From Microbacterium gubbeenense DSM 15944 (GTDB taxonomy: Bacteria; Actinomycetota; Actinomycetes; Actinomycetales; Microbacteriaceae): a stretch of 64,000 bases of DNA. The DNA lies in assembly GCF_000422745.1 (NCBI RefSeq), contig NZ_AUGQ01000012.1, forward strand, positions 1-64,000, written 5' to 3'. Made by a program: the position numbers and the translations under genes. The notes beneath the pieces were generated by a model that had not been told where the DNA came from, did not search any database, and saw only the letters and a program-made list of their open reading frames with translations. Shown here piece after piece: positions 1 to 64,000 of this stretch (positions are counted from its first letter, which is position 1; every line of letters begins with the position of its first letter).

Positions 1-273
1 CCGAAAGACGTCTGGTCGCAGATCTGGTCGAATAATCCCAACGAGCGTCTCAACAGGGAGATCCGTCGCCGGACCGACAGCGTCGGCATCTTTCCGAACC
101 GGGACGCCATCGTCCGCCTCGTCGGCGCGGTCCTGGCCGAGCAGACCGATGAGTGGGCTGAAGGACGACGCTACCTCGGGCTCGAGCTCCTGAATCGCTG
201 CCGTCTGAGCCTCGTCCCCGACACCGGAGAGGAGATCGACACCGAAGACCCCGACCTTGCCCTGTCCGCTTGA
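1..273 (+). CDS. IS256-family transposase, C-terminal 90 residues
   Basis: The reading frame is open from base 1 to the TGA at 271-273. It starts with [20 protein letters not shown] and continues with [20 protein letters not shown] and a WAEGRRYL segment. These are the conserved end of IS256/Mutator transposases, which cut and paste DNA with a DDE catalytic domain. The conserved glutamate of the triad is normally near the NERLNRE segment, so only the last part of the catalytic domain and the tail are present. The gene begins outside the window and its integrity cannot be judged. Confidence 0.88.
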
Positions 274-301
274 CCAACCCCAGCTCGATCGATCACCCGA
301 G

Positions 302-328
302 CGTTACACCACTCCACGGGACTTGACC
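302..328. repeat. Terminal inverted repeat of the IS256 element
   Basis: Read inward from the host gene, the end begins GTCAAGTCCCGTGGAGTGGT, the usual style of actinobacterial IS256 termini. It encodes the aberrant C-terminus and stop of the truncated hemerythrin reading frame. The matching left repeat is not in the window. Confidence 0.65.
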
Positions 329-759
329 TTGGGGTCGGCAGCTTCCGTGAGGGCGGACTGCAGCCCGCCGACAAGATGAGCGATCATCGAGTGGTCCTGT
401 TCCAGGAAGCGCAGTGTGTCGCGTAGATGAGGGTAAGCGGCCGCGATCGCAGGGAACAGCTCGCGATCCTCTCCTTCGTGGTGCCCGATGAGTGCCGTGC
501 AGAATCCGTGGCAGAACAAGAGCAGCTCGCGGCCCGCAGCCTCGGGAAACTGGCCGGACGCAGCGGCGTCCTGCGCCACTCGCAACGCCTTGCGCAGGCG
601 ATCGTGCACCTGACGCAGCTCCGCAGACCAGGCGACGAGCCTGGTCCGCTCGCCGGTCCCGGGCGGCCCGGACGCTGCTGCCCGGTGGTCAGCGCGAACA
701 GCACGCGCATCCGGATGGTTGTTCCGGGACCCTGGCCCGGTGATGTCGCCCTCAGTCAC
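304..759 (-). pseudogene. Hemerythrin-domain protein, 3' end lost to IS256 insertion
   Basis: The protein has RLVAWSAELRQVHDRLRKAL, then CHGFCTALIGHHEGEDRELF and FLEQDHSMIAHLVGG. These carry the H, HxxxE and H residues that bind the diiron centre of HHE-type hemerythrins, which bind oxygen, NO or iron. The fourth helix, with its HFRYEE-type ligands, is missing. The frame instead runs into the IS terminus, adding PKVKSRGVV before a TAA. The fold is therefore probably not formed. The start used is the GTG at 757-759, which overlaps the stop of a possible leader peptide. Confidence 0.8.
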
Positions 760-787
760 GTGAGGGCGAAGGGGGCGACATAGACAT
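752..787 (-). CDS. Possible 11-codon leader peptide upstream of the hemerythrin gene
   Basis: A very strong ribosome binding site (AAGGAGG) lies just upstream of an ATG at 785-787. That ATG opens an 11-codon frame, MSMSPPSPSRD, whose TGA overlaps the GTG start of the hemerythrin gene (GTGACTGA). This fits translational coupling. The alternative is that this ATG was the original hemerythrin start and an indel shifted the frame. The peptide itself matches nothing I recognise. Confidence 0.3.
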   Translation of the reverse strand: MSMSPPSPSRD

Positions 788-921
788 GTCTTCCTCCTTC
801 AGATCCCACGCCTCCATGCCTGACACGGTCTGCCACCGGCACGCGACGCTCCCCGCAGAATACACGGCCGCTGGCGCAGAACAACACCCATCGGAGCGAG
901 ACGTTCCCGTCGTCCAGGCCT

Positions 922-2583
922 TCATGTCGCACCGATCTCGAGGCGCGGCCATTCCTCGAGGTCGCTGAGCAGCCGCCGGTCGTGCGTCGCGACGACGACC
1001 GCTGCGCGGGTCGCGCCGAGCGCCTCGGTCAGCTCGTCGACGAGCGGGATCGACAGATGGTTCGTGGGCTCGTCGAGGATCAGCACGTCCGGGCGCTCGG
1101 CGAGGCGCAGCGCGAGGTCCAAGCGCCGTCGCTGACCCTGAGAGAGATCGCGCACTCGGGTCCCGACGGAGCCACCGGGCAGCAGCCCGAGGAATCCGAG
1201 GGAGGCGGTGTCGCGACCCGAGAGGATGCCTGACGAGCTCAGCCGACCGATGTGCTGCTCGAACACCTCGCCCGCCGTGCGCGACGCGTCGTCGACCTCG
1301 GTCTCCTGCGCGACGAGCACCACGCGCGCGCCGTTGCCGGTCCGCACGGACCCGGTCGTCGGCTCCAACCTTCCCGCTAGGGCGGCGAGCAGCGTCGATT
1401 TTCCCGCGCCGTTCGGCCCCGTCACGAGCAGGCGATCGCCCGCTGACAGGTCCAGGGTCACGGGGCGCGTCAACCGATTCTCGACGGTGACGTCGTCCGC
1501 GCGCAGCAGCACGCCGCGGCCAGGATTCAGGGTCGGGAAGGAGAACGCGAGCGGCGGGGCCGGGACTGCCACGCGGTGGGCCTCCAGTGCCCCCTGCGCT
1601 CGCGCGACCGCCTGCACGACGCCCGGCGCGCGGCTCTGGCGCTGGTGCTTGCCGGTGCCCTTCGGCGGACGCCAACCGGTCTGCAGGCGGTCGCGGGCGG
1701 ACTGGGCGGCGGTGGCTAGGCGCGCGTGCTCGAGCTGCTGATCCGCATGCTCCTGCTCCCACCGCTCGCGCTCCGCGCGCCGCCCCTCCTGCCAGCCGGC
1801 GTACCCACCGCCGTAGCGGCGCGGCTGACGATCGCGCGACGGATCCAGGTCCAAGAACTCCTCGCACGTGTCGGCGAGCAGCGCGCGGTCGTGGCTGACG
1901 ACCACGACGCCACCGCGATGCTCGCGGATCCGCCGGGTGAGGAAATCGAGCCCGTTGGCGTCGAGATGGTTGGTCGGCTCGTCGAGCAGAAGGAAGTCGT
2001 GCTCGGCGCCCAGCAGGCACGCGAGCCGCACGCGGTAGCGCTGGCCGACCGACAGGGTGGCGAGGTCGCGCTCACGGTCCGTGCAGGCATCGAGCGCCTC
2101 GAGCGCGGCATCGACTCGTCGATCCGCGTCCCAGGCATCGAGCCGGACGGCCTGCTCGAGCGCGTCCGCGTACGCGTCGTCGGCGCCGGCGGCGTTCGAC
2201 GACAGGGACTCGGTCGCATGCTCCAGGGCACGCAGCGCGGCGTGGGAGGGCGCGACGGCCTCGCCGATCAGGTCGCCGACCGTCGTGCCGGGCGCTACAT
2301 CGAGCTCCTGCTCGGCGACGCCGATCGAGCCGGCGCCGCGCACCGTGCCCTCGTCGGGAGCGAGCGTGCCGACGAGCAGGTGCAGCAGGGTCGTCTTGCC
2401 GCGGCCGTTCTCGCCGACGATCGCGAGTCGTGAGCGCGGCGACACCGTCAGATCGACCGCGTCGAGCACGCGGCGCCCGCCGCGCGTGATGCTGACGCCC
2501 GACGCGGTGATCTGTGCGCGATCACCGGCAGGAAGGGCGAGGGAATCCGAGGATCCGTGTTGAGGAAAAGGGGTGAGGGACAA
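922..2583 (-). CDS. ABC-F family ATPase (ribosome-associated, possible antibiotic protection)
   Basis: This is a 553-residue protein with two ATP-binding cassettes and no membrane segment, the ABC-F arrangement. The first cassette has [15 protein letters not shown] and [11 protein letters not shown]; the second has [17 protein letters not shown] and [14 protein letters not shown] proteins act on the ribosome, either as translation factors or by dislodging antibiotics. The chosen start is a TTG at 2581-2583 with GGAG six bases upstream. A longer frame reaching 2730 adds residues unlike the family. The roughly 200-base gap before lacI could hold an attenuator, but I cannot show one. Confidence 0.85.
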
Positions 2584-2765
2584 AATCGTCTCCGTGGCTT
2601 CGTTGCGGAGCCGGGCGACGATGCGCAGACAGCACGAAACACCGCCCGGCGATGACCGGAACGGCGGAGCGGGGAGCGGATGGACTCGGGCGCCGCCGTC
2701 AGGCGGCGCGGCGGAGACGCATCGACGCAATGCCCGCGATATGCGCGGCGGCGAAGTTCCTCATG

Positions 2766-2794
2766 TGAACAGGATATCAATCCCCCATTATGAT
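2766..2794 (+). promoter_or_regulatory. Promoter of the lacI-type gene, probably leaderless
   Basis: TGAACA (2766-2771) and TATGAT (2789-2794) are 17 bases apart. The ATG of the regulator starts seven bases after the -10 box and has no ribosome binding site, so transcription probably begins at or next to the start codon. Confidence 0.5.
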
Positions 2795-2800
2795 CGCCCC

Positions 2801-3826
2801 ATGGCAACTCTGAGCGACGTCGCCGCGCGGGCCGGGGTCTCGGTTTCAGCGGTATCCCGAGTCTTGAGCGATGCGCCGGAGACACGCGTCAGTGACGAGA
2901 CGCGAGAGCGGATCAAGCAGGCTGCCCGCGATCTCGACTACCGTCCGAACTCGGCCGGTCGAGCGCTGCGGTCAGCGCGCTCAAACGTTATTGCGCTCGT
3001 GGTGCCGGATCTCATCAATGCGATCTTCATCGAGCTTGTGCGCGGGGTCGAGGATGCCGCGATCCAGCATGACTATCTCGTCCTGATGGGGCGCACGGAA
3101 GACCTCGAGCCCGGCGACGAGCGGGCGCGCAAACTCCTCGGCGAGGGCCGCGTCGACGCACTCCTGTTGCAACCGGGCGACCGGCCGAACGTCGTCGACG
3201 CGATCGCAGGATTCGCCGAACAGAAGCCGGTCGTCATCCTCAATTCCGTCGAGGCGAACACGCCGGGATCCGCCACGATGCCCGACGATGTTGGCGCGCG
3301 CGTCGCCGTGCGACACCTGATCGACCTTGGACACGAGCGCATCGCCTTCGCCGGCGGCGTGCCCGAGAATCCGACCAATGTGCGCCGCGAGTGCGGCTTT
3401 CGTTCCGAGATGGCGTCGGCGGGGCTGGGCGTCAATCCGGATCTCGTCACGTCGTTCGGTTATACGGCCGTCGATGGTGAGCAGGCGGCCGATGCGCTGC
3501 TGAGCGACGAGCGCCGACCGACCGCGATCTTCGTCGCGAACGTGAACGCGGCTATCGGCCTGCTGGCCCGCGCCCGCCGTCTTGGCGTTGCGGTTCCGGG
3601 CGATGTGTCGGTGGTGGCGTTGCACGACTCGTGGACCGCCGAGAACTCGTGGCCCCCGCTGACGACCGTGAAGATGCCGTGGTACGAGCTCGGACGCCGC
3701 GCGTTCGGCGAGGTGCATAGCCGAATACAGGGCGAGGATCCGTCGGGCATCGTCGTGGATGACCCCACTCCCCGTCTCATCGCGCGCGAATCGACCGGGC
3801 CGATCGACCCGGGCCGAAGGCCCTAG
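2801..3826 (+). CDS. LacI/GalR-family transcriptional regulator
   Basis: This 341-residue protein begins with the LacI helix-turn-helix (TLSDVAARAGVSVSAVSRVL) and hinge (RPNSAGRALRSARSNVIALV). A periplasmic-binding-protein-like effector domain follows from about residue 60 to the end. The gene lies directly upstream of the CoA transferase operon, separated by a promoter with a CG-centred palindrome of LacI type, so control of that operon is the natural reading. The effector is unknown; the operon suggests an organic acid or its CoA ester rather than a sugar. A start further upstream is open but would lack the canonical N-terminus. Confidence 0.9.
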   Translation: MATLSDVAARAGVSVSAVSRVLSDAPETRVSDETRERIKQAARDLDYRPNSAGRALRSARSNVIALVVPDLINAIFIELVRGVEDAAIQHDYLVLMGRTEDLEPGDERARKLLGEGRVDALLLQPGDRPNVVDAIAGFAEQKPVVILNSVEANTPGSATMPDDVGARVAVRHLIDLGHERIAFAGGVPENPTNVRRECGFRSEMASAGLGVNPDLVTSFGYTAVDGEQAADALLSDERRPTAIFVANVNAAIGLLARARRLGVAVPGDVSVVALHDSWTAENSWPPLTTVKMPWYELGRRAFGEVHSRIQGEDPSGIVVDDPTPRLIARESTGPIDPGRRP

Positions 3827-3837
3827 CGGGTCGCCTC

Positions 3838-3866
3838 TTGTGCACTGCGCGGATCGTGTGCATAAT
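3838..3866 (+). promoter_or_regulatory. Promoter of the CoA transferase/MaoC operon
   Basis: TTGTGC (3838-3843) and CATAAT (3861-3866) are separated by exactly 17 bases. The LacI-type palindrome begins nine bases after the -10 box, covering the expected start point. Confidence 0.6.
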
Positions 3867-3874
3867 TACGTGAG

Positions 3875-3884
3875 CAAACGTTTG
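3875..3884. promoter_or_regulatory. LacI-type operator CAAACGTTTG
   Basis: This perfect 10-base palindrome has the central CG typical of LacI/GalR operators. It sits at the transcription start region of the operon and 48 bases after the lacI-type gene. Binding there would block initiation. Confidence 0.6.
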
Positions 3885-3999
3885 AGCGAACGTGGTGCTG
3901 TTCACAGAAGAACCACCCATTCACCAGCCGTGGGAGCAATCAATCGATTGTCTCGCCAGGCCGCTGAACCTGGCGAGCCCATCGAAGTGGAGAAGACAA

Positions 4000-5187
4000 G
4001 TGGAAGACCACGTAGACAGGCCGTTGGACGGAATCACGGTCCTGGATTTCAGCCAGTTCCTGGCGGGTCCGGTCGCGGCGATGCGCCTCGCGGACCTCGG
4101 CGCGCGCGTCATCAAGATCGAGCGCCCGGGCACCGGCGACATCGGCCGCACCCTCGCGTTCGCGGGCAGCGTTGCCGATGAAGAGACGGTGTCGTTCCAC
4201 GCGATGAACCGCAACAAGGAGGGCATGACAGCGGATCTGAAGAATCCCGCCGACCTCGACCGCGTGAAGGATCTCATTGCGCACGCCGACGTCATCGTGC
4301 AGAACTTCCGTCCCGGCGTGATGGAGCGCATCGGGCTCGACTACGAGTCGGTGCGCGAATTGAATCCGCGCCTCGTCTACGCGAGTGCGACCGGGTACGG
4401 CAACGACGGCCCGTGGAAGGATCGCCCCGGGCAGGATCTGCTCGCGCAGTCGCTCTCCGGTCTGCCCTGGTTGAGCGGATCCGGGCATCAGGGGCCCGTG
4501 CCCGTCGGTCTGTCGATCGCGGATCACCTGACGAGCTGCCATATCGCGCAGGGTGTGACGGCGCTGCTGCTGCGCCGCGAGCGCACCGGGAAGGGCGGGC
4601 TCGTCGAGACGAGCCTGCTCGAGGCGATGCTCGACCTGCAGTTCGAGATGCTGAGCGTGCACCTGAACGACCCCTCGGTCACGGTCGCGCGCGGCGGTGA
4701 CCGGTCGGGGCACGCCTTCCTCGCGGCACCGTACGGCACGTACCCCACGGGCGACGGATTCCTCGCGCTCGCCATGAACCCGCTCCCGAAGCTCGGCGAG
4801 CTGCTCGGCATCGACGAGCTGATCACGTTCACCGAGGACGAGGCGTGGTCGAAGCGCGACGAGGCCGAGGGGCTGCTCGCGGCGCATCTAGCGACGAGGC
4901 CCACGCAGGATTGGCTCGACATTCTCGACGCCGCCGACGTCTGGTGCGCGCCGGTGCTCACGCTCGAAGAGCTCGTGGCGCACGACGGGTTCTCCGCGAT
5001 CGACATGGTGCAGGAGGTCGAGCGCGGCGGATCGCTCACCCGGTCCGGTGAGCAGCTCACCCTGAAGACGACCCGCGGTCCGCTCCGCGTCGACGGTCAC
5101 ACCCTGACGAGCGACGTCGCCTCACCGAAGCTCGGCCAGCACGACGCCGCGCTCCGCGAGGAGTTCGGGTGGGAGGCCGGGGCATGA
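4000..5187 (+). CDS. Family III CoA transferase (CaiB/BaiF type)
   Basis: The 395-residue protein has the family III signature: LDGITVLDFSQFLAGPVAAM at the N-terminus, LGARVIKIERPGTGD, MNRNKEG, and a C-terminal PVLTLEE segment. These enzymes move CoA between carboxylic acids; the catalytic aspartate is normally in the segment that reads GQDLLAQSLSG here. The GTG start at 4000 has GGAG seven bases upstream and gives the usual family N-terminus; a start at 3892 adds an unrelated extension. It is the first gene of a three-gene operon and its stop overlaps the next start (ATGA). Confidence 0.88.
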   Translation: MEDHVDRPLDGITVLDFSQFLAGPVAAMRLADLGARVIKIERPGTGDIGRTLAFAGSVADEETVSFHAMNRNKEGMTADLKNPADLDRVKDLIAHADVIVQNFRPGVMERIGLDYESVRELNPRLVYASATGYGNDGPWKDRPGQDLLAQSLSGLPWLSGSGHQGPVPVGLSIADHLTSCHIAQGVTALLLRRERTGKGGLVETSLLEAMLDLQFEMLSVHLNDPSVTVARGGDRSGHAFLAAPYGTYPTGDGFLALAMNPLPKLGELLGIDELITFTEDEAWSKRDEAEGLLAAHLATRPTQDWLDILDAADVWCAPVLTLEELVAHDGFSAIDMVQEVERGGSLTRSGEQLTLKTTRGPLRVDGHTLTSDVASPKLGQHDAALREEFGWEAGA

Positions 5188-6311
5188 CCGTGCTGCGGGG
5201 CATGACGTGGGACCACCCGCGCGGCTACGAGTGCATCGTCGCGGCCTCGGCCGAGTATGCGCGCACGACCGGCGTCGAGATCCGCTGGGAGAAGCACCCG
5301 CTCAGCGCCTTCGAAGAGGCGCCGATCGAACAGCTCGCCGCACACAACGACCTCATGGTCATGGATCATCCGCACATTCCGCAGGCGGCCGAGGCGGGGG
5401 CGTTCGCGCCGCTCGACGGGCACGGTCACGACGACGCCCTCGCTGCGCTCGCCGCGCAGTCGGTCGGTGCCTCGCACGCCACCTACGCCTATGACGGCCG
5501 CCAGTACGGTCTCGCGACGGATGCCGCCGCCCAGGTGGCCGTGTACCGCCCTGATCTCATCGCGGATCCGCCGCGCGACTGGGATGCCGTGCTCGAGCTC
5601 GCCGCGGAGGGCCGGGTCGTCTGGCCGTCGAATGCAGTGCATGCGCTGTCGAGCCTCGTGACACTCACCGCGAACGACGGTGCCCCTCCGACGAGCGAGC
5701 CCGGCGTCTTCCTCGACGAGGAGGCCGCGCGGGGCGCGCTCGAAACCATGCACCGCCTGGCCGAGCTGGTCCCGCAGGAGAACCTGTCGCAGAACCCGAT
5801 CGATGTGGCCGAGATGCTCGCGACGAGCGACACCTACGTCTATGCACCGCTGTCCTACGGGTACGTGAACTATTCACGACCGGGCTTTCGCGCGAACCGG
5901 CTGCAGCACATCGACATCCCGGCGGGCGCATCGGGCGTATCGGGGTCGCAGCTCGGCGGAGCGGGGATCGCCGTGTCGGCCTCAGCGCGAGATCTCGACG
6001 CCGCGCGCGCGTTCGCGATCTGGCTCGCGTCGCCCGACGTGCAGCGCGGGGTCTACTACGACGGCGGCGGCCAGCCCGGTTACGCCCCCGCGTGGGACGA
6101 CGACCGGCTGAACGATGACAGCCTCGACTTCTTCCGCGGCACTCGGGCGACCCTCGAGGGGGCCTCGGTGCGGCCGCGGTTCAGCGGCTGGCCCGAGTTC
6201 CAGAACTGGGCATCGGTCTGGGCGAACCAGGCCCTGCGCCGCGAGATCACCGACGAAGAACTGCTGCGCCGATTCCGGGACGCGGCCGAAGAACTGTTGA
6301 CGAGGGACTGA
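5184..6311 (+). CDS. Substrate-binding-protein-fold protein without signal peptide
   Basis: The 375-residue sequence resembles family 1 extracellular solute-binding proteins: [12 protein letters not shown] near the start, [23 protein letters not shown], and a late [20 protein letters not shown] segment. However, the N-terminus (MTVLRGMTW) has no signal peptide or lipobox, and no transporter genes are nearby. It overlaps the CoA transferase by ATGA and ends one base before the MaoC gene, so the three products are co-translated. It is probably cytoplasmic. It may bind the acid substrate or a CoA ester, but its function is unknown. Confidence 0.75.
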
Positions 6312-6312
6312 C

Positions 6313-6768
6313 ATGCGATTCGAAGACCGTTATTTCGACGACTACGAGGTCGGCGAGACGCGCACCACGACGGGGCGCACGATCACCGAGGCCGACATCG
6401 TCACGCACGCCGGGCAGACGGGTGACTTCTTCCCGCACCACATGGACAAAGAGTGGGCCGCAACTCAGCCCTTCAAGAAGCGCATCGCGCACGGCACGCT
6501 CGCCATGTCGATCGCGGTGGGGCAGACGGCCGGCGACATCAACCCGCAGTCGATGAGCTACGGGTACGACCGCGTGCGCTTCATCGCGCCGGTCTTCATC
6601 GACGACACGATCACCGTCACCGCCGAGATCACGGCCAAGCGGGACCACGCCAAGCGTCCGGACGAGGCCGGCTACGTCGATGAGCTCGTCAGCGTCGTGA
6701 ATCAGGACGGGCAGACCGTGCTCGTGCTCACCCACATCTATCTCGTGAACAAGCGCATCGCGGCCTGA
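6313..6768 (+). CDS. MaoC-like (R)-specific enoyl-CoA hydratase
   Basis: This 151-residue hot-dog-fold protein has the MaoC elements: [23 protein letters not shown], with the catalytic D and H, and [16 protein letters not shown]. It would hydrate or dehydrate a short acyl-CoA made by the upstream CoA transferase. The start follows the previous stop by one base. A hairpin terminator closes the operon directly after it. Confidence 0.85.
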
Positions 6769-6769
6769 T

Positions 6770-6800
6770 CTCCCCCGCGCGACGGATGTGCGCGGGGGAG
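6770..6800 (+). terminator. Hairpin terminator after the MaoC gene
   Basis: CTCCCCCGCGC and GCGCGGGGGAG form a perfect 11-base-pair stem with a nine-base loop. There is no clear T tract. It starts one base after the MaoC stop region. Confidence 0.7.
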
Positions 6801-6820
6801 AGCACGGCCAGCATGGAAGC

Positions 6821-7792
6821 ATGAACGCCGCAGATCTGTTCTCACCGCACGATGTCAGACCCGGAATCCCGCCCGCCCGCGTGCCGTGGGGATCCGTCGG
6901 GATTTTTCTCACGATCGCCATCGTGCTCGGGTGGATCGTGTGCCTCCCGCTCTGGTTCGGCGATGGCCTCGCCTCGCCGATGTTCCAGCTGATTGCAGCG
7001 GCGCTCATGGCGACCCCGACGATCGCGGCGCTGATTCTGGTCTTCACAACTGTGCCGAAGGGCGGACGCGCGCGGTACCTCGGCCTTCTGCCGTTCCGGC
7101 CGGTCGGCCGCAAGATCCTGCTCTTCCTGCTGTGGCCCGTCTTCTTCCTCGCGATCGCCTTCGGCGCGATGCTCCTCGCCTCGGCCCTCGGGTGGAGCGA
7201 GTTCGACGCCGACCTGACGATGCTGCGCGAGCAGCTCGCCGCCCTCGGCACCGACGACGTGCCGCTCTTCCTCACGATGCAGTTCCTCGCCGTGCCGCTG
7301 GTCGTGATCCAGGGAACCGTCACCGCGTTCGGGGAGGAGCTCGGGTGGCGCGGCTACCTCACGACCGCCCTGTCGCCGCTCGGCTTCTGGCGCTCCGCGC
7401 TCATCATCGGCACGGTGTGGGGCGTGTGGCACGCGCCCATCATCCTGCTCGGCTACAACTTCAACCGCACCGACCTGCTGGGCGTCGTCTACATGGTCGT
7501 CTTCTGCCTCGTCGTGGGCGTGCTGCTGCAGTGGAGCAGGTACTTCACCCGCAGCGTGTGGCCGGCCGCCGTCGGGCACGGTGCGCTGAACGCCACGTTC
7601 ACCTACCCGCTGTTCTGGGCGACGCCCGACTTCGACGCCGTCACCGGATCGGCGCTCGGCGCCCCCGGCTGGATCCTCATGGGCGCGGTCATCGTCATCC
7701 TCATCGCCTGCCGGGCGTTCCGCCCCGAGCGCGACTGGACGCCGAAGCGGGATCCGCGGTTTCAGATCTCGTCGAAGGGCACCGAGGCGTAG
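6821..7792 (+). CDS. CPBP-family intramembrane metalloprotease
   Basis: The 323-residue protein has about eight hydrophobic segments and the three CPBP motifs: GEELGWRG (EExxxR type), WHAPI (FxxxH type) and HGALNA. These residues make the membrane-embedded metal site of Rce1/CPBP proteases. The ATG at 6821 was chosen because a GTG at 6788 would start inside the upstream terminator hairpin. The substrate is unknown. Its last 31 bases overlap the end of the aminotransferase gene on the other strand. Confidence 0.85.
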   Translation: MNAADLFSPHDVRPGIPPARVPWGSVGIFLTIAIVLGWIVCLPLWFGDGLASPMFQLIAAALMATPTIAALILVFTTVPKGGRARYLGLLPFRPVGRKILLFLLWPVFFLAIAFGAMLLASALGWSEFDADLTMLREQLAALGTDDVPLFLTMQFLAVPLVVIQGTVTAFGEELGWRGYLTTALSPLGFWRSALIIGTVWGVWHAPIILLGYNFNRTDLLGVVYMVVFCLVVGVLLQWSRYFTRSVWPAAVGHGALNATFTYPLFWATPDFDAVTGSALGAPGWILMGAVIVILIACRAFRPERDWTPKRDPRFQISSKGTEA

Positions 7793-8526
7793 GCCGCGCG
7801 CACGCGGTCGAACGCCGGATGATCCGTCGGCCAGGTGACCTCATCGATCGACGCGATCGGCCGGATCCCCGCACCGGATCCGCTCGCGAACGCCGCGTCC
7901 ATGCGGGGGAGGTCGTCGAGGGCCACGGTTTCGGACGCCCCACCGACCAGCGTTCGGGTGACGCCCTGCAGGGCATCGCCATCGGCCCAGATGACGTCGC
8001 CGTCGTGCACGAAGCCCAGGTTCCAGGTGGGACCCTCGGACAGGCGCCCGGCGGCGTCGACGAAGACCGCGTCGTCGAAACCGGCGCGCTGGGCGAGGCG
8101 CCGCTCGTAGAGGGATCCGAAGAGACCCGTGTGCTTGATCTCGGGGCTCTGCCGCCCGAACCGGGTCGAGCGCACCCGCAGCGGTGACGGCGATCCGGAC
8201 GGTGCGCCGCGGGGCGAGACGAGGATCCGCGGCGACGCATCGGCTCCCGGCCGCTCGAGGGTGAGCGACGGATCGAACAGCGTGACGCGCACGATCACGT
8301 TCTCGGGCTCGTCGGCGATCGCCTCGCGGATCCGCCGCCGCACCAGATCCGTGTCGAGCGCGATGTCGAACAGCGCGCGGCCATCGATGACGAGACGGTC
8401 GAGGTGTCGGGCCAGGCCGCGCACGCCGCCGCGGTGCACCCGCATGGTCGTGAAGTGCGCGAGGCCCGCGAACGCGAGGGCCCGCATGTCTGCGGCAGAG
8501 GGCGGGAGGCCGTCGATCAGCTCCAT
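7762..8526 (-). CDS. Class IV aminotransferase, probable 4-amino-4-deoxychorismate lyase
   Basis: The 254-residue protein has the fold-type IV PLP pattern: SPEIKHTGLFGSL with the candidate Schiff-base lysine, and LSEGPTWNLGFVHDG. It is divergent from the pabAB fusion 125 bases away. ADC lyase (PabC) is the class IV enzyme needed after aminodeoxychorismate synthase to make p-aminobenzoate, so that role is likely. A D-amino-acid or branched-chain aminotransferase cannot be excluded from sequence alone. The start is ATG 8526 (MELIDGLPPS), which avoids an unrelated longer N-terminus. Confidence 0.75.
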   Translation of the reverse strand: MELIDGLPPSAADMRALAFAGLAHFTTMRVHRGGVRGLARHLDRLVIDGRALFDIALDTDLVRRRIREAIADEPENVIVRVTLFDPSLTLERPGADASPRILVSPRGAPSGSPSPLRVRSTRFGRQSPEIKHTGLFGSLYERRLAQRAGFDDAVFVDAAGRLSEGPTWNLGFVHDGDVIWADGDALQGVTRTLVGGASETVALDDLPRMDAAFASGSGAGIRPIASIDEVTWPTDHPAFDRVRAAYASVPFDEI

Positions 8527-8651
8527 GGCTCCAGTGTGGCACCCGCACGAGTACGGCACACGGCGCCGATCTGCGGCTTCACCGGCCGGATCCGGGCGCT
8601 GCCGCGCCGATCTGCCGTAGTTGTGCACCAGGGGCGCGGCAGAATGGAGCC

Positions 8652-10589
8652 ATGCCGCGCCCGCGCGTCCTGCTCGTGGACAACTACGACTCCTACACCG
8701 GCAGCCTCGAGCAGCTGATCTGGGAGGTGTCGGGCGCGCGTCCGCACCTGGTGCAGGCCGATTCCGTCGACCTCTCGGCGCTCGGTGCGTACACCCACAT
8801 CGTGCTGGGGCCCGGACCGGGCAACCCGCACGAGCCCGCCGACGTGGGGCGGGCGTTCGCGCTGCTCGAACACGCGCGCGTTCCGGTGCTCGGCGTCTGC
8901 CTCGGGTTCCAGGAGATGATCATCGCGGCGGGCGGATCCGTGGTGCGCGCCCCGCGCCCCGCGCACGGACTCGTCGACACCGTCGCCCATGACGGATCCG
9001 CGCTGTTCGTTGGGGTGCCCGAACGCTTCGTCGCCGTGCGGTATCACTCGCTCATCGCGAGCGAGCCCGTGCCGTTCCGGATCACGGCTCGGGCGCACGA
9101 CGGGGCCCCGATGGCGGCCGAGTGGCCGGAGCGGCGCTGGCACGGCGTGCAGTTCCACCCCGAGTCGATCGAGACGGCGCACGGGGCGCGGATGATGGAG
9201 AACTTCCTCGGGGTGCGGCGGCCCGAGCGCCCGCCGGCCGTGTCGCCCGGGAAGCGCCCGGCGCCCTCCTGGCGCTGCTGGTCGCACCGGATCGACGGCG
9301 CCGTCGACGCGGACGCGCTGTTCGCCGACCTCTACGGTGCCGCGCCGAACGCTGTGTGGCTCGACAGCTCGCAGCAGGCTTACGGCATGGGGCGCCACTC
9401 GATCATGGGCGCCCCCGAGGGGCCGCGCGACGACGTGCTCTCGGGCCCCGACGTGTGGAGCGAGCTCGACCGTCGCCTGAGCGCCCACCCGGTTGCCCCG
9501 GCGCCGGGGCTTCCGTTCGTCGGCGGATACGTCGGGCACATGCCGTACGACGCCAAGTCGATCGGGACGGGCGGCGATCTCGCGGCCCAGCTCGTGCACC
9601 TCAGCCGCTTCGTCGTGATCGACCACGCGGATCCGTCCGTCACCGTGGTCGCGGTGGGGCCCAACGAGGACCGGGAAGACGCGCTCGCGTGGATCGGCGC
9701 GACGCGGGAGCGGATCCGGCGGGTGCCGCGTCTGCGGCCGGTGCCTGCCGCGGCACCCGCGGGCACCGCGATCGCCTCCGTCACACGCGACGGCTACGTG
9801 CAGCATCTCGCGCAGGTGCGTTCCTGGCTCGAGGCCGGCGACTCGTACGAGGCCTGCTACACGTACCGATTGCGGTTCCCGTTCGACGGATCCGGATTCG
9901 ACGCGTACCGGCGGCTGCGCCGAGCCAATCCCGCGCCCTACTCGGCCTACCTCCGGCTGCCCGGTCGCGAGATCCTGTCGTGCTCGCCGGAGCGGTTCCT
10001 GCAGGTCTCCGCGGACGGCGACGCCGAGAGCAAGCCCATCAAGGGGACTGCGCGGCGGCGTGCCGGTGCCGACGATCACGCGGCGGCGTCGGCGCTCGCC
10101 GCGGATCCGAAGACGCGCGCCGAGAACCTCATGATCACGGACCTGCTGCGCAACGACCTGGGCCGCATCAGCGCGCGCGGATCCGTCGAGGTGCCCTCGC
10201 TGATGGCGATCGAGAGCTACGCGAGCGTGCACCAGCTCGTGACGACGGTGCGCTCGCGCCTCGAGGTGAGCGGGGTGCGCGCGGCGCAGGCGCTCTTCCC
10301 TCCCGGATCCATGACCGGCGCGCCGAAGCGGCGCACGGTCGAGCTGCTCGACGAACTCGAGGCGGCCCCGCGCGGCGTCTACTCCGGCGCCCTCGGGCAC
10401 TTCTCGCGATGCGGATCCGTCGACCTCTCGGTGGTGATCCGCACGGCCGTGGTGGAAGCGGGCGAGGCGTCGATCGGCACCGGCGGCGCCATCACCTTCG
10501 ACAGCGACCCGGAAGCGGAGCTCGACGAGACGATCGCGAAGAGCGGGGCGGTGCTGGCCGCGTTCGGGATGGGGCATCCGTGGGGGTGA
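8652..10589 (+). CDS. pabAB: Aminodeoxychorismate synthase, fused PabA-PabB
   Basis: Residues 1 to about 190 are a class I glutamine amidotransferase: LLVDNYDSYTGSLEQL, GPGPGNP, nucleophile in GVCLGFQE, and HGVQFHPESIET. Residues from about 210 to 645 are a chorismate-binding PabB domain with KPIKGTARRR, ENLMITDLLRNDLGR, PPGSMTGAPK and GTGGAITFDSDPEAELDET. The PIKGT lysine is typical of aminodeoxychorismate synthase rather than anthranilate synthase. The product converts chorismate and glutamine to 4-amino-4-deoxychorismate for folate synthesis. One oddity is phenylalanine instead of histidine in the GVCLGHQ consensus. Confidence 0.92.
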   Translation: MPRPRVLLVDNYDSYTGSLEQLIWEVSGARPHLVQADSVDLSALGAYTHIVLGPGPGNPHEPADVGRAFALLEHARVPVLGVCLGFQEMIIAAGGSVVRAPRPAHGLVDTVAHDGSALFVGVPERFVAVRYHSLIASEPVPFRITARAHDGAPMAAEWPERRWHGVQFHPESIETAHGARMMENFLGVRRPERPPAVSPGKRPAPSWRCWSHRIDGAVDADALFADLYGAAPNAVWLDSSQQAYGMGRHSIMGAPEGPRDDVLSGPDVWSELDRRLSAHPVAPAPGLPFVGGYVGHMPYDAKSIGTGGDLAAQLVHLSRFVVIDHADPSVTVVAVGPNEDREDALAWIGATRERIRRVPRLRPVPAAAPAGTAIASVTRDGYVQHLAQVRSWLEAGDSYEACYTYRLRFPFDGSGFDAYRRLRRANPAPYSAYLRLPGREILSCSPERFLQVSADGDAESKPIKGTARRRAGADDHAAASALAADPKTRAENLMITDLLRNDLGRISARGSVEVPSLMAIESYASVHQLVTTVRSRLEVSGVRAAQALFPPGSMTGAPKRRTVELLDELEAAPRGVYSGALGHFSRCGSVDLSVVIRTAVVEAGEASIGTGGAITFDSDPEAELDETIAKSGAVLAAFGMGHPWG

Positions 10590-10642
10590 TTGTGTCCCAA
10601 AAGAAGGATTCTTATCCTGTTCGTGCTTTGATTGCGCAATTA

Positions 10643-10650
10643 TGTATACA
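10643..10650. promoter_or_regulatory. Candidate GntR operator TGTATACA
   Basis: A perfect eight-base palindrome lies nine bases before the GntR start codon, within an AT-rich patch that also contains the probable -10 region. Short palindromes of this kind are common for FCD-type GntR repressors, so autoregulation of the prp operon is plausible. Confidence 0.4.
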
Positions 10651-10658
10651 CTCGGGGC

Positions 10659-11321
10659 ATGGTCACCGTTGAGCAGCAGTCCCCCGGGAAGGCGAGCGAT
10701 CGCGCGTATGCGACGCTGCTCGACGAGATCCAATCCGGTACGCTGCCGGCCGGCGCTGTGGTCGCCGAGGCCGAGCAGGCCGCTCGGCTCGGCGTGAGCC
10801 GCACGCCGATGCGCGAGGCGCTCCGCCGCCTCGCCACCGACGGCCTGATCGTGCAGCAGTCGCCGCGCGTCACGGTCGTCGCGGGCATCGACAAAGCCGA
10901 TATTCGCGCCCTGTTCGAGATCCGCCGCGCGCTCGAAGAGTCGGCCGCCCGGCTTGCCGCTGAGCGCGGCGATGCGGCCGTGTTCCGCGCGATCGCCGAC
11001 GAGCTTGCGGGCGTGCACCTCGAGAGGGACGCCGACCGCGACCGGTACTACGAGCTCATCGGCCGGCTCGACCGGGCGATCGACGACGCCATCGCCAACG
11101 ACTACATCGCATCCGCTCTCCGCACGGTGCGCGCCCACCTGGTGCGCGTCAGGCGCCTGGCGCGCGACCACCCCGAGCGGCTCGCGGCGTCCGTCGCAGA
11201 GCACCGCACGATCGCCCGGGCGATCGCCGACCGCGACGGATCCCTCGCTTCCCATGCGACGCACGTGCACCTGCACAACGCGCTCGCGAGCATTCTGCAG
11301 AACCCCGACATCGAAGGATGA
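10659..11321 (+). CDS. GntR-family (FCD-type) regulator of the propionate operon
   Basis: The 220-residue protein has an N-terminal winged helix ([40 protein letters not shown]) and an all-helical FCD effector domain ([44 protein letters not shown]). It is the first gene of the prpDBC-thiolase operon and its end touches the prpD start, so it very likely senses a methylcitrate-cycle intermediate or propionyl-CoA. A few bases upstream is a TGTATACA palindrome. Confidence 0.88.
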
Positions 11322-11323
11322 CC

Positions 11324-12850
11324 ATGACCGTCTTGCACCCTGTTCGCACGTACCGCAGCGACGAGAACCTCCCCCACGACGAGCAGCTCGCATGGAAGAT
11401 CGCCCAGGTGGCCGTCGATCCGGTCGAGGTCGAAGAAGCGGTGACGGAGATGATCATCAACCGCGTGATCGACAACGCCGCCGTTGCGGCGGCGTCGCTG
11501 ACCCGCGGCCCGATCTGTTCGGCACGCGCGCAGGCGCTCGATCACCCCGTCTCGCGCGGCGGTGACGGATCCACGATCTTCGGTCTTCCGCTCGGCACCT
11601 GCACGAGCCCCGAGTGGGCGGCGTGGGCGAACGGCGTCGCGGTGCGCGAACTCGATTACCACGACACCTTCCTCGCGGCCGAGTACTCGCACCCCGGTGA
11701 CAACATCCCGCCGATCCTCGCCGTCGCCCAGCACGCCGGATCCGACGGCCGCGCGCTCGTGCGCGGCATCGCGACCGGCTACGAGATCCAGATGGACCTC
11801 GTGCGCGCGATCAGCCTGCACAAACACAAGATCGACCACGTCGCCCACCTCGGCCCGTCGGCCGCGGCCGGCATCGGCACCATGCTCGGCCTCGACGCCG
11901 AGGTGATCTTCCAGGCCGTGAGCCAGGGCCTGCACACGACGACGGCCACGCGGCAGTCGCGCAAGGGCGAGATCTCGACGTGGAAGGCGCACGCCCCGGC
12001 CTTCGCGGGCAAGATGGCCGTCGAGGCGGTCGACCGTGCGATGCGCGGCCAGACCTCGCCATCGCCCATCTACGAAGGTGAAGACGGCGTCATCGCCTGG
12101 CTGCTCGACGGACCCGAGGGCCGCTACGAGGTGCCGCTGCCCGCCCCCGGCGAGCCCAAGCGCGCGATCCTCGACTCGTACACGAAGGAGCACTCGGCTG
12201 AGTACCAGGCGCAGGCATGGATCGACCTTGCGCGCCAGCTCGGCACCGACCGCCCCGAGCTGCGCGACCCCGCGAACATCTCGAGCATCGTGCTGCACAC
12301 CTCCCACCACACGCATGTGGTGATCGGATCCGGATCCGGCGACCCGCAGAAGTACGACCCGACGGCGTCGCGCGAGACGCTCGACCACTCGATCCCGTAC
12401 ATCTTCACCGTTGCGCTGCAGGACGGCGGCTGGCACCACGTCGACTCGTACGCCCCCGAGCGCGCGGGCCGCACCGACACGGTCGAGCTGTGGCACAAGG
12501 TCACGACGGCGCTCGACGAGGAGTGGACGCGCCGCTACCACTCGGAGGACCCGGACGAGAAGGCCTTCGGCGGCCGCGCCGAGATCACGCTCACGGACGG
12601 ATCCACCGTGACGGCCGAGATCGCCGTCGCCGACGCGCACCCGCTCGGCGCGCGCCCCTTCGCCCGCGCGAACTACGAGAACAAGTTCCGCCTGCTGGCC
12701 GAGCCGGTCCTCTCGTCCGAGGAGATCGAGCGCTTCCTGAGCCTCGCCGCTCGCCTGCCCGAGCTGACGCCGGCCGAGGTGCGCGAGCTCTCGATCGTCG
12801 CCAACCCCGGAGTGATCGACGCCGCCCCGAGCCCGAAGGGTCTGTTCTGA
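11324..12850 (+). CDS. prpD: 2-methylcitrate dehydratase (MmgE/PrpD family)
   Basis: The 508-residue protein shows the PrpD pattern: [60 protein letters not shown] and [16 protein letters not shown]. It dehydrates 2-methylcitrate to 2-methyl-cis-aconitate in the cytoplasm. The ATG at 11324 is used because AAGG lies six bases before it; an ATG at 11318 overlapping the GntR stop is also possible. It overlaps prpB by one base (TGATG). Confidence 0.95.
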
Positions 12851-13752
12851 TGTTGAACGCGACTGTTCCGGCCCATGTGAAGCGGCAGAAGTTCCGGGAG
12901 AAGCTGGAATCCGGGGAGCTCCTGCGCTTCCCCGGCGCCTTCAACCCGCTGTCGGCCCGCCTCATCGAGCGCAAGGGCTTCGAGGGCGTGTACATCTCGG
13001 GCGCCGTGCTGTCCGCCGATCTCGGGCTGCCCGACATCGGCCTCACCACGCTGACCGAGGTTGCTGACCGCGCCGCGCAGATCGCGCGGATGACGGATCT
13101 GCCCGCGATCGTCGACGCCGACACCGGCTTCGGCGAGACGATGAACGTCGCGCGCACGATCCAGACGCTCGAGGACGCCGGGCTCGCCGGGTGCCACATC
13201 GAGGACCAGGTCAACCCGAAGCGCTGCGGCCACCTCGACGGCAAGGAGGTCGTCGACGAGGAGACGGCCCTCAAGCGGATCCGCGCGGCGCGCGACGCCC
13301 GCCGCGACCCGAACTTCCTCATCATGGCGCGTACCGACATCCGCGCGGTCGAGGGCCTCGACGCGGCGATCGATCGCATCCGGAAGCTCATCGACGCCGG
13401 CGCCGACGCGATCTTCCCCGAGGCGATGAAGAACCTCGACGAGTTCCGTGCCGTTGTGGAGGCCGTCGACGTGCCCGTGCTCGCGAACATGACCGAGTTC
13501 GGAAAGAGCGACCTGTTCACCGTGGACCAGCTGCGCGAGGTCGGCGTGCGCATGGTGATCTGGCCCGTCTCTCTGCTGCGCATGGCGATGGGGGCTGCAG
13601 AACGCGCCCTCGACACGCTGATCGACGAGGGTAACCTCGAGAGCCAGCTCGGAACGATGCAGCACCGGGCCGACCTCTACGACCTGATCGACTACGAGTC
13701 GTACAACCAGTTCGACTCCGGAATCTTCAACTTCCAGATCACGAAGGAGTGA
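12850..13752 (+). CDS. prpB: 2-methylisocitrate lyase
   Basis: This 300-residue member of the isocitrate lyase/PEP mutase superfamily has the active-site loop KRCGH (KKCGH in most homologues), PAIVDADTGFGE for metal binding, and ARTDIRAVEGLDAAI. It splits 2-methylisocitrate into pyruvate and succinate. It is tightly coupled to prpD and prpC, with one base and a few bases of spacing. Confidence 0.95.
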   Translation: MLNATVPAHVKRQKFREKLESGELLRFPGAFNPLSARLIERKGFEGVYISGAVLSADLGLPDIGLTTLTEVADRAAQIARMTDLPAIVDADTGFGETMNVARTIQTLEDAGLAGCHIEDQVNPKRCGHLDGKEVVDEETALKRIRAARDARRDPNFLIMARTDIRAVEGLDAAIDRIRKLIDAGADAIFPEAMKNLDEFRAVVEAVDVPVLANMTEFGKSDLFTVDQLREVGVRMVIWPVSLLRMAMGAAERALDTLIDEGNLESQLGTMQHRADLYDLIDYESYNQFDSGIFNFQITKE

Positions 13753-13754
13753 GC

Positions 13755-14939
13755 ATGTCCGAAGACATCAAGAAGGGTTTGGCCGGCGTCATCGCTGACA
13801 GCACAGCGGTCAGCAAGGTGAACCCCGAGACCAACAGCCTGCTCTACCGCGGATATCCCGTGCAGGAGCTCGCACAGACCCAGCCCTTCGAGGCGGTCGC
13901 CTATCTGCTCTGGAACGGCGAGCTGCCGACCGATGAGCAGCTCGCGGCCCTCCGCGAGACGGAGCGGAAGCACCGCGCTCTCGCGCCCGAGGTGAAGGCT
14001 GTCATCGACGGCCTCCCGCTCGAGGCACACCCGATGGACGAGCTGCGCACGGCGCTCAGCGCGATCGGCGCGAGCGACACGGCCGGATCCGCGTCCGTAC
14101 TCGACTCGACGGGGACGCCCGAAGAGAACCTCGAGCGCAGCGTTCGCCTGTTCGCGGCGCTCCCGGCGATCGTCGCGTACGGCCAGCGCCGTCGACGCGG
14201 CGAGTCCAGCATCGAGCCGCGCAGCGACCTCGACTACTCGGCCAACTTCCTCTGGATGACGTTCGGTGAGGAAGCCCATCCGGCGGTTGTCGACGCGTTC
14301 AACCGCTCGATGATCCTGTACGCAGAGCACTCGTTCAACGCCTCGACCTTCACGGCGCGCGTGATCACGTCGACGATGAGCGACCTGTACTCGGCCGTCG
14401 TCGGTGCGGTCGGTGCACTGAAGGGCCCGCTGCACGGCGGTGCGAACGAGGCCGTGCTGCACATTTTCGACGAGATCGGTTCCGCCGACAATGTCGTCCC
14501 GTGGCTCGACAAGGCGCTCGCCGAGAAGCGCAAGATCATGGGCTTCGGACACCGCGTGTACAAGCGCGGCGACTCGCGCGTGCCGACGATGAAGGCCGCG
14601 CTCGACACGCTCATCGAGCACTACGACCGCCGCGATGTCGAGGCGCTCTATGACACGCTCGAGAGCGAGTTCGTGAATCGCAAGGGCATCTATCCGAACC
14701 TCGACTACCCGTCGGGGCCGGCGTACAACCTGATCGGCTTCGACACCGTGACGTTCACGCCGTTGTTCGTCGCCTCGCGCGTGACGGGCTGGACGGCGCA
14801 CATCCTCGAGCAGCAGGCGTCCAACGCGCTGATTCGCCCGCTGTCGGCGTACAACGGCCCCGACGAGCGCCACATCGACGGGTACGTTCCGTCCGAGGCC
14901 GAGCTCGACGCGGCGAACCGCGAGGAGGAGTCGGCGTGA
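13755..14939 (+). CDS. prpC: 2-methylcitrate synthase
   Basis: The 394-residue citrate-synthase-family protein has GPLHGGANEAV with one catalytic histidine, GFGHRVYK with the second, and the PrpC-like end YPSGPAYNLIGFDTVTFTPL with the catalytic aspartate. The operon and these motifs point to 2-methylcitrate synthase, condensing propionyl-CoA with oxaloacetate. AAGGAG lies five bases before the ATG at 13755. The stop overlaps the thiolase start (GTGA). Confidence 0.93.
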   Translation: MSEDIKKGLAGVIADSTAVSKVNPETNSLLYRGYPVQELAQTQPFEAVAYLLWNGELPTDEQLAALRETERKHRALAPEVKAVIDGLPLEAHPMDELRTALSAIGASDTAGSASVLDSTGTPEENLERSVRLFAALPAIVAYGQRRRRGESSIEPRSDLDYSANFLWMTFGEEAHPAVVDAFNRSMILYAEHSFNASTFTARVITSTMSDLYSAVVGAVGALKGPLHGGANEAVLHIFDEIGSADNVVPWLDKALAEKRKIMGFGHRVYKRGDSRVPTMKAALDTLIEHYDRRDVEALYDTLESEFVNRKGIYPNLDYPSGPAYNLIGFDTVTFTPLFVASRVTGWTAHILEQQASNALIRPLSAYNGPDERHIDGYVPSEAELDAANREEESA

Positions 14940-16111
14940 CCGAGAAGGTCGCGATCGTCGCGGGGGCCCGCACACCGATCGGCTCGTTCGGCGGCGTCTT
15001 CGCGGGCACCGACGCATACCTGCTCGGCGCAGCCGCCGTCCGCGGTGCACTTGAACGTTCGGGCGTCGACGGATCCGCCGTGGGTGAGGTCGTCATGGGA
15101 TGCGTCGGTCAGTACGGCCCGGACGTCTATAACGCGCGCCGGGTCTCGCTCGAGGCGGGGCTCGCGACGAATGTCCCCGCGCTGACGGTGAACCGGCTGT
15201 GCGGATCCGGCCTGCAAGCGATCTGGTCGGGTGCACAGGAGCTGCTCTGGGGCGGCGTCGACGTCGTCGTCGCCGGCGGCGACGAGAGCATGTCGCGCAC
15301 GCCGTTCCTCGACTATTCGTCGCGCGGCAACTCGCGTCTTGGGCACCGCCAGGCGCTCGATGGTACGGTCGCGATCCTCACGGATTCGTTCAGCGGCCAG
15401 CACATGGGCATCACGGCCGAGAATGTCGCCGCGAAGTACGGCGTCTCGCGCGCGGACCAGGACGCGTTCGCGCTCGAGTCGCAGCGCCGTGCCGCGCAGG
15501 ATCAGGCTCGTGCGGCGTTCGCCGAGGAGATCGTCGCCGTCACGACCGCGGGCCGCAAGCCCGTCGAGGTGACCGGTGACGAGCACCCGCGGCCCGACAC
15601 GACGCTCGAGGTTCTCGCGGGCCTGCGGTCGGTGTTCCAGAAGGACGGCACCGTCACGGCCGGCAATGCATCGGGCGTGAACGACGGCGCCGCGGCAACC
15701 GTGCTGATGCGTGAGAGCGACGTCCGGGCGCAGGGGCTCGACGCGCTCGCGACGATCGAGGCGGTCGCCACGGCCGCTCTGGATCCGGAGTACATGGGCT
15801 ATGCGCCGACGCTCGCGCTCGCGAAGCTGTGGGAGCAGACGGGGCTGTCGCCCGATGAGGTCGACGTGATCGAGCTCAATGAGGCGTTTGCCGCTCAGGC
15901 GCTCGCGGTCATGCGTGACGCGAAGCTGGATCCCGCCAAGGTGAACCCGTACGGCGGCGCGATCGCGCTCGGTCACCCGGTCGGCGCGACGGGCGCGATC
16001 CTCACGGTGCGCGCGGCGATAGACCTGAAGCGGCGCGGCCTGCAGTACGCCGTCGTCACGATGTGCATCGGCGGAGGCCAGGCGTTGGCGGCGTTGCTCA
16101 AACGCTGGTAG
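14936..16111 (+). CDS. Thiolase (acyl-CoA acetyltransferase) in the methylcitrate operon
   Basis: The 391-residue enzyme has all thiolase residues: NRLCGSGLQAI with the nucleophile cysteine, NEAFAAQALAV, GGAIALGHPVGATGA with the catalytic histidine, and TMCIGGGQ with the second cysteine. It starts at a GTG overlapping the prpC stop and is the last gene before a strong terminator. Placement with prpDBC suggests a 2-methylacetoacetyl-CoA or 3-oxovaleryl-CoA thiolase that releases propionyl-CoA into the methylcitrate cycle. That substrate is inferred from context only. Confidence 0.9.
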   Translation: MTEKVAIVAGARTPIGSFGGVFAGTDAYLLGAAAVRGALERSGVDGSAVGEVVMGCVGQYGPDVYNARRVSLEAGLATNVPALTVNRLCGSGLQAIWSGAQELLWGGVDVVVAGGDESMSRTPFLDYSSRGNSRLGHRQALDGTVAILTDSFSGQHMGITAENVAAKYGVSRADQDAFALESQRRAAQDQARAAFAEEIVAVTTAGRKPVEVTGDEHPRPDTTLEVLAGLRSVFQKDGTVTAGNASGVNDGAAATVLMRESDVRAQGLDALATIEAVATAALDPEYMGYAPTLALAKLWEQTGLSPDEVDVIELNEAFAAQALAVMRDAKLDPAKVNPYGGAIALGHPVGATGAILTVRAAIDLKRRGLQYAVVTMCIGGGQALAALLKRW

Positions 16112-16123
16112 GCGAGCACCTTC

Positions 16124-16167
16124 AACGCGCTCCTTCCCCGAGACGGGGGAGGAGCGCGTTGCTCTTT
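16124..16167 (+). terminator. Strong intrinsic terminator after the prp operon
   Basis: A 16-base-pair stem (arms 16124-16139 and 16145-16160, one G-T pair, five-base loop) is followed by GCTCTTTT. It ends the GntR-prpDBC-thiolase operon. Confidence 0.85.
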
Positions 16168-16266
16168 TCAACGGGTGTCCATTTTCCTCTAGATACGCAT
16201 CATGATCATCAATAGAGTGGAAGGAGCCGGACCGACCGGTGCGATTCAGTCAAGGGAGACGAATCT

Positions 16267-16692
16267 GTGAAAGCTGCGCTCATCAATACGATCGCGACGC
16301 CGTACGAGTTGGCCGACGTCGAGGTCGGAAGCCCGACCGGTCGTGAGGTGCTCGTCGAGGTGAAGGGCTCCGGCCTGTGCCACAGCGACCTGCATCTCGC
16401 CGATAACGACTACGGCATGCCGCTGCCGCTGATGCTGGGCCACGAGATCGCGGGTGTCGTAACGGAAGTCGGCCCCGATGCCACGATGGTTAAGGTCGGC
16501 GACCACGTCGTCGCATGCGTTGTCCCGTCGTGCGGGCGCTGCGTGCCGTGCTCTCTCGGCAACCCGACGGCGTGTGAGAACGCCGGGTCGTTCGGGCGCG
16601 ACGAAGGAGCACCCGCGCGGTACACCCGCGACGGGGAGCCGGTCACGCAGGCGTTCGGCATCGGCGGATTCTCCGAGTATGTGCTCACGCAT
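16267..16692 (+). pseudogene. Zinc-dependent alcohol dehydrogenase, only the N-terminal 142 residues
   Basis: From a GTG with GGGAG upstream, the frame encodes a medium-chain dehydrogenase N-terminus: KGSGLCHSDLHLADNDYG (catalytic zinc cysteine and CHSD), LPLMLGHEIAGVV, and the structural zinc loop with C at PSCGRCVPCSLGNPTAC. After GFSEYVLTH the similarity stops abruptly, and the frame continues as arginine- and proline-rich sequence that reads a transporter gene in the wrong frame. The NAD-binding half is missing. The start region and ribosome site are intact, so the deletion seems recent. Confidence 0.85.
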
Positions 16693-17377
16693 CGGCGAGC
16701 GGGTCCACGCGACCGCGGCGGATCGACTGGCTCAGGTCCGGCACATCCTCCCAGTCGTCGTACTGATCGCCGCCGTTCTCGGTGGTATCTATTCGGGCGT
16801 CACGACGGTCACGGAGGCGTCCGCGCTCGGTGCGCTCGGGGCACTCGTCCTCGCGCTGATCTACCGCGGCCTGACGTGGCGCTCGCTCTTCGAGGCGCTC
16901 AAGCGCACGGTGTGGGTGACGGCGATGATCATGGCGATCGTCATCGGCGCGAACATTCTGTCGTTCGGCCTCGCGACCACCGGAGCGGCCCGGGCCCTGA
17001 CCGCGTGGGTCACCGCGTCGGCGCCGTCGGTGGGCGTCTTCCTCCTGCTCGTGTTCGTCCTGCTGTTCGTGCTCGGCATGTTCATGGAGGGGCTGTCCAT
17101 GATGATGCTCACGATGCCGATCCTGTTCCCGCTGCTTCAGGCCTACGACGTGAACATGGTGTGGTTCGGAGTCGTGCTGGTGGTGCTCATCGAGGTCGGC
17201 CTCATCACCCCGCCCGTCGGCATGAATCTCTTCGTATTGCAGGGCGTCACGGGCGAGAAGATCAGCACGATCGCGCGCGGCGCGGTGCCGTACCTCATCA
17301 TCATGCTGGCGTTCGTCGGGCTGCTCTGGGCGTTCCCCGCGATCGCGATGTGGTTGCCGAACGCGATGGCGTCGTGA
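16693..17377 (+). pseudogene. TRAP transporter large permease (DctM), C-terminal half only
   Basis: In frame 2 the sequence ERVHATAADRLAQVRHILPV, GIYSGVTTVTEASALGA, FVLGMFMEGLSMMMLTMPIL and IEVGLITPPVGMNLFVLQ matches the second half of DctM/SiaT permeases, ending at a TGA at 17375. About 228 of the usual 430 or so residues remain. There is no start codon or ribosome site of its own. The N-terminal half, and presumably the DctP and DctQ partners, were removed by the same deletion that truncated the alcohol dehydrogenase. Confidence 0.88.
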
Positions 17378-17381
17378 TCTG

Positions 17382-17430
17382 ACGCGAACGAGGGGCGAAC
17401 CGAATCAATCGGTCCGCCCCTCGTTCGCGT
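17382..17430. terminator. Bidirectional hairpin between convergent genes
   Basis: ACGCGAACGAGGGGCG (17382-17397) and its exact reverse complement (17415-17430) form a 16-base-pair stem with a 17-base loop. It lies between the DctM remnant and the convergent enoyl-CoA hydratase. Confidence 0.8.
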
Positions 17431-17436
17431 TCGGTC

Positions 17437-18213
17437 CTACGAGTTCGTCCAGACGGGCGCGCGCTTCTCCGCGAAGGCGGTGGCGCCTTCCTTGGCGTCG
17501 TTCGATTTGCGGATCGGATTCACGATCGGCCACTGGCGCGCGAACTTCTCCTCGAGCGGCCAGTCCGGGCTCTCCTGGATGACCCGCTTCGATGCCTGCA
17601 GCGCGAGCGGGGCGTTCTGAGCGATCCGGTCCGCCAGATCGAGCGCAGCGTCGAGCGCGCCGCCCGCGGCAGCGACCGTCGTGAGCAGGCCGTAGCCGTG
17701 CGCCTCCTCGGCGGGCAGCATGCGACCGGTCAGCACGAGCTCCATGGCGCGGTGGTACGGGATCCTCTGCGCGAGCCGCAGCAGACCGCCCGCGCCGGCC
17801 GTCAGGCCGCGCTTGGTCTCGGGTAGCCCGAAGTTCGCCGTGTCATCGGCGACGATCAGGTCGCACGCGAGCGCGATCTCGAAGCCGCCGCCGAGCGCGT
17901 ATCCCTCGACGGCCGCGATCAGCGGCTTGCACGGGGGACGCTCGACGAGGCCGGCGAATCCCTTGCCCTCGATGATGGGGATCTCCCCGCGGGCGAACCC
18001 CTTGAGGTCCATGCCCGCGCAGAAGAATCCGCCGGCGCCGGTCAGCACGGCGACCGAGAGGTCGTCGCGACGGTCGAGCGCCTCGAGCGCCTCGCCGAGC
18101 GCGGTCGCGAGCTCGAGCGAGATCGCGTTGCGCGCCCGGGGGCGGTTCAGCGTCAGAACGAGGACGCGGCCGCGCTCTTCGACCAGGAGAACGGGTTCAG
18201 TCTCGTCGGTCAT
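17437..18213 (-). CDS. Enoyl-CoA hydratase/isomerase (crotonase family)
   Basis: The 258-residue protein has the crotonase oxyanion loops (GFFCAGMDLKGFA and EGYALGGGFEIALACDL) and GLPETKRGLTAGAGG, which holds a glutamate at the catalytic position. It hydrates trans-2-enoyl-CoA. The ATG overlaps the stop of the upstream SDR (ATGA), so the two are co-translated with that SDR and are downstream of a thiolase, a complete lower beta-oxidation set. Confidence 0.9.
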   Translation of the reverse strand: MTDETEPVLLVEERGRVLVLTLNRPRARNAISLELATALGEALEALDRRDDLSVAVLTGAGGFFCAGMDLKGFARGEIPIIEGKGFAGLVERPPCKPLIAAVEGYALGGGFEIALACDLIVADDTANFGLPETKRGLTAGAGGLLRLAQRIPYHRAMELVLTGRMLPAEEAHGYGLLTTVAAAGGALDAALDLADRIAQNAPLALQASKRVIQESPDWPLEEKFARQWPIVNPIRKSNDAKEGATAFAEKRAPVWTNS

Positions 18214-18968
18214 CGCGGGGGCATCCGGATCGCGCCGTCGAGTCGGATCGTCTCGCCGTTCATCATCTGGTTCTCGATCATGTGCGCCGCGAGCTTCGCG
18301 TACTCGTGCGGCTGGCCGAGGCGCGAAGGGTTCGGCACCGCCTTGGCGAGCGAGGCGCGCACCTCTTCCGAGAGGCGCGCCAGGATCGGGGTGTCGAACG
18401 TGCCGGGGGCGATCGTGGCGACGCGGATCAGCTTCGACGCGAGATCGCGCGCGGCCACGAGGGTCATGCCGACGATGCCCGCCTTCGCCGACGCGTAGGG
18501 GATCTGGCCGATCTGGCCCTCCCACGCGGCGACCGATGCCGTGAGGATGCACACGCCGCGCTCGCCGTCGACCGGCTCGTTCTTCGCCATGCGCGCCGCG
18601 GTCAGGCGCAGCACATTGAACGTGCCGATGAGGTTGATCCGCACGATCTTCTCGTACGTCTCGAGGGATCCGGGATTGCCGTCGCGATCGACGAGACGGA
18701 TCGGGCCGCCGATGCCCGCACAGTGCACGAGCGCGCGCAGCGGCGCGACCTTCTCGGCTGCGTCGAGCACGGCCTCGACCTGATCCGTCTCGGTGACATC
18801 GGCAGGCACGAAGGTGCCGCCGATCTCCTTGGCGCGCTCTTCGCCCGCCGAGGTCGGCAGATCGAGGATGACGACGTGCGCGCCCTGCTCAGCGAGCTTC
18901 TGCGCCGTGGCCCAGCCGAGGCCCGAGGCCCCGCCCGTGACGACGGCGGATGATCCCTTGACGTCCAT
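18210..18968 (-). CDS. SDR, type 2 3-hydroxyacyl-CoA dehydrogenase (HSD17B10-like)
   Basis: The 252-residue short-chain dehydrogenase has TGGASGLG for NAD binding and YASAK for catalysis. It also has the insert typical of the HSD17B10 group ([42 protein letters not shown]). That group oxidises 3-hydroxyacyl-CoA, including 2-methyl-3-hydroxybutyryl-CoA from isoleucine. It lies between a thiolase and an enoyl-CoA hydratase in one minus-strand operon. Confidence 0.88.
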
Positions 18969-18998
18969 ATTGAGGTCCGTTCTCTTGAGAGTGGCGGC

Positions 18999-20180
18999 TC
19001 AGAGCCGTTCGATGATCGTGGCGTTCGCCATGCCGCCAGCCTCGCAGACCGCCTGGAGGCCGAAGCGGCCGCCGGTGTCCTCGAGCGCGTGCAGCATGGT
19101 GGTCAGAAGGCGCGTTCCGGTCGCGCCGAGCGGGTGCCCGAGAGCGATCGCGCCGCCGCGCGGATTGACGACGCTGTGGTCGAACCCGAGCTCCTGCATG
19201 AACGCGATCGGCACGGGTGCGAAGGCCTCGTTGACCTCGACGTGCGAGATGTCCGATGGCGTCAGTCCTGCGCGCTCGAGCGCGCGACGAGCTGCGGGGA
19301 TGGGGCCCGTCAGCATGAGCAGCGGATCCGCACCGACGACGCTCATGGCGTGGATCCGCGCGCGCGGCGTGAGCCCGAGCTTCTCGGCCGTTCCTGCCGA
19401 CATGATGAGGCTCGCCGACGCGCCGTCGGTGATCTGCGACGAGTTGCCCGCCGTGATGCTCCAGTCGATCTCGGGGAAGCGCTCGGCGAGCTCGTCGGTG
19501 CGGAACACCGGGTTCAGCTCAGCGAGGCGCTCGGGCGTCGTGTCCGGGCGCACCGTGCTGTCGACCGTGATCGTCGTCGTACCGTCCGAGACGGGCACGA
19601 TCTCGCGCGCGAAGTCGGATGCGGCCGCGCGGCGGTGCGACTCGGCGGAGTACGCATCGAGCTGCGCGCGCGAGATGCTGTATCGGGCGGCGACGAGCTC
19701 GGCCGACACGCCCTGCGACGTGAGGCCTGGCGCGTAGCGCTCGGCGACCATCCGCCCGTACGGGTCGGCGCCCTGGCGGGCGGATCCCATCGGCACGCGG
19801 CTCATCGACTCGACGCCGCCCGCGATGACGATGTCGGCCTGATCCGACATGATGGCCTGCGCCGCGAAGTGCACGGCCTGCTGGCTGGATCCGCACTTGC
19901 GATCGATCGTGGTCGCCGGCACGTGCTCGGGAAACCCCGCGCCGAGCCAGGCCATGCGGCCCGGCGTTCCCGACTGCTCGGAGACCTGCGAGACGCAGCC
20001 GATCATCACGTCGTCGACGGTGCCCGGATCGAGAGCGCTGCGCGAGACGAGATGCTGCAGGGTCTGTGCGAGCAGGTCGACGGGGTGAATGGACGATAAC
20101 GGCGCGCCCTGTTTACCTCGTGCGATCGGTGTACGGATCGCATCGACGATCACGGCGTCGCGGGATGACATCACTGGCAT
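18999..20180 (-). CDS. Acetyl-CoA acetyltransferase (thiolase)
   Basis: The 393-residue protein has DRKCGSSQQAVHFAAQAIMS with the nucleophile cysteine, NEAFAPVPIAFMQE, GGAIALGHPLGATGTRL with the catalytic histidine, and AVCEAGGMANA with the second cysteine. This is a steroid/lipid-type thiolase subgroup rather than the PhaA type. It heads the thiolase-SDR-hydratase operon. The first ATG has no ribosome site; translation may be leaderless or begin at a second ATG three codons on. Confidence 0.9.
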   Translation of the reverse strand: MPVMSSRDAVIVDAIRTPIARGKQGAPLSSIHPVDLLAQTLQHLVSRSALDPGTVDDVMIGCVSQVSEQSGTPGRMAWLGAGFPEHVPATTIDRKCGSSQQAVHFAAQAIMSDQADIVIAGGVESMSRVPMGSARQGADPYGRMVAERYAPGLTSQGVSAELVAARYSISRAQLDAYSAESHRRAAASDFAREIVPVSDGTTTITVDSTVRPDTTPERLAELNPVFRTDELAERFPEIDWSITAGNSSQITDGASASLIMSAGTAEKLGLTPRARIHAMSVVGADPLLMLTGPIPAARRALERAGLTPSDISHVEVNEAFAPVPIAFMQELGFDHSVVNPRGGAIALGHPLGATGTRLLTTMLHALEDTGGRFGLQAVCEAGGMANATIIERL

Positions 20181-20222
20181 AGTAATTGTTTATCATGATT
20201 TGCACTGATTTACATCCCACCC

Positions 20223-20250
20223 TTGTCACGGGGTACGGTGGTCCCATAAT
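20223..20250 (+). promoter_or_regulatory. Promoter of the acyl-CoA dehydrogenase operon
   Basis: TTGTCA (20223-20228) and CATAAT (20245-20250) are 16 bases apart, followed after 36 bases by AAGGAG and the ATG at 20287. The other half of this divergent spacer holds an AT-rich stretch with ATCATGAT near the thiolase start, which may be an operator. Confidence 0.6.
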
Positions 20251-20286
20251 CTATGTTCATCAATCGCATGCAAAGGAGCGTGGAAA

Positions 20287-21450
20287 ATGACGACCGTCAC
20301 GGTTGACGAAGTGCAGGAGATCCGCGAGCTCGCCGCGTCGGTCGCGCGCGACGTATTCGAACCCATTGCCGAGGAGCTGGATGTCAACAGACAGCCGATC
20401 AGTGTCGAGCAGCGCAAGTAGCTCGGCGAGCTCGGCTTTCTGGGGATGGCTCACGAGGAGAAGTACGGCGGCGCAGGGGCGCCGTTCTCGCACGCCCTCG
20501 CGGTGATCGAGGAGTTCGCGAAGATCTGCCGACCTGCCGCGTTCCAGATCTTCGAGGCGAACACCGGCCCCGCGCAGGTCATCGCGAAGGTGGCGTCGGA
20601 GGAGCAGCGTCAGCGCTGGCTGCCCGACATCATCAGCGGCGAGAAGACGATGGCGGTGGGCATCTCCGAGCCCGACGCCGGATCCGCCGCGACGGACATG
20701 AAGTCCCGTGCGACCCCCGGTGAGAACGGCGGCGTCGTGCTCAACGGATCCAAGCGGTGGATCTCGAACGGCGGCGAAGCGGATCTCTACCTCGTGTACT
20801 GCCGTCTGAGTGATGCGCCGGGCAGCAAGGGCATTGGCGCCGTCGTGATCGAGAAGGGCGATGCCGGGTTCACGTTCGGCGCTCAGGAGCGACTGATGGG
20901 CTTCCGCGGCATTCCGTCGGCCGACCTGTACTTCGATGGGGTCATCGTGCCGGCGGAGAACATCGTCGTCCCGGCGGGCGGGTTCGGCAAGCTGTTCCAG
21001 ATCTTCTCCCTCGAGCGCATGGGCAACACGACCATGAGCCTCGCGATCGGACAGGCGGCGCTCGATAAGTCGCTCGCCTATGCGCAGCAGCGCCAGGCGT
21101 TCGGCCGCGACATCATCGAGTTCCAGACGATCCAGACCGCGCTCGCCGACATGGCGCTGCAGGTGGAAGCCGCCCGGCTGCTGCGCGACCGCGCTGCCGC
21201 GTCGATCGATGCCGGTGACATCAACGGGCTGCACGTCTCGCTTGCGAAGTGCACGGCCAACGAGATGGCGAAGCGGGTCACGGATCTGGCGATCCAGGTG
21301 CACGGCGGGAACGGCTATACAGAGGAGTATGGCCTCGAGCGCCTGCACCGCGACTCGCACGGCTGGGCGATCGCGGGCGGAACGCCGGCGATGCAGCGCA
21401 CCCGCATCGTGTCGGAGCTCACCGGCCGTCGTTTCAATCAGCGCCCATAA
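20287..21450 (+). pseudogene. Acyl-CoA dehydrogenase interrupted by an in-frame amber codon
   Basis: From ATG 20287, which has AAGGAG upstream, the frame reads 44 codons of a typical acyl-CoA dehydrogenase N-terminus (VQEIRELAASVARDVFEPIA), then meets TAG at 20419-20421 where homologues continue. After the stop the same frame continues without any shift (LGELGFLGMAHEEKYGGAGA) to the end, giving a family-like total of 387 codons. Flavin and substrate motifs are intact (AVGISEPDAGSAATDM, QVHGGNGYTEEYGLERLHRD). The usual C-terminal catalytic EGT reads GGT here, as in several subgroups with a different base. A restart at ATG 20446 would yield a protein lacking the N-terminal helices. A single C/G/A-to-T change explains the stop. 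Confidence 0.8.
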
Positions 21451-21462
21451 GAGAGGCACGCC

Positions 21463-22623
21463 GTGGCAGACAACCTGGATCCCCGTTACGACGCGATCCG
21501 CGCCGAAGCGCGCGGAATCGCGCAGAGTCTTGCGCCGTATGCGGCCGAGGCCGATGAGCTCGACGTCGTGCATGAGCCGATGCGTGAGGCGGTGCGGGCA
21601 TCCGGCCTGGGGCGCCTCGTCGTGCCGGCGGCGTATGGCGGCGAGTCGGACGTGCTCGATCCCTTGGCGATCGCGATCGTGCGCGAAGAGTTCGCCGCCG
21701 TGTCGGCGCACCTCGATTCGCTTTACGGAATGCAGGGCGTCGGGAGCTACTCGCTGACGATCGGCGGTTCCGACGAGCTGAAGGCCGAATGGCTGCCGAA
21801 GGTGCGCACGCTCGATGCGATCGCGGCGATCGCGCTGACGGAGCCCGAGATCGGTTCGGATCTGCGCAGCGTGACCACGACGATTCGCGAAGACGGTGAC
21901 GAGCTCGTCATCTCGGGCGTGAAGTCGTTCATCACGAACGCGCCGGTGGCATCGTTCTTCAACGTGTTGGCGCGAGAGGGCGACGGGTACTCGATGGCGT
22001 TCGTGCCGGCAGGTGCGCCCGGGCTCTCGGTCACGAGCGGCCCCGATCTCATCGCGCCGCACATCATCGGCGAGGTCACCTTTGATGAGGTGCGCGTGCC
22101 GCGGGGGAACCGAATCGGCGAATCGGGCACGGCGTTCACGCTCATGTTGCAGACGCTCGCCGTGTTCCGCGTCACGGTCGCGGCCGCCTCGCTGGGGATC
22201 GGCCGCGCGGCGCTCGAGGAGGCGGTGAAGCACGCCACCACACGGGAGCAGTTCGGCAAGCCGCTGCTCGCGCTCGGATCCGTGTCGCAGAAGCTGGCGC
22301 TCAGCTGGGCCGAGCTCGAGGCCGCACGCTCCCTGACGTACCAGGCCGCGGCGCAGGCGGCGTCGAACCCGCTTGCGCATATCGCCGATACGTCTATGGC
22401 GAAGATCGTGTCGACCGAGACCGCCGGCCGTATCGCCGACCGCGCGGTGCAGACGATGGGCCGGTTCGGGCTCGTGCGCGGCAGCGACATCGAACGCCAC
22501 TACCGCAACTCCCGCCCCGGGCGCATCTACGAGGGGTCGACGGAAGTGCTGCTCGACTCGCTCGCACGTCAGCTCGGCAAGCGCGCGAAGGCCGCCGAAG
22601 AAAGCGGAGGATCGTTCCTATGA
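21463..22623 (+). CDS. Acyl-CoA dehydrogenase
   Basis: The 386-residue flavoprotein has AALTEPEIGSDL-type flavin contacts (IALTEPEIGSDLRS), TREQFGKPLLALGSV, and IYEGSTEVLLDSLAR with the canonical catalytic glutamate. It would make the 2,3-double bond of an acyl-CoA. It starts at a GTG 12 bases after the interrupted dehydrogenase, and its stop overlaps the amidohydrolase start. It may substitute for the broken neighbour. Confidence 0.9.
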   Translation: MADNLDPRYDAIRAEARGIAQSLAPYAAEADELDVVHEPMREAVRASGLGRLVVPAAYGGESDVLDPLAIAIVREEFAAVSAHLDSLYGMQGVGSYSLTIGGSDELKAEWLPKVRTLDAIAAIALTEPEIGSDLRSVTTTIREDGDELVISGVKSFITNAPVASFFNVLAREGDGYSMAFVPAGAPGLSVTSGPDLIAPHIIGEVTFDEVRVPRGNRIGESGTAFTLMLQTLAVFRVTVAAASLGIGRAALEEAVKHATTREQFGKPLLALGSVSQKLALSWAELEAARSLTYQAAAQAASNPLAHIADTSMAKIVSTETAGRIADRAVQTMGRFGLVRGSDIERHYRNSRPGRIYEGSTEVLLDSLARQLGKRAKAAEESGGSFL

Positions 22624-23411
22624 TCATCGACGCTCACACCCACATCTGGCCTGACAAGATCGCCGATATCGCGCTCACGGCCAATCCTGTGCCGGGGCTG
22701 GAGCCGCGCGGCGACGGCAAGGTGTCGGGTCTCGATGAGTCGATGCTCCATACGGGCGTGGACCTCAGCTGCTGCCTCGCGATCGCCAACGAGGCGCGGC
22801 ATGTGCACCGCGTGAACGAGTTCGTGGCCGGGATCGCGAGCACGACCCGCTTCCCGGTCGGCACCGTGCACGTCGACCTGCCGGTTGAGGAGAACATCGA
22901 GAGCCTGCGCCGCAATGGCATCACGGCCGTCAAGATCCACCCGCTCTTTCAGCGGTTCGCGCTCGACGACCCGCGATTGTGGGACATCTTCGAGGCGTTC
23001 GGCGATGAGTTCTCGGTCATCGCGCACGTCGGAGCGGGGGGAGACGAGTTCACCAACTCGCTCTCGAGCCCCGATATGGTGCGCCGCATCACGCGTCAAT
23101 TCCCCGATCTGCGACTCGTCGCATGCCACTTCGGCGGTTACAAGCTGTTCGATGACGCCGAGGAGCTGCTGGCGGGAACCGATGTCGTGCTCGAAACGTC
23201 CTGGCCGCCGTCGCTCGCGCTGCTGCGGCCCGAGCGCGTGAAGAAGCTCATTCGTCACCACGGATCCGAGCGGATCGCGTTCGGATCGGACTGGCCGATG
23301 ACCGCCCCCAAGGCCGAGCTCGAGGCGCTCGACAGCCTGGGCCTCACCTCGGATGAGGTCGAGAACGTCCTCGGCGCGACGCTCGCGCGCGTGTACCGGC
23401 TCGGCGCGTAG
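22620..23411 (+). CDS. Amidohydrolase-2 family metal-dependent hydrolase or decarboxylase
   Basis: The 263-residue protein has DAHTHIW at the N-terminus (metal-binding HxH), KIHPLFQRF, LVACHFGGYK and a late FGSDWPM aspartate. This is the amidohydrolase-2 TIM barrel of the ACMSD and lactonase group. Its ATG overlaps the dehydrogenase stop, so it belongs to the acyl-CoA operon. It might hydrolyse a ring or decarboxylate an intermediate; the substrate cannot be told. Confidence 0.8.
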   Translation: MIIDAHTHIWPDKIADIALTANPVPGLEPRGDGKVSGLDESMLHTGVDLSCCLAIANEARHVHRVNEFVAGIASTTRFPVGTVHVDLPVEENIESLRRNGITAVKIHPLFQRFALDDPRLWDIFEAFGDEFSVIAHVGAGGDEFTNSLSSPDMVRRITRQFPDLRLVACHFGGYKLFDDAEELLAGTDVVLETSWPPSLALLRPERVKKLIRHHGSERIAFGSDWPMTAPKAELEALDSLGLTSDEVENVLGATLARVYRLGA

Positions 23412-23424
23412 CCCGCCGAGCCGG
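23396..23424. terminator. Hairpin at the end of the amidohydrolase gene
   Basis: CCGGCTCGGCG and CGCCGAGCCGG form a perfect 11-base-pair stem with a seven-base loop that contains the TAG stop. It lies between convergent genes and can serve both. Confidence 0.7.
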
Positions 23425-23433
23425 CAACGCCCG

Positions 23434-24165
23434 TCAGTGCCAGCTGATCGGGGAGTTGACCGTGTCGGGATACTTCTTCTGCACGTACTTCGTGTAGTCG
23501 CTGATGTGGTCGCGCATCGCTTCGGCCGCCTCGAACGAGTCATGCGCGGCGAGCGCGTCGTACACGCGCACGTGCGCGGCGTGCACGGGACCGCGGCGGT
23601 GACGCGGATACTCCACGCCCATCGACGTGCCGTCGAGGATGCCCGTGAGCGCGTCGATGAGGTGCGCGAAGAAGTGGTTGCCGGAGGAGTGCGCGACGAT
23701 GTCGTGGAACTCCTGGTTCGTCTCGGTGAACACGTCCTCGTCGTCGAGGTGCGCGCCCATCGTGTCGATGTTCTTCTTCAATCGGACGAGATCCTCGTCG
23801 CTGATCCGCTTCGCTGCGAGCCGTGCCATCGCCGGCTCTACGCTGTTGCGCGCTTCGACGATGTCGCGATACGGCGCGTTCTCGAACTGCAGCAACAGCG
23901 TCAGCGACGTCGCGAGACCGGTTCCGTTGGCCTGCTCGACCACCGGGCCGCCGCCCGGACCGGGCTTCAGCGTGATCATGCCCTGCAGCTCGAGGAATCG
24001 CAGCGACTCGCGAAGCGTGCCGCGGCCGATCTGATACTGCTCGAGCATGACCTTCTCGGGCGGCAACCGGTCGCCGGCAACGTTGCCGCGCTGTTGGATG
24101 TCCGCGACGATCTGCTGAGCGACGAGAAGTGCCGTCTTCTGGGGACGCAATGTCACCTGGCTCAT
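23434..24165 (-). CDS. FadR/GntR-family transcriptional regulator
   Basis: The 243-residue protein has a winged-helix domain (VAGDRLPPEKVMLEQYQIGR, GTLRESLRFLELQGMI) and an FCD domain (RNSVEPAMARLAAKRISDED, TNQEFHDIVAHSSGNHF). The histidines and aspartate of FCD metal sites appear as E/H residues there. It lies in the middle of the acyl-CoA cluster and probably controls it. The ATG at 24165 follows a purine-rich GGGGG; two earlier in-frame ATG codons exist. Confidence 0.87.
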   Translation of the reverse strand: MSQVTLRPQKTALLVAQQIVADIQQRGNVAGDRLPPEKVMLEQYQIGRGTLRESLRFLELQGMITLKPGPGGGPVVEQANGTGLATSLTLLLQFENAPYRDIVEARNSVEPAMARLAAKRISDEDLVRLKKNIDTMGAHLDDEDVFTETNQEFHDIVAHSSGNHFFAHLIDALTGILDGTSMGVEYPRHRRGPVHAAHVRVYDALAAHDSFEAAEAMRDHISDYTKYVQKKYPDTVNSPISWH

Positions 24166-24223
24166 CGGAAGCCCCCTGTGCTTCATATATCCGCCCTGCC
24201 GGGCGGGCGTTCGGGTCACGAAA

Positions 24224-24286
24224 CTATTTGTTGCGACCGTCGATTTTTGTCAACTATACGCATGCTGAACCATATCGTGCGCATAG
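24224..24286 (-). promoter_or_regulatory. Promoter of the GntR gene with an upstream inverted repeat
   Basis: On the minus strand, a perfect TTGACA (24248-24253) and AAATAG (24224-24229) are 18 bases apart. Directly upstream is an inverted repeat, CTATACGC (24254-24261) and GCGCATAG (24279-24286), with one mismatch. It is a possible operator for autoregulation. Confidence 0.45.
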
Positions 24287-24291
24287 ATTAA

Positions 24292-25518
24292 TCAGCGTTC
24301 CGTCGCGCCGGATTCGGAGACGGCTCCCGCGGCGACGAGCGAGGCGATCGCGTCGCCGTCGATCCCGAGCCGTTCGGCCAGCACTTCGGCCGTGTGCTCG
24401 CCCACGGAGGCGAGTCCGTCGTAGACCGGGCCGTCGTATCCGTCCATGTGCAGAACGGGGCCCGGAACGAGGGCGCCCGCGCCGAGCGGCGTCGACGTGA
24501 CGGCCGACAGGGTGCGCTCGAGGAAGTGCGGATCGCCGACGATGTCGCTCGAATCGTTGACTCCCGCCGCGACGACCTCGTGCGCGTCGAGGATCGCGAG
24601 CACCTCGGGGCGCGGCATGGACGCGACCCACTCGCGCACGGTCTGCTGCACGATCTCATTGTTCGCCATGCGCGCCTCGTTCGTGGCGTAGCGGGGGTCG
24701 TCCTTGAGGTCGCTCCGGCCCATCGCATCGAACAGGCGCATCGCGATCGACTGCGCCGATGCGGCGATCGACAGCCAGCCGCCGTCGGAGGCCTGGTAGA
24801 TGCCACGGGGGCTCGCGGCGCCGGAGGCGTTGCCGTGGCGCTGCATGATCTCGCCCGTGGTGGTGTAGTTGAGGATCGCGTCGCCCAGGATGAACATCAG
24901 CGGTTCGTGCAGCGCGACGTCGACGACGGATCCCTCACCCGTCGCGGAGCGGCGGTACAGCGCCATCGCGGATCCGAACGCGGCGGAGATGCCGGCGATC
25001 GAGTCGGCGAATCCGAACGGCGGGGCCGTGGGCGGCGTCTCGGGCCAGCCGTTGAGGAAGGCGAATCCGCTCGTCGTCTCCGCGACGGTGCCGAAACCGG
25101 GGCGCGCCTTGTACGGCCCCGTCTGGCCGAAGCCGGAGACCCGTGTGAGGATCAGACCGGGGTTGTCCGCGGCGAGCGTGTCGTAGTCCATGCCCCACTT
25201 CTCGAGACGACCGGGGCGGAAGGATTCGATGACGATGTCCGACTGGGCGATGAGGTCGCGGACGACCTTCTGGCCCTCGGCGGAGCGCAGGTTCACGCCG
25301 ACCGAGCGCTTGCCGGAGTTCAGTCGGACGTATCCGATCGACTGCCCGTCCTTCTGCGGCTGCCATTGCCGAGCCATGTCGCCCGCGTTCGGGTCTTCGA
25401 CCTTGATGACGTCGGCGCCGAAGTCGCGCAGCATGCGGCCCGCGGTCGGGGCGGCATACATGGATCCGAGTTCGAGAACCTTGACCCCGGCGAGCGGAGC
25501 AGTACGTGTATTCGTCAA
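24292..25518 (-). CDS. Family III CoA transferase
   Basis: The 408-residue protein has the CaiB/BaiF layout: PLAGVKVLELGSMYAAPTAG, FGADVIKVEDPNAGDM, LNSGKRSVGVNL, and GFGTVAETTSGFAFLNG, which holds a glutamate at the position of the family's catalytic aspartate. It probably activates the carboxylic acid that feeds the acyl-CoA cluster. The TTG at 25516-25518 has AAGGAAG seven bases upstream and gives a family-like N-terminus. Confidence 0.87.
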   Translation of the reverse strand: MTNTRTAPLAGVKVLELGSMYAAPTAGRMLRDFGADVIKVEDPNAGDMARQWQPQKDGQSIGYVRLNSGKRSVGVNLRSAEGQKVVRDLIAQSDIVIESFRPGRLEKWGMDYDTLAADNPGLILTRVSGFGQTGPYKARPGFGTVAETTSGFAFLNGWPETPPTAPPFGFADSIAGISAAFGSAMALYRRSATGEGSVVDVALHEPLMFILGDAILNYTTTGEIMQRHGNASGAASPRGIYQASDGGWLSIAASAQSIAMRLFDAMGRSDLKDDPRYATNEARMANNEIVQQTVREWVASMPRPEVLAILDAHEVVAAGVNDSSDIVGDPHFLERTLSAVTSTPLGAGALVPGPVLHMDGYDGPVYDGLASVGEHTAEVLAERLGIDGDAIASLVAAGAVSESGATER

Positions 25519-25642
25519 GATGGCACTTCCTTGTGCGTGTCGATCGCGGTAGCGCGGAGGGAAGCGGCGGGTCGCATTCGCGGCCTGCATGACTGATACT
25601 AATGATAGTCAGGAATTACGTCGGATGCGAGGAGGCGTCAGA

Positions 25643-26398
25643 ATGAGCGGCGACAGGTTCGATCTTCAGGGACGTGTGGCGCTCGTCACGGGCGGATCCC
25701 GCGGGCTCGGTCGGGCGATGGCCGAGGCGTTCGCGGAAGCGGGCGCGACGGTGGTCATCGCGAGCCGCAATCACGACTCGTGCGTCGAGGCGGCCGCCGA
25801 GATCCGCGAGAAGACGGGCGCGACCACGCTCGGAATCGGGGCGCACGTCGGCAAGTGGGACGACCTGCCCGCCCTCGTCGACCGCGTGTACGACGAGTAC
25901 GGCAAGCTCGACATCCTCGTGAACAACGCGGGGATGTCGCCGCTGTACGATTCGGTGCCCGAGATCTCGGAGGCCCTGTTCGACAAGGTCGTCGACGTGA
26001 ACCTCAAGGGCCCGTTCCGACTGTCGGTGCTCGCGGCCGAGCGCATGAGCGCGGCCGGCAGCGGATCCATCATCAATATCTCGAGCGCGGCGTCGCTCCG
26101 GGCACGCGAACACGTGCTGCCGTACGCGATCGCGAAGGCCGGCGTCAACGCGATGACGGTCGGGCTCGCGCACACCTACAGCCCGGCGGTGCGGGTGAAT
26201 ACGATCCTCGCGGGCACGTTCTTCACCGACGTGTCGAAGTCGTGGGATATGGAGGCGTTCGCAGCGCGCGCCGAGACCTTCGCGATGGGCCGCGGCGGCC
26301 AGCCGGACGAGATCGTCGGCGCCGCGCTGTACCTCGCGAGCGACGCGTCGTCGTACACGACGGGCGCCCTGATCCCCGTGGACGGCGGCCAGCCGTGA
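25643..26398 (+). CDS. SDR-family oxidoreductase
   Basis: The 251-residue protein has VTGGSRGLGRAM for cofactor binding, NNAGMSPLYD, INISSAASL and the YAIAK catalytic pair. It is divergent from the CoA transferase and its stop overlaps the next enoyl-CoA hydratase (GTGA), so it probably acts on a hydroxyacyl-CoA or related alcohol. GAGGAGG precedes the ATG at 25643. An imperfect palindrome flanked by GACT and AGTC lies at 25591-25610 and may be an operator. Confidence 0.88.
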   Translation: MSGDRFDLQGRVALVTGGSRGLGRAMAEAFAEAGATVVIASRNHDSCVEAAAEIREKTGATTLGIGAHVGKWDDLPALVDRVYDEYGKLDILVNNAGMSPLYDSVPEISEALFDKVVDVNLKGPFRLSVLAAERMSAAGSGSIINISSAASLRAREHVLPYAIAKAGVNAMTVGLAHTYSPAVRVNTILAGTFFTDVSKSWDMEAFAARAETFAMGRGGQPDEIVGAALYLASDASSYTTGALIPVDGGQP

Positions 26399-27138
26399 GC
26401 GTCGACCTGGGCGTCTCCGGCGGCGTCGCGACGCTGAGCCTCGACCGGCCCGATGAGTTCAATGCCATCGATATCGGGCTTGCGCGCTCGCTCGAACGGC
26501 GCGTGAACGAGATCGCGGCCTCCGACGCCGAAATCGTCGTCCTTCGGGCCTCGGGGCGCGGGTTCTGCGCGGGCGGCGACGTGCGCGCGATGGCCGCGGC
26601 CGCGGATCCGTCCGCGTACCTCGACCAACTGGTCGAGGCGGCTCACCGGGCCCTGACCGCGCTGCGTGCGCTGCCGCAGCCGGTCGTTGCGCGGGTGCAG
26701 GGGGCGGTCGCCGGCGGCGGCATCGGCCTCATGCTCACGGCTGATATCGCGATCGCGTCGGAGAAAGCGCACTTCACCCCGGCCTACGGTGCGATCGGGC
26801 TGTCGCCTGACTGCGGCGGCACCGCTCTGATCGCGGACGCGGTCGGTGACCGCCGCGCGCGGGCGTTCTTCCTCCTCGGCGATCGGCTGAGCGCGGACAC
26901 CGCGGCCGAGTGGGGGCTCGTCACCCGCACCGTTCCGGCCGAGTCGCTGGACGAGGCCGTCGACGGCGCGGTTCGGCAGATCCTGGCGCAGGGCGCCGAC
27001 GCCCCACGCGCGACGAAACGCCTGCTCGGCTTCGACGGCACTTATGCGGAGCGGCTTGCGGCGGAGCGCCTCTCGATCGTCGACACCTCCCGCACCGCGC
27101 ACGCCCGCACCCAGATCACCGCCTTCGCAAACCGCTGA
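26395..27138 (+). CDS. Enoyl-CoA hydratase/isomerase family protein
   Basis: The 247-residue crotonase-fold protein has SGRGFCAGGDVRAMAAA and VQGAVAGGGIGLMLTADIA for the oxyanion hole. The usual catalytic glutamate position reads GLSPDCGGTALI, with aspartate as in many isomerases of this family. It is translated from a GTG overlapping the SDR stop. It is the last gene of the acyl-CoA catabolic cluster; the 132 bases after it show nothing recognisable. Confidence 0.85.
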   Translation: MSVDLGVSGGVATLSLDRPDEFNAIDIGLARSLERRVNEIAASDAEIVVLRASGRGFCAGGDVRAMAAAADPSAYLDQLVEAAHRALTALRALPQPVVARVQGAVAGGGIGLMLTADIAIASEKAHFTPAYGAIGLSPDCGGTALIADAVGDRRARAFFLLGDRLSADTAAEWGLVTRTVPAESLDEAVDGAVRQILAQGADAPRATKRLLGFDGTYAERLAAERLSIVDTSRTAHARTQITAFANR

Positions 27139-27270
27139 CGTCCCCCGCACAACGCAGTCGATCCTCGGGCCCCGGCGGCAGAAAACAGGCCTTCCCGGTC
27201 TCGGCCGGACGGACTGACTGCGCCCTGCTGCGCCGATGCGCGAGGCCGAAACGCGTGCCAGGGTGGAGGT

Positions 27271-28017
27271 ATGACACGCATCTCTCTCGGAATCGCGGGA
27301 TCGCTCGGCCCGGAGAAGGCGGCGGAGATCGCGCCGTACGTCGAGGCGGCGGGCTTCCATGCCCTGTGGATCAACGAGACCCAGGGCATCAACGCCCTGG
27401 AGGTCGCGGCCGCGGTCGCGAAGGAGACCGATCGCCTCGTCGTCGCAACCGGCGTCATCGCCGTTGATCACCGCCCCGCCAGCGAGATCCTGGACGACCT
27501 CGCGCGCCTCGAGATCCCCGCCGAACGCCTCGTCGTCGGCATCGGATCCGGCCAGAAGCGGGAGGGCGCCCTCGCCCGGATGGAGCAGACGCTGGCCGAC
27601 CTGCGCGCGGCGACGACCGCCCGCCTCGCGGTCGGGGCGCTCGGGCCGAAGATGCGCCGCCTCGCGGCCGAGCACGCCGACGCCGCCGTGCTCAGCTGGC
27701 TATCTCCGGAGGAGGCCAGCGCGCAGTCGGACGAGCTCCACGCCCGCCAGCCGCGCGGATCCGCCGTCCTCTATGCCCGCACGAGCGCGGTGCCCGAGGC
27801 CCGTGCGCGGCTCGAGAAGGAGGCTGCGGCCTACGCCGAGCTGCCGGCCTACGCACGCCACTTCGCCCGCCTCGGAATCGACCCGCTCGACACGGTGATC
27901 TCCTCGCCCGAGGACCGCGACCGATACCGCGGCACCATCGACGAGCTCGTCCTTCGTGCCGTCACCCCCGCTGACCGGGCCGGGGAGTACCTTGACTTCC
28001 TGCCGCTCGCGCACTGA
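27271..28017 (+). CDS. LLM-class (luciferase-like, probably F420-dependent) oxidoreductase
   Basis: The 248-residue protein has the short luciferase-like barrel: SLGIAGSLGPEKAAEIAPYV, ALWINETQGINALEVAAAVA, VVATGVIAVDHRP and a GIGSGQ segment. Proteins of this actinobacterial subgroup use coenzyme F420 or flavin, but the substrate is unknown. It is convergent with nasA, 21 bases away. Confidence 0.75.
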   Translation: MTRISLGIAGSLGPEKAAEIAPYVEAAGFHALWINETQGINALEVAAAVAKETDRLVVATGVIAVDHRPASEILDDLARLEIPAERLVVGIGSGQKREGALARMEQTLADLRAATTARLAVGALGPKMRRLAAEHADAAVLSWLSPEEASAQSDELHARQPRGSAVLYARTSAVPEARARLEKEAAAYAELPAYARHFARLGIDPLDTVISSPEDRDRYRGTIDELVLRAVTPADRAGEYLDFLPLAH

Positions 28018-28038
28018 CCGGCGCCCCCACACGCAGCC

Positions 28039-30096
28039 CTACGCCGGGGCGATCTGCACGACCGTGTGCTTGAACTCCGGCATGCCGCTCACCGGGTCGA
28101 CCGCCGAGTTCGTGAGTAGATTCGCGCTCTCGTCGCCCGCGAAGTGGAAGGGCACGAACACGGTGTCGGGGCGGATGTCGGCCGTGAGGATCGCCCGGGC
28201 CACGAGGCTTCCCCTCGCGTTCGCCACGCGAACGCCGGCGCCGTCCGCGATGCCGCGATCGGCCGCCGTCGCCGGATGGATCTGCGCCGTGACGATCGCG
28301 TTGGCGTCGTTGAGCTCCGGCACGCGCCGGGTCTGCGCGCCCGACTGGTAGTGCTCGAGGATCCGCCCGGTCACGAGGTGCAGGTCGCGCCCGCTCGGCC
28401 GCTCATGCTGCGCTGGCCGCACGGCTACGAGCCGCGCGCGCCCGTCGTCGTGGGCGAAGCGGTTGAGGAAGAGCCGGGGCGTGCCGCCGGAGCCGGCCGG
28501 ATACGGCCAGTGTGCCTCGATGCCCGTGTCGAGGAGGTCGTGCGAGAGCCCCGAGTAGTCGCTGACGCCGCCGGCCGACGCGCGCGCGAGTTCGTCGAAG
28601 ACCTCGGCCGGGTCGAGCGACCATTCGCCGGGCGCCTGGAGTCGCGCCGCGAGCTCGCGCAGGATCCAGAGCTCGCTGCGCGCACCGTCCGGCGGCATCA
28701 CCGCGCGCCGACGCCGGATCACCCGCCCCTCGAGGTTCGTCATCGTGCCCTCCTCCTCGGCCCACTGCAGCACCGGCAGCACGATGTCGGCGAGCGCCGC
28801 CGTCTCCGACAGGAAGAGGTCGCTCACCACGAGCAGGTCGAGCCTTTTCAGCGACTCGCGCACCGACTGGACGTTCGGGGCCGACACCACGACGTTGGCG
28901 CCGCCCACGAGCAGCATGCGCAGGCCGCCGGGCAGCCCGCAGGTCTCCAGCATCTGGGTCGCGGGGATCCCGGCGCCCGGAATCGACGCCGGGTCCACGC
29001 CCCACACTCCGGCCACGTGCGCGCGAGCGGCCGGATCGGTGATCTTGCGGTAGCCGGGCAGCTGGTCGCACTTCTGCCCGTGCTCGCGCCCGCCCTGGCC
29101 ATTGCCCTGGCCCGTGAGCGTGCCGTATCCGGATCCACGCCTGCCCGGCAGCCCCAGCAGCAGCGCGAGGTCGATCGCGGCGGTGGCCGTGTCGGTGCCG
29201 TCGAGGTGCTGCTCGACCCCGCGGCCGGTCAGGATGTACGCGCTCTTCGCCGCCGCGAGCCGGCGCGCGATATCGCGCACGACCGCGGCGGGCACCCCCG
29301 TCACCTCCGCCGTGCGCTCCGGCCACCACGAGGCCGTGGCGCGGCGCACCGCCTCGTACCCCGTCGTCCGCTCGGCGAGATACCCCTCGTCGGCGAGGCC
29401 CTCGGCGATCACGACGTGGCTGACGCCGAGCAGCAGCGCCATGTCGGTCGCGGGCGAGGGCTGCACGTGCAGCCCCGCGCCGTCGGCGGTCAGGCGGGCG
29501 GTCGACGAGCGCCGCGGATCCACAACGATCAGACCGCCGCGCGCCCGCGCGCCCTGCAGGTGCTGCACGAAGGGCGGCATCGTGTCGCCGACGTTCGAGC
29601 CGATGAGCAGCACCGCGTCGGCCGTATCGAGGTCGGCCAGCGGAAACGGCAGCCCGCGGTCGAGGCCGAACGCGCGGTTCGCGGCGGCGGCGGCCGACGA
29701 CATGCAGAACCGGCCGTTGTAGTCGATGCGGCTCGTGCCGAGCCCGATGCGCGCGAACTTGCCGAGCTGGTAGGCCTTCTCGTTCGTGAGCCCGCCGCCG
29801 CCGAAGATCCCGACGGCGTCGGCGCCGTGGGCCGCCTTGAGGCGCCGTGCCTCGCCCGCGATCGCGTCGAGCGCGGCCTCCCAGGTGGCCGGTTCGAGAG
29901 CGCCATCGGATCCGCGCATGAGCGGGCTCGTCAGCCGGTCGTCGCGCCCGAGCAGCTCGGCCGACGTCCACCCCTTCTTGCAGAGCCCGCCGCGATTGGT
30001 CGGGAAGTCGCGCCCCGCCACCTCGAGCTTCTCGGGGCCGGGCGTCAGCGTCATCGCGCACTGCAGCGCGCAGTACGGGCAGTGGGTGTCGGTCAT
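28039..30096 (-). CDS. nasA: Assimilatory nitrate reductase, molybdopterin subunit
   Basis: The 685-residue protein starts with a 4Fe-4S motif (HCPYCALQC and a later GGLCKKGW), then the molybdopterin oxidoreductase domain (NGRFCMSSAAAAANRAFGL, LIGSNVGDTMPPF, ILTGRGVEQHLDG, GRREHGQKCDQLPGYR-like segment). The C-terminal molybdopterin dinucleotide-binding domain has HLVTGRILEHYQSGAQTRRV. There is no twin-arginine signal, so it is cytoplasmic. It reduces nitrate to nitrite, which the nirBD products of the same cluster reduce to ammonium. The start overlaps the preceding gene by ATGA. Confidence 0.92.
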   Translation of the reverse strand: MTDTHCPYCALQCAMTLTPGPEKLEVAGRDFPTNRGGLCKKGWTSAELLGRDDRLTSPLMRGSDGALEPATWEAALDAIAGEARRLKAAHGADAVGIFGGGGLTNEKAYQLGKFARIGLGTSRIDYNGRFCMSSAAAAANRAFGLDRGLPFPLADLDTADAVLLIGSNVGDTMPPFVQHLQGARARGGLIVVDPRRSSTARLTADGAGLHVQPSPATDMALLLGVSHVVIAEGLADEGYLAERTTGYEAVRRATASWWPERTAEVTGVPAAVVRDIARRLAAAKSAYILTGRGVEQHLDGTDTATAAIDLALLLGLPGRRGSGYGTLTGQGNGQGGREHGQKCDQLPGYRKITDPAARAHVAGVWGVDPASIPGAGIPATQMLETCGLPGGLRMLLVGGANVVVSAPNVQSVRESLKRLDLLVVSDLFLSETAALADIVLPVLQWAEEEGTMTNLEGRVIRRRRAVMPPDGARSELWILRELAARLQAPGEWSLDPAEVFDELARASAGGVSDYSGLSHDLLDTGIEAHWPYPAGSGGTPRLFLNRFAHDDGRARLVAVRPAQHERPSGRDLHLVTGRILEHYQSGAQTRRVPELNDANAIVTAQIHPATAADRGIADGAGVRVANARGSLVARAILTADIRPDTVFVPFHFAGDESANLLTNSAVDPVSGMPEFKHTVVQIAPA

Positions 30097-31601
30097 ACGT
30101 GCTGTCCCTGCCACTCGTCGATCATCTCGGCGATCCGCGCGCGGCAGCCGCCGCATCCGGTGCCGGCGCGCGTCGCGCATCCGACGGCGTCGACGGTGTC
30201 GCACCCGTCCGAGACCGCGTCCTCGATGCCGCCGGCCGTGACGGCGTTGCAGATGCACACCGTCTCGTCGCGCCCCGTCGCGCGCACCGGCTGTTCGGCC
30301 GCGTCGAGCCGCAGCAGCAGCGACCGGTCGCTCGGCAGCTCGCCGCGTCGTTGGAACAGCAGGCTCAGCTCGGCCGCGGCGCGGGGCATGCCGACCGCCA
30401 CGAACCCGTCGAGCACGCCGTTGGTCGTCGACATCGCGACGTAGGTGCCGTGGCGCGGGTCGGCCCAGGAGGCGACCTCGCCGGATCCGGGCGCGAACGG
30501 ATCCGGCACGATCTCCCCGCCCTGCACGAGGTCGACGTGCCGCGACTTCAGCAGCACGATGCCGGGCGAATCCTCCGCGAAGGGACTCGGATCCTCGCCC
30601 GCGATCAGCGCGCCGGCGAGCCATTCCGCCTGCCGCCACCCGGCGCCGACGAGCCCCGCGGGCCCGCCCGGCACCTCGCGCTCGTGCGCGTAGCGGCGCG
30701 GATCCGCGACGTGCGCGACGTCGCCGATCGCGCGGATCCGCGGGTCCGACCACGAGCGCAGGCGATCGTCGACGAGGATCCCGCGCGAGGTGCGCAGGCC
30801 CGCGTCGCTCGCGAGGCGGGTGCGCGGGCGGACTCCGCACGAGAGCACCAGCAGGTCGGCTTCGATACGGCGCCCGTCGCTCGAGACGAGCGCGTGGAAC
30901 GCGCGCCCGCCGCCCGACTCGCGGGTGATGATCGCCTCGGCGCGCACGTTCGCGACGATGTCGACTCCCGCGCGGTCGATGAGGGCGGTGACGACGTGGG
31001 CGGATCCGCGATCGAGCTGGCGCGGCATCGGCGCGGGCCCGACATGCGCCAAGCGCGGGCGCGCCCCCACGTCGGCGAACAGCAGCGCCGTCTCGAGGCC
31101 GAGCACCCCGGCGCCCAGCACGGCGATCCGCCCGCCGGATGCGACGACTGTTCGGGCGCGCTCGGCGTCGCCGATCGAGCGCATGGCGATGACCCCGCCG
31201 GTCAGCTCGGGGTCGAGGCCATCGCGAGTCGGATCCCGGCGCTCGAGCCCGTTGATCGCCGGCACCGTCGCCTCGGCGCCCGTGGCGAGCACGAGCTGGT
31301 CGTACGGCACCCGCCCGCCGTCACCGAGCACGACCTCGCGGGCGCCCCGGTCGATCCGCGCGGCGCTTCTGCCCGAGAGCACCCGCACCCCGCGCGCGGC
31401 GAGGTGGTCGAGGTCGGCGATCTCGAGCGACTCGCGCGAGACCTCGCCCGTCGCGTACTCGGCGATCATGATGCGGTTGTACGGGGCGCCGGGTTCGGCG
31501 CCGATCACGGTCAGCGAGAGGCTGCCCTCGTCGATCGCGGGCAGCAGCTCCTCGGCGAACCGCACGCCGACGGGGCCGAACCCGACGAGGACGACCCTCA
31601 C
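30093..31601 (-). CDS. FAD/NAD(P) oxidoreductase with [2Fe-2S] tail, electron donor to nitrate reductase
   Basis: The 502-residue protein resembles the N-terminal half of NirB: VLVGFGPVGVRFAEEL, PYNRIMIAEYATG, LVLATGAEATVPAI and GGRIAVLGAGVLGLETALL are FAD and NAD sites. A C-terminal BFD-like domain carries VCICNAV and GTGCGGCRA cysteines. It probably passes electrons from NAD(P)H to NasA. The GTG start overlaps the narK stop (GTGA) and its own stop overlaps nasA, so it is the middle of a coupled trio. Confidence 0.85.
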   Translation of the reverse strand: MRVVLVGFGPVGVRFAEELLPAIDEGSLSLTVIGAEPGAPYNRIMIAEYATGEVSRESLEIADLDHLAARGVRVLSGRSAARIDRGAREVVLGDGGRVPYDQLVLATGAEATVPAINGLERRDPTRDGLDPELTGGVIAMRSIGDAERARTVVASGGRIAVLGAGVLGLETALLFADVGARPRLAHVGPAPMPRQLDRGSAHVVTALIDRAGVDIVANVRAEAIITRESGGGRAFHALVSSDGRRIEADLLVLSCGVRPRTRLASDAGLRTSRGILVDDRLRSWSDPRIRAIGDVAHVADPRRYAHEREVPGGPAGLVGAGWRQAEWLAGALIAGEDPSPFAEDSPGIVLLKSRHVDLVQGGEIVPDPFAPGSGEVASWADPRHGTYVAMSTTNGVLDGFVAVGMPRAAAELSLLFQRRGELPSDRSLLLRLDAAEQPVRATGRDETVCICNAVTAGGIEDAVSDGCDTVDAVGCATRAGTGCGGCRARIAEMIDEWQGQHV

Positions 31602-32977
31602 ACGATCCGCCGGTCGAGCGCGTCGCGCGGCACGAGGTAGACCGCCGCGGTGATCAGGCCGAGCGCCAGGTAGCAGCCGACGAAGCACCAGAACGCGAGC
31701 GCGTACGAGCCCGTCGACTGCTGCGACAGGTTCAGCACCTGCGGCACGAGGAACCCGCCGTACGCGCCGATCGCCGAGATGAGCCCGAGGGCCGCCGCAC
31801 CCTGTCGCCGGGCGCCGACGCTGTGCTCTTCGCCCGCCGTCGCCGCCCCGCGCGCCGCGAAGATCGCCGGGATCATGCGGTACGTGGCGCCGTTGCCGAT
31901 GCCCGTGGCGCAGAACAGCGCGACGAAGCATGCGAGGAACGCCCAGAACCCGCCCCGCGGCAGGGCGAGGATCAGTGCCACGGTCGCGGCGGCCATCGCG
32001 GCGAACGCGCACACGGCGACGATCGCGCCGCCGAAGCGGTCGGCGAGGCGGCCGCCGTAGGGGCGGGCGAGGGATCCGACGAGGGCGCCCAGGAACGCGA
32101 GGGAGACTGCCGCGGAGCCGATGTGGAACGTCGAGAACTGCGGGAACACGTCGGCGATCAGTTTCGGGAATACGCCCGCGAAGCCGATGAACGAGCCGAA
32201 GGTGCCGACGTACAGCAGCGCCATGATCCAGAGGTGCGGCTCGCGCAGCGCGGCCGCGGTGCCGGCGGTGTCGCTCTTGGCCTCGGAGAGATTGTCCATG
32301 TAGCGCCACGCGCCCCAGACGGCGACGACGATCAGCGGCACCCAGATCCAGCCCGCGAGCTCGATGCGCAGCGTGGCGGCCGCGCCGAGCGTCACGACGA
32401 TCGGCACGAGGAACTGGGCCACGGCCGCGCCGATGTTGCCGCCCGCGGCGTTGAGGCCGAGCGCGTACCCCTTCTCGCGCTGCGGGAAGAAGAAGGTGAT
32501 GTTCGCCATCGAGCTGGCGAAGTTGCCGCCGCCGAGGCCGCCGAGCGCCGCGATCACGAGCAGCACCGCATACGGGGCATCCGGGAAGTTCACGACGATC
32601 GCGAGCCCGATCGCGGGGATCAGCAGCAGCGCCGCGGAGATCATCGTCCAGTTGCGCCCGCCGAACCGCGCGACGGCGAAGGTGTAGGGGAAGCGCAGGG
32701 TGGCGCCGACGAGGCTCGCCACCGAGATCAGCCAGAACTGCTGGGCCGAGGTCAGCGAGAATCCCGCCTCGGGCAGCATCACGACCGTGATGCTCCACAA
32801 CTGCCAGATCACGAATCCGAGGAACTCGGCGAACACGCTCCACGCGAGGTTCCGCTGCGCGATCGCACGGCCTCCCGACTCCCACTGCCCGGCGTCTTCG
32901 GCGTCCCATCCGTCGATCCAGCGCCCCGGGCGGAAGCGCAGTTGAGCGGTGCGGTCGGTCGTCGCGGCCTGAATCAT
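31598..32977 (-). CDS. narK: Nitrate/nitrite transporter, MFS family
   Basis: The 459-residue protein has about 12 membrane segments and NarK/NasA-type signatures: GGLGGGNFASSMANITFFFP in the fifth segment (nitrate signature) and ARPYGGRLADRFGG between segments. It imports nitrate or exports nitrite across the cytoplasmic membrane. The ATG at 32977 has a perfect AGGAGG seven bases upstream. A 142-base spacer separates it from the CbiX-like gene, so it may have its own promoter. Confidence 0.92.
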   Translation of the reverse strand: MIQAATTDRTAQLRFRPGRWIDGWDAEDAGQWESGGRAIAQRNLAWSVFAEFLGFVIWQLWSITVVMLPEAGFSLTSAQQFWLISVASLVGATLRFPYTFAVARFGGRNWTMISAALLLIPAIGLAIVVNFPDAPYAVLLVIAALGGLGGGNFASSMANITFFFPQREKGYALGLNAAGGNIGAAVAQFLVPIVVTLGAAATLRIELAGWIWVPLIVVAVWGAWRYMDNLSEAKSDTAGTAAALREPHLWIMALLYVGTFGSFIGFAGVFPKLIADVFPQFSTFHIGSAAVSLAFLGALVGSLARPYGGRLADRFGGAIVAVCAFAAMAAATVALILALPRGGFWAFLACFVALFCATGIGNGATYRMIPAIFAARGAATAGEEHSVGARRQGAAALGLISAIGAYGGFLVPQVLNLSQQSTGSYALAFWCFVGCYLALGLITAAVYLVPRDALDRRIV

Positions 32978-33079
32978 TGCTCCTCCTGAGGATCGGTGTG
33001 AGGCCGACGCTACGGACGCCGTGTTTCGCGCCGAGGGGCACGGCGGTGACGCGCGTGTGACGCTTTCTTCACACGTCGC

Positions 33080-33117
33080 GCCACCGATCCGGGAGGATCC
33101 GGAAACACGGGCGAAAC
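33080..33117. promoter_or_regulatory. Candidate GlnR-like repeats upstream of narK
   Basis: GAAAC at 33102-33106 and again at 33113-33117 are six bases apart, and GCCAC lies at 33080-33084 on the same 11-base period. GlnR boxes of actinobacteria are built of GTnAC and GAAAC units on this period. The match is partial, and the site also overlaps the end of the spacer next to the chelatase gene. Confidence 0.3.
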
Positions 33118-33119
33118 GC

Positions 33120-33785
33120 TCACGCGAGCGCCGCACGGTAGCGCTCGGCGACGATCTCGGCGACCCGCGGATCCGTGCCGACGGGTGCAGTGACCGCGTC
33201 GGCGCCGGCGGCGGCGACGAGATCCGCGAAGTGGCCGGGTGCGAGCACATAGCTCGCGGCCACGACCTGTCGGGCGCCCGCCGCGCGCGCCGCGGAAACG
33301 GCGTCGGCCGCGCGCGGGGTCGCGCCGTAGGCGAAGCCGACGCTCACGGGAAGGTCGACGAGCTCGGCGAGCGCGTCGCGCATCTCGCGTACGCACGCGG
33401 CGGATTCGGGCCGCGAGGATCCCGCCGCGGCGAGCACGACGGCATCGGCGGGGCCGAGCGCCCGCACCCGCTCGGCGAGGATCGCCGCGAGCGCGGGGTG
33501 CGGCCCGAGAGTCTGCGCCGCGACCGCGTCCGTGCCCTCGGCGACGGCGCGGCCGATGTCGACCTGCGTGTGGAACCCGGGCGAGAGCAGCAGCGGCACG
33601 ACGATCGACGGGCCGGGCAGCGCCGCCACGACCTCATCGACCCGCGGGTGCTGCACGTCGACATAGGTCTCGGCGTGCGGCACATCGAGGATCTCGGCCG
33701 CGCGCCGCGCGATCCCCGAGATCACGGCGCGGCCGGGCAGGGAAGCGGTGCCGTGCGAACAGCACACGAGGGTCGGTGTCGTCAT
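33120..33785 (-). CDS. CbiX/SirB-type sirohydrochlorin chelatase
   Basis: The 221-residue protein has CCSHGTA near the start and LLLSPGFHTQVDIG, the two histidine-bearing motifs of class II chelatases. A second repeat has LAAAGSSRPES and SYVLAPGHFADL. It would insert iron into sirohydrochlorin to make siroheme for NirB. Its start overlaps the nnaR stop. Together with the CysG-like and HemD-like genes it completes siroheme synthesis beside its only user. Confidence 0.85.
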   Translation of the reverse strand: MTTPTLVCCSHGTASLPGRAVISGIARRAAEILDVPHAETYVDVQHPRVDEVVAALPGPSIVVPLLLSPGFHTQVDIGRAVAEGTDAVAAQTLGPHPALAAILAERVRALGPADAVVLAAAGSSRPESAACVREMRDALAELVDLPVSVGFAYGATPRAADAVSAARAAGARQVVAASYVLAPGHFADLVAAAGADAVTAPVGTDPRVAEIVAERYRAALA

Positions 33786-34909
33786 GATTCCTCCGAGACG
33801 GTCAGCCGGTAGCCGCGCTTGACGACGGTGGCCACGAGGTCGGGGTGCCCGAGCGCTTCGCGGAGCCGCGCGATCGCCATCTCGACCGCGTGCGTGCTCT
33901 GCCGGGATCCGGGCAGCGCGCCCAGCAGTGCGGCGCGCGGTACGACGGATCCGCCCGCGGCCGCAAGCGCGTCGAGCATCGCCGAGGTCGCGGGCGAGAG
34001 GGGAACGAACTCGCCGCCCAGAACGGCGCCCGCGCTGCGCAGTGCGAGGCGGCCGCGGGGCGTCGGCAGGCCGCCCTCGGTGTCTCCGAAGTGCGCCACG
34101 ACGCCGCGCACGAGAGATCCGAGGCGGCCGCGCTGCGCGATGAGGCACGGGAGGCCGGCCGCCTCGAGCGGACCGGCGGTGATCGGCCCGACCGCCGCCA
34201 TCAGCAGCCGGCCGCGCAGAGCGAGCTCGCGGATTCGGTCGAGCTCGCCGGCGCTCGCCGCCGCGTCGAGCCACGCGGATGCGCCGGGCGCCGAGGTGAA
34301 CAGCACGGCGTCGACCGCGCCGGCGGCGCCCGATCGCACCGACCGCGCCACGAGATCCGGATCCTCCGGCGGGCCCCACCGGTAGACCGTGAGGCTCGCG
34401 ACGTCGGCGCCCGCGGCGGTGAGCAGCTCGTCGAGGCCGTCGGAACCCGATCCGTGGTGCTGCACGGCGATCAATAGGCCGCTCAGATCCTCCATGCGCA
34501 GGCGGTCGCCGACCTCGCGCGCCGTCTCGGAGCCGGCGACCCAGTCGGTCTCGAGCCCCGCCTGCAGCACCGCGCCGCGCGCCTTGGGGCCGCGGGCGAC
34601 GATGCGCGCGCCCGCCAGCGCGGTCAGCAGGTCGTCGGCGATGCCCGCCTCGTGGGCGGCCTCGATCCAGCCGCGGAAACCCACACCCGTCGTGGCGATC
34701 ACGATGTCGGGAGGGGCGGCGATCAGCGCGCGGGTGGTGGCGAGCAGCGCCTGGTCGTCGACGTGCGACAGGATCGTCAGGGCCGGCGCGCGCTCCACGA
34801 CGGCGCCGTGCCGCTCGAGCGCGGCCTGCAGCTCGCTGGAGCGGCGATCGGCCGCGATCACGATGCGGCACCCCGTGAGCGCCGAGAATCCGTGGGGGCC
34901 GGGCGTCAT
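33782..34909 (-). CDS. nnaR: HemD-like/winged-helix regulator of nitrate assimilation (NnaR type)
   Basis: Residues 1 to about 265 form a uroporphyrinogen-III synthase-like domain (RIVIAADRRSSELQAALERH, ATTGVGFRGWIEAA, VLFTSAPGASAWLDAA, AVGPITAGPLEAAGL). Residues from about 285 to 375 are an OmpR-type winged helix (LRSAGAVLGGEFVPLSPATS, STHAVEMAIARLREAL, VKRGYRL). This fusion corresponds to NnaR of Streptomyces and Mycobacterium, which works with GlnR to switch on nitrite assimilation genes. The catalytic role of the HemD part is uncertain; it may sense a tetrapyrrole. It is co-translated with its neighbours. Confidence 0.85.
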   Translation of the reverse strand: MTPGPHGFSALTGCRIVIAADRRSSELQAALERHGAVVERAPALTILSHVDDQALLATTRALIAAPPDIVIATTGVGFRGWIEAAHEAGIADDLLTALAGARIVARGPKARGAVLQAGLETDWVAGSETAREVGDRLRMEDLSGLLIAVQHHGSGSDGLDELLTAAGADVASLTVYRWGPPEDPDLVARSVRSGAAGAVDAVLFTSAPGASAWLDAAASAGELDRIRELALRGRLLMAAVGPITAGPLEAAGLPCLIAQRGRLGSLVRGVVAHFGDTEGGLPTPRGRLALRSAGAVLGGEFVPLSPATSAMLDALAAAGGSVVPRAALLGALPGSRQSTHAVEMAIARLREALGHPDLVATVVKRGYRLTVSEES

Positions 34910-36123
34910 GCCCTGATCGCCGCGGGGATCAGCAGACCGGCTCGGGCGACGCGGCCGAGGACGATCACGGCGGGGTTGCGCACGGCCGCCTCGCGCGCCG
35001 CGACCGCGGCCGTCGCGAGCGTGGCCCGCACGGTGCGCTGGTCGTCCGAGAACCCGCGCTCGACGAAGGCGACCGGCAGATCGGCCGGGGCGCCGCGGCC
35101 GAGGGCGTCGCGGGCGAGACCTGCGAACGCGCCGACCCCCATCAGCACGACGGTCGTCACGGCCGGATCGGCGAGGGCCGCCATCGTCGCAGCAGTCACG
35201 CCCGACTGACCGTTGATGAGGTGCATCGCGGATGCGGTTCCCCGGTGCGTGACGGGGATGCCCGCCGACAGCGGCACCGAGACAGCGCTCGTCACGCCCG
35301 GCACGACCTCGACGGCAACGCCGGCCGCGAGGCAGGCCGAGACTTCCTCGCCCCCGCGGCCGAAGACGAAGGGATCACCGCCCTTCAGCCGCACGACCCG
35401 CTTTCCGGCGCGGGCGTGCCGCACGATCAGGTCGTTGATGCCGTCCTGATCGACCGCGTGGCGGCCGGGGGCCTTGCCCACGTGCACGATGACGGCATCG
35501 GGGTCGAGCTCGTCGAGCACGCCCGTCGCGCCCAGGCGGTCGGCGATGACGACGTCGGCCTCGGCGAGCAGGCGCCGCGCGCGCAGCGTCAGAAGGTCGA
35601 CAGGTCCGGGACCGCTCCCCACGAGCGCGACGGATCCCGCGGCCGCGGTGCGCCGCCGGCGCAGCGGGGCGGAGCCGGACTCCATCACCTCGCGGAGAAC
35701 GGCGTGCACGGCGGCCGCGCGGCGCGGATCCACACCCGTGTCGCTCGTGACCCCCACGACCACGTCGCCCGCGCGGGACGACGCGGCCATCCGCGCGGAT
35801 CCGTGCGCGCCGTCGGAGGAGTTCACGCAGAACACGCGGCGCTGCTCGCACCACGCGGCCACCCGGGCATCGACCGCCGCATCGCCCGTGGCGGCGTGCG
35901 CGAGCCAGGCCTCGTCGAGGTCCGACTCGGCGATCCGCCGGGGCAGCCAGCGAATGCCGTGCTCGGCGACGAGCTGCGCGGTCTCGGCGCCGAGCTCCGG
36001 GGCGACGACGAGGACGTCGGCCCGCTCGTCGATGAACCGGCGGATCCGGCGGGCCGCAACGGCGCCGCCGCCCGCGAACACGACGCGGCGGCCGATCAGG
36101 CCGAGCCCCAGGATGATCGTCAT
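34906..36123 (-). CDS. CysG-like siroheme synthase: precorrin-2 dehydrogenase and uroporphyrinogen-III methyltransferase
   Basis: The N-terminal 145 or so residues are a Met8-like NAD domain ([36 protein letters not shown]). The C-terminal 235 residues are an S-adenosylmethionine uroporphyrinogen-III C-methyltransferase ([56 protein letters not shown]). The product makes sirohydrochlorin, which the neighbouring chelatase finishes. The stop overlaps nnaR (ATGA) and the start is one base after nirD. Confidence 0.88.
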
Positions 36124-36124
36124 C

Positions 36125-36502
36125 TCATGCCCTCCGTCTCACGAGCACGTGCCCGTCGTCGATCGCTACCGGATACGTGTGCAGGTGCCGCTCGTCGTCG
36201 CCGCCCGTGCGCAGCACGTGGCCGGTGACGAGGTCCCACGCCTGTTTGTGCAGGGGAGAGACGACCGTCGGCACCTCCGTGCCGTCCTCGAACGCCGCGG
36301 ATCCGACGAGCCCGCGCGAGATCACGTGCGCGCCGGTGTACGGATCGCGGTTCGTCACGGCGCGCACGGCGCCGTCGGCCAACAAGAACAGCGCGACCTG
36401 CGTGCCGTCGTCGAACAGGGCCGCGCGCCCGCGCTCGGGCGTCAGGTCGGCCACGGCGCACACGCGCACCCAGGTCGTCGTCGCTTCTGCCACCGTCGTC
36501 AT
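36125..36502 (-). CDS. nirD: Nitrite reductase (NADH) small subunit
   Basis: The 125-residue protein has the NirD Rieske-like beta-sandwich: WVRVCAVADLTPERGRAALF, ALFLLADGAVRAVTNRDPYT, and SPLHKQAWDLVTG. It lacks the cysteine and histidine ligands of a Rieske cluster, as NirD proteins normally do. Its start overlaps the nirB stop (ATGA). Confidence 0.92.
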   Translation of the reverse strand: MTTVAEATTTWVRVCAVADLTPERGRAALFDDGTQVALFLLADGAVRAVTNRDPYTGAHVISRGLVGSAAFEDGTEVPTVVSPLHKQAWDLVTGHVLRTGGDDERHLHTYPVAIDDGHVLVRRRA

Positions 36503-39078
36503 CGCCGTACCTCCAGGGTCGTGCCCGCGATCAGAACCGATCCCGATTCCCGCTCCTCGGCGGAGGCGGGGCGCACCTGCCCGCGCTCCGCGACGTACGC
36601 GAGCGACGGATCCGGGGTGTCGGGCGCGTTCACGAACGAATGGAAGCGCGCCAGCTTGTCGGGATCCCGGAGCGTCGCCGCCCACTCGTCCGCGTAGCCG
36701 TCGACGTGGCGCGCCATCGACGCGTCGAGGTCGTCGGCGATGCCGAGCGCGTCGTCGAAGACCACGCCGCGCAGGCCGTCGAGGCCGCCCTCGAGGTCGG
36801 CGACCCACGGGGCCGTGCGCTGCAGGCGGTCGGCCGTGCGGATGTAGTACATGAAGAAGCGATCGATCGCGCGGATCAGCTGGTCGTCGTCGAGGCCCTC
36901 GGCGAGCAGATCAGCGTGGCGCGGCGTGAACCCGCCGTTGCCGCCGACGTACATGTTCCAGCCGTTCTCGCTCGCGATGACGCCCACGTCCTTGCCGCGC
37001 GCCTCGGCGCACTCGCGGGCGCACCCGGAGACGCCGACCTTGAGCTTGTGGGGCGAGCGCAGCCCGCGGTAGCGCAGCTCGAGGCGCACCGCCATGCCGA
37101 CCGCGTCGAGCACGCCGAACCGGCACCAGGTGGATCCGACGCACGACTTCACCGTGCGCAGCGACTTGCCGTAGGCCTGGCCCGATTCGAAGCCCGCGTC
37201 GACGAGGCGCTGCCAGATCTCGGGCAGCTGCTCGAGCCGGGCGCCGAACATGTCGATGCGCTGGGCGCCGGTGAGCTTCGTGTACAGCCCGAAGTCGCCG
37301 GCGATCTCGCCGATCGCGATGAGGCCGGCGGGCGTGACCTCGCCGCCCGGCATGCGCGGCACGACCGAGTACGAGCCGTCCTTCTGCATGTTCGCCATCA
37401 CGTGGTCGTTCGTGTCCTGCAGCGCGGCCGACTCGCCGTCGAGCACGTGCTCGCCCACGAGGCCGTGCAGGATGCTCGCGACGGTGGGTTTGCAGATATC
37501 GCAGCCGCGCCCGCGACCGAAGCGCTCGATGACGCCGCTGAAGGTCGTGAGCTGCGAGACGGCGATCGCGTCGAACAGCTGCCGGCGCGAGAGGTCGAAG
37601 TGCTCGCACATCGCGGTGCTGACGGCCTTGCCCATCAGGGTGAGCTGGCGGCCGACGATCTTGCCCACGGCCGCGACGCAGCTGCCGCACGTCGCGCCCG
37701 CCTTCGTGCAGGCCTTGACCCCGGCCGCGTCCGTGCAGCCCTCCTCGGTGACCGCCCGGCGGATCCGGCCCGCCGTCACCGACGAGCACGAGCACACGAT
37801 AGCGTCGTCGGGCAGATCGGTGCTCGGGCGCTCGCCGCTGCCCGCCGGCGCGAGGAACGCCGCCGGATCCGCCCCGAGCGGGCCGCCGACGAGCGGCCGC
37901 AGGGATCCGTACTCGGCCGCGTCGCCGACGAGGATCCCGCCGAGCAGCGTGGTGGCATCGTCGCTCAGTACGAGCTTCTTGTACACGCCGCCGACGGGAT
38001 CCGAATACGTCACGTCGAGCGCGCCCGGGGTGTCTCCGCACGCATCGCCGAAGCTCGCGACGTCGACGCCCGAGAGCTTCAGCTTCGTCGACTCGTCGTA
38101 GCCGTCGAACGCGGCGGATCCGCCGAGCAGCCGATCGACCGCCACCTCGGCCATCTGATAGCCGGGGGCGACGAGGCCGACCGAGCGCCCGCCGTAGCTC
38201 GCGACCTCGCCGATCGCCAGGATGTGCCGATCCGACGTGCGGCACCCGTCGTCGATCGCCACGCCGCCCGTCGGCGCGCACTCGAGCTGCGCATCGCGGG
38301 CGAGGATATCGTCGGCGCGCACGCCGACCGTGAAGACGACGACGTCGACGGCATCCCACGAGCCGTCGCTCATCTCGGCGCCGACGACCTCGCCCGTCGG
38401 GCCCGGGTCGATGCGGCTCGTTCGCGAGGAGGTGCGCACCCCGATGCCGCGCGCGTCGATGAGGCGGCCGAGCACCTCGCCGGCGCCCCGGTCGAGCTGG
38501 GCCGACATCAGGTGCGAGCCCGAGTGCACGACCTCGGTGGCGACCTCGAGGCCCTGCAGCGCGCCCGCGGCCTCGAGCCCGAGCAGCCCGCCGCCGACGA
38601 CCTTGCCCACGAGCGGGCGCCCGAGCGCCGCGCCGCGCGCCTCGACGAACGCCGCGAGCGACTCGAGGTCGTCGAGCGTGCGGTACACGAAGCACCCGGG
38701 CAGGTCGGCGCCGTCGATCGCGGGGCGCGCGGCGTAGGATCCTGTCGCCAGCACGAGCGCGTCGTACGCGATCCGTCGGCCGGCGACCGTGCGGATCTCG
38801 CGCTGGGCGCGGTCGATCCGGGTGACCCGCTCGCCCGTCAGGATCGCGACCCGCGGATCCTCGAACGCCGCTCGATCGAGCGTGAGCTCGTCGCGGCTGG
38901 CGCCCGCGAACCAGCGCGTCAGCCCGACGCGATCGTAGGGGAGAGCGGCCTCGTCGCCGACGACCGTGATCCGCCACGAATCGTCTGCCCGCGAGAGCGC
39001 GCTCTCGACGAAGCGGTGCGCGACCATCCCCGCTCCGACGACGACGATGTGCGTGTGCGGCGTGTGCTGAGCGGTCAT
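36499..39078 (-). CDS. nirB: Nitrite reductase (NADH) large subunit
   Basis: The 859-residue protein starts with FAD and NAD domains (IVVVGAGMVAHRFVE, LVLATGSYAARP, GGGLLGLEAAGAL). Two BFD-like cysteine clusters follow (IVCSCSSVTAG with CGSC; then GCDICKP). After about residue 560 come the sulfite/nitrite reductase domains with siroheme and 4Fe-4S ligands SCVGSTWC and GVSGCAREC. It reduces nitrite to ammonium with NADH in the cytoplasm. It is the first gene of the cluster and has GGAGG six bases before the ATG. Confidence 0.95.
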   Translation of the reverse strand: MTAQHTPHTHIVVVGAGMVAHRFVESALSRADDSWRITVVGDEAALPYDRVGLTRWFAGASRDELTLDRAAFEDPRVAILTGERVTRIDRAQREIRTVAGRRIAYDALVLATGSYAARPAIDGADLPGCFVYRTLDDLESLAAFVEARGAALGRPLVGKVVGGGLLGLEAAGALQGLEVATEVVHSGSHLMSAQLDRGAGEVLGRLIDARGIGVRTSSRTSRIDPGPTGEVVGAEMSDGSWDAVDVVVFTVGVRADDILARDAQLECAPTGGVAIDDGCRTSDRHILAIGEVASYGGRSVGLVAPGYQMAEVAVDRLLGGSAAFDGYDESTKLKLSGVDVASFGDACGDTPGALDVTYSDPVGGVYKKLVLSDDATTLLGGILVGDAAEYGSLRPLVGGPLGADPAAFLAPAGSGERPSTDLPDDAIVCSCSSVTAGRIRRAVTEEGCTDAAGVKACTKAGATCGSCVAAVGKIVGRQLTLMGKAVSTAMCEHFDLSRRQLFDAIAVSQLTTFSGVIERFGRGRGCDICKPTVASILHGLVGEHVLDGESAALQDTNDHVMANMQKDGSYSVVPRMPGGEVTPAGLIAIGEIAGDFGLYTKLTGAQRIDMFGARLEQLPEIWQRLVDAGFESGQAYGKSLRTVKSCVGSTWCRFGVLDAVGMAVRLELRYRGLRSPHKLKVGVSGCARECAEARGKDVGVIASENGWNMYVGGNGGFTPRHADLLAEGLDDDQLIRAIDRFFMYYIRTADRLQRTAPWVADLEGGLDGLRGVVFDDALGIADDLDASMARHVDGYADEWAATLRDPDKLARFHSFVNAPDTPDPSLAYVAERGQVRPASAEERESGSVLIAGTTLEVRR

Positions 39079-39127
39079 GCGATCCTCCGTGCGGTGTTCG
39101 AGGTCGTGCTCACGCTATGGCGCGTAT

Positions 39128-39155
39128 GTTTCGGGCTGCGTGGCCGGAATGTTTC
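39128..39155. promoter_or_regulatory. Candidate GlnR-type site upstream of nirB
   Basis: Read on the minus strand, GAAAC, six bases, GCCAC, seven bases, GAAAC lie 50-77 bases upstream of the nirB start codon. The spacing is one base off the actinobacterial GlnR pattern. The rest of the 191-base divergent spacer shows no clear feature. Confidence 0.35.
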
Positions 39156-39269
39156 CGTCAGACGACGAATGCTTCACGGGTCCCGGGCGGTGATCGTGAG
39201 TGCGGAACGCGCGACATCGCGACCGCATGCCGGTAGCGTCGTAACCCTCACGTGAATGGAGAGCACACG

Positions 39270-40634
39270 ATGACCGACGAGCCCGACGAGAGCTCGCACC
39301 CCGACACGGGGATGTTTTCCGCAGCGACCGGCCTCATCCCGATCCCGACGGGCGTGATCCGTGTCCCCGACAGCGTGCGCGGGGCATCGTACGAGACGTC
39401 GCACACGCACCCGGGCGATAAGCTCTCGGCCGCACGCCGCTTCGGCTACGTGCTGCTGCTCGGCGCGCTCACCGCGCTCGGCCCCTTCACCGTCGACCTG
39501 TACCTGCCCGCGTTCCCGATGCTGCAGTCCGAGTTCGATGCGAGCGAGGGCGCGGTTCAGCTGACGCTCACGGGCACCATGGTCGGCTTCGCGCTCGGCC
39601 AGCTGGTCGTCGGGCCGCTGAGCGACGTCTTCGGGCGGCGCACGCCGCTGCTCATCTCGACCGTGCTGCACCTCATCGCGAGCACGTGCGCGATCTTCGC
39701 GCCGAACCTCGCGGTGCTCGGCGCGGCCCGCGTGCTCATGGGCATGGGCGCGGCCGGAGGAGCGGTCGTCGCGATGGCGATGGTGCGCGACCTGTTCGGG
39801 GGCCGCCGTCTCGTCGTGATGCTCTCGCGTCTCGCGCTCGTCACGGGCGTGGCGCCGGTGATCGCCCCGCTCATCGGATCCGCGATCCTCGAGGTGCTGC
39901 CGTGGCGAGGGATCTTCGTGGTGCTCGCCTCGTACGGCGCCCTCATCATCATCTGCGCGGTGACGGCGCTGCCGGAGACGCGACCCAAGGGCGATCGTGC
40001 GACGGTCGAGAAGGTCTCGATCCGCCACCGGTATCGCGTCGTGTTCTCGGATCGCGTGTACGTCGGGGTGCTGATCATCGGGGCGATGACGTTCTCCGGG
40101 CTGTTCTCGTATCTGTCGAGCTCGTCGTTCCTCTTCCAGCAGAACTATGGGCTGTCGACGATGCAGTACGGGCTCGTGTTCGCCGCGAACTCGATCGGCC
40201 TCATCATCGGCAACCAGATCGCGGCGCGGCTGGCCGCCCGCTTCGGCCCGCAGTGGGTGCTTGCGTTCTCCACGGGGGCGCTGCTCGTCTCGGCCATCGC
40301 CATCCCCGTGTGTGCCGCGCTGATCGCGGGGCCGTGGGGCGTCATCGTGCCGCTGTTCGTGTTCATGACCTCGTGCGGGTTCACGTTCCCGTGCGCCCAG
40401 GTGCTCGCCCTCGACCGGCACCCGGAGGCCGCCGGCACGGCCGCGAGCGTGCTGGGCGCCGCGAACAACGGCGTCGCCGGCCTCATCTCCCCGCTCGTCG
40501 GCGTCGTGGCGGCGTGGACGGGCGGCATCACCCCGGCGTCGATGGCGTCGATCATGATCGCGTGCGCGATCGTCGGCATCGTGGCGCTGTGGCTCGTCGT
40601 TCGCCCGAAGACGCTCGGACAGCTGTCGGAGTAA
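39270..40634 (+). CDS. Bcr/CflA-type multidrug MFS transporter
   Basis: The 454-residue protein has a 50-residue hydrophilic N-terminus, then 12 membrane segments with Bcr/CflA marks: LGPFTVDLYLPAFPMLQSEF in the first segment, VGPLSDVFGRRTPLL in loop 2-3, and AARVLMGMGAAGGAVVAMAMVRDL. It probably exports drugs by proton antiport. The ATG at 39270 has GGAG nine bases upstream. The long polar N-terminus is unusual and its purpose is unknown. Confidence 0.88.
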   Translation: MTDEPDESSHPDTGMFSAATGLIPIPTGVIRVPDSVRGASYETSHTHPGDKLSAARRFGYVLLLGALTALGPFTVDLYLPAFPMLQSEFDASEGAVQLTLTGTMVGFALGQLVVGPLSDVFGRRTPLLISTVLHLIASTCAIFAPNLAVLGAARVLMGMGAAGGAVVAMAMVRDLFGGRRLVVMLSRLALVTGVAPVIAPLIGSAILEVLPWRGIFVVLASYGALIIICAVTALPETRPKGDRATVEKVSIRHRYRVVFSDRVYVGVLIIGAMTFSGLFSYLSSSSFLFQQNYGLSTMQYGLVFAANSIGLIIGNQIAARLAARFGPQWVLAFSTGALLVSAIAIPVCAALIAGPWGVIVPLFVFMTSCGFTFPCAQVLALDRHPEAAGTAASVLGAANNGVAGLISPLVGVVAAWTGGITPASMASIMIACAIVGIVALWLVVRPKTLGQLSE

Positions 40635-40637
40635 GGC

Positions 40638-41996
40638 TCAGCGCAGCTCGGGGCGGTCCTTCAGCTCGGGCTGCGCCGTGGTCGACTGCACGATCGTGTC
40701 GTCCATCGAGGGCTGCTGCGGGATCGCGGTCGTGATGATGTCGATCGGCCGGGTCTCGTCGAGAGCGAGGCGCAGCCCGCCCCGCTCGGAGCGGTGCAGC
40801 CGACCGGATCCGACCAGCCAGAAGAGACCGATGAGCGCCGCGATGACTCCGGCCACGCCTCCGACGATGATCGCCGTGCGCGGTCCCCACGCGTCGGCGA
40901 CCGCGCCGATGATGGGGGCGCCGATGGGTGTGGATCCCATCATGACGGCGAGGTACAGCGCGAGCACACGGCCGCGCAGAGCGGGATCCGTGGTCGTCTG
41001 CACGTAGCCGTTCGCGGTCGTCAGGAAGCTGACGGTGCAGAAGCCGATGAGTATGCACACAGCGGCATATGCCAGGTACAGGGGCGTCAGCGCGGCCGCG
41101 ATCTGGAACACGCCGAATGCGCCTACCGCGACGATCGCGACGCGCACCCGCGCCCTGGCACGGCGCGCCGCGAGCAGAGCCCCCGCCAGGGATCCGACAG
41201 CGAGCGTCGAGCTGAGCAATCCGTACCCGTCGGCATCACGGCCGAACTCGACCGCCATGGTCGACGCGAAGATCGGGAAGTTCATGCCGAACGCACCCAT
41301 CAGGAACACCATGATGAAGACGACGAGCAGGTCGGGACGACCCCAGACGTATTTCACGCCCTCGGAGAGCCTGCCCGTTCCCTTCTTCGAGTAGGTTCTC
41401 GGCTGCAGCTCGTTCTTGCGCATGAGCAGGATCGCGGCGAGCATCGCCCCGAAGGTCGCGGCATTGATGATGAAGACCCAGCCGCTGCCGACGGCGAGCA
41501 GCAGCACGCTTCCGACGGCGGGCCCGATGAGTCGTGCCATGTTGAACGACGCCGAGTTCAGCGCCACCGCGTTGGACGCCTGTTGCCGGCTGACGACATC
41601 GGTGACGAATGCCTGTCGGGCGGGGTTGTCGATCGCGTTCGCGACGCCGACCGCGAGCGCAATGCCCAGCATGATCGGCAATGTGAGCAGATCCGTGAGC
41701 AGCAGCGTGCCGATGAGCACGGACAGGAGCGCGAGCGTCGACTGCGTGACCAGCAGCAGCTTTCGTCGATCGAATCGGTCGGCGATCCATCCCGAGACGC
41801 CGGCGAGTACGAGCGGCGGGCCGAACTGGCATGCCATCGTGAAGCCGACGGCGGTCGCGTCGTGGTCGGTCAGCTCGGTGAGTACGACCCAGTCCTGTGC
41901 CGTCGCCTGCATCCACGCGCCGACGTTCGAGACGAGCGCTCCGATGAACCACACGCGGTAGTTGAACACCCGCAGAGAGCGGAACATGGTGCTCAC
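40638..41996 (-). CDS. MFS exporter (EntS/MFS_3 type)
   Basis: The 452-residue protein has about 12 membrane segments and MFS_3 marks: WMQATAQDWVVLTELTDHDA, GWIADRFDRRKLLLVTQ, AIDNPARQAFVTDVVSRQQ, NSASFNMARLIGPAVGS. The hydrophilic C-terminal 40 residues are not conserved in type. It starts at a GTG that overlaps the stop of the MarR gene, so both form one operon and the MarR protein is the likely controller of this pump. Its 3' end is three bases from the convergent exporter gene. Confidence 0.88.
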   Translation of the reverse strand: MSTMFRSLRVFNYRVWFIGALVSNVGAWMQATAQDWVVLTELTDHDATAVGFTMACQFGPPLVLAGVSGWIADRFDRRKLLLVTQSTLALLSVLIGTLLLTDLLTLPIMLGIALAVGVANAIDNPARQAFVTDVVSRQQASNAVALNSASFNMARLIGPAVGSVLLLAVGSGWVFIINAATFGAMLAAILLMRKNELQPRTYSKKGTGRLSEGVKYVWGRPDLLVVFIMVFLMGAFGMNFPIFASTMAVEFGRDADGYGLLSSTLAVGSLAGALLAARRARARVRVAIVAVGAFGVFQIAAALTPLYLAYAAVCILIGFCTVSFLTTANGYVQTTTDPALRGRVLALYLAVMMGSTPIGAPIIGAVADAWGPRTAIIVGGVAGVIAALIGLFWLVGSGRLHRSERGGLRLALDETRPIDIITTAIPQQPSMDDTIVQSTTAQPELKDRPELR

Positions 41997-42421
41997 CGGT
42001 GCACCTCCCGGAGGATGATCGCGGCGGCCTCGTGCAGGGTGCGCCGCTCGTCCTCGTCGACGCGGCCGAGGATCCGCGCGAGCCAGCTGTCGCGGCGGTC
42101 GATCGTCTCCCGCACCACGGCCGATCCGTCGTCGGTGATCGCGATGCGCACCTTGCGCCGGTCCTCGGTGTCGGACACGCGCGTGACGTAACCGGCGTCC
42201 TCGAGGGAGTTCACGGTGCGGTTCATCGACGGGGCGCTCACGCCGTCGCGCTCGGCGAGCGCCGTGAGGGTGTGCGGCCCGTGCAGATGAAGGTTCACGA
42301 GCACGGCGAACTGCGCGTCGGTCATCGTCGTGACGGACCGCTGCTGCCGGAGCCTGCGGGCGAGGCGCATCGCGGCGGTCCGAATGTCGGACGCTTCGGA
42401 GGGGATGGGATCATCAGCCAT
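41993..42421 (-). CDS. MarR-family transcriptional regulator
   Basis: The 142-residue protein has a MarR winged helix: QFAVLVNLHLHGPHTLTALA, DGVSAPSMNRTVNSLEDAGY, VSDTEDRRKVRIAITDDG, where the DxRxxR wing is clear. It overlaps and precedes the MFS exporter. A 17-base palindrome in the promoter spacer suggests it represses itself and the pump. The start could also be five codons upstream; neither has a good ribosome site. Confidence 0.88.
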   Translation of the reverse strand: MADDPIPSEASDIRTAAMRLARRLRQQRSVTTMTDAQFAVLVNLHLHGPHTLTALAERDGVSAPSMNRTVNSLEDAGYVTRVSDTEDRRKVRIAITDDGSAVVRETIDRRDSWLARILGRVDEDERRTLHEAAAIILREVHR

Positions 42422-42441
42422 GAGATTAATTAGCATAACTC

Positions 42442-42470
42442 ATTAGTTTTGATAACTAAAGTTTCTGCAA
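42442..42470 (-). promoter_or_regulatory. marR/MFS promoter with palindromic operator in its spacer
   Basis: On the minus strand TTGCAG (42465-42470) and ACTAAT (42442-42447) are 17 bases apart. The palindrome TTAGTT-N5-AACTAA (42443-42459) overlaps the -10 box and most of the spacer. A MarR dimer there would block RNA polymerase. The site also lies 20 bases upstream of the divergent lipase gene. Confidence 0.55.
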
Positions 42471-42480
42471 TGATCGAAGC

Positions 42481-43320
42481 ATGCCTTCGTTCGTCGACCA
42501 CCTCGGCACCCGGATCGTCTACGACAGGGTCGCCCCCGACGGCGAGTCCCGCGGGGCCGTGCACGTGCTGCACGGCGTCGGCGAGCACTCCGGCCGCTAC
42601 GCCGCGCTGCTGCAGGCGCTCGCCGCGGCCGGATGGACGGCGTACGCGGACGACCACCGCGGCCACGGGCGCACGGGCCTCGAGCAGCACGGCGATCTCG
42701 CGAAGCTCGGCCGCCTCGGTCGCGGCGGGTACCGTGCGGCGGTCGACTCCGCCTGGCGGATGTCGCAGATCGCACGCGACGAGACGCCGGACGGGCCGCT
42801 CGTGATTCTCGGGCACTCGTGGGGATCCTTTCTCTCGCAGCAGCTCGTGAACGAGCATCCGGGTGCGTACGACGGCGTCGTGCTCGTCGGATCCGCGCTG
42901 CGGTGGCCCGGGGTGCTGAACGCCGCCCCGCTCAACAAGCGCTGGGACCACCCGGGCGGCAAGGGGAACGAGTGGATCAGCGAGGATCCCGCGGTGCAGG
43001 ACGCGGCGCTCGCCGATCCGCTGACGGTGCAGAGGTCGCTCCTCGAGCTGTTCGGGCTGCCGAACGCGCTGCAGTTGTACGGGCTGCCGTCGAAGGACCT
43101 GCCCGACATCCCGACCCTGCTGCTCGTGGGGCGCGACGACAGCGTCGGCGGACCGCGAGCGGTGCACAAGCTCGCCGAGGCGTACCGCACGCGCTCGGGG
43201 TTCACCGACGTGATCACGCGGGTGTACGACGGGCGGCACGAGATCCTCAACGGATATCAGCAGGAGAGCGTGCGCGCCGACATCCTGGCCTGGCTCGACG
43301 CGCGGTTCCCGCGCGGGTAG
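42481..43320 (+). CDS. Alpha/beta hydrolase, monoacylglycerol-lipase-like
   Basis: The 279-residue protein has HGVGEHSGRYAALLQALAAAG, DDHRGHGRT, the nucleophile elbow GHSWGS, the acid in GRDDSVGG and the histidine in YDGRHEILNG, so the triad is complete. There is no signal peptide. It is divergent from the marR/MFS operon. The substrate is probably a lipid ester. Confidence 0.88.
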   Translation: MPSFVDHLGTRIVYDRVAPDGESRGAVHVLHGVGEHSGRYAALLQALAAAGWTAYADDHRGHGRTGLEQHGDLAKLGRLGRGGYRAAVDSAWRMSQIARDETPDGPLVILGHSWGSFLSQQLVNEHPGAYDGVVLVGSALRWPGVLNAAPLNKRWDHPGGKGNEWISEDPAVQDAALADPLTVQRSLLELFGLPNALQLYGLPSKDLPDIPTLLLVGRDDSVGGPRAVHKLAEAYRTRSGFTDVITRVYDGRHEILNGYQQESVRADILAWLDARFPRG

Positions 43321-43338
43321 CCCGGCTACGCTGGAATC

Positions 43339-44388
43339 ATGCACGGTGAGTACAAGGTTCCGGGCGGCAAACTCGTCGTCGTCGACCTCGAGGTGACCGA
43401 CGGCCGGATCAGCGAATTCGCGCTCGCCGGAGACTTCTTCCTCGAGCCCGACGACGCCCTTCTCGACATCAATCGCGCGGTCGTGGGGCTTGCCGAGACC
43501 GCCGACGTGCCGACGATCGCCGCCGCGATCCGCCGTGCGCTGCCGGAGGGGGCGCAGCTGCTCGGGTTCACGCCAGAATCGGTCGGCACGGCCGTGCGCC
43601 GCGCGCTCGTGACGGCCTCGACGTGGAGCGACTTCGAGTGGGAGCTCGTCGACGACCCGGCCGTGTCCCCGATGATGAACCTCGCGCTCGACGAGGTGCT
43701 CACCGAGCGGGTCGGCGCGGGGCTGCGCAAGCCCACGCTGCGCATCTGGGAGTGGGACCGCTCGGCCGTCGTCATCGGCTCGTTCCAGTCGTACAAGAAC
43801 GAGGTCGATCCCGCGGGAGCGGAGCGGTACGGCTTCGACGTGATCCGCCGGATCTCAGGCGGCGGCGCGATGCTCATGGGCGCCGAGCAGATCATCACGT
43901 ACTCGCTCTATGCCCCGGCCTCGCTCGTCGCGGGGCTGACGTTCGCCGACTCGTACGCCTTCCTCGACGACTGGGTGCTGCAGGCGCTCAAGTCGATCGG
44001 CATCGAGGCGAGCTACCAGGGGCTCAACGACATCACGAGCCCCGCGGGCAAGATCGGCGGCGCGGCGCAGAAGCGTCTCGCGAACGGCGGCATCCTGCAC
44101 CATGCGACGCTCAGCTACGACATCGACGGCCAGATGATGACCGAGGTGCTGCGCATCGGGCGCGAGAAGCTCAGTGACAAGGGCACGACCTCGGCCGCGA
44201 AGCGGGTGGACCCGATCCGCAGCCAGACCGGCATGGAGCGCCGCGCGATCCTCGATGCCTTCATGGATCAGTTCCAGGGGTTCACGGGCGCGACCCGCGG
44301 GCACATCACCGACGAGGAGTATGCGGCCGCCGAGGCGCTCGTGGAGACCAAGTTCTCGACCGACTCGTGGCTGCACCGCGTTCCGTGA
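43339..44388 (+). CDS. lplA: Lipoate-protein ligase A with N-terminal accessory domain
   Basis: The first 85 or so residues are the small accessory domain (GEYKVPGGKLVVVDLEVTDG) that in many LplA proteins is C-terminal. The rest is the catalytic domain: NLALDEVLTE, VVIGSFQSYKNEVDPAGAER, VIRRISGGGAMLMG and SPAGKIGGAAQKR with the lysine that contacts lipoyl-AMP. It attaches lipoate to 2-oxoacid dehydrogenases or the glycine cleavage H protein. Its stop overlaps the methyltransferase start (GTGA). Confidence 0.9.
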   Translation: MHGEYKVPGGKLVVVDLEVTDGRISEFALAGDFFLEPDDALLDINRAVVGLAETADVPTIAAAIRRALPEGAQLLGFTPESVGTAVRRALVTASTWSDFEWELVDDPAVSPMMNLALDEVLTERVGAGLRKPTLRIWEWDRSAVVIGSFQSYKNEVDPAGAERYGFDVIRRISGGGAMLMGAEQIITYSLYAPASLVAGLTFADSYAFLDDWVLQALKSIGIEASYQGLNDITSPAGKIGGAAQKRLANGGILHHATLSYDIDGQMMTEVLRIGREKLSDKGTTSAAKRVDPIRSQTGMERRAILDAFMDQFQGFTGATRGHITDEEYAAAEALVETKFSTDSWLHRVP

Positions 44389-45332
44389 GCGACACCGACT
44401 CCTCCGCGCAGCGCGGGCTCAGCATCGCGGCGCCCGTCGCGATCCATCACGGCGACAACCTCGAGATCACCCAGAAGCTGCCCGACGGCGCGTTCACGAT
44501 GATCTACCTCGATCCGCCGTTCAACACAGGCCGGAAGCGCCAGCACACGACGCAGCGCGCGACGCATGCGCCCGACGCCGTGCGGGCGCAGGACGTGCCG
44601 CCCGCGACGGGCGACGCGCTGTTCGACGACGAGTTCCTCGCGGCCACCGACAACCCGATCTGGAACGGCTTCCACGGCCGCAAGTACGAACGGGTGCGGC
44701 AGACGCTCACGACGTTCGACGACCGGTTCGACGACTACTGGGCGTTCCTCGAGCCGCGGCTGGCCGAGGCCTGGCGGCTTCTGGCCGACGACGGCACGCT
44801 GTACCTGCACCTCGACTACCGCGAGGCGCACTACGCGAAGGTCATGCTCGATGCGGTGTTCGGCCGCGACCACTTCCTGAACGAGATCATCTGGGCCTAC
44901 GACTACGGCGCGAAGAGCCGGTCGCGCTGGCCGACGAAGCACGACACGATCCTGGTCTACGTGAAGGACCCGGAGAAGTACTTCTTCGACTCCGACGCCG
45001 TCGACCGTGAGCCCTATATGGCCCCGGGGCTCGTGAGCGCCGAGAAGGCGGCGCGCGGCAAGCTGCCGACCGACGTATGGTGGCACACGATCGTGCCGAC
45101 GAGCGGGCCGGAGCGCACGGGCTATCCGACGCAGAAGCCGGAGGGGATTCTCGAGCGCATGGTCAAGGCCTCCACCCGGCCGGGCGACCGCGTGCTCGAC
45201 TTCTTCGCGGGCAGCGGCACCACGGGCGCGGTCGCGAGCCGGCTCGGGCGCCAAGCGGTGCTCATCGACGGCAGCCCGCGGGCGATCGAGGTCATGCAGG
45301 AGCGCATGCCCCACGCCGTCGTCATCCGCTGA
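44385..45332 (+). CDS. Orphan site-specific DNA methyltransferase, beta class (N6-adenine or N4-cytosine)
   Basis: The 315-residue protein has motif IV MIYLDPPFNTG near the N-terminus and motif I LDFFAGSGTTGAVASRLGR near the C-terminus, the beta-class order. Between them are GTLYLHLDYREAHYAKVML and YPTQKPEGILERMV. The DPPF tetrapeptide is most frequent in N6-adenine enzymes. No restriction endonuclease or specificity gene is near, so it is an orphan. It is translated from a GTG overlapping lplA and its stop lies in a long inverted repeat. Confidence 0.85.
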   Translation: MSDTDSSAQRGLSIAAPVAIHHGDNLEITQKLPDGAFTMIYLDPPFNTGRKRQHTTQRATHAPDAVRAQDVPPATGDALFDDEFLAATDNPIWNGFHGRKYERVRQTLTTFDDRFDDYWAFLEPRLAEAWRLLADDGTLYLHLDYREAHYAKVMLDAVFGRDHFLNEIIWAYDYGAKSRSRWPTKHDTILVYVKDPEKYFFDSDAVDREPYMAPGLVSAEKAARGKLPTDVWWHTIVPTSGPERTGYPTQKPEGILERMVKASTRPGDRVLDFFAGSGTTGAVASRLGRQAVLIDGSPRAIEVMQERMPHAVVIR

Positions 45333-45442
45333 CCCGGTTCTGTCGGAACGGCGCGCGGGGCGGCTCGGGTTCCGTCGGAGGAACAACCTGCGGGGGCCGG
45401 TGTCAACCCGATCCGCCCAGATGTTCCGACAGAACCGGGTCA
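45330..45442. repeat. Long nested inverted repeat containing both stop codons of convergent genes
   Basis: TGACCCGGTTCTGTCGGAAC (45330-45349) and its exact reverse complement (45423-45442) are 73 bases apart. The stop codons of both flanking genes are the first bases of each arm. Inside is a small hairpin with GTTCC and GGAAC around GTCGGA. It can act as a bidirectional terminator, but the length and nesting suggest a repeat element. Confidence 0.75.
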
Positions 45443-46942
45443 GCCGAGCGGCCGCACCCCGGCGTACCCGTCGGAAACCGTCGCGGAGCGCTCATCGAAC
45501 ACCCGCGTCTCGGGCCATCCGGCCCAGGGTGCGGTATGCGAGTCGATGAATCGCACCGCCGAGCCGTGGATCTCGTCGGCGAGAGCATGCGGAGGCTCGT
45601 CCCCGGCCACCGCCGCGACGCCGTGCGCCCCCAGCACGTCGAAGAAGAACGGCACATCGAGGCAGTGGAACGCCCACCCGCGGGTGGGGGAGCGCCAGGA
45701 GAACCGGTAGCCCCAGGTATTGCCCGGGTCACGCGCGTCGCCGACGCGCCGCACGTGCCGGCGGAAGCCCATGTCGCTCACGTACCGGCCGACGCGTTCG
45801 ACAGTGCCGCGCACGTCGGGGGTCGCGGCGCGGTACGCCCGAGCGCGGGACCCGTCGAGCCCGAGCAGCGCGAGCACGGGAGCCGCGGGGACGCGGCGCA
45901 GATAGCGGGCGTAGGGATCGAGCACCATGGTGAACTCGTCGTCGGCCGATCCGATGACGAGCGGAATCCCGCGCCCCGATCCGCCGCGCAGCGCGGCCAG
46001 CGTCGGGCGATCGATGAGCTCGCCGTCGACGACCGGACCGATGTGCAGCCCGCTCGCCACCGACTGCCGCAGCCCCGCGAGCCCGCCCGCACCGGCCACG
46101 AGCGGCACCTGCGCCCGCGACAGCACGCCCGCATCGACAGAGCCGAGCCCCTCGGCGCTGTTGGCAGCGCCGAGGGCCCGGGCGAGCGCATCTCCGAGTG
46201 CCTCCGCCTCGTCGCGCCCGATCAGCGACAGCGTCGGCGACATGCACCACACGGCGTGGAACAGGTGGTGCGTCGCCGGCATGCCGAGCAGCGTGAGCAC
46301 GGCGCCGCCGCCGGCCGACTGCCCCGCGAGCGTGACGCGGGAGGGGTCGCCGCCGAACGCGCGAATGTTCTCCTGCACCCACTCGAGCGCGAGGATCCAG
46401 TCGCGCACCCCGCGATTCTGCTCGGACCCGCGCACCCACCCGAACCCGGGGAAGGCGATGCGATACGACAGCGTCACCGTCACGACGCCGTCGCGGGCGA
46501 ACGCGGCGCCGTCGTACCAGGGGCTCGCGATCGACCCGGAGGCGTACGCGCCGCCGTGGATATACACGAGCACGGGCAGCCCGTCGGCCGCGGGATCGGG
46601 CGTGAACACATTGACGTTGAGCGTCGAGGTCCCCGGCACGCTCGGCTCGGGGATCAGTGTCGCGCCGGTGCCGCCGCGCTGCGGGGTCGCGCCCTGGCTT
46701 GTGGCATCGCGCACGCCGTCCCACGCCGGGTGCGGCCGGGGCGCGCGGAACGCGAGCTCGCCGACGGGCGGCGCGGCATACGGGATCCCCGTGAAGGTCG
46801 CGCAGTCGCCGCGCCAGAACCCGCGCACCCGGCCCGCCAAGGTGCGCACGACCGGATCCTCACGATCGCTCGCGGGCGAGTTCCGCCGGTCGATCAGCGG
46901 CACGCCTCCGACCAGGCGGGGCGCGGAACGGATCATGACCAT
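45440..46942 (-). CDS. Type-B carboxylesterase
   Basis: The 500-residue protein has the carboxylesterase pattern: FTGIPYAAPPVGELAFRAP, LNVNVFTPDPAADGLPVLVY, IHGGAYASGS for the oxyanion hole, and the nucleophile elbow TLAGQSAGGGA. The acid and histidine are less clear; candidates are in SADDEFTMVLD and the WAFHCLDVPFFF segment. No signal peptide is seen. ATG 46942 follows AGGGG by eight bases. Confidence 0.88.
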   Translation of the reverse strand: MVMIRSAPRLVGGVPLIDRRNSPASDREDPVVRTLAGRVRGFWRGDCATFTGIPYAAPPVGELAFRAPRPHPAWDGVRDATSQGATPQRGGTGATLIPEPSVPGTSTLNVNVFTPDPAADGLPVLVYIHGGAYASGSIASPWYDGAAFARDGVVTVTLSYRIAFPGFGWVRGSEQNRGVRDWILALEWVQENIRAFGGDPSRVTLAGQSAGGGAVLTLLGMPATHHLFHAVWCMSPTLSLIGRDEAEALGDALARALGAANSAEGLGSVDAGVLSRAQVPLVAGAGGLAGLRQSVASGLHIGPVVDGELIDRPTLAALRGGSGRGIPLVIGSADDEFTMVLDPYARYLRRVPAAPVLALLGLDGSRARAYRAATPDVRGTVERVGRYVSDMGFRRHVRRVGDARDPGNTWGYRFSWRSPTRGWAFHCLDVPFFFDVLGAHGVAAVAGDEPPHALADEIHGSAVRFIDSHTAPWAGWPETRVFDERSATVSDGYAGVRPLG

Positions 46943-46988
46943 ACCGTAACCCCTGCCGCCGACGGCGCGCGGCGGATACTGTCGTCTC

Positions 46989-48110
46989 GTGAGCGCAGAC
47001 CTCCCCACGATCCCCGGCAACGGGATCCGCACGTTCGTCGCGCTGCTGGTCAACACGGCGGTCGCGAACGTGTCGACGTCGTTCATGTGGTTCGGGCTCA
47101 CGTTCTGGATCTACATCGAGACCCGCAACGTGCTTTCCACGGCGCTCATCGGCGCCGCGCTCATGCTGTTCGTGGCGCTGACGAGCATGTTCTTCGGCAC
47201 GCTCGTCGACCGGTACCGCAAGAAGCCGGTGATGGCGTGGGGAACGGGGATCGCGCTCGTGATCTTCGTGGCGGATGCAGTGTTCTTTTTCGCCGTCGGC
47301 GCCGACGCGATCGCCGACCTCTCGCGGCCGTGGTTCTGGATCTTCGCGGTCGTCATGCTGGCGGGCGCCGTGATCGAGCAGCTGCGCAGCATCGCGATGT
47401 CGACGGCCGTCACTCTGCTCGTGCCCGACGCCAGGCACGCGAACGCGAACGGTGCGGTGGGCGCGGTCGAGGGGCTGTCTATGCTCGTCACGAGCGTTCT
47501 TTCCGGGCTCGCGATCGGTTTCCTCGGCATGGGCTGGACGCTCGTGATCGGGATCAGCGCGGTCGCGATCGCGTTCTGCCACCTTCTGCTGCTGCGGATC
47601 GACGAGCCGCGCATCGTGCGCACTGAGGGAGATGCGGCGCCGACCGGATGGGTTGACCTCCGCGGCGGCTGGCGTGCCGTTCGCGCCGCCGACGGCCTGC
47701 TCTTCCTCATCTTCTTCTCGATGCTCAACAACTTCATCGGCGGCGTGTACATGGCGCTGATCCCCGCGGTCGAGGCGGCGGAGCAGACCGTCATCCAGCG
47801 GGTCGTGCCGTATCGCCAGCAGGGACGCGTGTTCGGGTTCGCGCGCATGTTCGAGGCGGCCGCGGCGCCCGTGACATCGCTGATGATCGGTCCGCTCGCC
47901 GAGTTCCTCGTGATCCCGTATATGCGCACCGACGCGGGTCAGGCGAAGTGGGCCTGGCTGCTCGGCGAGGGAGATTCGCGCGGGATCGCGCTCATCTTCG
48001 TCGTGGGCGGATTCCTGGCGGTCGTCCTGGCCCTCGGTGCGATGCTGATGCCGCAGTATCGGTCGATCGTGCGGCAGTACGCCCGCGCCGCGCCACCGGC
48101 GCATTCATAG
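46989..48110 (+). CDS. MFS transporter with an internal in-frame deletion of about three membrane segments
   Basis: The 373-residue protein begins like MFS_3 efflux proteins (TFVALLVNTAVANVSTSFMW, GTLVDRYRKKPVMAWG, ANANGAVGAVEGLSMLVTS) and ends like them (EAAEQTVIQRVVPYRQQGRV, VTSLMIGPLAEFLVIPYM). At residues 255-265, FIGGVYMALIP runs straight into AVEAAEQ. In relatives these two motifs are separated by about 70-75 residues, that is segments 8 to 10. The result has about nine segments and is probably inactive, though the frame is kept. The GTG start is 47 bases from the divergent esterase. Confidence 0.75.
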   Translation: MSADLPTIPGNGIRTFVALLVNTAVANVSTSFMWFGLTFWIYIETRNVLSTALIGAALMLFVALTSMFFGTLVDRYRKKPVMAWGTGIALVIFVADAVFFFAVGADAIADLSRPWFWIFAVVMLAGAVIEQLRSIAMSTAVTLLVPDARHANANGAVGAVEGLSMLVTSVLSGLAIGFLGMGWTLVIGISAVAIAFCHLLLLRIDEPRIVRTEGDAAPTGWVDLRGGWRAVRAADGLLFLIFFSMLNNFIGGVYMALIPAVEAAEQTVIQRVVPYRQQGRVFGFARMFEAAAAPVTSLMIGPLAEFLVIPYMRTDAGQAKWAWLLGEGDSRGIALIFVVGGFLAVVLALGAMLMPQYRSIVRQYARAAPPAHS

Positions 48111-48154
48111 CAATCGCATAGCGCCGGGCCGGGCGGTGCACGTATGGTCGAGCC

Positions 48155-48856
48155 ATGCCCACGGTGAACGTCGACGAAAGCATGATCGCTCTCGCCAGGG
48201 AACTGCGCGACGAGATGCAGCAGTTCCTCAACGAGTACAGCTTCGGCATGCGCGAGATCGAGACCAAGCTCGAGATTCTGCGCGACGACTTCTCCCACCA
48301 GCACTCGTACAACCCGATCGAGCACCTGTCGAGCCGACTGAAGGGCGTCGAATCGATCCTCGAGAAGGTGCAGCGCCGCGGCATCCAGCCGAACTTCACG
48401 GCGATCCGTGAGGGGATCACCGATATCGCCGGCGTGCGCGTGACGTGCAGTTTCGTCAACGACGCGTACCGGTTGTTCGAGCTGCTCGTCGGTCAGGACG
48501 ACATCGGGCTCATCGCCGTGAAGGACTACATCGCCGAGCCGAAGAGCAACGGGTACAAGAGCCTGCACGCCATCATCACGGTGCCCGTGTTCCTCCCGCG
48601 CGGAACGGTGCGGGTGCCGGTCGAGGTGCAGTTCCGCACGATCGCGATGGATTTCTGGGCGAGCCTCGAGCACAAGATCTACTACAAGTACGACAAGCAG
48701 GTGCCGCAGCAGCTGCTCGACGAGCTGCGCGAGGCGGCGCTGACCGCAAGCGATCTCGACGAGCGCATGGAGCGCCTGCACCGCCAGATCCGCGGATCCG
48801 AAGAGCCCGTTCCCGCGCCGCAGCAGATCACCTCGCGCGGCACGCACGAGGCGTGA
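48155..48856 (+). CDS. Small alarmone synthetase, (p)ppGpp (RelQ/YjbM type)
   Basis: The 233-residue protein is a stand-alone RelA/SpoT synthetase domain: HLSSRLKGVESILEKVQRRG, DIAGVRVTCSFVNDAYRL, DYIAEPKSNGYKSLHAIIT and VPVEVQFRTIAMDFWASLEH are the conserved nucleotide-binding and catalytic segments, including the EVQxRT glutamate. No hydrolase, TGS or ACT domain is present. It makes (p)ppGpp under stress. Confidence 0.92.
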   Translation: MPTVNVDESMIALARELRDEMQQFLNEYSFGMREIETKLEILRDDFSHQHSYNPIEHLSSRLKGVESILEKVQRRGIQPNFTAIREGITDIAGVRVTCSFVNDAYRLFELLVGQDDIGLIAVKDYIAEPKSNGYKSLHAIITVPVFLPRGTVRVPVEVQFRTIAMDFWASLEHKIYYKYDKQVPQQLLDELREAALTASDLDERMERLHRQIRGSEEPVPAPQQITSRGTHEA

Positions 48857-48862
48857 CGCAGA

Positions 48863-48894
48863 GGCGCCCCGTGGGGATCGGTCCACGGGGCGCC
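48863..48894. terminator. Hairpin between alarmone synthetase and ABC ATPase genes
   Basis: GGCGCCCCGTGG and CCACGGGGCGCC form a perfect 12-base-pair stem with an eight-base loop, followed by TGGTCTTAT. It serves both convergent genes. Confidence 0.85.
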
Positions 48895-48914
48895 TGGTCT
48901 TATCACGAGGGAGG

Positions 48915-49706
48915 CTACTCCTCCGCGCCCGTCGCACCGAGCAGTTCGCGCACGCGCGCGGACACACGGTGGAATTCAGGATCCTCGAGCGTCGCCGCGT
49001 AGTCGCGGCGCTTCGGGAGGTCCACGATGTGCTCCTCGACGATGCGGCCGGGGCGAGGGCTCATCACGACGACGCGGCTCGCGAGGTAGACGGCCTCGGC
49101 GACCGAGTGCGTGACGAGCATGACGGTCGTGCCCGTCTCGGCCCAGATCCGGTTGAGCTCGACGTTCATGCGCTCGCGGGTGAGCGCGTCGAGGGCGCCG
49201 AAGGGCTCGTCCATGAGCAGCACGTTCGGCTCGTGCAGCAGCGCGCGGCAGAGCGAAACGCGCTGCTGCATTCCGCCCGACAGCTCGTGCGGCAGGGCCT
49301 TCTCGAAGCCCTTTAGCCCGGTCATCTCGATCAGCTCGTCGGCCCGGCGCCGCGCCGTGCCGGCATCCATGCCGCGCATCTCCGCCTGCAGCAGGATGTT
49401 GCCGCGCACGTTGCGCCATTCGAGAAGGGCGGCGCGCTGGAACACGTAACCGATGTCCTGACGCGGCGCCGTGACCTCGGATCCGCGCAGGTGCACGGAT
49501 CCGGTGGTCGGCAGCGTGAGCCCCGCGACGGCCTTCAGGAGCGTCGATTTTCCGCAGCCCGACGGGCCCGCGATCGTGACGAACTCGCCCTGCTCGACGT
49601 TCAGGTCGATGCCCTCGAGCGCCGAGACGTGGCTGCGCTTCGACGAGAAGGTGATGCCGACGTCAGTGACCGCGACGGTGGTCGATGTCTGTGTGGCGGC
49701 GCTCAT
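48915..49706 (-). CDS. ABC transporter ATPase (NitT/TauT/THI5 type)
   Basis: The 263-residue protein has Walker A GPSGCGKST, LSGGMQQR signature, Walker B LLMDEPFGALD and a switch histidine in LVTHSVAEAV. It energises the permease and substrate-binding protein encoded just upstream. It is two bases from the binding-protein stop. Confidence 0.92.
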   Translation of the reverse strand: MSAATQTSTTVAVTDVGITFSSKRSHVSALEGIDLNVEQGEFVTIAGPSGCGKSTLLKAVAGLTLPTTGSVHLRGSEVTAPRQDIGYVFQRAALLEWRNVRGNILLQAEMRGMDAGTARRRADELIEMTGLKGFEKALPHELSGGMQQRVSLCRALLHEPNVLLMDEPFGALDALTRERMNVELNRIWAETGTTVMLVTHSVAEAVYLASRVVVMSPRPGRIVEEHIVDLPKRRDYAATLEDPEFHRVSARVRELLGATGAEE

Positions 49707-49708
49707 GG

Positions 49709-50731
49709 TCACTCCGGCTGGAACGCGTCGGTGAAGTACGAGTCGACGGACGCGCCCTCTTCGGTGAGTCCGGCGCCCGAGAGGACCTCGATCGTCGACT
49801 CCCAGTCCTCGGCGGCGTTGGTGCCGGGCGCCTCGCCGGCCGTGGCGTCGGTCTCGAGGAGCAGCATGGTCTCTTCCCACTGATCCTGGAGCACGGCGGC
49901 GTCGGGCATCTGCGGGTCCTTGCCGTCCATCGCGGCGACGGCGGCCTCCGGATCCTCGGACGCGGCCGTGAACGCCTCGCTCGTCGCCTGCACGAGTGCG
50001 TCGACGAGCTCGGGATCCGACTCGATCGTGCCGGCCGGCGCGATGAGGCCGTTGCTGTAGAAGTTGAGGCCCGCGTCGGAGTAGCGCAGGTACGTCATGT
50101 CCTTGCCGCTCTGTCCGGCGATCGTGGGGCCCTGGTCGTGGGCGAACCCGATGAGGCCGTCGACCTGACCGGACAGCACCGCGGCGATCTTGCCCGCGGG
50201 GTCGAGGTTCTGCTGCTTGACGTCCGACTCCTCGAGTCCGACCGACTCGAGGTACAGCGGGAAGGTCGTCGTGGGCGCATCGCCGGCCGAGACGGCGATC
50301 GTCTTGCCCTTGAGGTCTTCGGGCGTTTCGATGCCCGAGTCGGCGAAGACCTGCACCGCCGACGGCGTCGTCTGGAGGAACACGCCGACGCTCTGGATCT
50401 TCACGCCCTTGTCGATGTTCGCCATCACGGCGGGGCTGTCGGCCCAGCCGAAGTCGACCTGCTCCTGGCCGACGGCCTGCGCCGTCTTCGTGGACCCCTG
50501 GCCCGCCTCGATCTGGAGGTCGATGCCGTGCTCCTCGAAGATGCCCTGCTCGATGCCGTAGTAGAACGGGGCGTGCTCGCCGTAGGGGTACCAGTTGAGC
50601 ATCAGCGTGACGGTCTGGGTGCCGTCGGAGTTCTCTTCAGCGGGCGCGTCGGATCCGCCCGAGCAGCCGGCGAGCGCAATGGCGCCGGCGCCGAGCAGTG
50701 CGATAGAGGTGAGAGTGCGTTTGGTGAACAT
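49709..50731 (-). CDS. Substrate-binding lipoprotein, SsuA/THI5-like
   Basis: The 340-residue protein has a lipoprotein signal with lipobox LAGC at about residue 23. The mature domain follows: VTLMLNWYPYGEHAPFYYGI, DFGWADSPAVMANIDKGVKI and GKTIAVSAGDAPTTTFPLYL. This is the NMT1/THI5-like fold used for pyrimidine precursors of thiamine, sulfonates or nitrate. The ligand cannot be fixed, and no TPP-riboswitch-like element is seen upstream of the operon. The ATG at 50731 has GGAG nine bases upstream, better than the ATG at 50740. Confidence 0.88.
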   Translation of the reverse strand: MFTKRTLTSIALLGAGAIALAGCSGGSDAPAEENSDGTQTVTLMLNWYPYGEHAPFYYGIEQGIFEEHGIDLQIEAGQGSTKTAQAVGQEQVDFGWADSPAVMANIDKGVKIQSVGVFLQTTPSAVQVFADSGIETPEDLKGKTIAVSAGDAPTTTFPLYLESVGLEESDVKQQNLDPAGKIAAVLSGQVDGLIGFAHDQGPTIAGQSGKDMTYLRYSDAGLNFYSNGLIAPAGTIESDPELVDALVQATSEAFTAASEDPEAAVAAMDGKDPQMPDAAVLQDQWEETMLLLETDATAGEAPGTNAAEDWESTIEVLSGAGLTEEGASVDSYFTDAFQPE

Positions 50732-50765
50732 GAGTTCCATCTCCTTCGATGGGTGTCGAGGTGTG

Positions 50766-51632
50766 TCAGGCGGACGCGCGGACGGAAGCGGAGCCGCTCC
50801 CGCGCCGGGACGCGTGCCAGGGGATGAGGAAGCGCTCGGCGATCTGGATGATCGCGAACAGCAGCACGCCCATGAGGGACATGATGATGAGCGCCGCGAA
50901 GAGCATCGCCGTGTCGAGGTTGCCGTTGGCCTGCAGGATCACGTAGCCGAGGCCCTCGTTCGCGCCGACGAACTCACCGACGACCGCACCGGTGACGGCG
51001 AGCGTCGCCGCGACCTTGAGGCCGCCGAGCAGCTCGGGAAGCGCGGCGGGGAGGCGCACCTTGAGGAAGGTCTTGATGCGGCCGGCGCCCATGGTCGAGG
51101 TGAGCTGGAGGATCTCCGGATCGACCGAGCGCAGGCCCGACAGGCCCGAGATGACGACCGGGAAGAACGCCATCAGCACGGCGACGAGGATCTTGGGGCC
51201 GACGCCGAAGCCGAGCCACACGATGAACAGCGGCGCGATCGCGATCTTCGGGATGACCTGCGCGAACAGGATCACCGGGTAGAGCGTCTTCTCGAGGCCG
51301 CTCGAGTAGACCATGATGACCGCCACGAACAGACCGAGCACGACCGCGATGATGAAGCCGATGACGGTCTCGTAGGTCGTCACCCAGGTGTGCTGCCAGA
51401 GGTAGGCGCTGTTGTCGGCGAACGCCGCCCAGGTGTCGGAGGGCGAGGGGAGGATGTAGGGCGCAACCGAACCCGACTCCGTCGCGATCCACCATGCGGC
51501 GATGACGGCGATGAGGAAGACGATCGGGTGCCAGCTGTTGAGCCACCATCGCAGGAGGGCGGGAGACTTCTTCTCGCGGCGCGCGTCGGCGGCCGCCAGA
51601 GTCTCGGTGGCGTTCTGGGATGCTGTGGTCAT
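50766..51632 (-). CDS. ABC transporter permease (NitT/TauT type)
   Basis: The 288-residue protein has six or so membrane segments and the BPD permease EAA-like loop: GAGRIKTFLKVRLPAALPEL followed by GGLKVAATLAVTGAVVGEFV. N-terminal residues before WWLNSWHP are hydrophilic. It is the first gene of a three-gene importer operon, with the binding protein and ATPase downstream. Confidence 0.9.
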   Translation of the reverse strand: MTTASQNATETLAAADARREKKSPALLRWWLNSWHPIVFLIAVIAAWWIATESGSVAPYILPSPSDTWAAFADNSAYLWQHTWVTTYETVIGFIIAVVLGLFVAVIMVYSSGLEKTLYPVILFAQVIPKIAIAPLFIVWLGFGVGPKILVAVLMAFFPVVISGLSGLRSVDPEILQLTSTMGAGRIKTFLKVRLPAALPELLGGLKVAATLAVTGAVVGEFVGANEGLGYVILQANGNLDTAMLFAALIIMSLMGVLLFAIIQIAERFLIPWHASRRGSGSASVRASA

Positions 51633-51684
51633 TGATGCTCCACATCGTCGTGAAGGGGTGTCGTCGCTGTGCGACGTCGGATTG

Positions 51685-51698
51685 GGAAAGCGCTATCC
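51685..51698. promoter_or_regulatory. LacI-type operator upstream of the ABC importer operon
   Basis: GGAAAGCGCTATCC is a palindrome with one mismatched pair and a central CG, like actinobacterial LacI operators. On the minus strand TTGACT (51733-51738) and TACCTT (51709-51714) are 18 bases apart just upstream of it, so it would lie at the start point of the importer operon. No LacI gene is nearby. Confidence 0.5.
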
Positions 51699-51796
51699 TC
51701 TGGCGTCCAAGGTAGACACTCTTCGCGGGAGAAGTCAATTGCTTGCGGCGTTTCGGGCAGCGAGGGGCGCTTCTCGGAGGGCATTGGGGCCGAGTC

Positions 51797-51828
51797 TTGT
51801 CTTCGAGCATCGCATCCTTATAACGTTA
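51797..51828 (+). promoter_or_regulatory. Promoter and palindrome upstream of the rhamnogalacturonan lyase
   Basis: TTGTCT (51797-51802) and TATAAC (51819-51824) are 16 bases apart. The palindrome TAACGTTA (51821-51828) overlaps the -10 box and has the CG centre of LacI operators. The lyase start follows at 51887 with GAAGGAG before it. Confidence 0.5.
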
Positions 51829-51886
51829 CAAAGCGAAGATGGCGACACCCGGCATCGCGGCCGGCACGACCGATGAAGGAGATTCG

Positions 51887-54388
51887 ATGGAGAATTCGGC
51901 ATTCTGGCGCAGGCGAGGAACCCGCTGGGGAGCGTGCGTCGTTGCGGCGTCCCTGGCGTTCGCGATCCCGAACGTCGCGCTCGCGGCGCAGGCGGATGAC
52001 CGTCCAGCCGATTTGGTGACAGTGCCGTCGCAGTTCGAGAAGAACCTCGACCGCGGTCTCGCCGCGGCGACGACCGACGACGGCGTGTTCGTCAGTTGGC
52101 GCCTGCTCGGCAGCGAGACGACGGGCGCGACCGGCGCGAGCATGACCGGTCCGAACTTCGCGCTCTACCGCGACGGCGAGCCCATCGCGACGGTCACGGA
52201 CAGTACGAACTACCTGGATCCGCACGGCGACTCGTCGTCGGAGTACGCCGTCGCGCCGATCGTGAACGACGTGGAGCTCGAGCGCAGCGAACAGGTGACG
52301 CCGTGGGGCGGACAGTACGCCTCGATCCCGATCCAGAAGCCCGAGGGCGGGCGCATGCCCGCGGGCGTGCTGCACCCCGAGGGCGAGGAGTACACGTACG
52401 CCGCGAACGACATGTCGGTCGCCGATGTGGACGGTGACGGCCAGTATGAGTACGTCGTCAAGTGGTACCCGTCGAACGCGAAGGACGTGTCGCAGCGCGG
52501 CTACACGGCGTCGACGATCATCGACACGTACGAGGCCGACGGCACGCTGCTGCACCGCATCGACCTGGGCAAGAACATCCGGTCGGGCGCGCACTACACG
52601 CAGTTCATGGTCGAAGACTTCGACGGCGATGGCCGCGCCGAGATCATGCTGAAGACGGCGCCGGGCACGACCGTGACCTCGAACGGCGAGGAGGCTCCGA
52701 TCACGCTTCCCGCCGACGACATCGACGCGGGCGTGACGAACGACGACGACTACCGGCTGTCGGCCGATGAGTACGCGGACCACCTCGCGGGCATGCTCCG
52801 GGGCTGGGCCGACCGCGAAGAGGTGACCTCGGGCCAGTGGCCGGCGACAGTCGAGGCCGCGCTCGGCATCGACGACCGGTACGACTACCCGCTGTCGGAG
52901 AGCGACGCGAGCGCGCTCGCCGGCTACATCATTGACACGTGGGCACCCAGCCGCAGCGACAAAAACCGGCTGGACGAGTTCGAGGGATTCATCCTCGACG
53001 GACCCGAGTACCTGACGGTGTTCGACGGCGCGACGGGCGAGGAGCTCGACACCGTCGACTACACCCCGGCTCGCGGCGACGACGGCCTCCTCTGGGGCGA
53101 CTACGCGATGTCGCGCGTCGAGCCGGGCAACCGCGTCGACCGCTTCCTCGCCGGAGTCGCGAACCTCGACGGCGAATCGACCTCGGCCATCTTCGCGCGC
53201 GGCTATTACACGCGCGCTGTGATCGCCGCCTACGACTGGGACGGCACGGATCTCACGACTCGCTGGGTCTCCGACAGCGGCCACGTGCCCATGACCAACC
53301 CGTTCAACGACGGCCCGCACGGCGGCATCGGGTCAGATCCGGAACTCGGCACCCTCGCCGGACAGGGCTTCCACTCGCTGTCAGCGGCGGACGTCGACGG
53401 CGACGGCAAGCAGGAGATCGTGTACGGCTCGGCCACGCTCGACGACGACGGATCGCTGCTCTACAGCTCGCGGGACACGCTCCCCGCGGAGAGCGCGGAT
53501 CCGGGCGCCGAGGCGAAGCTCGGTCACGGCGACGCGATGCACGTCACCGACATCCTGCCCGAGCGCGATGGCCTCGAGATCTTCTCGGTGCACGAGGGTG
53601 CGGCGTGGGCGCCGTACGGCTGGGCGCTGCGCGATGCGGCGACGGGCGAGGTGCTCGACGGCGCGTACTCGGGTCGCGACACCGGTCGCGGCATGATCGG
53701 CGACATCAACGCCGAGCACCCCGGCCTCGAGTACTGGCCCGGGCCGGACTTCGGCGGCTACACGGCGGGCACGAACATGTCGATCCGCTGGGCCGCCGAT
53801 ATGACGACGCAGATCGTCGCCGGCGGCGAGGGCGAGCCCGTGACCATCCAGGACGGCCGGGCGAACACGTTGCTCGACGTGACCGGGACGTCGACGAACA
53901 ACGGCACGAAGGGCAACCCGTCGCTCGTCGCCGATGTCCTCGGCGACTGGCGCGAGGAGCTGCTCGTGCGCGACGCCGACAGCACTGAGATCCGCGTCTA
54001 CATGTCGACGGATGTCACCGACCGCAAGCTGACGACGCTGATGCACGACCCGCAGTACCGGGTCGAGGTTGCGCGCCAGAACACGGCCTACAACCAGCCG
54101 AGCTACACCAGCTACATGCTGGCGAGCGATATCGACTATTCGCAGGTGCCGGTGTTCACGACGCCTATTGCGGCCGAAGCGCCGGAGTTCGTGGAGAAGC
54201 CGGGCCTCGGGCGCGACGGCTACGTGATCCCGGAGACGGAGCACGTGACCTACTACGCGGACGGCGAGCCGGTCGAGGCCGGGTTCCACCGCGAGAAGCG
54301 ATCGGTCGAGATCACCGCCATCGCGGATCCGTGGTTCCGCACGGCGGGCGACGCGACCTGGTCGCACACCTTCCGCACCGGACGGTGA
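51887..54388 (+). CDS. Secreted rhamnogalacturonan endolyase, PL11 family (YesW-like)
   Basis: The 833-residue protein starts with a signal peptide (twin-arginine-like RRR, then ACVVAASLAFAIPNVALAAQA). It then has a PL11 layout: fibronectin-like N-terminal domain, YLDPHGDSSSEYAVAPIVND, and an eight-bladed propeller with calcium-binding DxDxDG loops (ADVDGDGQYEY, EDFDGDGRAEI, ADVDGDGKQEI). NPFNDGPHGGIGSDPELGTL is also typical. It cleaves the rhamnose-galacturonate backbone of pectin. It is followed by a terminator and a convergent apionate operon. A CBM-like tail was not seen. Confidence 0.92.
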   Translation: MENSAFWRRRGTRWGACVVAASLAFAIPNVALAAQADDRPADLVTVPSQFEKNLDRGLAAATTDDGVFVSWRLLGSETTGATGASMTGPNFALYRDGEPIATVTDSTNYLDPHGDSSSEYAVAPIVNDVELERSEQVTPWGGQYASIPIQKPEGGRMPAGVLHPEGEEYTYAANDMSVADVDGDGQYEYVVKWYPSNAKDVSQRGYTASTIIDTYEADGTLLHRIDLGKNIRSGAHYTQFMVEDFDGDGRAEIMLKTAPGTTVTSNGEEAPITLPADDIDAGVTNDDDYRLSADEYADHLAGMLRGWADREEVTSGQWPATVEAALGIDDRYDYPLSESDASALAGYIIDTWAPSRSDKNRLDEFEGFILDGPEYLTVFDGATGEELDTVDYTPARGDDGLLWGDYAMSRVEPGNRVDRFLAGVANLDGESTSAIFARGYYTRAVIAAYDWDGTDLTTRWVSDSGHVPMTNPFNDGPHGGIGSDPELGTLAGQGFHSLSAADVDGDGKQEIVYGSATLDDDGSLLYSSRDTLPAESADPGAEAKLGHGDAMHVTDILPERDGLEIFSVHEGAAWAPYGWALRDAATGEVLDGAYSGRDTGRGMIGDINAEHPGLEYWPGPDFGGYTAGTNMSIRWAADMTTQIVAGGEGEPVTIQDGRANTLLDVTGTSTNNGTKGNPSLVADVLGDWREELLVRDADSTEIRVYMSTDVTDRKLTTLMHDPQYRVEVARQNTAYNQPSYTSYMLASDIDYSQVPVFTTPIAAEAPEFVEKPGLGRDGYVIPETEHVTYYADGEPVEAGFHREKRSVEITAIADPWFRTAGDATWSHTFRTGR

Positions 54389-54396
54389 CCTGAACC

Positions 54397-54432
54397 GAGG
54401 CGCCCCGGCCCTGGTGGGGGTCGGGGCGCCTC
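54397..54432. terminator. Hairpin after the lyase
   Basis: GAGGCGCCCCG (54397-54407) and CGGGGCGCCTC (54422-54432) form an 11-base-pair stem, followed by GCGTTTCG. It is symmetrical enough to serve both the lyase and the convergent operon. Confidence 0.8.
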
Positions 54433-54489
54433 GCGTTTCGGGAGGAGAATCGGGCTGACTGCGGAGGATCGGGGCGATCGGATCCGTCG

Positions 54490-56208
54490 TTACGCGACAT
54501 CTCCTTCTGAACCGACCGCGACCCACCCCTTCGCCCCGACCTCGACCGAGGCCTCGCCGATCCTCACCGCGCGCGATATCTCATCGAGGTTCGCGATGAG
54601 CATCGTCGCGGCGGATCCGATCGCCCAGACCTCGCCATCGCGCGCCGTCACGAGCGGGCCCTCGAGCGCCGCGAGGGCGCGGATCGCGTCCGCGACGGGG
54701 TAATCGGATCCGACGGCCGCACGGATGCCGCGCGGTCCCCGCTCCTCGAAGAACGACACGGACGCAACGCCCGGAACGGCCAGCGCCGCGGCGCTCGCGA
54801 TCGTCCACGTCGCGAGCTCCGGATCCCGCTGCCGCTCGTCGTCGGCGTCGAGCAGCTCGGGCCCGTATCCCTCGGAGAGATCCGTGACCGACGGGCGCGG
54901 CGGATCCGTCGTGGCGACGTTGTTGAGGTGCGCGCGCAGGGACACGGGGCCGACGTGCACGGGGGACCCGGCGATGCGCACGGCCTGCTGGGCGATGAGG
55001 CGCTGCATGCCGATGGCCTGCTCGAGCTGCAGCACCTCGCGGGTGTGGAACATCGGCGTCGTGCTGAACGCGACGCCGTCGAGGCCGGGCGGAACCAGAT
55101 GCTGGCCGCGATTCAGCTCGGTGAAGTGCGAGCGGGTGCCGCCGATGATCGGCACGTCTCGCGCGCCCAACGCCGTTCGCAGGAGCCGCAGCGATTCGTC
55201 GTCGGCCATGTGCTCGTGCGGATGCGTGGGCGGCTGGAACGCCGTGATCCGTGCGAGGGGGACCTGCTCGAGGGCGGCGATGGCATCTTCGAGCGCCTGC
55301 TCCGCCGCCTCCAGCGGCAGCACCAATCGCACGTCGAGCGGCAGGCCGCTGGCGGTCGCGCGCTGGATCACGGCCGGCCATCCGGCCCAGCCGAGGTCGA
55401 CCTCGACGAGGGTGTCGTGCCCGACCGGATCCGCGGATCCTGCACCCGGCGCCGTCGACGCCCCCACCGAGAACGTGACGGGCCCGGTTTCCTCGAGGCG
55501 GAGTTCGCCGAGCGCCTGAGATGTGGGCGAGGGCCTGACGGAGCCGCCCGATTCGTCAGGTGCTGGCCGAGAAGTCAGGGTCTCGGCAACCGTCACCGTC
55601 ACCCGCTGCGTCACCGGCCCGTCGAGCAGATAGGGAAAGGGATCCGCCAGCGCGCGGTTGTAGGTCTTGAACGAGGCGTCGGTCCAGTTGCGCTGGTCCT
55701 CCATCTCGAACGCATCGCCCTCGAACGCCACCGTCACGCCCTCCGACGACAGGGCTCGGATGTCGTAGGCCGGCTGGTGAGGCACGATATCGCGCGGGAA
55801 CTCGATCTGCGAGACCTCCCCGGACGTGTGCGTCACGGTCAGCGGATCCCCCGAAACGGCCGCCGGGTGCAGCACGACCAGGCCGGTGCGGTTGGTCCAG
55901 AACTCGCGGTCGGCCGCGGCCTCGAACGTCACCGATAGGGAGTCGCCGTCGACAACAACCGTCAGCGACCCGTCGAAGCGCACGCCGAACGAGCCGGACG
56001 AGAGAGGGATCCGCGCGACGTCGTCCCCGACATCGACCGCGCCCACGACCCACGAGGCCGTCGCCCAATCGCGGTCGCGCACGACGGCGCGCACGGAGCG
56101 CAGCACCTCGCGACCCCGATATCGGATCTGTGCGAGGTCATCGTCGCGCAGATCCAGGGCCCAGTCGCCGAGCGCGACGGGCACGATCTGTTCGCGGATC
56201 CAGGTCAT
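54490..56208 (-). CDS. apnL: Probable D-apionate lactonase (ApnL-like)
   Basis: The 572-residue protein matches no common hydrolase motif by eye. It has an N-terminal beta-rich part (LRDDDLAQIRYRGREVLRSV) and a later barrel-like part (TAFQPPTHPHEHMADDESL, IIGGTRSHFTELNRG, STTPMFHTREVLQLEQ, GYGPELLDADDERQRDPELA). It is the last gene of an operon whose other products fit apionate use, and large ApnL lactonases belong to that pathway, so I name it by context. Reaction: D-apionolactone to D-apionate. It could instead be another sugar-lactone or glycoside enzyme. Confidence 0.5.
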   Translation of the reverse strand: MTWIREQIVPVALGDWALDLRDDDLAQIRYRGREVLRSVRAVVRDRDWATASWVVGAVDVGDDVARIPLSSGSFGVRFDGSLTVVVDGDSLSVTFEAAADREFWTNRTGLVVLHPAAVSGDPLTVTHTSGEVSQIEFPRDIVPHQPAYDIRALSSEGVTVAFEGDAFEMEDQRNWTDASFKTYNRALADPFPYLLDGPVTQRVTVTVAETLTSRPAPDESGGSVRPSPTSQALGELRLEETGPVTFSVGASTAPGAGSADPVGHDTLVEVDLGWAGWPAVIQRATASGLPLDVRLVLPLEAAEQALEDAIAALEQVPLARITAFQPPTHPHEHMADDESLRLLRTALGARDVPIIGGTRSHFTELNRGQHLVPPGLDGVAFSTTPMFHTREVLQLEQAIGMQRLIAQQAVRIAGSPVHVGPVSLRAHLNNVATTDPPRPSVTDLSEGYGPELLDADDERQRDPELATWTIASAAALAVPGVASVSFFEERGPRGIRAAVGSDYPVADAIRALAALEGPLVTARDGEVWAIGSAATMLIANLDEISRAVRIGEASVEVGAKGWVAVGSEGDVA

Positions 56209-56241
56209 CTCCCCATCCTCTCGTCGCCGAGCGGTCGCCGC

Positions 56242-56997
56242 CTACAGTGTCGTCATCCCACCATCGACGGTGAACGCCGCACCGGTGGCGAACGCCGAAT
56301 CATCGCTCGCGAGGAACGACATCACCCCGATCAGGTCATCCGGCGTCGCCGGGCGCCCCATAGGGATCCGCGAGGTGATCGCCGCGCGCTGCTCGGGATC
56401 CGTGCTGATCGCCTCGACCAGCGGCGTCTCGACGTAGGACGGCACGACGGTGTTCACGCGTATGCCGCGCTGGGCATACGCGGCGGCAACCGTGCGGCCC
56501 AGGCCGTGGATCCCCGCCTTGGTCGTGCTGTACGCGGTGAAGTCCTTGCCCTCGCCCGTCACGCCCGTGGGGCTGCCGGTCAGAATGATGGATCCGCCGC
56601 CCGCGTCGAGCATCGACCGCACCGCATGCTTCACGGTGAGGAACGTGCCGGTCAGGTTGATGTCGACGGTGCGGCGCCAGGCCTCGAGGTCGAGGTCGGC
56701 GATCTGCGCGTCCTGGCCGAACAGCTGCACGCCGGCGTTGGCGACCACGACGTTCGGCGCCCAGCCGCCGGCGGCCAACGACGTGAACGCACCTGCAACC
56801 TGGCCCTCGTCCGAGATATCGACGGTTACCGCCCGGGCCTCGCCGCCGAGCGCGGCCGCGGCCCGCTCCGCGGAAGCGCCATCGCGGTCGGCGATCACCA
56901 CGCGAGCGCCGTCGGCGACGAACCGCGTGGCGACCGCGAGCCCGATCCCCGATGCCGCGCCCGTGACGAGGGCGGTCTTTCCCGACAGCCGTGCCAT
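56242..56997 (-). CDS. SDR-family oxidoreductase of the apionate operon
   Basis: The 251-residue protein has VTGAASGIGLAVATRFVADG, VVANAGVQLFGQDA, GSIILTGSPTG and the YSTTK pair. The start overlaps the apnO stop by one base (TGATG). It may oxidise apiose to the lactone or reduce a pathway tetrulose; sequence cannot decide. Its GSPTGVTGEGKDF loop is distinctive. Confidence 0.85.
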   Translation of the reverse strand: MARLSGKTALVTGAASGIGLAVATRFVADGARVVIADRDGASAERAAAALGGEARAVTVDISDEGQVAGAFTSLAAGGWAPNVVVANAGVQLFGQDAQIADLDLEAWRRTVDINLTGTFLTVKHAVRSMLDAGGGSIILTGSPTGVTGEGKDFTAYSTTKAGIHGLGRTVAAAYAQRGIRVNTVVPSYVETPLVEAISTDPEQRAAITSRIPMGRPATPDDLIGVMSFLASDDSAFATGAAFTVDGGMTTL

Positions 56998-57851
56998 CAG
57001 CGCGCGATCTTGTCGAGGTGCAGCATCGCGGCGAGGTTCTTGTCGAGCTCGTCGTCCTGGAAGATCTTCTTCCAGTCGTCCTTGATGATCGACTCGCGGC
57101 CGTACTTCATCGCGATCAGGCACGCGTCGCTGAACGGGTTGTCGCCGCGCAGGCCGTTGGCGAGCGCGACCTGCGTGTGGCCGTACATGATGCTGCGCGC
57201 GGCGGCCTCGGGCACGCCCATCGTGTGGATCGCCTCGTCGAGCGCCTCGTTCAGCAGCTCGCCGATCATGCACGCCACCGTCTCGACGAGCGTCGGCTCG
57301 AGCTGGGCGAGCTGCTTGATCGTCACGAAGTGCACGTCGATGACGGGCGCGTAGATCGCGCGCACGGTCTCCTCGACGAGGGTCTTTTTCGCCGGGTCGT
57401 CGCTCTCGACGGCCGCGATCGCGTCCTGCGGGGCGGCGATGCCGCCGAACGTGTCGGCCCACTGCTCGGGCGTCTCGCGCTGCAGGAAGATCGACGGGTG
57501 GCACGGGTGCGCCACCGCCTGGATCACGTCGTCGCGCGTCGTGAGCAGGCCCGCGTAGGCGGCGGCGGGGTCGAGCGTCAGGCAGACGGATCCCGCCTTC
57601 ATCTGCGGCACGAGCTCCGCCGTGACGGCGGCGAGGGCGAGGTCAGGCACCGCGAGCACGACGATGTCGGCGTCCGCGACGGCGACGGACGACTCGGTCA
57701 GCGTGCGCCCGGCTTCGCGCGTGCTCTCCTGGCCCGCGGGGGAGTTCTCGACGTAGCGCACATCGTGATCCGTGCGCACGAGGTTGTTGGACACGCGCAT
57801 GCCCATCTTTCCGCCGGCGCCGATGACGGCAATGCTGTACTTCTCGCTCAT
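56997..57851 (-). CDS. apnO: Probable D-apionate oxidoisomerase (ApnO-like)
   Basis: The 284-residue protein has an N-terminal NAD domain (SIAVIGAGGKMGMRVSNNLV) and VALADADIVVLAVPD-like loops. The C-terminal domain resembles phosphogluconate dehydrogenase C-terminal regions, with ACMIGELLNEALDEAIHTMG and HPCHPSIFLQRETPEQWADT. ApnO enzymes of this build convert D-apionate to 3-oxo-isoapionate. Coupling to an OiaC-like decarboxylase supports that. ATG 57851 has GAGGAG upstream and overlaps the OiaC stop. Confidence 0.65.
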   Translation of the reverse strand: MSEKYSIAVIGAGGKMGMRVSNNLVRTDHDVRYVENSPAGQESTREAGRTLTESSVAVADADIVVLAVPDLALAAVTAELVPQMKAGSVCLTLDPAAAYAGLLTTRDDVIQAVAHPCHPSIFLQRETPEQWADTFGGIAAPQDAIAAVESDDPAKKTLVEETVRAIYAPVIDVHFVTIKQLAQLEPTLVETVACMIGELLNEALDEAIHTMGVPEAAARSIMYGHTQVALANGLRGDNPFSDACLIAMKYGRESIIKDDWKKIFQDDELDKNLAAMLHLDKIAR

Positions 57852-58630
57852 AGGGTGCTCCTCAGATATTCCAGGGTCGCGCGGGTCCAATCGCGCTCGG
57901 TTCGGATCGTGGTCTCGGCATCTGCCTGCCGCGGCAGCCAGTGCTCGACGACCTCGTTGATGCCGCGTTCGCGGGGTCGGATGACGTCCAGCACGTGGCC
58001 GTAGTCGTGCAGGCCATCACCCATGCGGGCGCCGCTGTAGGTGAAGCCGACCCAGCCGTCCTGGCGCGCGAACGCGAAGTCCTTCACGTGAACGTTCTTC
58101 ACCAGCCGCGAGGTCTGCTCGGTGCACGCGCGCGGGCTCTCCAGCTGCGCGACGACGTTCGCCGGATCCAGGCACACGCCGAGCGCGGCGCTTCCGACCG
58201 CGTCGATCACGCCCAGGAGGTCGCGCGTCGGCACCTGTTCGTACGTTTCCAGCGCGAGCGATACGCCCGCCGCCTCGTACGCGGGCATCGCCGTGCTGAG
58301 GATCCGCGTCGCCTCGTCGAGCGACGGGCGCGAGCCCGGCCCGTACAGCATGCTGCGCACGAGGCGGGCGTCGAAGACCTCCGCGAGCTCGAGGAACCTC
58401 GACAGGCGCTCCTGTTCGATCCCCTTCGTGCCCAGCTCGATCGTGAGGCCGTGGTCGTGCGCGGCGCTCGCCGCATCGCGCAGCTCCGCATCCGTCATCC
58501 GCTCGAGCGGCGCGTAGTCGCAGATCTGGAAGAGCTCGACGCCCTGCGCGCGCGCGTCCTCGAACGCGCCGACGAGGGAGAGCCCCTCCGCGTGCTGCCA
58601 GAAATAGGCGTACGTCCCGAGCCCGATCAC
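57848..58630 (-). CDS. oiaC: Probable 3-oxo-isoapionate decarboxylase (OiaC-like), sugar isomerase/epimerase barrel
   Basis: The 260-residue TIM-barrel protein has GTYAYFWQHAEG, GVELFQICDYAPLERM, VSLALETYEQVPTRDLLGVI, LGVCLDPANVVAQLESP and NVHVKDFAF with the metal-binding E, D and H. This is the xylose-isomerase-like family that includes OiaC, which decarboxylates 3-oxo-isoapionate to L-erythrulose. Its GTG start overlaps the TIM-like gene stop (GTGA). Confidence 0.6.
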   Translation of the reverse strand: MIGLGTYAYFWQHAEGLSLVGAFEDARAQGVELFQICDYAPLERMTDAELRDAASAAHDHGLTIELGTKGIEQERLSRFLELAEVFDARLVRSMLYGPGSRPSLDEATRILSTAMPAYEAAGVSLALETYEQVPTRDLLGVIDAVGSAALGVCLDPANVVAQLESPRACTEQTSRLVKNVHVKDFAFARQDGWVGFTYSGARMGDGLHDYGHVLDVIRPRERGINEVVEHWLPRQADAETTIRTERDWTRATLEYLRSTL

Positions 58631-59388
58631 GCCGCGCGCCCCTCCGCGACGCGGGTCGCCTCGTCGAGCACCTGCACGAGCGCGTCGGGATCGTGCGCGA
58701 AGCGCCCGAGGAAGACGCCGTCGACCGCGTCGCCGAGCGCCGTCATGACCCCCGGGCCGGCCGCGCCCCCGTAGATGACGGCGGATCCGGTGCGCAGGGG
58801 ATCCGCTTCGAGCGCCGCGCGGAGCGCGCCCGCGACGACGCGCACGTGCTCCTCGCCCGCGGGCTCGGCGGCGCCGATCGCCCACACGGGCTCGTACGCG
58901 ACGATGACGGATCCGCCCTCAGCCCCGGTAAGCGACGCACGCAGCTGCCGCAGGGAGATCTCGGCGGCAGAATCCGGATCCTGCTCGTCCCGCTCGCCGA
59001 TGCAGAGCAGCGGCGTGAGCCCGGCGCGGAGGGCGGCGCGCGTCTTCTCGGCCACGATCGCGTCGGTCTCGCCGAACAGCCGCCGCCGCTCGGCGTGGCC
59101 GATCTCGGCGATCGTCGCGCCCACCTCGGCGAGCTCGGCGGCCGAGACCTCGCCGGTGAACGCGCCCTCGTCGGCCGACGCGACGTCCTGCCCGCCGATC
59201 CGCACGGGGGTGCCGCGGAAGGCCTCGACGGCGGGGCCGACCTGCAGGTAGGTGGGCGTGATGAACAGCTCGACGGATCCGCTCGTCACGCCGGCGTGCG
59301 AGCGCACGCGCGCGGCGACGTCGTCGAACCACGCGAGCGCACGCCCGTGCCCGAAGTACATCTTCAGGCTGACGCCGACAGTGACCAT
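58627..59388 (-). CDS. lerI: Triose-phosphate-isomerase-like enzyme, probable L-erythrulose 1-phosphate isomerase
   Basis: The 253-residue protein has TIM catalytic marks: SLKMYFG (lysine), GHAERRRLFGETD (histidine), and VIVAYEPVWAIGAAEPA (glutamate). Sequence differences such as SLKMYF in place of NWKMN, and its operon with an RpiB-like and a DhaK-like gene, match LerI. That enzyme converts L-erythrulose 1-phosphate to D-erythrulose 4-phosphate. The start overlaps the RpiB-like gene stop by one base. Confidence 0.72.
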   Translation of the reverse strand: MVTVGVSLKMYFGHGRALAWFDDVAARVRSHAGVTSGSVELFITPTYLQVGPAVEAFRGTPVRIGGQDVASADEGAFTGEVSAAELAEVGATIAEIGHAERRRLFGETDAIVAEKTRAALRAGLTPLLCIGERDEQDPDSAAEISLRQLRASLTGAEGGSVIVAYEPVWAIGAAEPAGEEHVRVVAGALRAALEADPLRTGSAVIYGGAAGPGVMTALGDAVDGVFLGRFAHDPDALVQVLDEATRVAEGRAA

Positions 59389-59858
59389 CAGCAGCTTCCG
59401 GTGCTCTCGTACCCGTCGAGGATCGCGACCTTCTCGGCCGATGCCGATGTCTCGTCGAACCGGTACGTCAGCCACTCCTTCGCGAGGCGGCGGGCGAGCT
59501 CGATGCCGACGACGCGCTGGCCCATGCAGAGCACCTGCGCGTTGTTGGAGAGCACGGAGCGTTCGACGGAGAAGCTGTCGTGGGCGGTGACCGCACGGAT
59601 CCCCGCGACCTTGTTCGCCGCGATCGCGACGCCGAGCCCGGTGCCGCAGATGAGGATCGCGCGGTCGGCCTCGCCGCGCGCGACACGCTCGGCGGCCTCG
59701 ATCGCGACCGTCGGGTACGGCGTGTGGCCGTCGGCCGAGACTCCCACGTCGACGACGCTCGCGACGAGGTCGTTCTGCTCGAGATCCTTCTTGATGATCT
59801 CCTTGTATCCGAAGCCGGCGTCGTCGCCGCCGATGATGATGCGAAGCGGTTCAGCCAT
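59388..59858 (-). CDS. derI: RpiB-like isomerase, probable D-erythrulose 4-phosphate isomerase
   Basis: The 156-residue protein has [56 protein letters not shown] with the active-site cysteine, and [20 protein letters not shown]. RpiB relatives next to LerI- and LerK-like genes are DerI, yielding D-erythrose 4-phosphate. A ribose 5-phosphate isomerase role is possible. It starts two bases after the kinase stop. Confidence 0.75.
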
Positions 59859-59860
59859 GA

Positions 59861-61588
59861 TCAAGCCTTCTTTCCGTCAGTGAGGGTGATGAGCGCCTGC
59901 GCGAGGAGCGCGAGCGAGTGTGCTCCGGGATCCGGTGTGCCGAGCGACTTCTCGTGGTGAGTGCGCGCGCGGCCCATCTGGGGGAGCATGTCGGCCGTCG
60001 CCGCGGCGGCCCGGGTGGCGGCGTCCGCGGCGTCGCGCCAGGCGTCGGCCACGGACGCACCCGATGCGGCCCTTGCCGCGAACGCCTCCGACAGCGGCAC
60101 GAGCGAGTCGACCATCGTCTTGTCGCCCGGTACCGCGCCGAATGTCAGCACGCGCTCGGACGCGGCGGTGAGGCCGTCCGCGAGCGCGGACGCGGCGGGG
60201 GAGCCGTCGTCGTCGACGTGCGAGGCGACCGCCGTGAGGATCGCGCCCCAGATCGCGCCCGAGGTGCCGCCGGCCCGATCCGACCAGGCGTCCGCGGCGC
60301 GTTCGAGCGTCGTGCGGGCGCCGGCGCCGCGCTCGACCGCGTCGCGTGCGGCGTCGCGTGCGGCGTGCACGCCGCGCTGCATGCCGATGCCGTGGTCGCC
60401 GTCGCCGGCGATCTGGTCGAGGCGCCCGAGCTCGTCGACGTTCTCATCGATCGTGTCGCGCGCGATGTCGAACGCCCGAGCGACGATGGCGGCGACTGCG
60501 CGCCCCTCGTCGTCCGCGGCGACGATCTCGGCCGCCTGCTCATCCGCGTCGTCGTCGGCGACGATCTCGCCGGTGCGGTCGACGGATCCGCGGCGGTACG
60601 CCGGGCTGTCGACGGGCGTCTCCCACAGATCTTCGAGCTCGTCGTCGAGCCACAAGAGCGTCAGCGAGGTGCCGGCCATGTCGAAGCTCGTGCAGTACTC
60701 GCCCACGTGCGGATCGACCGCCTCGATGCCGGCGGCCTCGAGCAGCTGCGCGACGCGGCGGTAGACGACGAACATCTCCTCGTACTTCAAGGATCCGAGC
60801 CCGTTGAGGATCGGGATGACGCGTGCGCCGCGCGCCTGGTCGACGCCGTCGGGCAGCTCCTCGAGCAGGCGTTCGACGAGCAGCGCCGCCAGCTCGTCGG
60901 CGGTCGGGATGTCGGCGTCGCGCAGGCCGGGCTCGCCGTGGATGCCGAGGCCGATCGCCATGCGACCGGGCTCGACCTCGAAGAGCGGCTCGGGAGCGCC
61001 GGGGAGCGTGCAGCCGCTGAAGGCCACACCGAAGGATCGGGTGCGCTCGTTGGCGTGGGCCGCCAGGCGCGCGACCTCGTCAAGCGAGGCCCCGCGCGCG
61101 GAGGCGGCGCCCGCGATGCGGAACACCGTCAGGTCGCCCGCGATACCGCGGCGCCGGTGCTTCTCCGAGACGGGAGCGCTGGAGACGTCGTCGGTCACCG
61201 CGAGACTCTGGCAGGGGATCCCCGCCGCGCGCAGCTGCTCCTGGGCCGCATCGAAGTTGAGCACGTCGCCCGCGTAGTTGCCGTAGCTGAGCAGCACGCC
61301 GCCGCCGTTCTCTGCGGCCTTCGAGACGTGGAACACCTGCTGCGTCGACGGCGAGGCGAACAGGTTGCCCATCGCGGCGCCGTGCGCGAGGCCGGGCCCG
61401 ACGAGCCCGCCGAACGCGGGGTAGTGGCCGCTGCCGCCGCCGACAACGAGCGCCACCTGGCCCTCCGGCGTCTTCGTGGATCGGGCGACGCCGCCCGACA
61501 CGCGCCGCACGTAGCGGCCGTTCGCCGCGACGAAGCCGTCGATCATCTCGTCCGCGAAGTCTGCGGGGTCGTTCCAGAGGCGCGTCAT
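59861..61588 (-). CDS. lerK: DhaK-DhaL fusion kinase, probable L-erythrulose kinase
   Basis: Residues 1 to about 330 are a DhaK domain: [33 protein letters not shown], and [13 protein letters not shown] with the histidine that holds the keto sugar. Residues from about 370 to 575 are Dha[21 protein letters not shown] and [12 protein letters not shown]. It is an ATP-dependent dihydroxyacetone-type kinase. Context makes L-erythrulose the likely substrate. It is the first gene of the operon; a FadR-like operator lies 49 bases upstream. Confidence 0.82.
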
Positions 61589-61636
61589 GATCGCTTCGTC
61601 CGTTCGTGGTCGACATCGAGCCGTGATGTCATGAGT

Positions 61637-61656
61637 TTGGCAAACCGGTTGACCAA
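61637..61656. promoter_or_regulatory. Near-palindromic operator between lerK-like gene and GntR gene
   Basis: TTGGCAAACCGGTTGACCAA is a 20-base inverted repeat with eight of ten pairs matching and an ACCGGT centre. It lies 49 bases before the operon start and 151 bases before the GntR gene. FadR-type regulators bind such sites, so the adjacent regulator is the likely ligand-responsive controller. Confidence 0.55.
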
Positions 61657-61806
61657 TAACAATCTACTACGGGAATGCGTCGGCATATGGGCCTCTCCTT
61701 CGCGGTCGATCCCGGGGGTTCGTCGATGTGTAGTGTGATGGGCTGCACGGATCTCGCCGATCGCGCGGGGCGTCTCGGCCTCCGTGCACTGACAGAGAGG
61801 CACGGC

Positions 61807-62541
61807 ATGGCAAGCGACTCCTCGTCGTCGGCGCAGATCGTCGACGCGCTCGGGACGCTGCCGACGGGCACGCCCGTCAGCGAAGTGGCGCGGCGCCTGC
61901 TCGACCTCTTCACCAGCGGATCCGTCGAGCCCGGCACGCGCCTGCCCTCCGAGCGACAGCTCGCCGCGTCGCTCGCCGTGGGGCGCTCGGCAGTGCGCGA
62001 GGCGCTCGCGGCGCTCGAGATTCTGGGCATCGTGCAGGTGCGCCCCGGATCCGGCACGTTCCTTCGCGGACAGGCCAGCGAGCTGCTGCCGCAGACCCTG
62101 CGCTGGGGGCTGCTGATCGGCGAACGCAACACGAGCGAGCTGCTGGAGCTGCGCTCGGGGCTCGAGATCTACGTCGCCCGCATAGCGGCGACTCGCGCGG
62201 ATGCGACCGCTCGCGACACGCTGCGCTCCCACGTGCGCGAGATGCGCGACGCGGGCGATGACCTCGCGGCGTTCACGCGGGCCGACCTCGCGTTCCACCT
62301 CGATATCGCCGAGGCCGCCGACAACCGCACGCTCCACGATCTGCTGCACGTCGTGCGCTCGCTGCTGCAGGTGCACGCCGACCGCGCGGTGCACTCCCTG
62401 CCCGACGCCGAGGTCGCGGCGGTCGAGCACGAGGCCGTGCTCGATGCGCTCGACGCCGGCGATCCCGACGCGGCCGCCTCGGCTATGGCCGTGCACATGG
62501 TCACTGCGTCGGATCGCGTGACGAGGCTGCTCGGCGGCTGA
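61807..62541 (+). CDS. FadR/GntR-family regulator of the apionate operon
   Basis: The 244-residue protein has a winged helix (LFTSGSVEPGTRLPSERQLA, LAVGRSAVREALAALEI) and an FCD domain (LLELRSGLEIYVARIAATRA, FTRADLAFHLDIAEAADNRT, VEHEAVLDALDAGD). It is divergent from the seven-gene operon. ATG 61807 has GAGAGG six bases upstream; a frame open to 61675 adds a non-conserved stretch. Confidence 0.85.
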   Translation: MASDSSSSAQIVDALGTLPTGTPVSEVARRLLDLFTSGSVEPGTRLPSERQLAASLAVGRSAVREALAALEILGIVQVRPGSGTFLRGQASELLPQTLRWGLLIGERNTSELLELRSGLEIYVARIAATRADATARDTLRSHVREMRDAGDDLAAFTRADLAFHLDIAEAADNRTLHDLLHVVRSLLQVHADRAVHSLPDAEVAAVEHEAVLDALDAGDPDAAASAMAVHMVTASDRVTRLLGG

Positions 62542-62551
62542 ACGAGCAGCC
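62525..62551 (+). terminator. Small hairpin at the end of the GntR gene
   Basis: GGCTGCTC and GAGCAGCC form an eight-base-pair stem with an 11-base loop that holds the TGA stop. It lacks a T tract and is a weak candidate. Confidence 0.4.
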
Positions 62552-62591
62552 GTCGATCGCAGTTCCGTTCCGTTCACGATTTCTCCCGCGA

Positions 62592-63656
62592 TCAGCTGTT
62601 CGGTGTGACGATCGACTTGATGGTGGCGGGATCCGACGTCGAATCGAGCGCGTCGGTGACGCGGTCGAGGCCGAATCGGCCGGTCACCATGCGGTCGAGG
62701 TCGACCCGGCCGTCGGCGACGAGCGCGATGGCGGCGGGCCATGTATTGGCGTAGCGGAACACGCCCGTGATGATGAGCTCGTTGTTCTGGATGTGCGTGA
62801 TCGGCAGCGGCATCTCGTCGATGCCCATGCCGACGAGCACGACTCGGCCGCCGGGCCGCACCGCGCGGATCCCGCTCTTGACGGCGGGTGCCGCACCCGA
62901 CGCGTCGATGAATGCGTCGACGGTGCCGTCGAGCGATGAGACATCGTCGTGGGCCGGATCGATCACGCGCGTGGCGCCGAAGGTCAGCGCCGACGCGCGG
63001 CGGGCCTCCGCGAGATCGGACACGATGACCTCGGTCGCGCCGAACGCGCGGGCGACCTGCGCCGAGACGATGCCGATCGGGCCGGCGCCGGCGATGAGCA
63101 CGCGCGATCCCGGCTGGATCGCGGCCTTGCGCGCAGTGGCGATCGCGACCGACAGCGGCTCCATGAGGGCCGCCGCGTCGTCGCTGACGGTGTCGGGGAT
63201 CGCGAACGCGAAGTGGCTCTGGATCGTGACGTGCTCCTGGAACGCGCCGTCGGTGCCGGGCACGGCGTAGAACTGCATCTCGGGGTCGAGGTTGTACTCG
63301 CCGCGCAGCGTCTCGGGCGACGTGTGCGAAGGGTGCTGGGGTTCGATCGATACGCGCTCGCCGATCCGGCCCGGATCCACGTCGGCGCCTACCGCGACGA
63401 TCACGCCGCCGGATTCGTGCCCGAGCACGAGCGGTTCGTCGACCCGCCAGTCGCCGAGGCGGCCGTCGTGGTAGAAGTGTACGTCGCTGCCGCACACGCC
63501 GACCGCGGTGACCCTCACGAGCACCTCGTCGGCCGCGGGCGTCGGCACGGGGCGCGATTCGATCCTCACATCGCGCGCGGCATGCAGAACAGCGGCGCGC
63601 TGCGTCGACGGGATCCCCTCGGATCCTATGGGGCGCGTGGGTTCGCTCGTGCTCAA
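62592..63656 (-). CDS. Zinc-dependent medium-chain polyol dehydrogenase (sorbitol dehydrogenase type)
   Basis: The 354-residue protein has GVCGSDVHFYHDGRLG and VLGHESGGVI with the catalytic zinc ligands, and VLIAGAGPIGIVSAQVARAF for NAD. The structural zinc loop has lost its cysteines (QHPSHTSPETLRGEYNLDP), as in some sorbitol dehydrogenases. Position beside the erythrulose genes suggests a tetritol or pentitol substrate. The TTG start at 63656 has GGGAG eight bases upstream. Confidence 0.87.
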   Translation of the reverse strand: MSTSEPTRPIGSEGIPSTQRAAVLHAARDVRIESRPVPTPAADEVLVRVTAVGVCGSDVHFYHDGRLGDWRVDEPLVLGHESGGVIVAVGADVDPGRIGERVSIEPQHPSHTSPETLRGEYNLDPEMQFYAVPGTDGAFQEHVTIQSHFAFAIPDTVSDDAAALMEPLSVAIATARKAAIQPGSRVLIAGAGPIGIVSAQVARAFGATEVIVSDLAEARRASALTFGATRVIDPAHDDVSSLDGTVDAFIDASGAAPAVKSGIRAVRPGGRVVLVGMGIDEMPLPITHIQNNELIITGVFRYANTWPAAIALVADGRVDLDRMVTGRFGLDRVTDALDSTSDPATIKSIVTPNS

Positions 63657-63878
63657 TGGTCCATCTCCCTCGATGTCGCTTGCTGAGATTCGTTATCTAC
63701 GTGTCACGATGTTGACGTTGAATCTAACGTAGTTCATGTTCTAAGCTACTCAAACGTAACACTGTCGATGGGTCACTCACCACGGGTCCTGTGCCGGAAG
63801 GCGCGGCGACACCGAGCGGATGACCGCCCACAGGCCCGGGGCGACGAGAGCCCCGAGCCCGACGCGAACGGAGCAACG
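63657..63878. other. Divergent spacer between two dehydrogenase genes
   Basis: This 222-base region has an AT-rich patch with CTACGT (63697-63702) and ACGTAG (63727-63732) as an inverted repeat. TTGACG at 63712-63717 is a possible -35 box for the rightward gene. No LacI or FadR-type site like those upstream was seen. The rest is ordinary GC-rich sequence. Confidence 0.35.
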
Positions 63879-64000
63879 ATGCGCGCAGTCGCTTTTCAGG
63901 AACAAGGAGTGCTGGCCCTTGAGGAACGGCCGAAGCCCACACCCGGCTACAAAGAGATCCTCATCGAGACGGCTGCGGTCGGAATCTGCGGGACCGATAC
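63879..64000 (+). CDS. Zinc-dependent medium-chain dehydrogenase, N-terminus (cut by window)
   Basis: The ATG at 63879 has GGAG six bases before it. The 40 residues visible read MRAVAFQEQGVLALEERP and AVGICGTDT, where ICGTD holds the catalytic zinc cysteine of sorbitol- and threonine-dehydrogenase-like enzymes. The gene continues beyond the window, and its substrate cannot be judged. It diverges from the previous dehydrogenase. Confidence 0.85.
   Translation, partial: MRAVAFQEQGVLALEERPKPTPGYKEILIETAAVGICGTD

Follow-up and report, generated by a model that had tools for sequence, protein, structure and literature searches.

A cytosolic binding-protein fold beside a class III CoA-transferase in Microbacterium gubbeenense: a candidate CoA-activation step of sugar-acid catabolism

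Introduction

An operon of Microbacterium gubbeenense DSM 15944 raises the question of what a solute-binding protein does when it is encoded between two CoA enzymes and appears to have no means of leaving the cytosol. The operon lies within the first 64,000 nucleotides of contig NZ_AUGQ01000012.1 (the window), and a first-pass annotation had described it as a LacI-controlled unit of a CoA-transferase, a binding-protein fold and a MaoC hydratase that might form an acid utilisation pathway. Relatives of the middle protein, here termed cSBP, are labelled 'extracellular solute-binding protein' or 'ABC transporter substrate-binding protein' in public records; such names are misleading for a large, conserved and apparently cytosolic family with at least 578 confirmed relatives in one motif scan.

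Results

Pfam searches confirmed the domains and coordinates of this unit, whose genes all lie on the forward strand. A LacI-family repressor gene (2801..3826; 341 aa; PF00356 and PF13377 above the Pfam cut-offs) is followed by the genes for a class III (CaiB/BaiF) CoA-transferase of the type I clade (4000..5187), for cSBP (5184..6311) and for a MaoC-type enoyl-CoA hydratase/dehydratase (6313..6768). The CaiB stop codon overlaps the cSBP start by 4 nt (ATGA, 5184-5187), and 1 nt separates the end of cSBP from the start of MaoC, in agreement with the earlier statement that cSBP is translationally coupled between two CoA enzymes. A possible promoter on the same strand (3838..3866; TTGTGC-17-CATAAT, hexamers at 3838 and 3861, spacing 17) was read by eye and was not recovered by a sigma-70 consensus scan. 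Judged from the sequence, lacI and caiB-cSBP-maoC are an operon with predicted operator sites at 3875 and 3941.

The first of these putative LacI operators, GAGCAAACGTTTGAGC (3872..3887), has at its core CAAACGTTTG (3875-3884), the sole match in the window at no more than one mismatch; because 0.25 matches are expected and 23 of 100 shuffles contained at least one, the window by itself would not prove an operator. The second, AATCAATCGATTGTCT (3938..3953), carries the pattern CAAWCGWTTG at 3941. This pattern occurs at three places in the whole 3.02-Mb genome, and the reversed pattern, used as a control, at none. Two of the places are at CaiB and the third is at contig position 70279, 66 kb away and outside the window. 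In 11 related loci (L046-L056) a copy stands 36-105 bp before the CaiB match, the same position as that of operator 1, and in L044 and L045 it precedes another CaiB gene; a copy is thus present in 13 of the 15 loci L043-L057 and absent from L043 and L057. LacI proteins scoring 229-362 bits against that of the window are encoded in 12 of the loci L044-L056. The LacI control that had been assumed for the operon is supported by these genomic and related sites, and the palindromic predicted operators at target promoters point to a LacI-family regulon.

The site at 70279 precedes an operon encoding a lactonase, a sugar importer and a Gfo-type dehydrogenase; the NCBIfam model nearest to the lactonase is L-fucono-1,5-lactonase, with a score below the cut-off. 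The claim that no transporter lies nearby therefore holds for the surroundings of the caiB operon itself but not for its predicted regulon, since the same operator pattern also precedes the lactonase-importer-dehydrogenase operon. In this genome, neither an FAH protein nor an aldolase that could catalyse later steps was identified in the regulon, and GH95 had no match.

CaiB matched PF02515 with 329 bits over residues 9-381 (cut-off 23.3). Its Asp175, presumably the catalytic residue by equivalence to Asp169 of formyl-CoA transferase, is invariant in 45 aligned CaiBs; this alignment comprises 45 of the 52 listed references and leaves out L031, whose frame is split, the contig-edge fragments L043 and L098, and L090, L092, L099 and L105. 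The match along the whole protein and the conserved Asp place CaiB in the class III family with predicted transfer activity, and the NCBIfam equivalog cut-offs were not reached. As long branches meet in the CaiB tree, only the type I clade (support 100/100) and the nested position of L157 were taken from it. CaiBs without a cSBP also exist: they made up 9 of 12 matches in 396 Actinomycetota, are mostly more distant, with a crotonase as neighbour, and include one from this genome.

The Asp and His in the TGDFFPHH pattern of MaoC, which we take to be its catalytic residues, are kept in 62 of 63 MaoC matches. Together with membership of the hot-dog family (PF01575, 87 bits; nearest solved structure 4ffu, 164 bits), they predict an (R)-specific enoyl-CoA hydratase. 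In a sister type of locus (type II), MaoC is replaced by an unrelated crotonase in which both catalytic Glu residues are present, often accompanied by a 2-keto-3-deoxypentonate (KDP)-dehydratase-like protein and an aldehyde dehydrogenase. Such an FAH protein (scoring 421 bits against 9kkt and 56 bits against the 2-keto-3-deoxy-D-arabinonate dehydratase 2q18) and an aldehyde dehydrogenase occur in L211, L212, L213 (PF00171 in these three) and L049; L035, L037, L040 and L143 showed no aldehyde dehydrogenase, and L040 no FAH protein either. Among the called genes in the stretches of L213, L035 and L037, neither phmmer labels nor Pfam scans pointed to an aldonate dehydratase.

For cSBP, both PF13416 (67 bits) and PF01547 (53 bits) exceeded the Pfam cut-offs. 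In the AlphaFold2 model (mean pLDDT 95.7) the first strand spans residues 3-9, so that the mature fold begins at once, and mature exported binding proteins can be aligned with the model over its full length. In all 95 homologues, no more than 22 residues separate the chosen start from the invariant Trp of the first loop. Start position and model thus suggest that there is no room for an export signal; export signals in homologues, named beforehand as the counter-evidence to look for, did not appear. A fold search aligned 354-366 residues to CUT1 binding proteins with Z scores of 36.8-37.4 (about 37 to MalE3 and SmoF). The 50 matches listed per fold search were all binding proteins, MBP fusions or MBP designs; no enzyme was among them, and a fold ranked below these 50 could not appear.

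The cleft is also conserved. In the exported LpqY, Asp80, Gly334 and Arg404 contact the buried glucose, according to PMC7949145, and D61, G259 and R330 of cSBP match these residues by motif in the alignment. All three are kept in 37 rows that were not chosen by motif; one of these rows has a gap at D61, and two proteins occur twice among them. Over 59 cSBP members 29 columns are invariant, several of them polar; the fold alignment comprised 46 of 59 non-redundant cSBPs. The first loop, W9-x-H11-x-R13-G14, is likewise invariant, although in the motif-scan loci the invariance of W9, H11, R13, G14, D61 and P63 was partly selected by the scan motifs. A115 occupies the position of LpqY Asn134. These features suggest a conserved cleft of the sugar-binding type.

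CaiB is the immediate same-strand neighbour of cSBP in 79 of 88 loci, a set obtained from 95 loci by removing 7 with short flanks, 6 of which have CaiB beside cSBP. No CaiB lies within 250 bp in L042, L058, L068, L087, L100, L102, L107, L117 and L119, and in L058, L107 and L117 it follows 0.9-2.4 kb downstream on the same strand. Where CaiB is upstream, a start codon overlapping its stop by exactly 4 nt is available in 69 of 72 loci; with the gene order reversed, the 4-nt overlap occurs in six of eight non-redundant loci (L002, L033, L036, L038, L093 and L114; not L067 and L108). Searched from the CaiB side, 12 of 12 type I loci (window included) and 11 of 12 type II loci proper have a cSBP. 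Of 296 Actinomycetota genomes, 42 matched, three with a cSBP above 150 bits and the rest at no more than 45.1 bits; 27 loci of the latter served as short exported-SBP controls, and none of these contained CaiB, MaoC or a crotonase. CaiB and cSBP co-diverge with r 0.90 over 60 pairs and 0.94 over 49 type I pairs (type I permutations 0/2000), values that are confounded by shared ancestry. No CaiB-cSBP fusion in one reading frame was listed among the 95 loci. The three-gene neighbourhood is conserved in Actinomycetota, Pseudomonadota, Bacteroidota and others, and the scattered, unlinked occurrence that would have counted against a functional unit was not encountered.

Relatives of cSBP sit in oxidative sugar loci with lactonase, Gfo, mutarotase and CUT1 importer genes, some of which also contain GH95, GH106 or alpha-L-fucosidase genes. 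Importers near cSBP have their own exported binding protein (L106; L208 in this genome). On the basis of these neighbours, a sugar acid is a more likely substrate than a generic organic acid for the acid pathway that the first-pass annotation proposed. Of 65 type I loci, 45 encode a dehydratase of the enolase superfamily (MR/MLE), as do the type II loci L211 and L212; elsewhere in this genome there are 7 MR/MLE matches. Only 8 of the 20 type I loci without it are informative (L033, L036, L038, L044, L045, L058, L095 and L103), because the other 12 stretches end before its usual place. Such an enzyme could make the 2-keto-3-deoxy acid without CoA, which counts against a CoA route. L117 and L119 have a MalG-like gene ahead of cSBP.

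Discussion

With a probability of about 0.4, we propose that the operon serves to activate a sugar acid with CoA within an oxidative, non-phosphorylating pathway, in which cSBP presents the acid to CaiB and the hydratase dehydrates the thioester. In this hypothetical scheme, LacI would repress the caiB operon together with the distant operon for the importer, lactonase and Gfo-type dehydrogenase; oxidation of the imported sugar would yield a lactone, whose opening would give the sugar acid, for type I presumably an L-fucose- or L-rhamnose-like acid, which the cytosolic maltose-binding-protein fold of cSBP would hold in its cleft. As a subunit or docking partner of CaiB, cSBP would expose the acid to CoA transfer, MaoC (or the crotonase in the sister type) would remove the 3-hydroxyl as water, and the product ester would probably hand its CoA to the next sugar acid. 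CoA would therefore be catalytic, as in carnitine and phenyllactate dehydration. In favour of this proposal are the conserved pairing and coupling, the sugar-type cleft of cSBP, the intact catalytic residues of CaiB and MaoC together with the exchange of MaoC for a crotonase, the predicted operator before the lactonase-importer operon, the gene content of the type II loci and a sugar-acyl-CoA precedent in Klebsiella. Besides the MR/MLE dehydratase, the CaiBs that lack a cSBP, the type II loci in which no aldehyde dehydrogenase or FAH protein was recognised, the lack of a recognised FAH protein or aldolase in this regulon and that of GH95 in this genome speak against it.

In the latter two systems, CaiB/CaiD and FldA/FldBC, a class III CoA-transferase acts with a dehydratase or hydratase and CoA is passed from product to substrate. 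The operon described here appears to pair a CoA-transferase with an acyl-CoA dehydratase in the same manner (MaoC in type I, crotonase in type II), but it differs in its sugar-locus context, in the predicted action of MaoC or crotonase on C3 and in the additional cSBP; here the cycle is predicted from genes. CaiB shares family and Asp with formyl-CoA transferase and succinate-HMG CoA-transferase (PDB 10uh, 9br6; 288-291 bits of the CaiB profile), for which the literature examined mentions no pairing with a binding-protein fold. The CUT1 binding proteins MalE3, SmoF, TMBP and LpqY resemble cSBP in family model, full-length fold and the three LpqY contacts. In contrast to them, cSBP has no room for a signal peptide, is not linked to permeases of its own and has CaiB and a hydratase as neighbours in the window and most relatives; A115 and the first-loop motif are further differences. 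By gene content, some type II loci may have the dehydrogenase, the KDP-dehydratase-like FAH protein and the aldehyde dehydrogenase in common with the Weimberg (route II) and route III pathways (PMC6336799, main text, which contains no word beginning 'CoA'). The stretches of L213, L035 and L037, however, contain CaiB-cSBP-crotonase and no recognised aldonate dehydratase. A sugar acid as CoA thioester, deoxyribonyl-CoA, has been proposed for the deoxyribonate pathway of Klebsiella michiganensis, but that pathway uses a CoA-synthetase, a dehydrogenase and a thiolase, and 'solute-binding' does not occur in the available text of PMC6365646. We found no description of CaiB with a cytosolic binding protein, or of CoA in such sugar loci, in the open-access literature searched, including the available part of PMC9007349 as regards CaiB with such a protein.

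The role of cSBP could be read in other ways. As a cytosolic sensor or allosteric regulator, it would bind the pathway acid and switch CaiB activity without presenting the substrate. Its intact, highly conserved cleft and its pairing and co-divergence with CaiB (r 0.94 for type I, with ancestry as confounder) would suit this role, and the existence of CaiB-crotonase units without cSBP means that it can be dispensable. However, substrate sensing is already given by the LacI (or IclR) regulator, and the frequent 4-nt coupling suggests equal amounts of both proteins, which a catalytic subunit would need more than a regulator; we consider a sensor unlikely. We are more doubtful again that cSBP itself serves as a catalytic subunit that evolved on the binding-protein fold and uses the invariant His11, Arg13, Asp61, Asp113, Gln297 and Arg330 to act on the sugar acid or its CoA ester. 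Enzymes on related folds are known, such as thiaminase I and chorismate dehydratase, and several of the 29 invariant columns are polar, but D61, G259 and R330 correspond to ordinary ligand contacts in an exported relative, the fold matches listed are binding proteins or derived from MBP, and A115, which takes the place of LpqY Asn134, offers no new acid or base.

The CoA enzymes might instead act on an acid freed from an imported acylated glycoside or aglycone, which cSBP would then bind. Consistent with this, the Rufibacter locus has genes for sialate and acetylxylan esterases nearby, and the Halostagnicola locus encodes an AMP-binding ligase. However, thiolase and acyl-CoA dehydrogenase are not annotated in the locus stretches examined apart from that of Labrenzia, which has a thiolase beside aromatic-ring genes. 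The nearest folds to cSBP bind sugars, and the type II gene content looks like a sugar oxidation route; a released acid is thus distinctly unlikely, only slightly less so than a catalytic cSBP. A decayed transport protein, left as a functionless passenger after loss of its export signal, would account for the descent of fold and sequence from exported sugar-binding proteins. We rejected it as extremely improbable on conservation: members from several phyla uniformly have no room for a signal, yet keep open frames, the cleft and the coupling.

A broader form of the sugar-acid proposal is more tentative, and we regard it as possible but doubtful. Here, a sugar-binding protein of the ABC-importer family would have been recruited to the cytosol as substrate-capturing subunit of CaiB and would form, with the hydratase, an undescribed CoA-cycling sugar-acid dehydratase. 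The hydratase class would follow the C3 configuration, on our assumption of MaoC for 3R (e.g. L-fuconate, L-rhamnonate) and crotonase for 3S sugar acids (e.g. D-xylonate, L-arabinonate), and a second cytosolic binding-protein family, SBP2, would have been recruited likewise in the CaiB loci of Bacteroidota and a haloarchaeon. If cSBP is an enzyme subunit, a transport receptor has become a component of a cytosolic enzyme, and sugar-acid CoA thioesters would be expected to arise routinely during the oxidative breakdown of sugars by many bacteria, which we assume, partly from organism names, to live in soil, root nodules and water.

The operon and its binding protein

The window operon comprises, on the forward strand (2801–6768), genes for a LacI regulator, a class III CoA-transferase (CaiB, 4000–5187), a solute-binding-protein fold of Pfam family 1/8 (cSBP, 5184–6311) and a MaoC hydratase (6313–6768). 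All four exceed their Pfam cut-offs and none reaches an NCBIfam cut-off; the CaiB and cSBP genes share 4 nt (ATGA, 5184–5187), and 1 nt separates cSBP from MaoC. The Pfam matches and the overlap bear out the first-pass annotation, which had described such an operon with a coupled binding-protein fold. The 3.02-Mb genome (74 contigs) holds one cSBP, three CaiB genes and 18 SBP_bac_8 matches, cSBP included. Elsewhere in the window, another class III CoA-transferase gene (24292–25590, reverse strand; 362 bits), adjoined by SDR- and crotonase-like frames, is without cSBP. At 16267–17374, an N-terminal zinc alcohol dehydrogenase domain (PF08240) is followed, out of frame, by the C-terminal half of a TRAP DctM permease (PF06808, profile 207–413), which looks like a junction left where a deletion joined two genes.

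By its sequence, cSBP is a separate, cytosolic family. Three matches in 296 Actinomycetota genomes exceeded 150 bits and all others stayed at or below 45.1 bits. Screening 84,980 species genomes by motif yielded at least 578 confirmed relatives; the best 80, which were used further, belong to Actinomycetota, Alphaproteobacteria, Phycisphaerae, Acidobacteria and Dormiibacterota, and a match was found in 145 plasmid records, from which Bacteroidota and Variovorax sequences were added. Counted from the chosen start codon, no more than 22 residues precede the invariant first-loop Trp in any of the 95 loci, so a classical signal peptide has no room. The AlphaFold2 model (pLDDT 95.7, pTM 0.92), also compared by Foldseek, fits mature sugar-binding proteins end to end (MalE3 and SmoF, Z 37.4 each; TMBP, 37.1; LpqY, 36.8). 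Uncultured Alphaproteobacteria (AG- and AH- isolates, presumably marine single-cell genomes; L067, L071, L075, L079, L082 and L083) carry the unit with MaoC and a gene for an enolase-superfamily dehydratase (MR/MLE), plus mutarotase and importer genes where the stretch extends far enough.

Pairing of cSBP with CaiB

The pairing of cSBP with CaiB is real. CaiB lies within 250 bp of cSBP, always on the same strand, in 79 of the 88 loci flanked by 1.4 kb or more on each side. Where CaiB is upstream, a possible cSBP start that shares exactly 4 nt with the end of the CaiB gene exists in 69 of 72 loci. With the gene order reversed, the chosen starts give a 4-nt overlap in 6/8 non-redundant loci, which argues that the coupling outlived the change in order. 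None of 27 short control loci with exported binding proteins contains CaiB, MaoC or crotonase, and several contain permeases. Two locus types were compared: CaiB-cSBP-MaoC (type I) and a sister type with a crotonase in place of MaoC (type II). Type I CaiBs formed a 100/100 clade in a tree of 74 CaiBs; since they were sampled through the presence of cSBP, independent support comes only from a survey that started from CaiB. There, 27 matches in 297 genomes of the order included 12 type I CaiBs, all adjoined by cSBP (the window included), 12 type II CaiBs, 11 of them so adjoined, and three more distant ones without it. A wider search of 396 Actinomycetota found cSBP at 3 of 12 CaiB matches and none at the other nine.

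One M. gubbeenense CaiB without cSBP is nested within cSBP-bearing type II genes, most simply explained by loss of cSBP. In its locus, L143 (C2:44000–62000), this type II CaiB lies directly 5' of crotonase and FAH (KDP-dehydratase-like) genes; Gfo-type dehydrogenase, SPIE, MR/MLE and importer genes are also present. In Sinorhizobium meliloti 1021 pSymB (L031, 8860–9989) the CaiB partner is broken across two frames, unlike the single open gene of strain ml21 (L041). In two actinobacterial loci (L117, L119) cSBP is the neighbour of a permease, with a MalG-like gene 5' of it, and in L117 CaiB follows 2.4 kb downstream of cSBP.

Hydratases, putative regulon and probable sugar-pathway context

The order's 297 genomes gave 23 cSBP matches, 12 in CaiB-cSBP-MaoC units (an amidohydrolase follows 11) and 11 in CaiB-cSBP-crotonase-FAH units. 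Asp and His are kept in 62/63 MaoC matches and, by eye, both Glu in all six crotonases; we take these to be the catalytic residues. No observation points more strongly to a CoA thioester as the real intermediate than this exchange between two unrelated enoyl-CoA hydratase families. A second, longer MaoC is encoded at many type I loci, with His lost in 48/49 matches; such paralogues, as at 8079–8819 of L106, lie 5' of CaiB, keep Asp and read HPYV, and are perhaps structural, non-catalytic partner subunits. PDB 4ffu, labelled 'oxidase', scores 164 bits to the window MaoC and is probably, by this similarity, the MaoC of such a system.

The genome has the operator pattern CAAWCGWTTG three times: twice before CaiB (3875, 3941) and once more on this contig, at 70279. 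The genes that follow this third site encode an amidohydrolase, a binding protein whose signal looks, by eye, like that of a lipoprotein, two permease-like proteins and a Gfo protein. The absence of a transporter that had been proposed thus holds for the operon's neighbours and not for the genes behind this operator. In L046–L056 the pattern lies 36–105 bp 5' of the CaiB match, and in six of these (L049, L050, L052, L053, L054, L056) also 5' of amidohydrolase or MR/MLE genes; the copies in L044 and L045 stand ahead of a different CaiB gene, and L043 and L057 have no copy. LacI proteins scoring 229–362 bits to the window LacI occur in 12 of the loci L044–L056. With these shared sites and regulators, the operon looks to be one half of a regulon, providing the CoA steps, while the other would import and oxidise a sugar. 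The 2-methylcitrate genes near the operon (11318–14939) lack the pattern; their PrpD, at 846 bits, falls short of the cut-off of 950 (NCBIfam PrpD_hiGCgrampos), with a GntR gene before it and, by eye, PrpB- and PrpC-like frames after it.

In the 63 loci whose flanks each exceed 8 kb, phmmer labelled amidohydrolases in 52, MR/MLE in 45, Gfo in 42, the L-rhamnose-mutarotase family in 36 and each part of a CUT1 sugar importer in 39–42. L-fucono-1,5-lactonase is the nearest model, below its cut-off, for the amidohydrolases of L106 and M. gubbeenense. The same sugar direction is indicated by GH95 genes in L209 (4-nt overlap with the chosen CaiB start) and L210, a GH106 rhamnosidase gene 3' of CaiB in Croceibacterium, and alpha-L-fucosidases near the loci of Persicobacter psychrovividus (annotation) and the haloarchaeon Halostagnicola; the M. 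gubbeenense genome has no GH95 match. Four type II loci (L211, L212, L213, L049) carry a single kind of aldehyde dehydrogenase, not found in the stretches of L035, L037, L040 and L143. The FAH protein of L037 scores 421 bits to 9kkt and 56 bits to 2-keto-3-deoxy-D-arabinonate dehydratase, and PMC6336799 describes COG3970 FAH proteins that can act as KDP dehydratases.

Proposed mechanism

The first-pass annotation had suggested an undescribed acid-utilisation pathway. That interpretation is partly supported, and we extend it: on sequence grounds, this CoA-transferase/cytosolic binding-protein unit is widespread and most likely serves sugar-acid catabolism. We found no description of it in an open-access library; one may exist elsewhere. 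We propose that a sugar would be imported and oxidised by Gfo, the lactone opened and the resulting acid bound by cSBP. The invariant D61, G259 and R330 of cSBP align, by motif, with LpqY Asp80, Gly334 and Arg404, which hold a buried glucose, Arg404 being essential, according to PMC7949145. Three other residues, H11 and R13 (invariant) and H62 (nearly so), bring positive charge, which may serve a carboxylate. CaiB, in a complex with cSBP suggested by the coupling, would form the CoA thioester, and MaoC or crotonase would eliminate its 3-OH. The CoA would then be handed back to the next acid; the Cai and Fld systems return CoA in this way.

The main difficulty for this CoA route is that 45 of 65 type I loci, and type II L211 and L212, also encode MR/MLE, a dehydratase that could act instead. 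It is missing from the other 20 type I loci, although the stretch reaches its usual place in only 8; these 8 informative loci, together with L209, L210 and the M. gubbeenense regulon, suggest that MR/MLE lies outside the unit core. Type II L213 (19.5 kb) contains epimerase, SDR, CaiB, cSBP, crotonase, FAH and aldehyde dehydrogenase genes, and no aldonate dehydratase was recognised among its called genes or the annotated genes of L035 and L037.

A second binding protein lacking a signal

In Rufibacter and two Persicobacter, a signal-less binding protein (SBP2) lies directly 3' of a second CaiB, and SBP2 recurs in the loci of a Croceibacterium plasmid, an Acidobacteria MAG (L103) and a Nocardioides MAG (L043). 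It scores up to 96 bits to exported proteins of rhizobial loci and at most 28 bits to cSBP, and may represent a second cytosolic recruitment of a binding protein into CaiB loci. The family, likewise without room for a signal, was seen in L033, L036, L038, L043, L103, L214 and L215, one of them haloarchaeal; the Halostagnicola locus combines an SBP2-like protein with a CoA transferase, an AMP-binding ligase, MaoC, Gfo, mutarotase and fucosidase.
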